Assembly: GCF_003403295.1 (NCBI RefSeq)
Contig: NZ_QUWV01000124.1
Location: 1-40,778 of the forward strand
Length of the DNA: 40,778 nucleotides
Origin: Komagataeibacter melaceti
Lineage (GTDB): Bacteria > Pseudomonadota > Alphaproteobacteria > Acetobacterales > Acetobacteraceae
Direction of reading: 5' to 3'
A model generated the notes under the pieces. That model saw only the letters and a list, made by a program, of their open reading frames with translations. It was not told where the DNA came from and did no database searches. Below are positions 1 through 40,778 of this stretch, one piece after another. Position 1 is the stretch's first letter. Each line of letters opens with the position of its first letter. Position numbers and translations under genes: made by a program.

Positions 1-102
1 CACATGCCCCGCCCCACCCTGCGTCCGAACGGGTGGCTTGACCCCCGCCGCCCTACCCTGCAATCGGGTCTTCCCGGCGCGCATACCGAACCGAGTTTTC
101 CA

Positions 103-588
103 ATGACGACAATCTACGACTTCATCATGCCCACCCTTGACGGGTCCGAGATCGACTTTTCCCACCTGCGGGGCAAGCCGGTCCTTATTACCAACACCGC
201 CTCCAAATGCGGGTTCACACCGCAATACGAGGGGCTGCAGAGCCTGTGGACGACATGGCGCGGCCATGACCTGCAGGTGATCGGCGTGCCATCAAATGAT
301 TTCGGCAAGCAGGAACCCGGCTCCCCCGACGAAATCATCACGTTCTGCCAGCGCAATTACAATGTCACCTTTCCACTCACCGCCAAGAGCCATGTCCGCG
401 GACCGCAGGCCATTCCCCTGTTCCAGTGGCTGGCGCGCGAGGGCGGGTTCCTGTCGCTGCCGCGATGGAATTTCTACAAATACCTGATCGGGCGCGACGG
501 GCGGCTGGTGAACTGGTTCACCTCCATAACATCGCCCGAATCGCGCCGGGTGCAGGTGGCGGTCGAACGCGCGGTCATGGACCACTGA
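103..588 (+). CDS. Glutathione peroxidase family protein (thiol peroxidase)
   Basis: Cytoplasmic thiol peroxidase of 161 residues, the usual length for bacterial members. It reduces hydrogen peroxide or organic hydroperoxides with thioredoxin or glutathione. The peroxidatic cysteine is Cys36 in NTASKCGFT. The other tetrad residues are present as Gln70 (FGKQEPGS) and Trp122-Asn123 (RWNFYKYL). Cys82 (FCQRNY) sits where the resolving cysteine of thioredoxin-dependent members lies, so thioredoxin is the more likely reductant; this is inferred. The common FPCNQFG motif reads VPSNDFG here. The frame is open upstream to position 4, but the family N-terminus starts at the ATG at 103. Only a weak ribosome binding site precedes it. 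murJ follows after 35 bases. Confidence 0.9.
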   Translation: MTTIYDFIMPTLDGSEIDFSHLRGKPVLITNTASKCGFTPQYEGLQSLWTTWRGHDLQVIGVPSNDFGKQEPGSPDEIITFCQRNYNVTFPLTAKSHVRGPQAIPLFQWLAREGGFLSLPRWNFYKYLIGRDGRLVNWFTSITSPESRRVQVAVERAVMDH

Positions 589-623
589 TGCCCGTCCCGC
601 GCCACGCACGGGCGTACTGAGCA

Positions 624-2174
624 ATGCTGAAGGGGTTCCTGACCGTAAGCGGCTGGACCATGATCAGCCGCGTGCTGGGGCTGGTGCGAGACCAGCTTCT
701 GGCCGCGCTGCTGGGCGCGGGCGCGGCGCAGGATGCGTACCAGATCGCCTGCCGCCTGCCCAACATGTTCCGCCGCCTGTTTGGCGAGGGCGCGCTGAAC
801 GCCGCCTTCGTGCCGCTGTTCTCCTCCCTGCTGGAACGCGAGGGCAAGGACACCGCCCAGCGCTTCGCGAACGAGACGATGAGCGTGCTGCTGTCATGGC
901 TGCTGCTGCTGACCGTGTTGGGCGAGGTGTTCATGCCCGGCGTGCTGCATGTCATCGCCCCCGGCTTCACGCATGGGGACCTGCGCGATTCGCTGGCCAT
1001 ATCCCTCAGCCGCATCACCTTTCCCTACCTGTTCCTGATCTGCGGGGCCGCACTGGTGGCGGGCGTGCTCAATGGCATGCACCATTTTGGCGTGGCGGCG
1101 GCGGCCTATGTCAGTTTCAACGTGGTGGGCATCGCCTCCATCATGCTGCTGCCGCGCCTGACGGGCGACGTGGCGCATGCGGCGGCATGGGGCGTGAGCG
1201 CATCGGGCGTGATCCAGTTCGCCATCCTGCTTTACGCGGCCCGGCGCGCGGGCATGCGCCTGCAGCTGGTCGCCCCGTGCGTGACGCCGCGCATCCGCAC
1301 GCTGCTTGGCCGCATGGGGGTGGGGCTGGTGGGCAGCGGGATCACGCAGATCAATTTCATGGTCGATACCATCATCGCCACCCTGCTGCCGGCGGGCAGC
1401 GTATCGCTCATGTATTTTGCCGACCGGGTGAACCAGTTGCCGCTGGGCGTGCTGGGGGCGGCGGCGGGCACCACGCTGCTGCCCGTACTCACCCGCTCAC
1501 TGGCGGCGGGGGATGTTGCCGGGGCGCACGCCACGCAGAACCGTGCCATCTCCTACGCCCTCATCCTGACGCTGCCTGCGGCGGCGGGGCTTCTGGTCAT
1601 TGCCGCACCTGTCATGATGGCGCTGTTCGGGCATGGGCATTTCTCGGCGCGGGATGCCGTGCTGGCCGCGCAGTCGCTGCGGGCCTATGCGGTGGGGCTG
1701 CCCGCCTTCGTTCTGGTCAAGGTGCTGGCCCCCGGCTTCTTCGCGCGTGGTGACACCCGCACGCCGGTGCTGGTGGGCACGGCCACGCTGGTGCTGAACT
1801 TCATCCTGAACGTAAGTTTCATGCGCTGGCTGGCGCATATCGGCCCGCCACTGGCCAGCAGCCTTGCCGCCATGGTGAACGCGGGTGCGCTGGCGTTCCT
1901 GCTCAGGCGGCGCGGGGCGCTGGTTTCCGACCCTGTCCTTGGCCGCCAGCTTGCGGGCATGGTGGGCTGCGCGGCACTCATGGCGCTTGGGCTGTTCGGA
2001 ATGGAATATACCCCGCTGGGTGGCGCCATGACGGCGGGGCCACTCATGCGCCTGGTGGATGTGGGCGTGATGATCGTGGTGGGGATGGGGCTGTACCTGG
2101 CGGGACTGCACATGATGGGCGTGGCCGACATGCGGCAGGTGGCGGGGGCCATTACCCGGCGGCTGCGGCGATAG
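624..2174 (+). CDS. murJ: Lipid II flippase MurJ (MviN)
   Basis: Integral inner-membrane protein of 516 residues in the MOP superfamily. It flips the peptidoglycan precursor lipid II to the periplasmic face. The N-terminus carries the family signature, SRVLGLVRD at 15-23 followed by PNMFRRLFGEGALNAAF near 46-62. Arg16, Arg22 and Arg50/51 correspond by eye to the conserved cavity arginines of characterised MurJ. About 14 hydrophobic segments run through the whole protein. Length and start fit the family. It lies 35 bases after the peroxidase gene and 54 bases before mutS, all on the same strand. Confidence 0.95.
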   Translation: MLKGFLTVSGWTMISRVLGLVRDQLLAALLGAGAAQDAYQIACRLPNMFRRLFGEGALNAAFVPLFSSLLEREGKDTAQRFANETMSVLLSWLLLLTVLGEVFMPGVLHVIAPGFTHGDLRDSLAISLSRITFPYLFLICGAALVAGVLNGMHHFGVAAAAYVSFNVVGIASIMLLPRLTGDVAHAAAWGVSASGVIQFAILLYAARRAGMRLQLVAPCVTPRIRTLLGRMGVGLVGSGITQINFMVDTIIATLLPAGSVSLMYFADRVNQLPLGVLGAAAGTTLLPVLTRSLAAGDVAGAHATQNRAISYALILTLPAAAGLLVIAAPVMMALFGHGHFSARDAVLAAQSLRAYAVGLPAFVLVKVLAPGFFARGDTRTPVLVGTATLVLNFILNVSFMRWLAHIGPPLASSLAAMVNAGALAFLLRRRGALVSDPVLGRQLAGMVGCAALMALGLFGMEYTPLGGAMTAGPLMRLVDVGVMIVVGMGLYLAGLHMMGVADMRQVAGAITRRLRR

Positions 2175-2228
2175 GCCGCGCCAAATCCGGGCTGGCGAAT
2201 CCCCTGCCCCAGCGGCTAGACACCGGGC

Positions 2229-4847
2229 ATGACATTCCCATCCCCCGAAGGTGCCACGCCCGCCATGGCGCAGTGGTTCGCGCTCAAGGCCGAACACCCT
2301 GACGCCCTCCTGTTCTTCCGGATGGGAGATTTCTACGAACTGTTTTTCAATGACGCCGAAGCCGCCGCCTCGGCGCTGGATATTTCGCTGACCGCACGCG
2401 GCACGCATGGTGGTGAGCCGATTCCCATGTGCGGCGTGCCGGTCCATGCGGCGCAGGCCTATCTGGCGCGCCTGATCCGGCGCGGGTTCCGTGTCTCGGT
2501 CGCGGAACAGACCGAAGCACCGCGCAAGGGCCGCGCCGCCGCCAAGGCCCCGCTGCGGCGCGCCGTCGTGCGGCTGATCACCCCCGGCACGCTGACCGAA
2601 GATGAACTTCTGGAAGCGGGGCGGCAGAACCTGCTGGCCTGTATTGTCTGCCCCACCGGGCGGCAGGGCGGTGATCCGGGTCTGGCATGGATTGATATTT
2701 CCACCGGGCTGTTCGAGACCGCCAGCGTACCCGCGCATGATATGCATGACCTGCTGGGAAGGCTGGACCCGGCGGAAATCCTGTGCGCCGATGATGTGGA
2801 CCTGGGTGACTTCGCGGACCGGCGCACCCCCGTCCTGCTCCCGGCCAGCACGGATGCTGCCCGCCAGCGCATGGCCGAGGCCTTTGGCGTAGCCAGCCTC
2901 GACGCGTTCGGCACCTTCACCGATGCCGAGGCAATGGCGGCAGCAGCGGCCATTGATTACATCCGCCGCAGTCAGGCCGGGCAGTTGCCCCGCCTGTCAT
3001 ATCCCCGCCCCGGCAATGCGCAGGACGTGCTGGGCCTTGACCCCGCCACGCGCGCCAGCCTCGACCTGCTGCGCAGCCGCGATGGCACGACCGAACACAC
3101 GCTGTTCGCTGCCGTGGCGCGCACCGTTACCGCCGCGGGCAGCCGCATGCTGGCGGACTGGATCGCTGCCCCCCTGACCGACCCTGCCACCATCGCGCGC
3201 CGTCAGGCCGGGTGGACGTGGCTGCTGGACAAGCCCGACCTGCGCGACGGGCTGCGCGCCAGCCTGCGCGCCGCCCCCGACATGGCCCGCGCACTGGGGC
3301 GGCTTTCACTCGGCCGGGGGCAGCCACGCGATGCGGTGGCCATCCGCCTCGCCCTTGATGTCGCGCGTGAGATCAGGACGATCCTGAACCAGCGCGAAGA
3401 CCTGCCCCCCATCTTGGCGCTGGCGGCGGGGCATCTCGACCGCGCGCATGACCTGCAGGACCTGCTGGCCCGCGCCCTGGCTGAAAACCCGCCCGCGCGC
3501 ATGGATGATGGCGGCACGATCGCTGCGGGATATGACGCCGAACTCGACAGCCATCGTGAACTGCGCGATGGCAGCCGCCGGGTCATTGCGGCACTCCAGC
3601 AGGAATATGCCGAACATTTCGGCATCCCCAACCTCAAGATCCGCCACCATGCCCAGCTTGGCTATGTGATCGAGGTGCCTGCCGCCGCCGCCACGCGGCT
3701 GCGCGGCAATGCGGAACTGATCATGCGGCAGGGCACGGCCAGCGCCAGCCGCTTTTCAACCGAGCGGCTGGTCGCACTTGACCAGAAGATTGCGCAGGCG
3801 GCCGAAAACGCGACCCTGCGCGAGCGCCACCTGTTCACGCAGGTCGTGCGCCAGATCCTTGATGAACCCGCCCTGCCGGACATGGCCGCCGCACTGGCGG
3901 GCATCGACATCGCACAGTCCTGCGCCGTGCTGGCGGGGGGCGGGACATGGTGCTGCCCGCAGGTGGGCGATGACACGGCCTTTGTCATCCATGCGGGCCG
4001 TCACCCGGTGGTGGAGGCGGCCCTGCCACGGAACGCGCGCTTCACCCCCAATGACTGCGACCTTGAGCCCGACCACCGCGTCATGCTGCTGACCGGGCCG
4101 AACATGGCGGGCAAGTCCACCTTTCTCCGCCAGGTGGCCCTTGCGATCATCCTTGCGCAGGCCGGGCTGCCGGTGGCAGCACAGGACATGCGCCTGGGCG
4201 TGGTGGACCGCCTGTTCTCGCGCGTGGGCGCGGCTGATGACCTGGCGCGCGGGCGCTCGACCTTCATGGTGGAAATGACCGAGACGGCGGCCATCCTCAA
4301 TCAGGCGGGACCGCGCTCGCTTGTGGTGGTGGACGAGATCGGGCGCGGCACCTCCACGCTGGACGGGCTGGCCATTGCATGGGCCGTGCTGGAAACGCTG
4401 CACTCCACCCTGCGCTGCCGCGCGATCTTCGCCACGCATTTCCATGAACTGGCCGAGCTTGCCAACAGCATGCCGCGCCTGTCGCCCCACACCATGAGCG
4501 TGCGGGAATGGAAGGGGCAGGTCATATTCCAGCACGAGGTCGTGCCCGGCTGCGCCCGGCGGAGCTGGGGCGTGCATGTCGCCCGCCTGGCCGGGGTGCC
4601 CGACGCCGTGGTGCGCCGCGCGGGCAGACTTCTGTCCATGCTGGAAAAAGAACGTGGCCGGCAGGCCCCGCCGCTGCCGCTGTTCGAACAGGCAGCCCCC
4701 GCACCGGACGCGGACCCCGTGCCGGAGCCCGCACCCACCGTGCCGCCCGCCATCATGGAAATGCTCGAGGGGCTGGACCCCGATGCGCTCACCCCCCGCA
4801 CGGCGCTGGAAATGCTTTATCACCTCAAAAAACTGATGAAAGCCTGA
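2229..4847 (+). CDS. mutS: DNA mismatch repair protein MutS
   Basis: Mismatch-recognition ATPase of 872 residues that binds mispaired or looped DNA and recruits MutL. The mismatch-binding Phe-x-Glu motif is F35-Y36-E37 in MGDFYELF. The connector, lever and clamp domains follow. The C-terminal ATPase has Walker A GPNMAGKST at about 623-631, Walker B VVVDEIGRGTSTLDG near 697-712, and the FATHFHEL switch shortly after. The C-terminal tail after about residue 800 is proline/alanine-rich and then ends in the short helical segment typical of MutS. It is full length with no sign of disruption. No strong ribosome binding site is visible before the ATG. Confidence 0.97.
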   Translation: MTFPSPEGATPAMAQWFALKAEHPDALLFFRMGDFYELFFNDAEAAASALDISLTARGTHGGEPIPMCGVPVHAAQAYLARLIRRGFRVSVAEQTEAPRKGRAAAKAPLRRAVVRLITPGTLTEDELLEAGRQNLLACIVCPTGRQGGDPGLAWIDISTGLFETASVPAHDMHDLLGRLDPAEILCADDVDLGDFADRRTPVLLPASTDAARQRMAEAFGVASLDAFGTFTDAEAMAAAAAIDYIRRSQAGQLPRLSYPRPGNAQDVLGLDPATRASLDLLRSRDGTTEHTLFAAVARTVTAAGSRMLADWIAAPLTDPATIARRQAGWTWLLDKPDLRDGLRASLRAAPDMARALGRLSLGRGQPRDAVAIRLALDVAREIRTILNQREDLPPILALAAGHLDRAHDLQDLLARALAENPPARMDDGGTIAAGYDAELDSHRELRDGSRRVIAALQQEYAEHFGIPNLKIRHHAQLGYVIEVPAAAATRLRGNAELIMRQGTASASRFSTERLVALDQKIAQAAENATLRERHLFTQVVRQILDEPALPDMAAALAGIDIAQSCAVLAGGGTWCCPQVGDDTAFVIHAGRHPVVEAALPRNARFTPNDCDLEPDHRVMLLTGPNMAGKSTFLRQVALAIILAQAGLPVAAQDMRLGVVDRLFSRVGAADDLARGRSTFMVEMTETAAILNQAGPRSLVVVDEIGRGTSTLDGLAIAWAVLETLHSTLRCRAIFATHFHELAELANSMPRLSPHTMSVREWKGQVIFQHEVVPGCARRSWGVHVARLAGVPDAVVRRAGRLLSMLEKERGRQAPPLPLFEQAAPAPDADPVPEPAPTVPPAIMEMLEGLDPDALTPRTALEMLYHLKKLMKA

Positions 4848-4929
4848 TACGGCACTGGACCTGACCCCATCAACGGCGGCACACTCACGCCTGACCTTGA
4901 CCGCATTTACAGGACGCCATCCGCCCACG

Positions 4930-7830
4930 ATGTCGAACGCTGATTCCCCCTGCGCCTCCTCCGCCGAGGCGATGACAGACGCCCTTCACGCCGCCCTTTT
5001 CCCATCGGGGGGGCGCGATGACGATGCCCGCGGCCTGCCGCGCGATGAGGCGATCGGCCTGTTCCGTCGCCACATGTCGCGCTACCAGGCCCATGTGCGC
5101 GAGGAATTCGAGCATCATCGCCTGGGCGGGGCGGAGGCGGGCAAGCTGCTTGCCGCCTATACCGACGGGATGATCCGCGTACTGGGCGAATTCGCCACGC
5201 GGCACGCGGGCATCGACTCGCGCCATGAGGTGCCTTTCGCCGTTGCGGCCACGGGTGGCTACGGGCGCGGCCTGCTGGCCCCGTTCAGTGACATCGACCT
5301 GCTGTTCCTGACCCCGGACACCCCGGCGGGCGATATTCGGGACTGCGTGGAATACATCCTGTATTTCCTGTGGGATCTGGGGCTGAAGGTCGGGCACGCC
5401 ACCCGCACCATCAATGAATGCATTGCCGAGGCGGAAGCCGACACCACCGTCCGCACCACGCTGCTTGACGCCCGTTTCCTGACCGGCAGCGCCACGCTGT
5501 TCGCCATGTTCGAGGCCCGCTACATCGTGGCCTGCGTGCGGGCCGGGGCCGACCGCTTCATTACCGACAAGCGCAAGGAACGCGCGGCCCGCCACCACCG
5601 CTTTGGTGACAGCCCCTACCTTGTCGAACCCAATGTGAAGGAAGGCCGCGGCGGCCTGCGTGACCTCCAGACACTTTACTGGATGTGCCGCTACACCTTT
5701 GGCACCCGCCATGTATCCGACCTGCTGGCGCCGGGGTTCAGTGAACTCGGCCTGCTGACCGAGCAGGAAGCCAAGCGCGCCCGCCGGGCGTGGGACTTCC
5801 TGTGGCGGGTGCGCTTCCACCTGCATTACGTGTCGGGCCGGGCCGAGGAACGGCTGACATTCGATGTGCAGCCCGTCGTAGGCGGGCGCATGGGCTATAC
5901 GCGCCACGGGCGGCAGGTGGGGGTGGAACGCTTCATGCGCCACTACTTCCTGACCGTGCGCGATGTCATGCGCCTGACACTGGTGCTGGAACCCGCCGTG
6001 CTGCGCCAGGCGCTCGGCCCGGTGGCCAACGCGCCCGAGGCCGACAGCCAGATGCGCGACGCGGGCTTTACCGTGCTGGACGGGCGCATCCTGCCCCAGC
6101 GTGGCACGTCGTTCGAGGATGAACCCATCCAGATGATGCGCCTGCTGGACTGGGCCAAGAAGCGCAAGCTGCCCATCCACCCGCTGGCCATGCACCAGCT
6201 GATCCGCTGGGAGCGCAAGGCCGCGAGCCTGCGCGGCGACCCGGAAACGGCGCGCATCTTCCTTGATCTCATGTGCGGGGAACCGCCCACCCGCGCGCAG
6301 CGCGCGGCCCGCGCGGCCGAGAACGCGCCCGAACGCGCCGACGCGCCGCAGACCTTCCACCTGATGGATGAAGGTCGGCGCAAGGGGAACGCCTACTGGC
6401 TGCATATCCTCAACGAGACCGGACTCATGGGCCGCCTGCTGCCCGACTGGTCGCGCGTTGTGGGGCAGATGCAGTTCGACACCTATCATGTGTTCACGGT
6501 GGACGAGCACATCATCGACGCCCTGCGTATCCTTGGCCGGGTGGAACATGGGCAGATGGCCGATGAAATCCCCCTGGCCTATGACCTTGCGCTCAACCTG
6601 CATTCACGCCGGGCGCTGTACGTGGCCGTGCTGCTGCATGACATCGCCAAGGGCCGGGGCGGCGACCATTCGGAAATCGGCTCACAGATCGCGCTGTATG
6701 TCTGCCCGGAACTGGGCATGGACAGCGAGGAGACGGAAACGGTCTCTTGGCTGGTGCTGCACCACCTGCTGCTCAGCCACACCGCGTTCCAGCGCGATAT
6801 TGATGACCCCAAGACCATCCTTGACCTGGCGGACATCATCCAGTCGCCCGAGCGACTGCGCCTGCTGCTGCTGCTGACCATTGTGGACATGCGCGCGGTG
6901 GGGCCGCGTGTGTGGAATGCGTGGAAGGCGACCCTGCTGAACGAGCTGTACATGCGCGTGGCCGAAGTACTGGAGGGCAGCCTCGCCACGACCGAACGCG
7001 ACGTACGCGTGGAACGCGCCAAGACGGCCACCGCCCAGTGGCTGGTGGAAGATGGCATGAACGAGACCGATGTCTCGCACTTCATGCAACTGGGTTACGG
7101 CAGTTACTGGCTGTCCTTCGATCACGACACCCATGCCCGCCATGCCCGGCTGATCAGCGATTCGGAGCGGCTGCACTCCCCCCTTACGGTCGAGACCCAG
7201 CCGCTTCCCGCCCGGGGCGTGACCGAAGTCACGATCTATGCCGCCGACCATCCGGGCCTGTTTTCACAGATTGCGGGGGCCGTGGCCATTTCCGGGGCCT
7301 CCATCGTGGATGCGCGCATCCATACCATGACCAATGGTATGGCGCTGGATACGCTGTGGATTCAGGATGCGGGCGGTTCCGCGTTCGAGGAGCCGCAGCA
7401 GCTTGGCCGCCTGTCCCTGCTGATCGAGCAGGCGCTGACGGGGCATATCAACATCGACAATGAAATCGCACAGTGTGGCCGCCGCCTGAGCGGGCGGCGC
7501 ATGCGGGCGATCCATGTGCCGCCGCGCGTGGTGATCGACAACCGGGCGTCGAACACCTGCACGGTGGTCGAAATCAACGGTCGCGACCGCCCCGGCCTGC
7601 TGCATGACGTCACGGCGGCGCTGGGTGAGCAGAAGCTCCAGATCGCATCCGCCCATATCACCACTTATGGCGTGCGGGCGGTTGACGTCTTCTACGTCAA
7701 GGACCTGTTCGGGCTGAAGATCACGGACAAGGAGCGCCTTGACCGTATCCGCGCTGCCCTGCTGTCGGGCCTGCAGGAGGCCGAGGCAGCAGCCCAGCGC
7801 CGTTCCACCGAACTGGAAAGCATTAACTGA
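4930..7830 (+). CDS. glnD: Bifunctional PII uridylyltransferase/uridylyl-removing enzyme GlnD
   Basis: Glutamine sensor that uridylylates PII proteins (GlnB/GlnK) when glutamine is low and removes UMP when it is high. The order is canonical. A nucleotidyltransferase domain has GGYGRG at 109-114 and SDIDLLF just after. The GlnD-specific helical domain follows. An HD phosphohydrolase domain has LLHDIAKGRGGDHSEIG with its His near residue 571. Two C-terminal ACT domains follow (ADHPGLFSQIAGA and RDRPGLLHDVTAAL). The ATG at 4930 gives 966 residues. An in-frame TTG at 4897 would add 11 residues and cannot be excluded. The last 8 bases overlap the convergent gene downstream. It is functionally linked to gltBD at the other end of the window. 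Confidence 0.96.
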   Translation: MSNADSPCASSAEAMTDALHAALFPSGGRDDDARGLPRDEAIGLFRRHMSRYQAHVREEFEHHRLGGAEAGKLLAAYTDGMIRVLGEFATRHAGIDSRHEVPFAVAATGGYGRGLLAPFSDIDLLFLTPDTPAGDIRDCVEYILYFLWDLGLKVGHATRTINECIAEAEADTTVRTTLLDARFLTGSATLFAMFEARYIVACVRAGADRFITDKRKERAARHHRFGDSPYLVEPNVKEGRGGLRDLQTLYWMCRYTFGTRHVSDLLAPGFSELGLLTEQEAKRARRAWDFLWRVRFHLHYVSGRAEERLTFDVQPVVGGRMGYTRHGRQVGVERFMRHYFLTVRDVMRLTLVLEPAVLRQALGPVANAPEADSQMRDAGFTVLDGRILPQRGTSFEDEPIQMMRLLDWAKKRKLPIHPLAMHQLIRWERKAASLRGDPETARIFLDLMCGEPPTRAQRAARAAENAPERADAPQTFHLMDEGRRKGNAYWLHILNETGLMGRLLPDWSRVVGQMQFDTYHVFTVDEHIIDALRILGRVEHGQMADEIPLAYDLALNLHSRRALYVAVLLHDIAKGRGGDHSEIGSQIALYVCPELGMDSEETETVSWLVLHHLLLSHTAFQRDIDDPKTILDLADIIQSPERLRLLLLLTIVDMRAVGPRVWNAWKATLLNELYMRVAEVLEGSLATTERDVRVERAKTATAQWLVEDGMNETDVSHFMQLGYGSYWLSFDHDTHARHARLISDSERLHSPLTVETQPLPARGVTEVTIYAADHPGLFSQIAGAVAISGASIVDARIHTMTNGMALDTLWIQDAGGSAFEEPQQLGRLSLLIEQALTGHINIDNEIAQCGRRLSGRRMRAIHVPPRVVIDNRASNTCTVVEINGRDRPGLLHDVTAALGEQKLQIASAHITTYGVRAVDVFYVKDLFGLKITDKERLDRIRAALLSGLQEAEAAAQRRSTELESIN

Positions 7831-9775
7831 CCCCTGCGCCCCGCCCTGCCACCAATGCGCGCAGGGCTGTGCATATATCGGCCACCACCTGCCGCCAGGC
7901 GCTGTCTGGCGGCATGAGGCCGCGCTGACGGAACTGCCGCAGGGTCGGGTACCACTGGCTGGTGCGCGGGTAATCCCCACATACGCCCGATGTATCGGGC
8001 AAAGGCCGTGAGGCCGCAGGCCCGTCGAACGCGGGCGACCAGCGCCAGTCCCCCCCGAAGCGGTTGAGCAGCCAGACCGGGCAGCCCATGGCCCCGGCCA
8101 GATGGGCCGCAAGCGTATCCACACTGATGACCAGATCCAGCGTGGCGACCAGTCGCGCGGTATCCAGCAGGTCGCCGCCTGCCGCACCTTCCTGTTGCAC
8201 GAAATCCGGTGTTCCCTCCGCCCTCGGGCCAAGGGATATGAAGGTGACACCCGCAACTGCCGCCAGTGGCGCAAGGACGCTAGCGGGAATGGAACGACGC
8301 GCATCAAACCGATAGGCCGGGTTGCCCGCGTGGCACAGGCCAACCCGTAAATTCTCCTGTTTCTCCCCACCGGGCCGCCATGACGCCTCGCCCAGATAGG
8401 GGATGAAATCCGGCACCGTGGTCGTGCCCAGCACATGCGGCAGGCTGAACAGGTCACACTGGCTGCGCGCACCCCTTCCACCATTTATGTCAGGGGTGAT
8501 AATTTCTATGGGGTGAATGGCATCGTGCATGTGGCGCTCCAGAGTGAGCGCCAGCCTGTACAGCGCGGGCGGCACTTCCAGCACCACCGGCACGCGCTGC
8601 GCTGCAAGCGGCACATAACGCATGAAATGAATGGCATCCCCCAGCCCCTGCGCCATATGCACCAGCAGCCTGCCGCCAGCCGGTAGCGCCCGGCCATTCC
8701 AGCGCGGCAGGGTTGCCGTGCCCGGATGCGGCGGCAGGAAGGCAAGCCGGGATTCCCATAATGCCCAGCCCTGCGCCATCTCACCCTGCGCCAGCCGCAC
8801 GACACCCAGATTGAAGCGCGCACGGGCCAGTGTATCGGCGTCCGCCGGTGGGTGTGCGGCCAGTATGGCCTCATAACCCGCGCGGGCCTGCGCGTGCTGG
8901 CCCATCTCGAACAGTCCGGTCATGCGGTTCAGGGTGATGCGGGCATCATCGGGTTGCAGGAACTGCGCCTGCCGGAGTGCGGCCTCCGCCCCGGCCATAT
9001 CCCCCAGCGCCATGCGGGCAAGGCCAAGATTGTTGCAGGTTTCTGCCGCAGGATGGGCCGCCATGGCGCGCTGGAGCAGACCAGCGGCCGGGCGCATCTC
9101 GCCCCGCGCGAACAGGAGAGACCCCAGTAACGAGAGTGCGGCGCCGTCCGCCGGGTCATGGTCCAGCCGGGTGCGCAGCGTGGCTTCGGCCTGCGCCCCC
9201 TGCCCCAGCGCGCACAGCATCTCCGCCAGTTCATGGGCATATGGTCCATGGTCTGGCGCAAGCCGCACGGCCTGCCGCATCAACGCCACCGCTGCCCCGC
9301 GCCTGCCACGCCGCCACAAGAACCGGGCATGCAGGGCACGGCTGGTCCCGTCATGCGGGCCGGACAGGCGCACGACGTGCCCGAAACCGCGTGCCGCCGC
9401 CAGCGTATCGCCGGTGCGTTCCATGACCTCCGCCCATGCCAGCATGACGGAAATATCACCGGGTTGTGCCAGCAGCGCGCGGTCCATCGCCGCGCGTGCG
9501 GGAACCCCATGCCCGCGCACCAGCAACGCCTGCGCCAGCACGACATGATACCGCCCGTCCGGCGCATGGCGCAGCGCCCGGCCCGCAAGGGCTATGGCAA
9601 GGTCCGCTCGCCCGGCGGCCAGCGCGACACAGGCCAGCCCGTGCAGGGCGTCCGGGTCATCCCTGCATTTATCTGACATGGCGGCAAAACAGGCCCGCGC
9701 GGCCACGGCGTCACCCGCGCGCAGCGCCGCATGGCCCCGCGCCAGCAGGGCCGCCCTGTCCCGGCTTTCATGCAT
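7823..9775 (-). CDS. Tetratricopeptide-repeat protein with C-terminal glycosyltransferase-like domain
   Basis: Protein of 650 residues. The N-terminal 320 or so residues are alanine-rich TPR units, for example DDPDALHGLACVALAAG and HPAAETCNNLGLARMALGD. The remainder resembles the glycosyltransferase-B-like domain common in TPR proteins of acetic acid bacteria. It shows HMAQGLGDAIHFMRYVPLAA, VGLCHAGNPAY, LVISVDTLAAHLAGAMGCPV and a terminal SQWYPTLRQFRQ. The GLGD and SVDT-AHLAGA motifs are what one expects of a sugar-nucleotide-binding fold, but donor and acceptor are unknown. The ATG at 9775 is preceded by a strong AGGGGAGGG ribosome binding site. A GTG 39 bases upstream is in frame but less likely. 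The gene converges on glnD, with the two stop regions overlapping by 8 bases, and diverges from the M32 peptidase gene. Confidence 0.8.
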   Translation of the reverse strand: MHESRDRAALLARGHAALRAGDAVAARACFAAMSDKCRDDPDALHGLACVALAAGRADLAIALAGRALRHAPDGRYHVVLAQALLVRGHGVPARAAMDRALLAQPGDISVMLAWAEVMERTGDTLAAARGFGHVVRLSGPHDGTSRALHARFLWRRGRRGAAVALMRQAVRLAPDHGPYAHELAEMLCALGQGAQAEATLRTRLDHDPADGAALSLLGSLLFARGEMRPAAGLLQRAMAAHPAAETCNNLGLARMALGDMAGAEAALRQAQFLQPDDARITLNRMTGLFEMGQHAQARAGYEAILAAHPPADADTLARARFNLGVVRLAQGEMAQGWALWESRLAFLPPHPGTATLPRWNGRALPAGGRLLVHMAQGLGDAIHFMRYVPLAAQRVPVVLEVPPALYRLALTLERHMHDAIHPIEIITPDINGGRGARSQCDLFSLPHVLGTTTVPDFIPYLGEASWRPGGEKQENLRVGLCHAGNPAYRFDARRSIPASVLAPLAAVAGVTFISLGPRAEGTPDFVQQEGAAGGDLLDTARLVATLDLVISVDTLAAHLAGAMGCPVWLLNRFGGDWRWSPAFDGPAASRPLPDTSGVCGDYPRTSQWYPTLRQFRQRGLMPPDSAWRQVVADICTALRALVAGRGAGVS

Positions 9776-9868
9776 GGTGTCCCTCCCCTTGCAAGGTGCC
9801 GGAGGCTCCTGCACAGTTCACGGACCGTCCTTACGGGACAGACTATTAAGATTCAGTCAGGACCTTTC

Positions 9869-11389
9869 ATGAATTTCCAGTCCGGCACCACCAGCCAGCA
9901 GGCCTATGAAACATTGCGCCGCCGTTTCGCCCGCATGGGGCAGATCCGCAACGCGCTGGGCATCCTTGGTTGGGACAAGGACACGATGATGCCCGCCGGC
10001 GCCAGTGACAGCCGGGCTGAAAGCATCGCCACCCTCGCCGTCCTGTCGCACGAACTCATGACCGCACCGGACATGGCGGACCTGCTGGAGCGCGCCCAGC
10101 CACCCGAAGATGCGATGGCGCAGGCCAACCTGCATGAAATGCGCCGCCAGCACGCCCATGCCGCCGCCGTCCCGGCCGATCTGGTGGAGGCTGCCTCCCG
10201 CGCGGCATCGCGCTGTGAAATGGCATGGCGCACCGCGCGCCAGAACAGTGACTTCGCAAGCCTGCTGCCGGAGCTGGAAACCGTCCTGTCCCGCACGCGC
10301 GAAATCGCGGCAGCCAAGGCCGAGGCCCTTGGCCTTTCCCCGTATGACGCGCTGCTGGACCAGTACGACGCGGGCACGCGGCAGGCGGATATCGACCCGG
10401 TCTTCACCGAACTCGCACATGAACTGCCAGACCTGATCGCAACCGCGCTGGAACACCAGAAAAGCCTGCCCGCGCCCCTGCCGCTGACCGGCCCATTCCC
10501 GGTGGCGGCGCAGGAAAACCTCGGGCGCGAGACCATGCGCGCGCTTGGCTTCGACATGCAGCGCGGGCGGCTGGATGTGAGCCTCCACCCCTTCTGCGGC
10601 GGGGCGGAGGATGATGTCCGCATCACCACCCGTTATGAGGAGGATGACTGCATCAACGCCCTGATGGGCATCGTGCATGAAACCGGCCACGCGCTGTATG
10701 AACAGGGCCTGCCCACCGCATGGCGCGCCCAGCCGGTGGGCGGGGCACGCGGCATGAGCCTGCATGAAAGCCAGTCCCTGCTTATGGAAATGCAGGTATG
10801 CCGCTCCCGCCCGTTCATGGAATGGATGGCCCCGCGCCTGCGCGCGGCCTTTGGCGGTGCGTCAGGTGACCCGGCGTGGAGTGCCGACAACCTGCACCGG
10901 CTTGTCACCCGCGTGCGCCCCGGCTTCATCCGCGTCGATGCCGATGAGATCACCTATCCCGCCCATATACTGGTGCGTTACGAGATGGAAACCGCGCTGG
11001 TGGCAGGGCGGATGAAGCTGCGCGACCTGCCCGAGGCCTTCAACGCCCGCATTCATGACCTGCTGGGCCTGAAAGTGCCCGAGGACCGGCTGGGCTGCCT
11101 GCAGGACATTCACTGGCCGTCCGGCTCATGGGGGTATTTCCCCACCTATACGCTGGGCGCGATCATCGCGGCCCAGCTACGCGAGGCGGCGGAGCGTGAC
11201 ACCCCGAACCTCATGTCCGCCATTGCCGGGGGCGATTTTGCCCCCCTGCTTGGCTGGCTGCGTCCGCGCATCCACGCCCGCGCCAGCGGGGCCTCCACCC
11301 CGCAGATCGTGCGCGACGCCACGGGGGCCGCGCCAAACACGGGGCCGTACCTGCGCCACCTGCGCCAGCGTTACTGCGGGCAGGGATGA
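9869..11389 (+). CDS. M32 family metallocarboxypeptidase (carboxypeptidase Taq type)
   Basis: Zinc carboxypeptidase of 506 residues that removes C-terminal amino acids from peptides in the cytoplasm. The zinc site is HETGH at 270-274, with the third ligand in HESQS at about 299-303, both in the spacing typical of M32. The C-terminal half carries other family motifs, including RVRPGFIRVDADEITYPAHI and GSWGYFPTYTLGA. The ATG at 9869 has an AGGA ribosome binding site 6-7 bases upstream. The frame is open further upstream, but that extension has no family match. It is divergently oriented from the TPR gene, with 93 bases between the two starts. Confidence 0.94.
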   Translation: MNFQSGTTSQQAYETLRRRFARMGQIRNALGILGWDKDTMMPAGASDSRAESIATLAVLSHELMTAPDMADLLERAQPPEDAMAQANLHEMRRQHAHAAAVPADLVEAASRAASRCEMAWRTARQNSDFASLLPELETVLSRTREIAAAKAEALGLSPYDALLDQYDAGTRQADIDPVFTELAHELPDLIATALEHQKSLPAPLPLTGPFPVAAQENLGRETMRALGFDMQRGRLDVSLHPFCGGAEDDVRITTRYEEDDCINALMGIVHETGHALYEQGLPTAWRAQPVGGARGMSLHESQSLLMEMQVCRSRPFMEWMAPRLRAAFGGASGDPAWSADNLHRLVTRVRPGFIRVDADEITYPAHILVRYEMETALVAGRMKLRDLPEAFNARIHDLLGLKVPEDRLGCLQDIHWPSGSWGYFPTYTLGAIIAAQLREAAERDTPNLMSAIAGGDFAPLLGWLRPRIHARASGASTPQIVRDATGAAPNTGPYLRHLRQRYCGQG

Positions 11390-11400
11390 GGGCGGCCTGC

Positions 11401-11421
11401 CTTTCCTGATTGACAGGAAAG
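11401..11421 (+). other. Perfect 8-bp hairpin after the M32 peptidase gene
   Basis: CTTTCCTG and CAGGAAAG form a perfect 8-bp stem around a 5-base loop, 12 bases after the peptidase stop codon. No U-rich tract follows, so it is not a canonical intrinsic terminator. It could stabilise the mRNA 3' end or assist Rho-dependent termination. Confidence 0.4.
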
Positions 11422-11491
11422 CGCGCCGCATCGGCGGTATGCTGCACGATCCCCTTGCCAATCCGCCCGGTTCGTGACGAGATACCGCGCG

Positions 11492-12643
11492 ATGCACGCG
11501 AATTCCCTACCTGCCATCCGCCGCCTGCGCCACGCGGGTTTCCTGCCCGCCTGCGCCGCCCTGCTGCTCGGTGCCGTACAGGGCGCCCATGCCGCCAAAC
11601 CGGCCCCGCCGCTCAATCCGCCCGCGGTGGTGGAAGATGTCGTCTCCTCCACCACCAGCGTATGGGACCGGGTTGCCGTGCTGGCCGACGGGCGTCTGCT
11701 GGTCGAACTGCCTGCCTGGGCGGGTAATACGGGGCCGGGGCTGGCCGTGCTGGATTCCGGCGGCAACCCCCAGCCCTACCCCGATAGCACATGGAACGAT
11801 CCCGCCACCCCGGCACAGAAGCGGCTTGTCGCCCCGGCTGACATCCAGCTCCTGCCCGATGGCACGCTGTGGGTGCTTGATAGCGGCCAGCCCGACCCGG
11901 CGCAGCCCCCCGTCCCGAACGGCCCCAAGATCGTAAAGATCGACACCCATACCGGGCAGGTCGTGCAGACATGGGCCATCGACCCCGCCACCCTGCGCCC
12001 GGGCAGCCGCCCGGCCACCATGCGCGTGGCGCGCGGTCATGCCTTTATCGGGGATTCCGGCATTCCGGCCATGATCGTGGTCCGGCTGGACAACAACCGG
12101 CAGCGGCGGCTCATGGAACATACGCCTTCGCTCACGGCGGGCCAGCCCATCACCGTGGATGGCAGGGTCATGACCACCCCCACGGGGCATACCGCCATTG
12201 TCAACATAAGCCAGATGGAAATCAGCCCCGATGGGCAGTGGCTGTATTTCGAGCCACTCTGCGGCCCGGTTTACAAGCTTGATACCGACCTGCTGGTCGA
12301 TCCCGCCGTCACCCCCATCGAGCTGGAGGAAGGGCCGACCCTGTGGTACAAGACCCCGGCGCTGGGCGGCATCACGCTGGCGCCCGATGGCACGCTGTAT
12401 TTCAATGATGTCTCCACCAGCAGCATCTTCCGCCTGATGCCTGACCGCGTGTACCAGAAAATCGTGACCGACAGCCGCCTGCACTGGCCCGGCGGCTCCT
12501 TTGCCACGCGTGATGGGCAGCTCTACATTCCCGCAGCCCAGCTTGACCGCACCGCGCCATTCAATGGCGGGCATAACGCCGTCCAGTGGCCGGTCCACAT
12601 CTACCGCATCAATGTAGGCAGCCTGCCCCCGCCCAAATTCTGA
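11492..12643 (+). CDS. Exported major royal jelly protein/Yellow-family beta-propeller
   Basis: Protein of 383 residues with a Sec signal peptide: basic start, hydrophobic stretch FLPACAALLLGAVQG, and likely cleavage after AHA near residue 34. The mature part resembles the MRJP/Yellow family, a six-bladed propeller related to SMP-30/gluconolactonases. Propeller-like strands include VAVLADGRLLVELPAW, LLPDGTLWVLDSG, ISPDGQWLYFEPL, LAPDGTLYFNDVSTSSIFR and FATRDGQLYIPAAQ. The substrate is unknown, and these bacterial members are not functionally assigned. The ATG at 11492 is chosen because it places the signal peptide correctly; an in-frame GTG lies 18 bases upstream. It lies 77 bases before thrC and is probably an independent gene. 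Confidence 0.8.
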   Translation: MHANSLPAIRRLRHAGFLPACAALLLGAVQGAHAAKPAPPLNPPAVVEDVVSSTTSVWDRVAVLADGRLLVELPAWAGNTGPGLAVLDSGGNPQPYPDSTWNDPATPAQKRLVAPADIQLLPDGTLWVLDSGQPDPAQPPVPNGPKIVKIDTHTGQVVQTWAIDPATLRPGSRPATMRVARGHAFIGDSGIPAMIVVRLDNNRQRRLMEHTPSLTAGQPITVDGRVMTTPTGHTAIVNISQMEISPDGQWLYFEPLCGPVYKLDTDLLVDPAVTPIELEEGPTLWYKTPALGGITLAPDGTLYFNDVSTSSIFRLMPDRVYQKIVTDSRLHWPGGSFATRDGQLYIPAAQLDRTAPFNGGHNAVQWPVHIYRINVGSLPPPKF

Positions 12644-12661
12644 CACACCACGCGCGGAATT

Positions 12662-12690
12662 GCGAAGGCCGGGGCATACGCCCCCTTCGC
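12662..12690 (+). promoter_or_regulatory. Strong GC hairpin between the propeller gene and thrC
   Basis: GCGAAGG pairs with CCTTCGC, and an inner GGG/CCC helix continues the stem after a 2-base bulge. The hairpin starts 19 bases after the propeller gene stop and ends 30 bases before the thrC start. No T-run follows. It may be a terminator-like 3' structure or part of the thrC leader. No leader peptide rich in Thr or Ile codons was seen, so classical thr attenuation is not supported. Confidence 0.35.
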
Positions 12691-12720
12691 GCGGCGGTGA
12701 GTTGGCATTATGATGGCGCA

Positions 12721-14121
12721 ATGCGCTATATTTCTACCCGGGGGGAAGCCCCCGTCCGCGATTTTTCGTCCGTTCTGCTGGCCGGGCTGGCAGAGGACGG
12801 TGGCCTGTACCTGCCGGAAAGCTGGCCCGAGCTTTCCCCGGCACAATGGCGCGCCCTGCGCGGCCTGCCTTACCCGGAACTGGCGGCGCGCATCATCGCG
12901 CCGTTTGCCGAAGGCTCCATTTCTGCCGATGTGCTCAAGCGCCTGTGTGGCGAGGCCTATGCCCGATTCGACCACCCGGCCATCGTGCCGCTGACACAGG
13001 TGGATGACGGGCTGTTCGTGCAGGAACTGTTCCATGGCCCGACGCTGGCGTTCAAGGACATGGCCATGCAGTTGCTGGGCCGCCTGTTCGACCATGTGCT
13101 GACCGAACGCAACGAGACCGTGACCATCGTGGGCGCGACATCGGGCGATACCGGCTCCGCCGCCATCGAGGCCTGCCGTGGCCGTGAGCGGCTGAACGTG
13201 GTCATCCTGCACCCCGAGGGTCGCACGTCCGAAGTGCAGCGCCGGCAGATGACGACGGTGCTGGAACCCAACGTGACCAACCTTGCGGTCAAGGGCACGT
13301 TTGATGACTGCCAGGACCTGGTCAAGGCGATGTTCGCCGACCTGCCCTTCCGCACCGACATGCACCTCTCGGCGGTCAATTCCATCAACTGGGCGCGCAT
13401 CGCGGCACAGGTGCCCTATTATGTTTACGCGGCCCTCGCCCTTGGCGCGCCGGACCGTGAGGTCTCCTTCGCCGTGCCGACCGGCAATTTCGGCAACGTG
13501 CTGGCCGCATGGGTCGCCCGCCGCATGGGCCTGCCCATCCGCGCGCTGTGTGTCGGCTCGAACCGCAATGACATCCTCAGCCGCTTCCTGAACGAAAATG
13601 ACATGAGCATCCACGGCGTGGTGCCCAGCCTGTCACCGTCCATGGATATTCAGGTCTCGTCCAATTTCGAGCGCCTGCTGTTCGAGCTGCTGGACCGTGA
13701 CGCCGCGGCCTGCGCGCGCATCATGACCGAATTCCGCAAGACGGGCGTGATGAAGGTCGCAACCCCGGTATGGGACCGCGCCAATGCGCTGTTCCATGGC
13801 ATATCACTGGATGATGAGGCCACGCTGGCGGAAATCCGTACGCTGAACAGCCGCAGCCACTACCTGGCCGATCCGCATACCGCCATTGGCATCGCGGCGG
13901 GCCGCACCTTCCGCGAGGCCGGGATTCCCATGGTCGCCATGGCCACGGCGCACCCTGCCAAGTTCCCCGACGCGATGGCGCAGGCCACGGGCATCCGCCC
14001 CGCCCTGCCCGTGGCGCTGGCTGATCTGTACGACCGCCCCGAGCGTTACAGCGTGGTCGAGGCGGATCTGACCATGGTTGAGGACAAGGTGCGCGCCGCC
14101 GTTCTTTCCAACGCGAACTGA
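12721..14121 (+). CDS. thrC: Threonine synthase
   Basis: PLP enzyme of 466 residues that converts O-phosphohomoserine to threonine and phosphate, the last step of threonine biosynthesis. It belongs to the longer class II type found in proteobacteria and fungi. The start MRYISTRGEAP is characteristic. The PLP lysine is Lys112 in LAFKDMAMQ. The phosphate-binding loop is GATSGDTGSAAIEA, and later motifs SINWARIAAQ and VPTGNFGNVLAAW match the family. The frame is open for 45 codons upstream, but the conserved N-terminus fixes the ATG at 12721. The M16 peptidase gene starts 75 bases downstream. Confidence 0.96.
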   Translation: MRYISTRGEAPVRDFSSVLLAGLAEDGGLYLPESWPELSPAQWRALRGLPYPELAARIIAPFAEGSISADVLKRLCGEAYARFDHPAIVPLTQVDDGLFVQELFHGPTLAFKDMAMQLLGRLFDHVLTERNETVTIVGATSGDTGSAAIEACRGRERLNVVILHPEGRTSEVQRRQMTTVLEPNVTNLAVKGTFDDCQDLVKAMFADLPFRTDMHLSAVNSINWARIAAQVPYYVYAALALGAPDREVSFAVPTGNFGNVLAAWVARRMGLPIRALCVGSNRNDILSRFLNENDMSIHGVVPSLSPSMDIQVSSNFERLLFELLDRDAAACARIMTEFRKTGVMKVATPVWDRANALFHGISLDDEATLAEIRTLNSRSHYLADPHTAIGIAAGRTFREAGIPMVAMATAHPAKFPDAMAQATGIRPALPVALADLYDRPERYSVVEADLTMVEDKVRAAVLSNAN

Positions 14122-14196
14122 CCTTTTTTCCTTCCATCTACGCCAACAAGGGGCAGCACAGGCGCACCCCCACGCCGTGCGGCCCGCAGGACCAGC

Positions 14197-15462
14197 ATGA
14201 CCGACCTGATCAATGTGACCCGACTGGACTCCGGCCTGACCATCGTGACCGAGCGGATGGACAGGGTGGAGACCGTGTCCCTCGGGGCGTATGTCGCCGC
14301 GGGCACCTGCAATGAAACCGCACAGGAAAACGGGGTTTCCCATTTTCTGGAACATATGGCCTTCAAGGGAACGGGCACCCGCACCGCCGTTGGCATTGCG
14401 GAGGAAATCGAGAATGTCGGCGGGCATATCAATGCCTATACCGCGCGTGAACACACGGCCTATTACGTCAAGCTGCTGAAGGAAAACCTGACGCTGGGCG
14501 CCGACATCATCGGCGATATCCTGACCCACAGCAGCCTTGCCGCTGATGAGCTGGAGCGTGAACGCGGTGTGATCCTGCAGGAAATCGGGCAGGCGAACGA
14601 CACCCCCGATGACATCGTGTTCGACCATTTTCAGGAAACCGCCTTCCCTGACCAGCCCATGGGCCGCCCCACGCTGGGCACCGAGGCCGGTATCCGCACC
14701 ATGTCGCGCGCCACGCTGGTCAACTACATGGACACGCATTACACGGCGGGCAACACCATTGTCGCAGCGGCGGGCAACCTTGAGCACGCCCGGGTGGTGG
14801 ATCTGGTGCAGGAGCATTTCCGTGACCTGCCCACCGGCACCGTGCCCCCGCAGCCCGGCGTGCAGTACGTGGGCGGTGAGTTCACGCAGGAGCGCGACCT
14901 GGATCAGGCGCATATCGTGCTGGGCTTCCCCTCCATGCCCTATGGTGACCCGGATTATTACCCGGCGCTGCTGCTGTCCACGCTGCTGGGCGGGGGCATG
15001 TCATCACGCCTGTTCCAGGAAATCCGTGAAAAGCGCGGGCTGGTCTATTCCGTCTATTCCTTCAACGCGCCCTTCCGCCAGGGCGGGCTGTTCGGCATCT
15101 ATGCCGGAACGGGGGAGACGCAGGTGGCCGACCTGATCCCCGTCACGCTGAATGAACTGGGCAAGGTCCGCCATACGGTCACGGCCGCCGAGCTGGGGCG
15201 TGCGCGCGCGCAGCTCAAGTCCTCGCTGCTCATGTCACTGGAAAGCACAGGCAGCCGGTGCGAGCAGCTTGCCCGCCAGCTCCAGATCTTTGACCGCCTC
15301 ATCCCCACGGCAGAGACGGTGCGCCGGGTCGATGCCGTCACGATCGAGGACGTGCAGCGTGTCGCGACCCGCATTTTCAGCGGCAGGCCCACGCTTGCCT
15401 CGCTGGGGCCGGTGCGGCACCTTCCCTCCCTCGATAGCATTACAGGGGCACTGGCGGCATGA
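14197..15462 (+). CDS. M16 family zinc peptidase (processing-peptidase-like)
   Basis: Protein of 421 residues related to the mitochondrial processing peptidase beta subunit and bacterial PqqL/YmxG-type peptidases. The inverted zinc motif is HFLEH at 49-53, with the distal glutamate expected in ELERERGVILQEI about 76 residues later. The flanking sequence GVSHFLEHMAFKGTGTRT and GGHINAYTAREHTAYY is canonical, so the enzyme should be active. The C-terminal half is the usual inactive repeat (LLGGGMSSRLFQEIREKRG). The stop overlaps the start of the next gene as ATGA, so the pair is probably translationally coupled. Confidence 0.93.
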   Translation: MTDLINVTRLDSGLTIVTERMDRVETVSLGAYVAAGTCNETAQENGVSHFLEHMAFKGTGTRTAVGIAEEIENVGGHINAYTAREHTAYYVKLLKENLTLGADIIGDILTHSSLAADELERERGVILQEIGQANDTPDDIVFDHFQETAFPDQPMGRPTLGTEAGIRTMSRATLVNYMDTHYTAGNTIVAAAGNLEHARVVDLVQEHFRDLPTGTVPPQPGVQYVGGEFTQERDLDQAHIVLGFPSMPYGDPDYYPALLLSTLLGGGMSSRLFQEIREKRGLVYSVYSFNAPFRQGGLFGIYAGTGETQVADLIPVTLNELGKVRHTVTAAELGRARAQLKSSLLMSLESTGSRCEQLARQLQIFDRLIPTAETVRRVDAVTIEDVQRVATRIFSGRPTLASLGPVRHLPSLDSITGALAA

Positions 15463-16799
15463 GCAGCGACCCGATTGACCAGATCTCGGCCCTGATCGCG
15501 CGCGCACGCGCCGCCGGGGCCGATGCGGCGGATGCCGTCTATATCAGCCGCACGGCGCATGGCGTGCAGGTACGCAACGGCCAGACCGAAGACCTTGAAC
15601 GCTCCGAGACATGCGATCTGGGCCTGCGGGTATTCGTGGGCCAGCGCGCGGCCATCGTCTCGGCCACGGCACTTGATCCCACGCGTTTCGACACATTGGC
15701 CGAGCGCGCGGTCGCCATGGCCCGCGTCGTGCCCGAGGACCGCTTTGCCGGGCTGTGTGCGCAGGCCGAAACCGGCTTTGTCGATGCCACCGGGCTGGAC
15801 CTGTTCGACCCCGCCGAACCCACGACCGCCGACCTGCTCACCCGCGCCTGCGTGGCGGAGGAAGCGGCCCTTGCGGTCAAGGGTGTGTCCAACAGCAACG
15901 GCGCGTCGAGCAGCTTTGGCCTGTCGGACATCATCATCATGACATCCGCCGGCTTTTCGGGCCGGTACGCGCGCACCAGCCATTCGGTTTCCGTCAGCAC
16001 CGTGGCGGGGGCTGGCACCGCCATGCAGCGTGACTACGACTACCACTCCGCCGTGCACCTGTCCGACCTGGAAGATGCCGGGCTGGTCGGGCGGCGCGCG
16101 GGGGAACGGACCGTGGCGCGGCTTGACCCGGTGCGCCCGCGCACGGGGCGCATGCCCATCGTGCTGGACCCACGCGTTTCAACCAGCATCCTTGGCCACC
16201 TGTCGGGTGCGATCAATGGCGTGTCCATCGCGCGCGGCACCTCCTTCCTCAAGGACCGGATGGACAGCCGCATCATGCCCGCAGGCATCACCATCATTGA
16301 CAACCCGCGCCGGGTACGTGGCCCCGGCGCGCGGCCGTTTGATGGCGAAGGGATGCTGACCGCGCCCCAGACGCTGGTCGAGGACGGGGTGCTGAAAACA
16401 TGGGCACTCGATTCGCGCTCCGCCCGCCAGTTGGGCCTGAAGCCCAATGGCTGCGCCAGCCGCGGCACATCGGGACCGCCCTCCCCCTCGCTGGGCAACA
16501 TGCACATGACGCCGGGTGAACTGACGCCCACCGAACTTATGGCCGATATTGCCGAGGGCATCTACATCACCGAAATGATGGGTTCCGCCATCAATGGCAT
16601 TACCGGTGATTACAGCCGTGGCGCCGCCGGGTTCATGATCCGTAACGGCGTGCTGGCCGAGCCGGTCGCGGAACTGACGGTGGCGGGCAACCTGAAAGAC
16701 ATGTTCATGCGGCTGGTCGCGGCCAATGACCTGACCTTCCGCCAGGCCAGCAATGCGCCCACCATCCGCATTGATGACATGATGATCGCGGGCGCCTGA
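15459..16799 (+). CDS. pmbA: PmbA/TldD-family metalloprotease-related protein
   Basis: Protein of 446 residues, typical for PmbA (TldE), the partner of TldD. In characterised systems the TldD-PmbA heterodimer degrades unfolded peptides and matures peptides such as microcin B17. Family features include the N-terminal AADAVYISRTAHGVQVRNGQ and ERSETCDLGLRVFVGQR, and the C-terminal NSNGASSSFGLSD, GVLKTWALDSRSARQLG and MMGSAINGITGDYSRGAAGF. It lacks the HExxxH zinc motif of TldD, as expected for the PmbA side. No tldD lies in the window. It overlaps the M16 peptidase gene by 4 bases and ends shortly before a hairpin. Confidence 0.9.
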   Translation: MSSDPIDQISALIARARAAGADAADAVYISRTAHGVQVRNGQTEDLERSETCDLGLRVFVGQRAAIVSATALDPTRFDTLAERAVAMARVVPEDRFAGLCAQAETGFVDATGLDLFDPAEPTTADLLTRACVAEEAALAVKGVSNSNGASSSFGLSDIIIMTSAGFSGRYARTSHSVSVSTVAGAGTAMQRDYDYHSAVHLSDLEDAGLVGRRAGERTVARLDPVRPRTGRMPIVLDPRVSTSILGHLSGAINGVSIARGTSFLKDRMDSRIMPAGITIIDNPRRVRGPGARPFDGEGMLTAPQTLVEDGVLKTWALDSRSARQLGLKPNGCASRGTSGPPSPSLGNMHMTPGELTPTELMADIAEGIYITEMMGSAINGITGDYSRGAAGFMIRNGVLAEPVAELTVAGNLKDMFMRLVAANDLTFRQASNAPTIRIDDMMIAGA

Positions 16800-16830
16800 T
16801 CCGCCCCCTTTCTGTGATTTCATGTTTCTG

Positions 16831-16865
16831 TAAGCCCGTGCCCCTGTTACGGGGGCGCGGGCTTA
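16831..16865 (+). terminator. Probable terminator after pmbA
   Basis: TAAGCCCG pairs with CGGGCTTA and the stem continues with a C-rich/G-rich inner helix across a 6-base loop. It starts 31 bases after the pmbA stop. The downstream tail is only mildly T-rich (cttatat), so termination strength is uncertain. Confidence 0.6.
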
Positions 16866-16951
16866 CTTATATCTGTAGTCAGGTGGCCAGATCATAAGGG
16901 CCGCACGGATAAAGATGGTTCCGACACAGGATTGCAGATACCCTGACCCAG

Positions 16952-17926
16952 ATGAAGAAAATTTCTCCGCGCCCGACGTCGCGTAAAAACCTCGCCCTTG
17001 CCGCCGCCGCGGCCCTGACCATGCTGCCGGTGCTGGCCCACCCGCATGTGGCCGATGCCCGTGCGGGGGGTGGCTACTCCATGGGAAGCCGCGGTTCACG
17101 CACCTATAGCGCACCCGCGCCATCGCAGACCGCCCCCTATGGCGCGACGCCCTTCCAGCAGACAATGACGCCACGCCAGATGCCCGGCTACGGCGCACGT
17201 GCGCCCTTTGGCGCGGGGGCTGGCATGGCCATGGCGCGTCCCCGCCACCCGTTCATGAACGGGTTCATGGGCGGACTGGTTGGCGCTGGGCTGTTCGGCA
17301 TGCTGTTCGGGCATGGCATGTTCGGCCCCGGCATGGGGGGCAGCGGCTTCCTTGGCCTGCTGATCCAGCTTGCGCTGATCTTCTTTATCGTCCGCTGGGC
17401 CATCCGCCGCTTTGGCGGCATGGGCGGCAATGCCGGTGCGGCAGCCCCGCCGGGCAATCCGCTGGGGGGCATGGCCGGGGCTGGTGTGCCGCCACAGGGG
17501 CAGGCGCAGCCCGTGGGGGTCGCCATTACCGCAGCCGACTACCAGGCCTTCCAGCAGGCGCTGATCAATATCCAGACGGCATGGAGCCAGCAGGACGTAC
17601 GCGCCATGCAGCACATGGCCACGCCGGAAATGGTCTCCTATTTCAACAACCAGCTCAGTGCGCTGGCCAGCCGTGGCGCGCGTAATGTCGTATCCGACAT
17701 CCGCTTCGAACGTGGCGACCTGGTGGAAAGCTGGCGTGAAAACGGCTTTGATTACGCAACCGTCGCAATGCGGTATTCGATGATCGACATCACCACCGAC
17801 ATGACCGGGCGCGTGATTGAGGGCGATCCCTCCAACCGCACCACCGTAACCGAACTGTGGACATTCGTGCGTTCGGCCGGAACGGGAAGCTGGCTGCTCT
17901 CCGCCATCCAGCAGACACCCCGCTGA
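16952..17926 (+). CDS. Exported/membrane Tim44-like domain protein
   Basis: Protein of 324 residues. It has a basic N-terminus and a hydrophobic stretch (NLALAAAAALTMLPVLAH) that may be a signal peptide cleaved near ADARA. A Gly/Met/Pro-rich low-complexity region follows. Next comes a glycine-rich membrane region including GFLGLLIQLALIFFIVRWAIRR at about 129-150. A second Gly/Pro linker leads to a C-terminal Tim44-like domain from about residue 195 (DYQAFQQALINIQTAWSQQD, MVSYFNNQLSALASRG, TTVTELWTFVRSAGTGSWLL). The Tim44/NTF2-like fold is associated with protein translocation in mitochondria; the bacterial role is unknown. A strong intrinsic terminator follows, so it is probably transcribed alone. 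Confidence 0.82.
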   Translation: MKKISPRPTSRKNLALAAAAALTMLPVLAHPHVADARAGGGYSMGSRGSRTYSAPAPSQTAPYGATPFQQTMTPRQMPGYGARAPFGAGAGMAMARPRHPFMNGFMGGLVGAGLFGMLFGHGMFGPGMGGSGFLGLLIQLALIFFIVRWAIRRFGGMGGNAGAAAPPGNPLGGMAGAGVPPQGQAQPVGVAITAADYQAFQQALINIQTAWSQQDVRAMQHMATPEMVSYFNNQLSALASRGARNVVSDIRFERGDLVESWRENGFDYATVAMRYSMIDITTDMTGRVIEGDPSNRTTVTELWTFVRSAGTGSWLLSAIQQTPR

Positions 17927-17951
17927 CGGCACCGTAACGACCCGTAGCTTC

Positions 17952-17982
17952 AAGCCTGCATCCACGTGATGCAGGCTTTTTT
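17952..17982 (+). terminator. Intrinsic terminator after the Tim44-like gene
   Basis: AAGCCTGCATC and GATGCAGGCTT form a perfect 11-bp stem with a 5-base loop, followed by a run of T. It lies 25 bases after the stop codon and is one of the clearest terminators in the window. Confidence 0.93.
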
Positions 17983-17994
17983 GTTTAAGGCTGA

Positions 17995-18111
17995 TTAAAG
18001 CATCATGGGCATGCTGAAGCGCACGGGCATGTCTTCATAACCGGGCTGGTTGTTCTGGAAGCCGCTTCCGGCTGCGTCCTGTCCACGTTGGAATGGAACC
18101 ACCCCGGCTGG
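17995..18111 (-). pseudogene. Possible 3' remnant of a ctaG/Cox11-like gene
   Basis: The last gap before the oxidase-like cluster holds a short minus-strand frame with coding-like third-position GC. It reads toward a C-terminus containing QPGYEDMPVRFSMP and ends at TAA at 17995-17997. Upstream the frame is closed by stops, and only a GTG near 18102 could start it. The PG-x-x-(D/E)-MPV-x-F pattern resembles the motif near the end of the copper chaperone CtaG (Cox11), whose gene follows ctaB and a small membrane protein gene in many alphaproteobacteria. The match is short and made by eye, so chance is possible. The other two minus frames also contain stops. Confidence 0.2.
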
Positions 18112-18212
18112 CTATGCCAGACGGGTATCAGTCCTGAACGGCTTCCCTTATCCGCAAAACGACCGGACGGTATGGGTTACTACTTCCCGCCCATCGACCG
18201 GATCAGTTGGTT

Positions 18213-18359
18213 TCAGATATGCGCAAGGCTTAACGCGTACAGGACCGCCGCCAGCGCCGAGAGCGTGATGGCCACGCCACGGATACGCCCCTTATGCCTG
18301 CGGGCCGCCTCCAGCGCTTCCTGTTCCGGTGTGGCAGGTATGGTGGTCGCCTGTTCCAT
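18213..18359 (-). CDS. Small single-TM protein in the ctaB cluster (CoxF-like)
   Basis: A 48-residue protein downstream of ctaB in the same direction, 39 bases after its stop. It has a polar, acidic N-terminus (PEQEALEAARRHKGRIR) and then one hydrophobic helix (GVAITLSALAAVLYALSLAHI) reaching the C-terminus. The Arg/Lys-rich flank predicts a cytoplasmic N-terminus. This layout, a charged tail followed by one TM, and its place right after ctaB match the small CoxF-type protein found between ctaB and ctaG in alphaproteobacterial aa3 oxidase operons. The assignment rests on context and shape, not on conserved motifs. A GGGAG ribosome binding site lies about 10 bases before the ATG. Confidence 0.6.
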   Translation of the reverse strand: MEQATTIPATPEQEALEAARRHKGRIRGVAITLSALAAVLYALSLAHI

Positions 18360-18398
18360 CAGCCCAACTCCCGTAAGAATGAAAAACGCCCTGACAGC

Positions 18399-19358
18399 CT
18401 AGTGGGCGATAAATGCATGGTCGGCCAGCAGGCCGCAGAACAGCAGGAACAGGTAAGCCAGCGAATAGCGGAAGGAATAGCGCGCCGGGCGGTCCCCGGT
18501 CAGGCTGACCCCGTTCGCATCCTGCTTGTCACGCAGCACCTGAATGGCGAAATAGATGAACCCCAGCCCCAGCACGGTGGCTACGATCGTATAAAGCCAG
18601 CCTGCCTGATGGGTGAAGGACGGCACCAGTGACACCGCCAGCAGCATGATCGTGTACCACAGGATCTGCCAGCGCGTATGCCGCGCGCCGCGCACCACCG
18701 GCAGCATGGGAATCCCCGCGCGCCCGTAATCCTTGCACGCATAAAGCGACAGCGACCAGAAATGCGGCGGTGTCCATAAAAAGATGATGCCGAACATCAC
18801 CACCGGCATGACCGCCATGGAACCCGTTGCCGCCGCCCAGCCGATCATGGGGGGGAACGCACCCGCCGCACCACCGATCACGATGTTCTGCGGTGTCGAA
18901 CGCTTCAGCCACATCGTGTAGATCACGGCATAGAAGAAGATGGAAAAGGCAAGGATACCCGCCGCCAGCGCGTTGGTCGCCAGCCACATCAGGATGACCG
19001 AGGCCACCGACAGGCCAATCCCGTAACCCAGCGCGGCTTCCGCCCCGATGCGGCCATCGGGGATGGGCCGGGTCACCGTGCGTTTCATGACCGCGTCAAT
19101 ATCGCGGTCATACCACATGTTGATCGCACCCGCAGCGCCTGAGGCCATGCAGATGCACAGGATGCTGACAGCCGCCACCAGCGGGTTGAGCGGCCCGGGC
19201 GCCATGGCCAGGCCAGCAGCCCCCGTAAAGACTACCAGCGAGATGACACGGGGCTTGAGCAGTAGCAGCCAGTCCCGCGCCAGCGTGCCGACACGGCTGG
19301 TGTCATAGGTAATGGCGGCATCCGGTGCCGCATCGGGCGTGGTTACGGTGCCGCTCAT
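18399..19358 (-). CDS. ctaB: Protoheme IX farnesyltransferase (heme O synthase)
   Basis: Integral-membrane prenyltransferase of 319 residues in the UbiA superfamily. It adds farnesyl to heme b to make heme O, needed by bo3/ba3/aa3 oxidases. The diphosphate-binding motif N80-MWY-D84-RDI-D88 is present, followed by KRTVTRPIPDGRI. The second motif lies in PPHFWSLSLYACKDYGRAGIPMLPVV. Eight to nine TM segments are visible. The ATG at 19358 has a GGAG ribosome binding site and lies 2 bases after the stop of the subunit-I-like gene. An in-frame start farther upstream would overlap that gene and is less likely. With no complete oxidase operon here, the product may serve a ubiquinol oxidase encoded elsewhere (inference). 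Confidence 0.95.
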   Translation of the reverse strand: MSGTVTTPDAAPDAAITYDTSRVGTLARDWLLLLKPRVISLVVFTGAAGLAMAPGPLNPLVAAVSILCICMASGAAGAINMWYDRDIDAVMKRTVTRPIPDGRIGAEAALGYGIGLSVASVILMWLATNALAAGILAFSIFFYAVIYTMWLKRSTPQNIVIGGAAGAFPPMIGWAAATGSMAVMPVVMFGIIFLWTPPHFWSLSLYACKDYGRAGIPMLPVVRGARHTRWQILWYTIMLLAVSLVPSFTHQAGWLYTIVATVLGLGFIYFAIQVLRDKQDANGVSLTGDRPARYSFRYSLAYLFLLFCGLLADHAFIAH

Positions 19359-19360
19359 GA

Positions 19361-20725
19361 TCAGGCGTCTCCGCGCATGGGGGAAGGTGTCTGCCATTCC
19401 GGCGTACGGGCGCCAGGGCCCCAGTAGTTATCGGGCAGCGATGCCGCCGGGCGCATGGCGGCCTGCACCACAATCGCGGTAAACACCACGACCGACAGCC
19501 CCATCAGCACCGCGCCGACCATACCCGGCACACCGTGGAAGGCCAGCAGCGACAGCGCGGTCCCCCCCACCGTCAGCCAGAAATGGACACGGCTGGCCAT
19601 GACCGGGGCGACATGGCCCACCATCTTGCCAATCCAGTAATAGAACCCGGAAAACAGCGCGAACATGGCGGCATACAGCGTCGCGGCATGCACATCGGCC
19701 ATGCCACCGGGCAGGAGCGACATGACGGAACCGAACACCAGCAGCGCCACGAACCCGGCCGCCCATTCCACCGGCACGGCGGCACGCATATGGCCCGCAC
19801 GCACCGTGCGCGCCCATGCCGCCAGCACGACCAGCACCGGCAGCACGATCAGCCCGAGCTGCACCAGCGCCACGGGGGCGACCATGCCCTCCAGCCCGCC
19901 ATGCAGCAGGTCATGCACCCAGACCGAGGCGCCACCGACCGACATGACCACCAGCGCGCCCAGCACCACGCGGGGCATGCGCAGCGGGGTTGCGGAAAAC
20001 GTCTCGATGATCTGGGACACGATCCCGATGGAGGGCAGCAACAGCAGCGCGATCTCCGGGCCGGTAAAGACATGCAGCAGCGCATCGACGGGCGAGAGCA
20101 TGTCACCCCCCGCCAGCAGGATGCGGGTCAGCCCGCCGGCCAGCACCGGCATGACCATGACCGCCATCATCGCGCTCAGCCCCTGCGCCCATACGAACAT
20201 GGGCATGTCACGCAGGCGCTGGCCAATCGGCCCCATGTTCAGCACGGTCGCGACCATCGTGATGGCCTGCAGCAGCATGCCCAGGCACCACCCCATCAGC
20301 GCCAGCACGGACAGCCAGGCAGGCACGACGGGTGAAAGACCGGCAAGCACGACGATGAAGCTGGCCGCCACAAGCCCCCAGCCCGCCAGCGCCATGCGCG
20401 GGAAAGCCAGCGCGCGGGCCCGCAGCAGCAGGGGCACGAACCAGTTGCCGAACCCGCCGGTCAGGGCAGGCAGCGCGCAGAAGAAGACCATAAGCATGCC
20501 ATGGCGGCGGCCGATGCGTTCGACAGCGCCAGCCACGTCCCCGCCAGCCCATGCGGACAGGAGAGCATGCGGCAGCAGACCGGCCTGAAGGCTTACCGCC
20601 AGCACGCCACCGGCCAGACCCGCCACAATCGCCATGACAAGATACAGCATGCCGATGCTCCGGTAGCTACAGAGTCCACCAGCCTGCCGTACGCCGTCCG
20701 CCCCGGACCGGGTGCCTGTGGGCAT
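19361..20725 (-). CDS. Cytochrome oxidase subunit I-like protein lacking the heme a3/CuB centre
   Basis: Membrane protein of 454 residues with about 10-12 hydrophobic segments, aligned by eye with CtaD. Family landmarks include IGMLYLVMAIVAGLAGG, GGFGNWFVPL, AFPRM, MPMFVWA, GIVSQIIETFS and SGFYYWIGKM. The two low-spin heme ligands are kept: His75 (RRHGMLMVFF) and His346 (ADVH). The oxygen site is lost. The HPEVY copper-ligand and tyrosine motif reads GPEIA (222-226), the HH pair reads HD (271-272), and the heme a3 His is Asp344. The D-channel Asp and K-channel Lys equivalents are also absent. It is shorter than catalytic CtaD (about 520-550). The ATG at 20725 has an AGGGAG ribosome binding site; earlier in-frame starts exist. 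No ctaC or ctaE is adjacent. Probably not an oxidase itself; function unknown. Confidence 0.8.
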   Translation of the reverse strand: MPTGTRSGADGVRQAGGLCSYRSIGMLYLVMAIVAGLAGGVLAVSLQAGLLPHALLSAWAGGDVAGAVERIGRRHGMLMVFFCALPALTGGFGNWFVPLLLRARALAFPRMALAGWGLVAASFIVVLAGLSPVVPAWLSVLALMGWCLGMLLQAITMVATVLNMGPIGQRLRDMPMFVWAQGLSAMMAVMVMPVLAGGLTRILLAGGDMLSPVDALLHVFTGPEIALLLLPSIGIVSQIIETFSATPLRMPRVVLGALVVMSVGGASVWVHDLLHGGLEGMVAPVALVQLGLIVLPVLVVLAAWARTVRAGHMRAAVPVEWAAGFVALLVFGSVMSLLPGGMADVHAATLYAAMFALFSGFYYWIGKMVGHVAPVMASRVHFWLTVGGTALSLLAFHGVPGMVGAVLMGLSVVVFTAIVVQAAMRPAASLPDNYWGPGARTPEWQTPSPMRGDA

Positions 20726-20807
20726 ATGATCACTCCCTGCCGCCATGCCTGCTATCCGGCATGGCAAATCGTTACCATGATTTCATCATATATCGCGACT
20801 TATACAC

Positions 20808-20830
20808 AAAAACGACCCTTGTGGGCCGTT
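20808..20830 (-). terminator. Intrinsic terminator downstream of pmtA
   Basis: On the minus strand AACGGCCC pairs with GGGTCGTT (one G-U pair) around the loop ACAA, followed directly by a T-run. It lies about 70 bases beyond the pmtA stop and separates pmtA from the oxidase-like cluster. A second 8-bp hairpin without a T-run lies between them at 20855-20879. Confidence 0.85.
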
Positions 20831-20898
20831 CTGGTGGTCGCGCAAATGTCATTTCAGCCCTGCCCACCGGACAGGGCTGCATGGCAGGCCCCGTCCGT

Positions 20899-21612
20899 TC
20901 AGGCCACCATGGGGCTTGCGCAGGCCCCTGCCTCACGCTCCAGCGTGACAAGGGTGAACAGCCCGGCGGGCGGCACCGACTGCAGGGTCGCGCGCCGCAG
21001 GTCGGCAGGCGGCAGCAGGGATTCAATGGCGAAATCCGGATGCCAGCCCAGTGAATGGGACGCCCGCGCCATGCCGCGTTCCACCGCCAGCCGGACACCG
21101 CCCTGCGCCAGGAAATGGTTCACGAACAGGATATGGCCGCCCGGCTTGACCACGCGCTTGAGTTCGGCCAGCAGCGCACGCGGATGCGGCACGACGGAGG
21201 CAACGAACATCGCCACCGCAATATCAAACGTGCCATCGGCGAACTGCGTGGCCTCGGCATCCATTTCCAGCAGGTTGTCCACGTTGGACAGATGCATGCG
21301 GCGCACACGCTGGCGCGCACGCTCAAGCATGTCACCCGACAGGTCGATACCGGTAATATGCTTGTTCGCACGGTAATAAGGCAGGGCGAGGCCGGTGCCC
21401 ACGCCCACTTCCAGCACGCGCGTGCCGGGCAGGGAATTTACGGCCTCGACCGCGCGCTTGCGCCCGAAAGCGGAAATGCTGCCGAACAGCGCATCATACA
21501 CGCTGGCCCAGCGCCGGTACGCCGCCTTGACCGCCGCCGCGTCGAGCGCGGATTTGGGGGAAGGAATTTCCACAACCTTTTCGGATGCTTCATCATGCAG
21601 AACGTCGCTCAT
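20899..21612 (-). CDS. pmtA: Phosphatidylethanolamine N-methyltransferase (PmtA type)
   Basis: SAM-dependent class I methyltransferase of 237 residues that methylates phosphatidylethanolamine stepwise toward phosphatidylcholine at the inner membrane. SAM motif I is VLEVGVGTGL at 66-75, followed by ITGIDLSGDMLERAR. PmtA-specific stretches are YDALFGSISAFGRKRAVEA, NLLEMDAEA, VAMFVASVVPHPRALLAEL, FVNHF and LGWHPDF. These match the Rhodobacter-type PmtA better than generic UbiE-like enzymes. The ATG at 21612 gives the family N-terminus. A short upstream reading frame ends at this start as TGATG. A terminator follows. Confidence 0.88.
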   Translation of the reverse strand: MSDVLHDEASEKVVEIPSPKSALDAAAVKAAYRRWASVYDALFGSISAFGRKRAVEAVNSLPGTRVLEVGVGTGLALPYYRANKHITGIDLSGDMLERARQRVRRMHLSNVDNLLEMDAEATQFADGTFDIAVAMFVASVVPHPRALLAELKRVVKPGGHILFVNHFLAQGGVRLAVERGMARASHSLGWHPDFAIESLLPPADLRRATLQSVPPAGLFTLVTLEREAGACASPMVA

Positions 21613-21707
21613 CAGGCTGTTCCCATGCCCTGGCCATGAAAGAAGGCCTGTTGCGCCCCCTTCCGTGCTGCATCCGCCATGATCAAATCCATCCCGTTGT
21701 GCTGCAT
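21612..21707 (-). CDS. Candidate 31-residue upstream ORF coupled to pmtA
   Basis: A short minus-strand frame starts at ATG 21707 with a GGTGG-containing ribosome binding site about 8 bases upstream. It runs through MDLIMADAARKGAQQAFF and stops at a TGA whose last base is the first base of the pmtA ATG (TGATG). That arrangement suits translational coupling or a leader peptide. The peptide matches no family I recognise. Another in-frame ATG at 21692 would also work. The start/stop coupling is the main support. Confidence 0.3.
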   Translation of the reverse strand: MQHNGMDLIMADAARKGAQQAFFHGQGMGTA

Positions 21708-21835
21708 TACAATTCCACCTGACCTGTCCGCGCGCCGTTCCGGCCCACGTGAACGCATGCAATCCATATCAAATGTCAAGCCGCATGGCACGACAGTTGC
21801 GACTATCGCACCCATTCCGAATACCGTTTCCATTC

Positions 21836-22843
21836 CTACGCGTTCACACCGCCCGTGACCAGACGGGATACGATCGCATCCCAGATCATGCCCGCCGTAT
21901 TGACGCCGTCGAACCGGTCGATTTCCTGCAATCCGGTCGGGGATGTTACATTGATCTCGGTCAACCATTCCCCGATCACGTCGATTCCAACGAAGATCAG
22001 ACCCTCATCACGTAGTAACGGCCCGATCGCGTTGCAGATTTCATGGTCACGCGCGGTCAGTTCCGCCCGCACGGGGCGACCGCCCACATGCATGTTGGAA
22101 CGGGTCTCGCCTTCCGCCGGAATGCGGTCGATCGCACCGACGGGCCGCCCGTCAACCAGGATGATCCGCTTGTCCCCCCTGCGCACGGCAGGCTCGTAAC
22201 GCTGGATCATCAGCGGCTCGCGCGAGCGGGCGAAGTGCATTTCCAGCAGGGAATTGAGATTGGGGTCATCGGCCCGGATGCGGAACACGCCCGCCCCGCC
22301 ATTGCCGAACAGCGGCTTGACGATGATGTCGCCCCATTTCGCACGGAAGGCCTTTATGGCCTGCACATCCCATGTCACCAGCGTGGGCGGCATGAGGTCA
22401 GGATAATGGGTGACCAGTATCTTCTCGGGCGCGTTGCGCACCGCGGCGGGGTTGTTGACCACCAGCGCACGGTCCGGTCCCACGCCATGGATATGCTCGA
22501 GGATATGGGTAGCCGTGATGTAGGCCATGTCGAATGGCGGGTCCTGGCGCATCAGCACCACGTCCATGGTGGACAGGTCGATCACCTGCTCCGCGCCGTA
22601 CGTGGCATGGTCGCCCACCGTACGCCGCACCGTAACCGGGCGCGCCCGCGCGGTGACACGCTCCTGCCGGGCGCCATCGGGGGTGGTGCGCCCCTCGTTC
22701 AGGCTCAGGGCCTCGACCTGATAGACGAACAGTTCATAACCGCGCGCCTGCGCCTCCAGCATCAGGGCAAAGGTTGAATCGCCATTGATGTCGATACCGC
22801 CAAGCGGGTCCATCTGGACGGCAACCTTCAGGGGGCGTGGCAT
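21836..22843 (-). CDS. gshB: Glutathione synthetase
   Basis: ATP-grasp ligase of 335 residues that joins gamma-glutamylcysteine and glycine to make glutathione. The N-terminus ([25 protein letters not shown]) is characteristic of the proteobacterial GshB family. Other motifs are [49 protein letters not shown] and the C-terminal [25 protein letters not shown], which carries the Mg/ATP-binding residues. A GGAGAAAG ribosome binding site precedes the ATG. Its product may support the glutathione peroxidase family protein at the start of the window, though that enzyme may use thioredoxin. Confidence 0.96.
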
Positions 22844-22953
22844 GTATGCACTTTCTCCGCACGAAACAGGATCGGCCTGCGCCGGGTGTCATGAACTGAA
22901 ACCTTCAGCGACTAACCGTCATAATATGCCTTCAGCCGCACGGCCAGCCCCCA

Positions 22954-23493
22954 TCAGGGCAAAGGCGGATACGAGATGGCCACGACCTCGATCATTTCCT
23001 CGCCGCGCGGGGTCATGAGCCTGACTTCATCCCCCACGCGGGCGCGCATGAGCGCACGCGCCACGGGGGATACGAGGCTGACCTGACCCGCCGCCATGTC
23101 GGCCTCGTCCACACCGAGGATGGTGACCGTCCGTTCCTCGTCCGCCTCGGTCGCGTATGTGACCGTGGCCCCGAAAAACACCCGGTCGCGCTGGGCCTGC
23201 GCCGCCGGATCGACGATAATGGCGTTGTCGATCCGCTTCGTGAGGAAGCGGATGCGGCGGTCGATTTCACGCAGGCGGCGCTTGCCATACTGATAATCAC
23301 CATTTTCCGAACGGTCGCCATTGCCCGCCGCCCACGATACGATTTCAACAATCTTCGGGCGTTCATCGCGCAGCAGGGCGTTGAGTTCCGTCCGCATGGC
23401 CGCGACACCGGCTGGTGTGATATAATATGTCAGGCTGCCCGTGCCACCACCACCGGCACCCTTGGGCGCAGCGGGCATGCGGGCCTTCAGCAT
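22954..23493 (-). CDS. greB: Transcription elongation factor GreB
   Basis: Transcript-cleavage factor of 179 residues that rescues backtracked RNA polymerase through its secondary channel. The coiled-coil tip motif GNGDRSENGDYQYGKRRLREIDRRIRFL keeps the Asp and Glu needed for cleavage. The YGKRRLREID pattern is diagnostic of GreB rather than GreA. The C-terminal FKBP-like domain follows (VFFGATVTYATEADEE, VSLVSPVARALMRARVGDEV). A 20-residue Gly/Pro-rich N-terminal extension precedes the coiled coil; a later start at Met6 is possible. The ATG overlaps the stop of the epimerase gene by 7 bases, so it is probably translationally coupled. Confidence 0.93.
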   Translation of the reverse strand: MLKARMPAAPKGAGGGGTGSLTYYITPAGVAAMRTELNALLRDERPKIVEIVSWAAGNGDRSENGDYQYGKRRLREIDRRIRFLTKRIDNAIIVDPAAQAQRDRVFFGATVTYATEADEERTVTILGVDEADMAAGQVSLVSPVARALMRARVGDEVRLMTPRGEEMIEVVAISYPPLP

Positions 23494-24426
23494 CGGGACA
23501 CCGTCATGCGGATATGCCCCTCCATCTTCTGGCCCGGCGCCAGCACCTGCACACCGCTATCGGCTATGACAGTGCGGTTGAAGCCATCATTCATGTTGCT
23601 GACCGGTTCCACGCCGATATAGGGCTGATCCGGCGGGGTGAAGAGCACCAGATGCCGCAGTTCCGGGCTGCTTTCCAGCGTCAGGGCGTATCCCTCACGC
23701 GGCCAGCGCAGGAAGGCGCTGCCCGACCACCCGGCATAGCAGTTGTCGATGGGCGCATGGCCCGCGTCGCGCATGTGGGCGAACGACCACTCCCCCTCCG
23801 CCGGGACGCGCAGGGCGGGCATGTGATCCGGTCCGTTGGTCCAGACGCTGCCCGCCACGAAACCCAGCCGCAGGCCCGAATGGCGCGGGAAATACGGGTG
23901 GAAGCCCATGCCTACGGGCTGGTCGCGCGTATCGGCGTTTTCCACCATGATCCCGATGGACAGGCCATTTTCACGCAGGTCATAGCGTAGCTGCGCGCGG
24001 TAGCTGAACGGCCACTGGCCCGCCAGTTCACGCACGGGCACATGGTCGAGGCTGAGCGTGGCGCTGCTGTCGGACAGCATGTCGAGTCGCCACCGCCGCT
24101 GCCAGCCATTGCCGTGTATGGCGCAGTTCTCCCCCGCAAAGCTGGGGGTCAGATGGTAATCCACCCCGTCGAAACGGAAATGGTCGCCAGCGATCCGGTT
24201 GGAAAACGGCACCAGCGGATACCCCGCCACCGCGCGCCCGTGTTGTGCCACCAGATGCGGGTCAATGACCGGGCGCAGGAAATCCATGCCGCCCGCCCGC
24301 CAGAAGGCGATGCTGCCGCCCACATCAGGCATCAGCCCCAGTGTGGCGCCCCCCGCGTTAAGCTCCACGGTGGCCGAGATTTCACGCTCACGCTGGCCGG
24401 TGCAGGGAATACTGAAAGATGGGCTC

Positions 24427-24437
<11 letters not shown>
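23487..24437 (-). CDS. Aldose 1-epimerase (galactose mutarotase-like) family protein
   Basis: Beta-sandwich sugar-binding enzyme of 316 residues from the chosen start. Family motifs are [35 protein letters not shown] with the catalytic-type His, [11 protein letters not shown] with a second His, and [16 protein letters not shown] with the catalytic Glu. It resembles the YeaD/mutarotase group acting on free or phosphorylated hexoses; the substrate is not known. The start is uncertain. A GTG at 24437 has a strong AGGGGA ribosome binding site and overlaps uvrB by 11 bases, while an ATG at 24473 would overlap it by 47. It lies between uvrB and greB in one overlapping run. Confidence 0.82.
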
Positions 24438-26673
<2,236 letters not shown>

Positions 26674-26742
26674 GACTAGAGAAAATGGGGACAAACCCGC
26701 CCCGGCGCAAGGGCCGCGTGCGGGCGGGCTGCCCCTGCCCGC

Positions 26743-28134
26743 TCAGGCCGTGGTGCCAAGCGGGGGCGGCACGCGGGCTTCACGCAGGGCATCGGCCTGG
26801 CGCTGCGCAAGGCGGGCCTCATCAAAATCGGCCGCCATTTCCTGAAACAGCCGGTGCCAGTTGACCTTGGCCCCCAGCCGCAGGAACACGCTGCCCAGCC
26901 CCACGGCAGAACGGTCCACCAGCACGAATTCACGCGGCGGCTGCACGCCCCCCGTGCGCTTGAGCCCGGCATAGACACGCTCGGCCACGGCACGGCCATA
27001 TTGCGGGTCGTTATCTTCCTGAATGAAGCGTTCGCGGTCATCGAGCAGCGGGCCATAGATGAAGCGCGCCCATTCATTGAGCACGCGCATCGTATCGCGC
27101 GACATGTTGGTAAAGCCCCATGCCTGATAGGCCTGATAGGCCAGATCCTCGTCATCCGTCTCGATGGCCTTGTGCAGGTCGATGATGCCCTGCACGAAAC
27201 TGGAGGGGAAAATGCGGATCGCGCCGAAATCCAGCAGGTTGATGCCGTAATCGTCACGCACGGTGAAGTTGCCCATATGCGGGTCGCCATGGATGACGCC
27301 GTAGCGATACAGCGGCACATACCATGCACGGAACAGCGCACGCGCCATACGGTCACGCGCTTCCTGCGGGGGGTTGGTGTCCAGCACCTTCTGGATGCCC
27401 CGGCCATGCACCCATTCCATGGTCAGCAGGCGCTGGGTGCATAGCGAATCGATGGGGGCGGGTACGGTGATATCGGACTCGTTGCCCAGCATGAGGCGAT
27501 AGAGCCGCATGTTCGCGGCCTCGCGCTGGTAGTCGAGTTCCTCGTAAAGCCGGTCCTGCAGTTCGTCGAGCACGTCATCCTGCCGGATGGTGCTGTCCAG
27601 CCGGTAGAACAGCCCGACCGCCATGCGGAACTGCTTGAGGTCGGATTCCACGGTCGAGCGCATATCGGGGTACTGCAGCTTGCACGCCACCTCCCGCCCG
27701 TCGGGCAGGATGGCGCGGTGGACCTGACCAAGGCTTGCGGCGGCCGAGGCCTCGCGGCTGAAAGCGCGGAAATTGCGCTCCCAGTTCGGCCCCAGCTCGG
27801 CGGACATGCGGCGGCGCACGAAATTCCAGCCCATGGCGGGCGCATTGGCCTGAAGCTGGGCCAGCTCCTTGGCATATTCCTCCGGCAGGGCGCCGGGAAT
27901 GGTGGAGAGAAGCTGCGCGCCCTTCATGAGCGGCCCCTTGAGCCCCCCCAGCACGCTTTTCAGGTCTTCGGCATGGATATGCTGGTTGGACCTGAACCCC
28001 ATCTTGTGGCCCGCGATACGGGCCGCGATGCCACCAACCGTGCCCGACGTGCGCACCATGCGGCGGAATTCGCCAAACAGGCCGGTATTGTCGAGATTCC
28101 GTTCATCCGCCACGTCAGACACGCTCCAGCTCAT
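26743..28134 (-). CDS. ABC1/UbiB-family atypical kinase-like protein
   Basis: Protein of 463 residues in the ABC1 (UbiB/COQ8/ADCK) family, linked in other organisms to ubiquinone synthesis or lipid handling. The family KxGQ motif is K71-GAQ74. The Ala-rich loop is ASAAASLGQVHRA. The ATP-binding Lys is in VACKLQYP, the ExD-type motif in EELDYQREAAN, the catalytic motif in VIHGDPHMGNF and the metal-binding DFG in LLDFGAIR. No C-terminal TM segments are obvious, which differs from E. coli UbiB. The ATG at 28134 overlaps the pepF stop region by 20 bases. The next gene downstream is uvrB. Confidence 0.88.
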   Translation of the reverse strand: MSWSVSDVADERNLDNTGLFGEFRRMVRTSGTVGGIAARIAGHKMGFRSNQHIHAEDLKSVLGGLKGPLMKGAQLLSTIPGALPEEYAKELAQLQANAPAMGWNFVRRRMSAELGPNWERNFRAFSREASAAASLGQVHRAILPDGREVACKLQYPDMRSTVESDLKQFRMAVGLFYRLDSTIRQDDVLDELQDRLYEELDYQREAANMRLYRLMLGNESDITVPAPIDSLCTQRLLTMEWVHGRGIQKVLDTNPPQEARDRMARALFRAWYVPLYRYGVIHGDPHMGNFTVRDDYGINLLDFGAIRIFPSSFVQGIIDLHKAIETDDEDLAYQAYQAWGFTNMSRDTMRVLNEWARFIYGPLLDDRERFIQEDNDPQYGRAVAERVYAGLKRTGGVQPPREFVLVDRSAVGLGSVFLRLGAKVNWHRLFQEMAADFDEARLAQRQADALREARVPPPLGTTA

Positions 28135-29965
28135 CAATAAATCCGGCGACCACGTCCAGCCCCTTCTGCCAGAATCCCGGGTCCGCCGCGTCCAGCCCGA
28201 AGGGGGCCAGAAGCTCGCGATGCCGCCTGGTCCCGCCAGCCCGGAGCATGTCCAGGTACTTGTCCTGAAAACCGGGATGCCCGGACCGGAAAACCCCGTA
28301 TAGCGCGTTTACCAGGCAATCGCCAAAAGCATAGGCATAGACATAGAACGGCGAATGGATGAAGTGCGGGATATAGGTCCAGTACGCATCATAATCCGGC
28401 GTGAAGTTGAAGGCCGGGCCAAGGCTTTCCACCTGCGTCTGCCGCCAGATTTCCCCAATGCGCGCGGGCAGCAGTTCACCGCTGCGGCGTTCATCATGCA
28501 CCAGTGTCTCGAAACGGTAGAAGGCGATCTGGCGCACCACGGTGTTGAGCATGTCCTCCACCTTGGCCGCCAGCATGAGCCTGCGGCGGGCGGGATCGGT
28601 CTGGGCATCGAGCAGGGCACGGAAGGTCAGCATCTCGCCAAACACGCTGGCGGTCTCGGCCAGTGTCAGCGGCGTGTTGGACATGAGGTAGCCCTGCGCG
28701 CCCGCCAGTACCTGATGCACGCCATGGCCCAGCTCATGGGCCAGCGTCATCACATCACGCGTGCGGCCACGGTAGTTGAGCAGCAGGTACGGATGTGCTG
28801 ACGGCACGGTGGGGTGGGCAAACGCGCCCGAGGCCTTGCCGGGCACGGGCGGGGCGTCGATCCATGCATGGTCGAAAAACTGCCGGGCCACCTCCCCCAT
28901 GCGGGGGTCGAAGCCCTCATACGCCGCCATGACCTGTCCGGTGGCTTCACGCCACGGGATCAGCGGTTCGTCCTGCGTGGTCAGCGGGGCGTTGCGGTCC
29001 CAGTATTCCAGCTTTTCCAGCCCCAGCCACTTTGCCTTGAGCGCGTAATAGCGGTGCGACAGGCGGGGATAGGCCTCGGTCACGGCCTGCACCAGCGCAT
29101 CGACCACCTCGTCCTCGACCATGTTGGCGCAGTTGCGCGCCGAGGTCGGGCGGGGGTAATGGCGCAGCCCGTCCACGATGCCCTTGTCCTTGGCCAGCGT
29201 GTTCGTAATCAGCGAGAACAGCTTCACGTTACGGCCCAGCACATCGCCAATGGCATGGGCCGCGGCCTCGCGCCGGGTGCGGTCGGGGCTGGACATGACA
29301 TCGAGCGCATTGCCCAGCGTCACGTCCTCGCCACCCAGCCGCACCCGCATGTCGGCCATCGTCTCGTCAAACAGGCGGTTCCATGCCGCCGCACCCGTGA
29401 CCGATTTCTCGTGCAGGACGGCCTCGACCTCATCGGAAAGCTGGTAGGGCCGGAAAACCCGCAGGTCGCGCAGGAACGGCGCCCAGTGCGCCAGCGCCGG
29501 GTCCTGCATCTGGGTGCTCAGGACCTCATCGGGGATGCGGTTGATTTCCAGCGTGAAGAACAGCAGGTGAGTGGAAATGGCGGTCAGCCGCTCATTGATC
29601 GACTGCGCGAAACGCCCGACACCCGAATCCGACGTATTGGCCGCGAACAGGAGCTGGGCATAGGAACCGGCCCGGCCCAGCACCTCGTCAATGCGCTGGT
29701 ATTCGGCAATGGCCTGCGCCAGTTCATCGCCCTTCAGGCTGGCCAGACGGCCCTGCCACACGCGCGCGAAATCCTGCGCATCCGTATCCGCCTGATCAAG
29801 GTCGGTGGTGAGCGCGGGGGAGTCGGGGCTGTCATACAGGTCCGACAGATCCCACCGCGGCAGGCCCGCAAGCGCAGGCCCACCGGAGGTCTGGCCCGCT
29901 TCCTCCCGCACGGTGGAAACAGCGGCAGCACCCGCCACGAAGGCGGAAAAATTCGCTTTGGACAT
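28115..29965 (-). CDS. pepF: Oligoendopeptidase F family M3 metallopeptidase
   Basis: Cytosolic zinc endopeptidase of 616 residues that degrades oligopeptides. The zinc motif is LAHELGHGVHQ, with the third ligand Glu in TLAETASVFGE about 25 residues later. The domain layout (N-terminal M3 propeller-like helical region, then the catalytic helical domain) and the ending FWQKGLDVVAGFIDELERV match the PepF/YjbG family. It is the second metallopeptidase of the window besides the M32 enzyme. A loosely placed GGGTGG sequence precedes the ATG. The stop lies inside the start region of the ABC1-family gene. Confidence 0.93.
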   Translation of the reverse strand: MSKANFSAFVAGAAAVSTVREEAGQTSGGPALAGLPRWDLSDLYDSPDSPALTTDLDQADTDAQDFARVWQGRLASLKGDELAQAIAEYQRIDEVLGRAGSYAQLLFAANTSDSGVGRFAQSINERLTAISTHLLFFTLEINRIPDEVLSTQMQDPALAHWAPFLRDLRVFRPYQLSDEVEAVLHEKSVTGAAAWNRLFDETMADMRVRLGGEDVTLGNALDVMSSPDRTRREAAAHAIGDVLGRNVKLFSLITNTLAKDKGIVDGLRHYPRPTSARNCANMVEDEVVDALVQAVTEAYPRLSHRYYALKAKWLGLEKLEYWDRNAPLTTQDEPLIPWREATGQVMAAYEGFDPRMGEVARQFFDHAWIDAPPVPGKASGAFAHPTVPSAHPYLLLNYRGRTRDVMTLAHELGHGVHQVLAGAQGYLMSNTPLTLAETASVFGEMLTFRALLDAQTDPARRRLMLAAKVEDMLNTVVRQIAFYRFETLVHDERRSGELLPARIGEIWRQTQVESLGPAFNFTPDYDAYWTYIPHFIHSPFYVYAYAFGDCLVNALYGVFRSGHPGFQDKYLDMLRAGGTRRHRELLAPFGLDAADPGFWQKGLDVVAGFIDELERV

Positions 29966-30090
29966 TTATCGAGCACCACCCATCAGATCGGGCGAAACCT
30001 GCGCCTGCGCACCGGCCCCGCGATTCTCATTGTCATGAATCTAGTGCGTCATGCCACGGCGTGCGACCCCACATGCCTCAATTCGGCCCT

Positions 30091-30127
30091 AAAAACAGAC
30101 GGAGCCGGACATTGCTGCCCGGCTCCG
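30091..30127 (-). terminator. Intrinsic terminator of gltB
   Basis: On the minus strand CGGAGCCGG pairs with CCGGCTCCG (9-bp perfect stem), followed by a tail with a five-T run. It begins about 35 bases after the gltB stop and closes the gltDB operon. Confidence 0.88.
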
Positions 30128-30161
30128 CCGCCATTCCCTACGGTTTGATGCCTGTCTGCGG

Positions 30162-34694
<4,533 letters not shown>

Positions 34695-34696
34695 GC

Positions 34697-36151
34697 TTAC
34701 TCCGCCACCTCGGCCTGCGCCGCCATCGTTTCCTCAAGCCAGCGGTGCATCTGCGCCGCCGCATCCCGTCCGTCACGGATCGCCCACACCACAAGGCTGG
34801 CCCCGCGCACGATATCGCCCGCCGCGAATACGCCCGGCAGGCTGGTCATGAATGTTTTGCGATCCACCATGAGCGTGCCCCAGCGCGAGACCTCAAGCTC
34901 CGGCTGCCCCCACAGGGTGGCCAGCGGCTCGGGGTCGAAGCCCAGCGCCTTGATGACCAGATCGGCCTCCAGCGTGAACGCGCTGTTCTCCACCGGCTCG
35001 ACCGACTGGCGGCCGCTGGCGTCGGGCAGGCCCAGCTTCATGCGGCTGGCGCGCACGCCGGTTACCGTGCCGTCGCCCTCGAACGCCAGCGGCGCTGCGA
35101 GCCATACGAACTCGACACCTTCTTCCTCGGCGTTCTTCACCTCACGCACGGAGCCGGGCATGTTGGCGCGGTCACGGCGGTACAGGCACTTGACCGACTT
35201 CGCACCCTGCCGGATGGCGGTGCGCACGCAGTCCATGGCCGTATCGCCACCACCGATCACCACGACCGACCGGCCTGCGGCGTTCAGCTCACCGCTGTCA
35301 TAATCGGCCACGCTGTCACCCAGCGAGACGCGGTTGGACGCGGTCAGGTAATCCAGCGCGCGCACGATGCCGCCCTGCCCTGCGCCCGGGCCGCCGATGT
35401 CACGCGACTTGTAAACGCCGGTCGCGACCAGCACGCCGTCATGGCGGGCGCGCAGGGTGGAGAACGCGATGGTGTCCGCCCCGTCCTTATCACCCACGTC
35501 CTTGCCAAGGTGGAAGGTGATGCCCGAGTCCACCAGCAGCCTGTGCCGCCGCAGCACGATGTCCTTTTCCAGCTTGAAGCCGGGGATGCCGTACATGAGC
35601 AGGCCGCCAATGCGGTCGTAGCGGTCATAGACATGGACCTGATAGCCCATCTCGCGCAGCTGCACGGCGGCGGCCAGACCACCGGGACCGGCACCGATGA
35701 TGCCGACACTCTGCGTGCGCTCGGACAGCGGGGTCACGGGCTTGACCCAGCCGTTATCAAAGGCGTTGTCGGTGATGTAGCGTTCCACCGCGCCGATCGT
35801 CACGCTCTCGAAGCCCTGCTCGATCACGCAGTTGCCTTCGCACAGGCGGTCCTGCGGGCAGATGCGGCCACAGATTTCGGGGAAGGTGTTGGTGGCGGAG
35901 GAAATCTCATAGGCCTCCTCCAGCCGGCCCGCCGCCGTCATCATCAGCCAGTCGGGAATGTTGTTGCCCAGCGGGCAGTGCACCGAGCAGAACGGCACGC
36001 CGCACTGCGAACAGCGCGAAGCCTGCTTTTCCGCCATTTCCGTGGCGAACGGCGCATAAATTTCGTTAAAGTCCTTGCGGCGCGCCTCGGCAGGCCGCTT
36101 GTCCGGCTGCTCCTGCGCCACAGAGACGAATTTCAGCATGCGCTCGGCCAT
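34697..36151 (-). CDS. gltD: Glutamate synthase [NADPH] small subunit
   Basis: FAD enzyme of 484 residues that takes electrons from NADPH and passes them through two 4Fe-4S clusters to the FMN of GltB. The N-terminal cluster cysteines are C47, C50, C55 and C59 (CSQCGVPFCSVHC) and C94, C98, C104 and C108 (CGRICPQDRLCEGNC). The FAD motif is GIIGAGPGGLAAA and the NADPH motif is VVIGGGDTAMDCVR. A late GVFAAGDIVRGASLV completes the FAD site. Length and domain order are normal. It is the first gene of the gltDB operon. The 154-base gap upstream should hold its promoter. Confidence 0.97.
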   Translation of the reverse strand: MAERMLKFVSVAQEQPDKRPAEARRKDFNEIYAPFATEMAEKQASRCSQCGVPFCSVHCPLGNNIPDWLMMTAAGRLEEAYEISSATNTFPEICGRICPQDRLCEGNCVIEQGFESVTIGAVERYITDNAFDNGWVKPVTPLSERTQSVGIIGAGPGGLAAAVQLREMGYQVHVYDRYDRIGGLLMYGIPGFKLEKDIVLRRHRLLVDSGITFHLGKDVGDKDGADTIAFSTLRARHDGVLVATGVYKSRDIGGPGAGQGGIVRALDYLTASNRVSLGDSVADYDSGELNAAGRSVVVIGGGDTAMDCVRTAIRQGAKSVKCLYRRDRANMPGSVREVKNAEEEGVEFVWLAAPLAFEGDGTVTGVRASRMKLGLPDASGRQSVEPVENSAFTLEADLVIKALGFDPEPLATLWGQPELEVSRWGTLMVDRKTFMTSLPGVFAAGDIVRGASLVVWAIRDGRDAAAQMHRWLEETMAAQAEVAE

Positions 36152-36279
36152 CGGTCTGCCCCCGGTCTGCGTGAAGGTGAAGGACGCGACGGACGCAGTA
36201 CGCGCCCCGCGACGGGCACTGATCTACGCAACACCTCGCCCCAATAAAAGACAGAAGTACTGACCTTATGGCGTAATTA

Positions 36280-36304
36280 GCCGGAAAATCGCAAAATTTC
36301 CGGC
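36280..36304 (-). terminator. Hairpin after the complex-I-39-kDa-like gene
   Basis: GCCGGAAA and TTTCCGGC form an 8-bp perfect stem with an AT-rich 9-base loop, starting one base after the stop of the gene at 36306. No T-run follows on the minus strand (TAATTACG), so it is a weak or Rho-assisted terminator at best. It lies inside the gltDB upstream region. Confidence 0.45.
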
Positions 36305-36305
36305 C

Positions 36306-37208
36306 TCAGGGCGCGTCGGTCAGGACCAGTTCCATGGGTGAAGGGGTAATGCCCAGCATCTCGATGGTGCGCGCGCCGGGGGCGACGACATTATCGACCT
36401 GAAGCAGGCGGAGCTGGTCACGGGTCAGCAGGCTGCCGGGCAGACGCTCCAGCACCGCGGCCTGGATACCGGCCAGCCAGTGCGGCACCGCGAAAAGCGG
36501 CCGCATGTGGCCACCCCAGCGCATGGCCCAGGCCACGATCTCGCGCATGGTCAGGATCTGCGGGCCACCGAACTCGAAAATCGCGCCCGCCACGTCATCA
36601 TGCCCGGCGAGACGGAAAATCCCCTCCGCCACATCCCCCACCCATACCGGCTGGAAACGGGTGTCGGGTGCAAAGACCGGCATGACCGGCAGCAGCCGGG
36701 CCATGCGCGCGAACATATTGGGAAATGACCCGCCCTGCCCGAATATGAGGGAGGGGCGCACGATCACCGCCTCGGGCATGTACTGGCTGACAACGGCTTC
36801 CCCCGCCGCCTTGCTGCGCGCATAGGCCGAAGGGCTGTCCGCCTGCGCGCCCAGAGCGGAAATATGGATGAGCCGTTCCACCCCCGATGCCGCGCACAGC
36901 CGCGCGATGCGTCCCGCCCCCTCCACATGGATTGCCTCGAACGTGGCGGCCCCGCGTGGCGAGAGGATGCCCACGAGGTTGATGACAAGGTGGCTCCCCT
37001 CGATCGCGGCGACGCAGGCGGCCTCATCGGTCACGGACCCCACCACCGGCACCACCTGCCCCACATCACCCAGCATGCGCAGCCGCGCCGCCATGGCCGC
37101 GCTGCGCCCCACCACGCGCACCACATAGCCCGCACGCGCCAGCCGCCCGACCACGGGCTGCCCCACAAACCCGCTCCCGCCAAAAACCGTCGCTACCCTG
37201 CGCGTCAT
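36306..37208 (-). CDS. NAD(P)-binding protein related to complex I 39-kDa subunit (NDUFA9-like)
   Basis: Extended SDR-type Rossmann protein of 300 residues. The nucleotide-binding loop is VFGGSGFVGQPVV at the N-terminus. The family pattern continues with VINLVGILSPRGAATFEAIHVEGA, LIHISALGAQADSPSAYARSKAAGE (SDR Tyr-x-x-x-Lys region YARSK) and VIVRPSLIFGQGGSFPN. These match bacterial relatives of mitochondrial complex I subunit NDUFA9. Its role in respiration is inferred; no other complex I gene is nearby. The ATG at 37208 has an AGGAG ribosome binding site. The frame is open farther upstream without family similarity. It is divergent from the tRNA-Leu gene. Confidence 0.82.
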   Translation of the reverse strand: MTRRVATVFGGSGFVGQPVVGRLARAGYVVRVVGRSAAMAARLRMLGDVGQVVPVVGSVTDEAACVAAIEGSHLVINLVGILSPRGAATFEAIHVEGAGRIARLCAASGVERLIHISALGAQADSPSAYARSKAAGEAVVSQYMPEAVIVRPSLIFGQGGSFPNMFARMARLLPVMPVFAPDTRFQPVWVGDVAEGIFRLAGHDDVAGAIFEFGGPQILTMREIVAWAMRWGGHMRPLFAVPHWLAGIQAAVLERLPGSLLTRDQLRLLQVDNVVAPGARTIEMLGITPSPMELVLTDAP

Positions 37209-37338
37209 AGTCTGCTCCTGCATTGGGGTTGTGCCTGAATTGGGGCCGTGATGGTCCACCACCATGTTTTTCGCACTTTCCGGCGGGTGGAGACAGCCCA
37301 TTTTCCTGCCCCGCCGTGCCTGCGCCACGGGGCGGATG

Positions 37339-37373
37339 AAAAAAAATGCGCCTGATTTCAAAAAAATGCATTT
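37339..37373. repeat. Phased A-tract direct repeat upstream of the tRNA promoter
   Basis: The 10-mer AAAAAAATGC occurs at 37340-37349 and again at 37360-37369, start to start exactly 20 bases, close to two helical turns. The second copy continues into the palindrome AAATGCATTT. It sits just upstream of the -35 box at 37380, where UP elements normally lie, and in the divergent promoter region of the minus-strand gene at 36306-37208. Confidence 0.6.
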
Positions 37374-37379
37374 AGCCTG

Positions 37380-37408
37380 TTGACCGCTCCCCCCAGCCAG
37401 ACTAGAAA
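37380..37408 (+). promoter_or_regulatory. Sigma-70-type promoter of tRNA-Leu
   Basis: TTGACC at 37380-37385 and TAGAAA at 37403-37408 are separated by 17 bases, matching the -35/-10 consensus at 5/6 and 4/6 positions. Transcription would start near 37415, about 35 bases before the tRNA. A GC-rich hairpin (CCCCGGC/GCCGGGG, 37422-37440) lies in the short leader. Confidence 0.6.
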
Positions 37409-37449
37409 CCGCCTCACACCACCCCGGCGCTCTGCCGGGGAGCCTCTGA

Positions 37450-37536
37450 GCCCAGATGGCGGAATTGGTAGACGCGCAGGTTTCAGGTACCTGTGGCCGC
37501 AAGGTCGTGGAAGTTCGAGTCTTCTTCTGGGCACCA
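37450..37536 (+). tRNA. tRNA-Leu (anticodon CAG)
   Basis: An 87-base class II tRNA with encoded CCA. The acceptor arms GCCCAGA and TCTGGGC pair fully. The D-arm carries the Leu-type TGGCGGAATTGGTAGACGCG. The anticodon stem CAGGT/ACCTG closes the loop TTCAGGT with anticodon CAG, reading CUG codons. A long variable arm (GGCC-GCAA-GGTC) and a T-loop TTCGAGT follow. CUG is a favoured Leu codon in this GC-rich window. Confidence 0.98.
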
Positions 37537-37580
37537 TCTCTCTACATTAATGGATAGCACACCCCTCCGGGGGCCGGTCA

Positions 37581-37615
37581 GGACAGCCCGCAGGGGACTG
37601 TCCCGTTATCTTTTT
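37581..37615 (+). terminator. Probable terminator of tRNA-Leu
   Basis: GGACAG pairs with CTGTCC, and seven bases later there is a five-T run. It lies about 45 bases after the CCA end. The gap between stem and T-run is longer than usual, so efficiency is uncertain. Confidence 0.5.
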
Positions 37616-37672
37616 GCCTGTTCGCCGGTTCAAATTGGTGTAAACCGCCCACGAATACACAGATAACGTACA

Positions 37673-37737
37673 GCCCCACCCGGCGGCATCCGATGGGGCG
37701 ATAACGGAACGGCTTGCCTTGCTTGCGGTTGCGTTCC
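37673..37737 (+). promoter_or_regulatory. Two tandem hairpins upstream of nrnC
   Basis: The first is GCCCCA (37673-37678) with TGGGGC (37694-37699), plus an inner CGG/CCG pairing. The second is GGAACG (37706-37711) with CGTTCC (37732-37737) across a 20-base loop. They fill the otherwise empty interval between the tRNA terminator and the nrnC ribosome binding site (GGAG at 37769-37772). They may be a structured leader or chance GC pairing; no known riboswitch motif was recognised. Confidence 0.25.
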
Positions 37738-37782
37738 AGACCTGCCACCGTGAACCGAATATCGTGACGGAGCATTTTCCTG

Positions 37783-38430
37783 ATGGCTGCAAGCCCGACA
37801 TCCGACCGCATCCACTTCCATCGTGGCGACCTGCCCGCCGATGTGACGTTTTCCGGTGCTGTCGCTGTTGATACGGAAACAATGGGCCTGAACCCGCACC
37901 GGGACCGGCTGTGCCTCGTCCAGCTTTCCGGTGGTGACGGCCATGCCCACCTGGTCCAGATGCCCGCGGGCACCACGGCGGGGGACTGCCCCAACCTGGT
38001 GCGCGTGCTGACCCGTCCCGACCTGACCAAGCTCATGCATTTTGCCCGGTTTGACGTTGCGATCCTGCAATACACGCTGGATATTACGGTGGCCCCCACC
38101 ATCTGCACCAAGATCGCCTCCAAGCTGGTGCGTACCTATACCGACCGCCACGGGCTGGCCCATCTGTGCCGTGAACTGATCGGGGTGGAACTGAGCAAGC
38201 AGCAGCAGTGTTCCGACTGGGGAGCACCCGACCTGACCCCCGAACAGATGGCCTATGCCGCGTCCGACGTGCTTTACCTGCATGCGCTGTGGGAAAAGCT
38301 GGAAGCGCTCCTGCACCGCGAGGGGCGGCGTGAGCTGGCGCAGGCCTGCTATGATTTCCTGCCTGCCCGCGCCCGCCTTGATATCCTCGGTTACGTGGAA
38401 CCCGACATTTTCGCCCACAGGGCCGCCTGA
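37783..38430 (+). CDS. nrnC: Diribonuclease NrnC (RNase D-like DEDDy exonuclease)
   Basis: Protein of 215 residues with one DEDDy exonuclease domain: D30 and E32 in AVDTETMGL, D91 in HFARFDVAIL, and Y158-x3-D162 in YAASDVLYL. Full-length RNase D (about 370 residues) has two HRDC domains after this core; none is present here. The short length and motifs such as NPHRDRLCLVQLS, CTKIASKLVRTYTDRHGL and LSKQQQCSDW match NrnC of alphaproteobacteria. That enzyme degrades RNA dinucleotides, the last step of RNA turnover, as Orn does in other bacteria. It is commonly labelled ribonuclease D. A GGAG ribosome binding site lies 10 bases upstream. kdsD, lptC and lptA follow. Confidence 0.9.
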   Translation: MAASPTSDRIHFHRGDLPADVTFSGAVAVDTETMGLNPHRDRLCLVQLSGGDGHAHLVQMPAGTTAGDCPNLVRVLTRPDLTKLMHFARFDVAILQYTLDITVAPTICTKIASKLVRTYTDRHGLAHLCRELIGVELSKQQQCSDWGAPDLTPEQMAYAASDVLYLHALWEKLEALLHREGRRELAQACYDFLPARARLDILGYVEPDIFAHRAA

Positions 38431-38476
38431 GCACGCACCCGGTCCGGGCGGATATTTTACGACGATAAGGTCGGGC

Positions 38477-39532
38477 ATGAACAGCAGCCTCCCCCCCTCC
38501 CTCACCACCCTGAATGGCGAAAGCCAGGCCCAGTCGCGCCATAACATGCTGCAACAGGCCTGCAATGTGCTGCGTACCGAAGCCGCCGGCCTGCAGGCAA
38601 TGATAACGGCGCTGGAAGCCTCCGGCCCCGATGCAGGTGACGGGCTGGGCGCGGCCTTTGTCACGGCGGTTGAGCGCATCCTGTCGGACAACATGCGGGT
38701 GGTGGTGACGGGCATCGGCAAATCCGGCCATATCGGGCGCAAGATCCAGGCCACGCTGGCCTCCACCGGCACGCCAGCCATTTTCGTGCATCCGGCCGAG
38801 GCCTCGCACGGGGATCTGGGCATGCTGCAGAAGGGGGATGCCGTCCTCGCCATCTCCAATTCGGGCGAGACGGCGGAACTGGCGGACATCATCTCGCACG
38901 CGCGCCGTTTCGGGCTGCTGCTCATCGCCATGACATCGCGCACGGAATCCACGCTGGCCCGCACGGCGGACATCGTGCTGCTCCTGCCCCGCGCGCCCGA
39001 GGCCTGCCCTATCGGGCTGGCCCCCACCACAAGCTCCACCATGCAGCTTGCGCTGGGCGATGCGCTGGCCATCGTGCTGCTGCAGCGCCGGGGGTTCAAC
39101 GCCAATGACTTTGGCGTTTTCCATCCTGGTGGTCGCCTTGGCACCCAGTTGCGGCGCGTTCATGAACTCATGCACCACGGCAAGCACATGCCGCTGGGGC
39201 CGCCCAGCATGCCGCTGCGGCAGGTGATCATGGAAATGACCCGCAAGACCTTTGGCTGCATGGGTGTGGTGGACGAGAACAACCGGCTGATCGGCCTGAT
39301 CACCGACCGTGACCTGCGTCTGGCGCTGGAGCAGGACCTGGGCAACACCTGTGCCGCCGACATCATGAACACGGCCCCGCAGACCATCGGGCCGGACGTG
39401 CTGGCGGCCGAGGCGCTGCGCATCATGAACGACCGCCCGCGCCCGATCTCGAGCATCTTCGCACTGGACGAGGCTGGGCACCCGGTTGGCATCGTGCACC
39501 TGCATGACCTGCTGCGCGCCGGCGTTGCATGA
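38477..39532 (+). CDS. kdsD: Arabinose-5-phosphate isomerase, KpsF/GutQ family
   Basis: Enzyme of 351 residues that makes D-arabinose 5-phosphate from ribulose 5-phosphate, the first step of Kdo synthesis for lipopolysaccharide. The SIS sugar-isomerase domain (about 40-210) carries VVVTGIGKSGHIGRKIQATLAS, FVHPAEASHGDLGMLQ and AISNSGETAEL. Two CBS domains follow (GCMGVVDENNRLIGLITDRDLR and the terminal VGIVHLHDLLRAG). The start ATG at 38477 has an AAGG ribosome binding site; an upstream in-frame extension overlaps nrnC and is rejected. The last bases overlap lptC as ATGA, indicating coupling. Confidence 0.95.
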   Translation: MNSSLPPSLTTLNGESQAQSRHNMLQQACNVLRTEAAGLQAMITALEASGPDAGDGLGAAFVTAVERILSDNMRVVVTGIGKSGHIGRKIQATLASTGTPAIFVHPAEASHGDLGMLQKGDAVLAISNSGETAELADIISHARRFGLLLIAMTSRTESTLARTADIVLLLPRAPEACPIGLAPTTSSTMQLALGDALAIVLLQRRGFNANDFGVFHPGGRLGTQLRRVHELMHHGKHMPLGPPSMPLRQVIMEMTRKTFGCMGVVDENNRLIGLITDRDLRLALEQDLGNTCAADIMNTAPQTIGPDVLAAEALRIMNDRPRPISSIFALDEAGHPVGIVHLHDLLRAGVA

Positions 39533-40260
39533 CCGAACGGCCTGAAGACAGGGAAAACGATCCCGCCCCGATCCAGCGCGAGGATTACAGCCGCAGCGCC
39601 GCCGATATCGAGCGCCAGCGCAGCATCTTCAACCCCTCCGGGCGGGCACGGCTGCTGCCTGATGCCGAATCCCTCGCGCGGCGGCAGACGATCCTGCGTT
39701 CGGCCAAATGGGTGCTGCCGCTGCTGGCCCTTGTGCTGCTTGGCTCCATCGCGGCATGGCCCGCTGTCGAGCGCGCGGTGATCATGCATACCGGCACCAT
39801 GGCGCAGATGAGCCAGGTGCGCGTGAAAAGCGGCAGCATGCTCAACCCCACCTATCGCGGGCTGGACGACCACGGCCACCCTTACATGATTACCGCCGAT
39901 GAGGCCCGCCAGAACCCGCCCGAACGGATCGACCTGAGCAACGCGGCGGCGGACATATTGCTCGACAGCCGGAACTGGATGTATGTCACGGCGCGTGATG
40001 GCGTGTACATCCAGCACAGCCAGATGCTGGACCTGACGCACGACGTGACACTCTACCGCAGTGATGGAACCATCCTGCTCAGCCCCAGCGCGGATATGGA
40101 CATGCGCCACAACATCATCGTGTCCGATAGCTGGATACATGCCGAAGGGCCGCTGGGCGTGCTGGACGCGGCGGGCTGCATGCTGGATGCGCGCGGCGGC
40201 ATCATGATGTTTCGCGGCCCCGGCCGCATGGTCCTCAACGCAGCGGAAAGAGCGAACTGA
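39529..40260 (+). CDS. lptC: LPS export protein LptC
   Basis: Bitopic inner-membrane protein of 243 residues that passes lipopolysaccharide from the LptBFG extractor to LptA. It has a cytoplasmic N-terminal tail of about 58 residues, one TM segment (about 59-77, WVLPLLALVLLGSIAAW), and a periplasmic beta-jellyroll with LptC-type strands (PYMITADEARQNP, DILLDSRNWMYVTARDGVYI, LSPSADMDMRHN, GPLGVLDAAGCMLDARGGIMMFRGPGRM). The N-terminal cytoplasmic tail is longer than in E. coli. It overlaps kdsD by 4 bases and lptA by 1 base (TGATG). Confidence 0.88.
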   Translation: MTERPEDRENDPAPIQREDYSRSAADIERQRSIFNPSGRARLLPDAESLARRQTILRSAKWVLPLLALVLLGSIAAWPAVERAVIMHTGTMAQMSQVRVKSGSMLNPTYRGLDDHGHPYMITADEARQNPPERIDLSNAAADILLDSRNWMYVTARDGVYIQHSQMLDLTHDVTLYRSDGTILLSPSADMDMRHNIIVSDSWIHAEGPLGVLDAAGCMLDARGGIMMFRGPGRMVLNAAERAN

Positions 40261-40778
40261 TGGCGCGCGTAACCCTTCACCTGCCACTGGGCGGCATCCT
40301 GCTCGGACTGATCGCGCCGGGCGCGGCCATGGCGCAGGGGCTGGACATGTCCCAGGGGCAGCAGATCAATGTCACCGCCGCCGGTGGCTTCAACTGGGAC
40401 CAGAACGCGCAGACCGTCACCGCCTATGACCAGGCGCAGGCCACCCGGGGCGACCTGACCGTGCGCGCCGACCGTCTTGTCGCCTATTACCGCAAGAAGG
40501 AAACCGCGCCCGGCACGGCCACAACGGGGCAGCCCGCCGCCGCCCAGCCACAGCCGCCCGGCTCCGACGCCCCGCTTTCCGCCCATCTGGGCATTGCCCC
40601 GCCGGTCGAGACCCGCCGCCCCCATATCGTGGATGATACGGCGCAACCCGCAACGGATCAGGCCACGCCACCCGCGATACCCCCGACCCAGCCTTCGTCC
40701 GGTTCCGCAGCACCCACCGACCCGGACGTGGATACCAGCCTCGCCACATCATCCGATACGCTGCCGCAGGACATGCCC
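40260..40778 (+). CDS. lptA: LPS transport periplasmic protein LptA (partial, cut by window end)
   Basis: The frame is open for 173 codons to the window edge. A signal peptide is clear, with hydrophobic GGILLGLIAPGA and cleavage expected after AMA at about residue 25. The mature start fits the LptA/OstA fold (QGQQINVTAAGGFNWDQNAQ, VTAYDQAQATRGDLTVRADRL). After about residue 80 a Pro/Ala/Thr-rich stretch of at least 90 residues begins where the next beta-strands are expected. This looks like a long insertion in the fold. The start overlaps the lptC stop as TGATG, so expression is coupled. lptB may follow outside the window. Confidence 0.85.
   Translation, partial: MARVTLHLPLGGILLGLIAPGAAMAQGLDMSQGQQINVTAAGGFNWDQNAQTVTAYDQAQATRGDLTVRADRLVAYYRKKETAPGTATTGQPAAAQPQPPGSDAPLSAHLGIAPPVETRRPHIVDDTAQPATDQATPPAIPPTQPSSGSAAPTDPDVDTSLATSSDTLPQDMP

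Follow-up and report, generated by a model that had tools for sequence, protein, structure and literature searches.

A maintained COX1 homologue with the low-spin heme histidines and no oxygen-reducing centre beside the heme O synthase gene of Komagataeibacter and its relatives

Introduction

Why would bacteria keep a gene for subunit I of a cytochrome oxidase once the centre that reduces oxygen has gone from its product? This question is raised by an open reading frame (19361..20725, minus strand) in a stretch of 40,778 nucleotides from Komagataeibacter melaceti, the whole of which is called the window here. It encodes a COX1 homologue of 454 residues with 12 predicted transmembrane helices (pseudo-CtaD), in which the low-spin heme ligands are present and the oxygen-reducing centre is gone. 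The frame begins with ATG and runs for 454 codons with no internal stop; GGGAG stands ahead of the ATG, and 2 bases separate the stop codon from the ATG of ctaB (18399..19358, minus strand), which encodes a heme O synthase of 319 residues (TIGR01473, 324.1 bits against a cut-off of 210.3). An earlier reading of this DNA, made from the sequence only, had described an intact frame with its own ribosome binding site just before the heme O synthase gene, and both points hold. In-frame starts are also present upstream of the ATG, and the protein start MPT is found again in 11 of 19 other short relatives. The closest named relatives are 11 Komagataeibacter loci with 78-83% identity.

The gene is already known, and the Acetobacter ctaD was reportedly viewed by Matsutani in 2014 as a decaying relic. 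In the accessible part of PMC10715153, a "deranged COX1-like protein" encoded next to ctaB is said to have lost all cofactor-binding residues, and the available portion of PMC5158111 places a ctaD beside ctaB in A. pasteurianus (APT_01775); as far as these excerpts go, both concern the gene studied here, which adjoins ctaB in this bacterial group. According to a table note in PMC4596401 and to the accessible text of PMC5112900, respectively, A. pasteurianus contains a cytochrome c oxidase, and no genes for such an enzyme were detected in Bombella. Our literature search, mostly within papers outside subscription and the parts of them that could be opened, returned no report of a conserved low-spin histidine pair in these proteins and no phenotype for pseudo-ctaD. 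The words ctaB, cytochrome and heme do not occur in the accessible part of a G. oxydans screen (PMC12041372).

Results and Discussion

A COX1 fold without the oxygen-reducing centre

Pseudo-CtaD is a COX1 homologue beyond chance, with 124.8 bits against PF00115 (curated cut-off 34.8) and matches to COX1 chains in the PDB with E values down to 3.9e-39. Its score against the CtaD equivalog model TIGR02891 (150.8 bits) lies below the cut-off of 670.75, and a domain scan revealed no domain besides COX1. An AF2 model built from an alignment of the window protein with 40 relatives (pLDDT 82.4, pTM 0.86) shows 12 long helices, the second of which carries H75 and the tenth H346. In a Foldseek search with this model the COX1 subunits of Rhodobacter and Paracoccus came first, with a TM score over the query of about 0.8. 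The alignment to CtaD that had been made by eye agrees with PF00115, the PDB chains and 12 named CtaDs, and the structure prediction that had been proposed gives a COX1 fold with the histidine pair on helices 2 and 10. With CtaD/COX1 pseudo-CtaD shares homology, the 12-helix fold, the operon place before ctaB and the low-spin histidine pair, but it is shorter (454 residues versus approximately 530-550 for most of the functional CtaD frames listed) and has no subunit II or III gene beside it.

Ligand positions were assigned by alignment to the 12 named full-length CtaDs. H75 (codon 20501..20503, minus strand) and H346 (19688..19690, minus strand) fall on the two low-spin heme ligand positions, as the sequence-only reading had stated. 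The three CuB histidine positions are occupied by G222, H271 and D272, so that one His of three is present, and the active-site tyrosine position is A226. Thus, GPEIA (20048..20062, minus strand) stands in place of HPEVY, His-Asp (19910..19915, minus strand) in place of the CuB His-His pair, and D344 (19694..19696, minus strand) in place of the proximal His of heme a3, all of which had been noticed before. Among the 58 pseudo-CtaDs collected below, window included, the functional His is found at the CuB positions in 0/58, 22/58 and 3/58, the tyrosine in 0/58 and the heme a3 His in 2/58; in the three nearest genera the former His-His pair reads His-Asp in 29/29. The alignments place no CuB or heme a3 ligand elsewhere in the protein.

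The earlier claim that the proton channels have been lost stands in part. At the positions that we take to be the D-channel entrance Asp and the K-channel Lys, the window has A105 and V300 (Asp in 12/58, Lys in 0/58 pseudo-CtaDs), but what is presumably the gating Glu, the E of HPEVY, is still present as E224 in the window, in 29/58 relatives and in 29/29 of the nearest three genera. Pseudo-CtaD does not possess the set that marks a functional oxidase, namely three CuB histidines, the heme a3/o3 His, the HPEVY tyrosine and the D-entrance and K-channel residues. CyoB, subunit I of the bo3 oxidase and the presumed recipient of heme O, is a COX1-family protein of the same genome, but it has HPEVY, HH and HFH intact and is about 665 residues long.

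Distribution of pseudo-ctaD and its association with ctaB

Using the window CtaB as query, 62 genomes of the family were searched. Exactly one strong CtaB (at least 357 bits, other matches at most 38) was found in 57 of them, including the window genome (3.49 Mb). We took ctaB loci from 55 of these 57 (the window represents its own genome, and G031, where ctaB lies at a contig end, was left out) and added loci from five further genomes, giving 60. In 58/60 the gene immediately ahead of ctaB is a COX1-like frame. One of these (L194, genome G144) encodes an ordinary CtaD in which no ligand is missing, and was counted as functional, which leaves pseudo-ctaD in this place in 57/60 loci and, with the window, a set of 58 pseudo-CtaDs. 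In 44 more genomes from the same groups, one strong CtaB and a COX1-like frame upstream of it were present in 44/44. Holders outside Komagataeibacter, Novacetimonas and Gluconacetobacter are, by our assignment, presumably acetous bacteria.

In genome G077 ctaB has a different neighbourhood and no COX1-like frame directly upstream. In G001 (L196) the neighbourhood is the same, the methyltransferase gene and ctaB are adjacent, pseudo-ctaD is cleanly absent and CyoB is kept. This genome is a natural knockout of pseudo-ctaD in which ctaB and CyoB-type oxidases are present; thus, the gene is not indispensable.

The five remaining genomes (G210, G116, G066, G029 and G070, from four genera) had no CtaB match or matches up to 29 bits only, and the searches found in them neither a COX1 match of CyoB strength nor a pseudo-CtaD alignment match. 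Two had no COX1 match, and three had a single match each (139-145 bits), located in a frame 785-833 residues long, a size that suggests NOR-like proteins. By these searches CtaB, CyoB and pseudo-CtaD are jointly absent from these five genomes, which belong to the family as well and are small, at 1.7-2.1 Mb.

Descent from an ancestral ctaD locus

In the full-oxidase relative L092 the gene order is methyltransferase, ctaC, ctaD, ctaB, ctaG, ctaE and surf1, and in L108 thrC and an M16 peptidase gene come after. All 57 pseudo-ctaD loci have gshB and the methyltransferase gene upstream; in the window this PmtA-like methyltransferase, whose counterpart stands ahead of ctaC in L092, is encoded at 20899..21762 (minus strand). 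Downstream of ctaB, on the opposite strand, 53/57 loci have tim44, usually followed by pmbA, M16 and thrC. The window has the same arrangement, with the convergent gene for a Tim44-like protein at 16952..17926 (plus strand). Searches by tblastn with the L092 products detected no ctaC, ctaG, ctaE or surf1 in the 57 loci or the window, and found ctaC and ctaE in the G144 locus as well as in seven out of ten named functional loci (L092 among them). Given the shared neighbours and the missing partners, pseudo-ctaD is the ancestral ctaD whose partner genes have gone from the locus. In a tree of 38 pseudo-CtaDs (below 60% identity) and 13 functional CtaDs, the former occupy one side of a branch with an SH-aLRT of 100.

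This position opposite the CtaDs (CyoB was not in the tree) and the location at the ctaD locus led us to reject a CyoB or qNOR paralogue. A subunit of a working cytochrome c oxidase was likewise rejected, there being no ctaC or ctaE in the 57 loci or the window and an intact oxidase elsewhere in the genome. The latter locus (L205, contig C134 of the window genome, 2245-6311) is intact-looking and encodes a SCO1-like protein, COX2 with a cytochrome c domain, COX1 and COX3. Its COX1 has HPAVY, with Ala for the Glu of HPEVY, as well as HH and HFH, and it may be the "A2-type, subtype a-I" oxidase of PMC10715153.

We read the history of the locus as follows. In acetous bacteria an ancestral ctaCDBGE-surf1 locus lost the other subunit and copper-assembly genes, with ctaD and ctaB staying behind; CtaD then lost the oxygen-reducing centre, and the 12-helix scaffold with the two axial low-spin histidines remained. 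A 526-residue COX1-like frame beside ctaB in genome G071 (L188, 4469-6049 with ctaB turned to the plus strand) is near full length, has the low-spin His and lacks the active-site ligands; it may represent an early step in this loss.

Conservation of the low-spin histidine pair

Both H75 and H346 are His in 58/58 pseudo-CtaDs. Among the 44 loci added later, His stands at position 346 in 44/44 and at position 75 in 43/44; the exception (L238, from the 85%-complete genome G327) is a frameshift, with the first His present in another frame. Fifteen of the added loci were already in earlier sets (14 identical over the compared stretch to named loci, most of which were also used in the AF2 alignment and for dN/dS, plus L229), and the 29 wholly new ones have H346 in 29/29 and H75 in 28/29, the other being the frameshifted L238. 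With the L238 row dropped, both residues are His in 101/101 intact aligned sequences. This contradicts the statement, in the accessible part of PMC10715153, that all cofactor residues have been lost, and a relic without cofactor ligands does not fit these data.

The retention of this pair stands out against the general divergence of the protein. At 297 positions that are near-invariant in 13 functional CtaDs, the 58 pseudo-CtaDs show a mean retention of 0.285 (MAFFT alignment), and no more than four positions are kept in 58/58: H75, H346, W179 (20189..20191, minus strand) and W269 (19919..19921, minus strand), the last immediately ahead of the former CuB His pair. Both tryptophans are also invariant in 101/101. 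Columns 59 and 61 of the alignment seem invariant as well, perhaps because few sequences align there. A random draw of four of the 297 positions would include both heme ligands with a chance of 1.4e-4. The tree of 38 representatives (below 60% identity, the two His columns excluded) has a length of 41.8 changes per column, compared with 9.0 for CtaB of the same genomes, and with gamma-distributed rates (shape 1.79) the chance that a column stays unchanged over it is 3.3e-3. Synonymous CAT/CAC variation occurs at both His codons (25 named sequences and the window).

Retention also differs between the helices. It amounts to 0.41, 0.45 and 0.43 in TM1, TM2 and TM10 versus 0.30, 0.24 and 0.18 in TM6, TM7 and TM8; the low-spin ligands sit on helices 2 and 10, and helices 6, 7 and 8 are those that we take to line the lost centre and the K channel. 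Elsewhere it is 0.41 in helix 5, 0.37 in helix 9 and 0.47 in helix 12, the last from five positions only. Residues connected with heme A in COX have mostly gone. The GMPRRY stretch, whose arginines presumably bind the heme a propionates, is deleted in pseudo-CtaDs, and the Arg at window position 47, which we assume to lie near heme a, is kept in 6/58, so the quality of the heme pocket is uncertain.

The histidines might be kept not for heme but because, along with Gly, Pro and Trp residues, they help to pack the COX1 fold. Several Gly, Pro and Trp positions are indeed conserved almost as strongly as the pair, and the two invariant tryptophans equally so. However, His is unusual as a packing residue within a helix, and other COX1 His positions have been freely replaced (His at window positions 222, 272, 344 and 397 in 0/58, 3/58, 2/58 and 7/58), though H381 is kept in 48/58. 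We consider this explanation very improbable.

Purifying selection on pseudo-ctaD

Frames are intact in 101 of the 102 loci read, window included, the exception being the L238 frameshift; a sequencing or frameshift artefact was rejected on this ground. The dN/dS of orthologues, which the earlier reading had suggested measuring, was calculated by the Nei-Gojobori method and is well below 1. The median for pseudo-ctaD is 0.165 in Komagataeibacter (66 pairs, 11 sequences and the window; 0.075 for ctaB), 0.164 in Novacetimonas and G. entanii (6 pairs, four sequences; 0.055 for ctaB) and 0.306 in Gluconacetobacter (45 pairs; 0.115 for ctaB), and no value exceeds 0.417 in any of the 117 pairs. Pseudo-ctaD is under purifying selection that is looser than that on ctaB.

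These results bear directly on the view that ctaD lost its function by mutation and persists as a decaying relic only because ctaB lies behind it. The loss of the oxygen-chemistry ligands, the absence of the gene from G001, the frameshift in G327 and the fast evolution would all suit a relic. Neither broken frames nor near-neutral substitution, by which a pseudogene would be recognized, is the rule here: 101/102 frames are intact, median dN/dS values are 0.16-0.31, and the two ligand histidines have gone unsubstituted across 41.8 changes per column. A spacer role for ctaB expression cannot preserve particular residues. A relic is thus hardly credible. Frameshifts and neutral evolution, which would have spoken against a retained protein, are not borne out by the orthologues, and the suggestion that pseudo-CtaD is retained rather than decayed agrees with the intact frames, the low dN/dS and the His pair in every intact aligned relative. 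Pseudo-CtaD is a COX1 that is maintained, is no oxidase and has kept the ligand pair of one heme site, which may hold heme. Most likely it is a functioning protein that carries a heme and takes part in respiration, not the product of a dead gene.

A possible role in heme O supply

To our knowledge, little is established about how heme O is handed over to bo3 oxidases. The window ctaB is the only CtaB match in its genome, which has a cyo operon encoding subunits A, B, C and D; it is thus the only heme O source found there. Heme A synthase occurs in 29/62 genomes, and the window genome has a separate CtaA. Among the 53 genomes of this set with pseudo-CtaD, heme A synthase is present in 27 and absent in 26. 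Hence the His pair is kept also without heme A, and any heme bound in the latter 26 would be B or O. This differs from the Acetobacter description in the accessible text of PMC10715153, in which all cofactor residues are lost, since here the low-spin pair is present even in the absence of heme A synthase.

The low-spin heme is inserted first in oxidase assembly, and CtaA-CtaB complexes presumably channel heme O, according to the available part of PMC9145763. A subunit I that reaches this first stage only, and is encoded together with CtaB, would suit a heme docking or hand-over partner. In our best reading, pseudo-CtaD is a retained bis-His heme B/O membrane protein that acts with CtaB and supplies heme O to bo3, a proposal whose chances we regard as about even. 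It is favoured by the invariant ligand pair, the purifying selection, the steady place before ctaB, the single CtaB in most genomes, the joint absence with CyoB and CtaB from five genomes and the COX1 fold of the model. Pseudo-CtaD might dock heme B for CtaB or take heme O from it, and then help heme O to reach the apo form of CyoB in the bo3 (or ba3) ubiquinol oxidase. It would in effect be a subunit I arrested where cofactor insertion begins. The proposed role resembles that of CtaA/Cox15, which in the accessible parts of PMC8239418 and PMC9145763 is a membrane protein with a bis-His heme b, a partner of CtaB and an acceptor of heme O; CtaA/Cox15 belongs to a different Pfam family (PF02628), and the likeness would be one of role only, by analogy.

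Several observations speak against this proposal. The place beside ctaB goes back to the ancestral operon and is in itself no sign of a functional link; G001 has no pseudo-ctaD, G327 has a frameshift, the deleted GMPRRY stretch and the seldom kept Arg at position 47 leave the heme pocket in doubt, the joint absence comes from no more than five genomes of four genera, and pseudo-CtaD evolves faster than CtaB. Adjacency and the near one-to-one occurrence with CtaB would also be expected if pseudo-CtaD stabilized CtaB as a structural partner with no bound heme, a role suggested in print (in the accessible part of PMC10715153). That explanation leaves unaccounted for that two axial ligands are among the four positions of 297 that were never lost, and we consider it unlikely.

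If heme O delivery by a bis-His pseudo-CtaD is correct, the heme-copper family would include a subgroup that works without oxygen chemistry and has the electron-entry heme only, so that nature itself would have separated the two COX1 heme sites. This would also correct a printed statement on these proteins and point to a component not yet recognized in the supply of heme O to the bo3 oxidases of industrial vinegar and cellulose bacteria. More tentatively, and at somewhat less than even confidence, we propose that throughout this bacterial group an oxidase subunit I was turned into a single-heme assembly protein that is docked on CtaB and loads or passes heme O to the bo3 oxidase that took its place, while in three genera the old oxygen site was perhaps rebuilt to hold polar groups or a metal.

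Electron transfer is typically served by a low-spin heme held between two histidines within a bundle of membrane helices. Pseudo-CtaD could accordingly be a cytochrome b-like protein for electron transfer or for sensing of heme or oxygen, apart from heme delivery, and the two invariant tryptophans, with W269 bordering the former active site, would be in line with this. But no subunit II or III gene was detected in the 57 loci or the window, the window neighbours scanned include no other redox partner, COX1 is the sole domain, and the genomes lacking CyoB and CtaB yielded no pseudo-ctaD match. A redox or sensing function is therefore rather improbable, and we favour the heme-holding partner of CtaB.

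A separate observation concerns the old active site in Komagataeibacter, Novacetimonas and Gluconacetobacter, which carries a set of polar residues. E224, H271 and D272 are present in 29/29 of these sequences and D344 in 25/29, and together they perhaps form a new metal or proton site.
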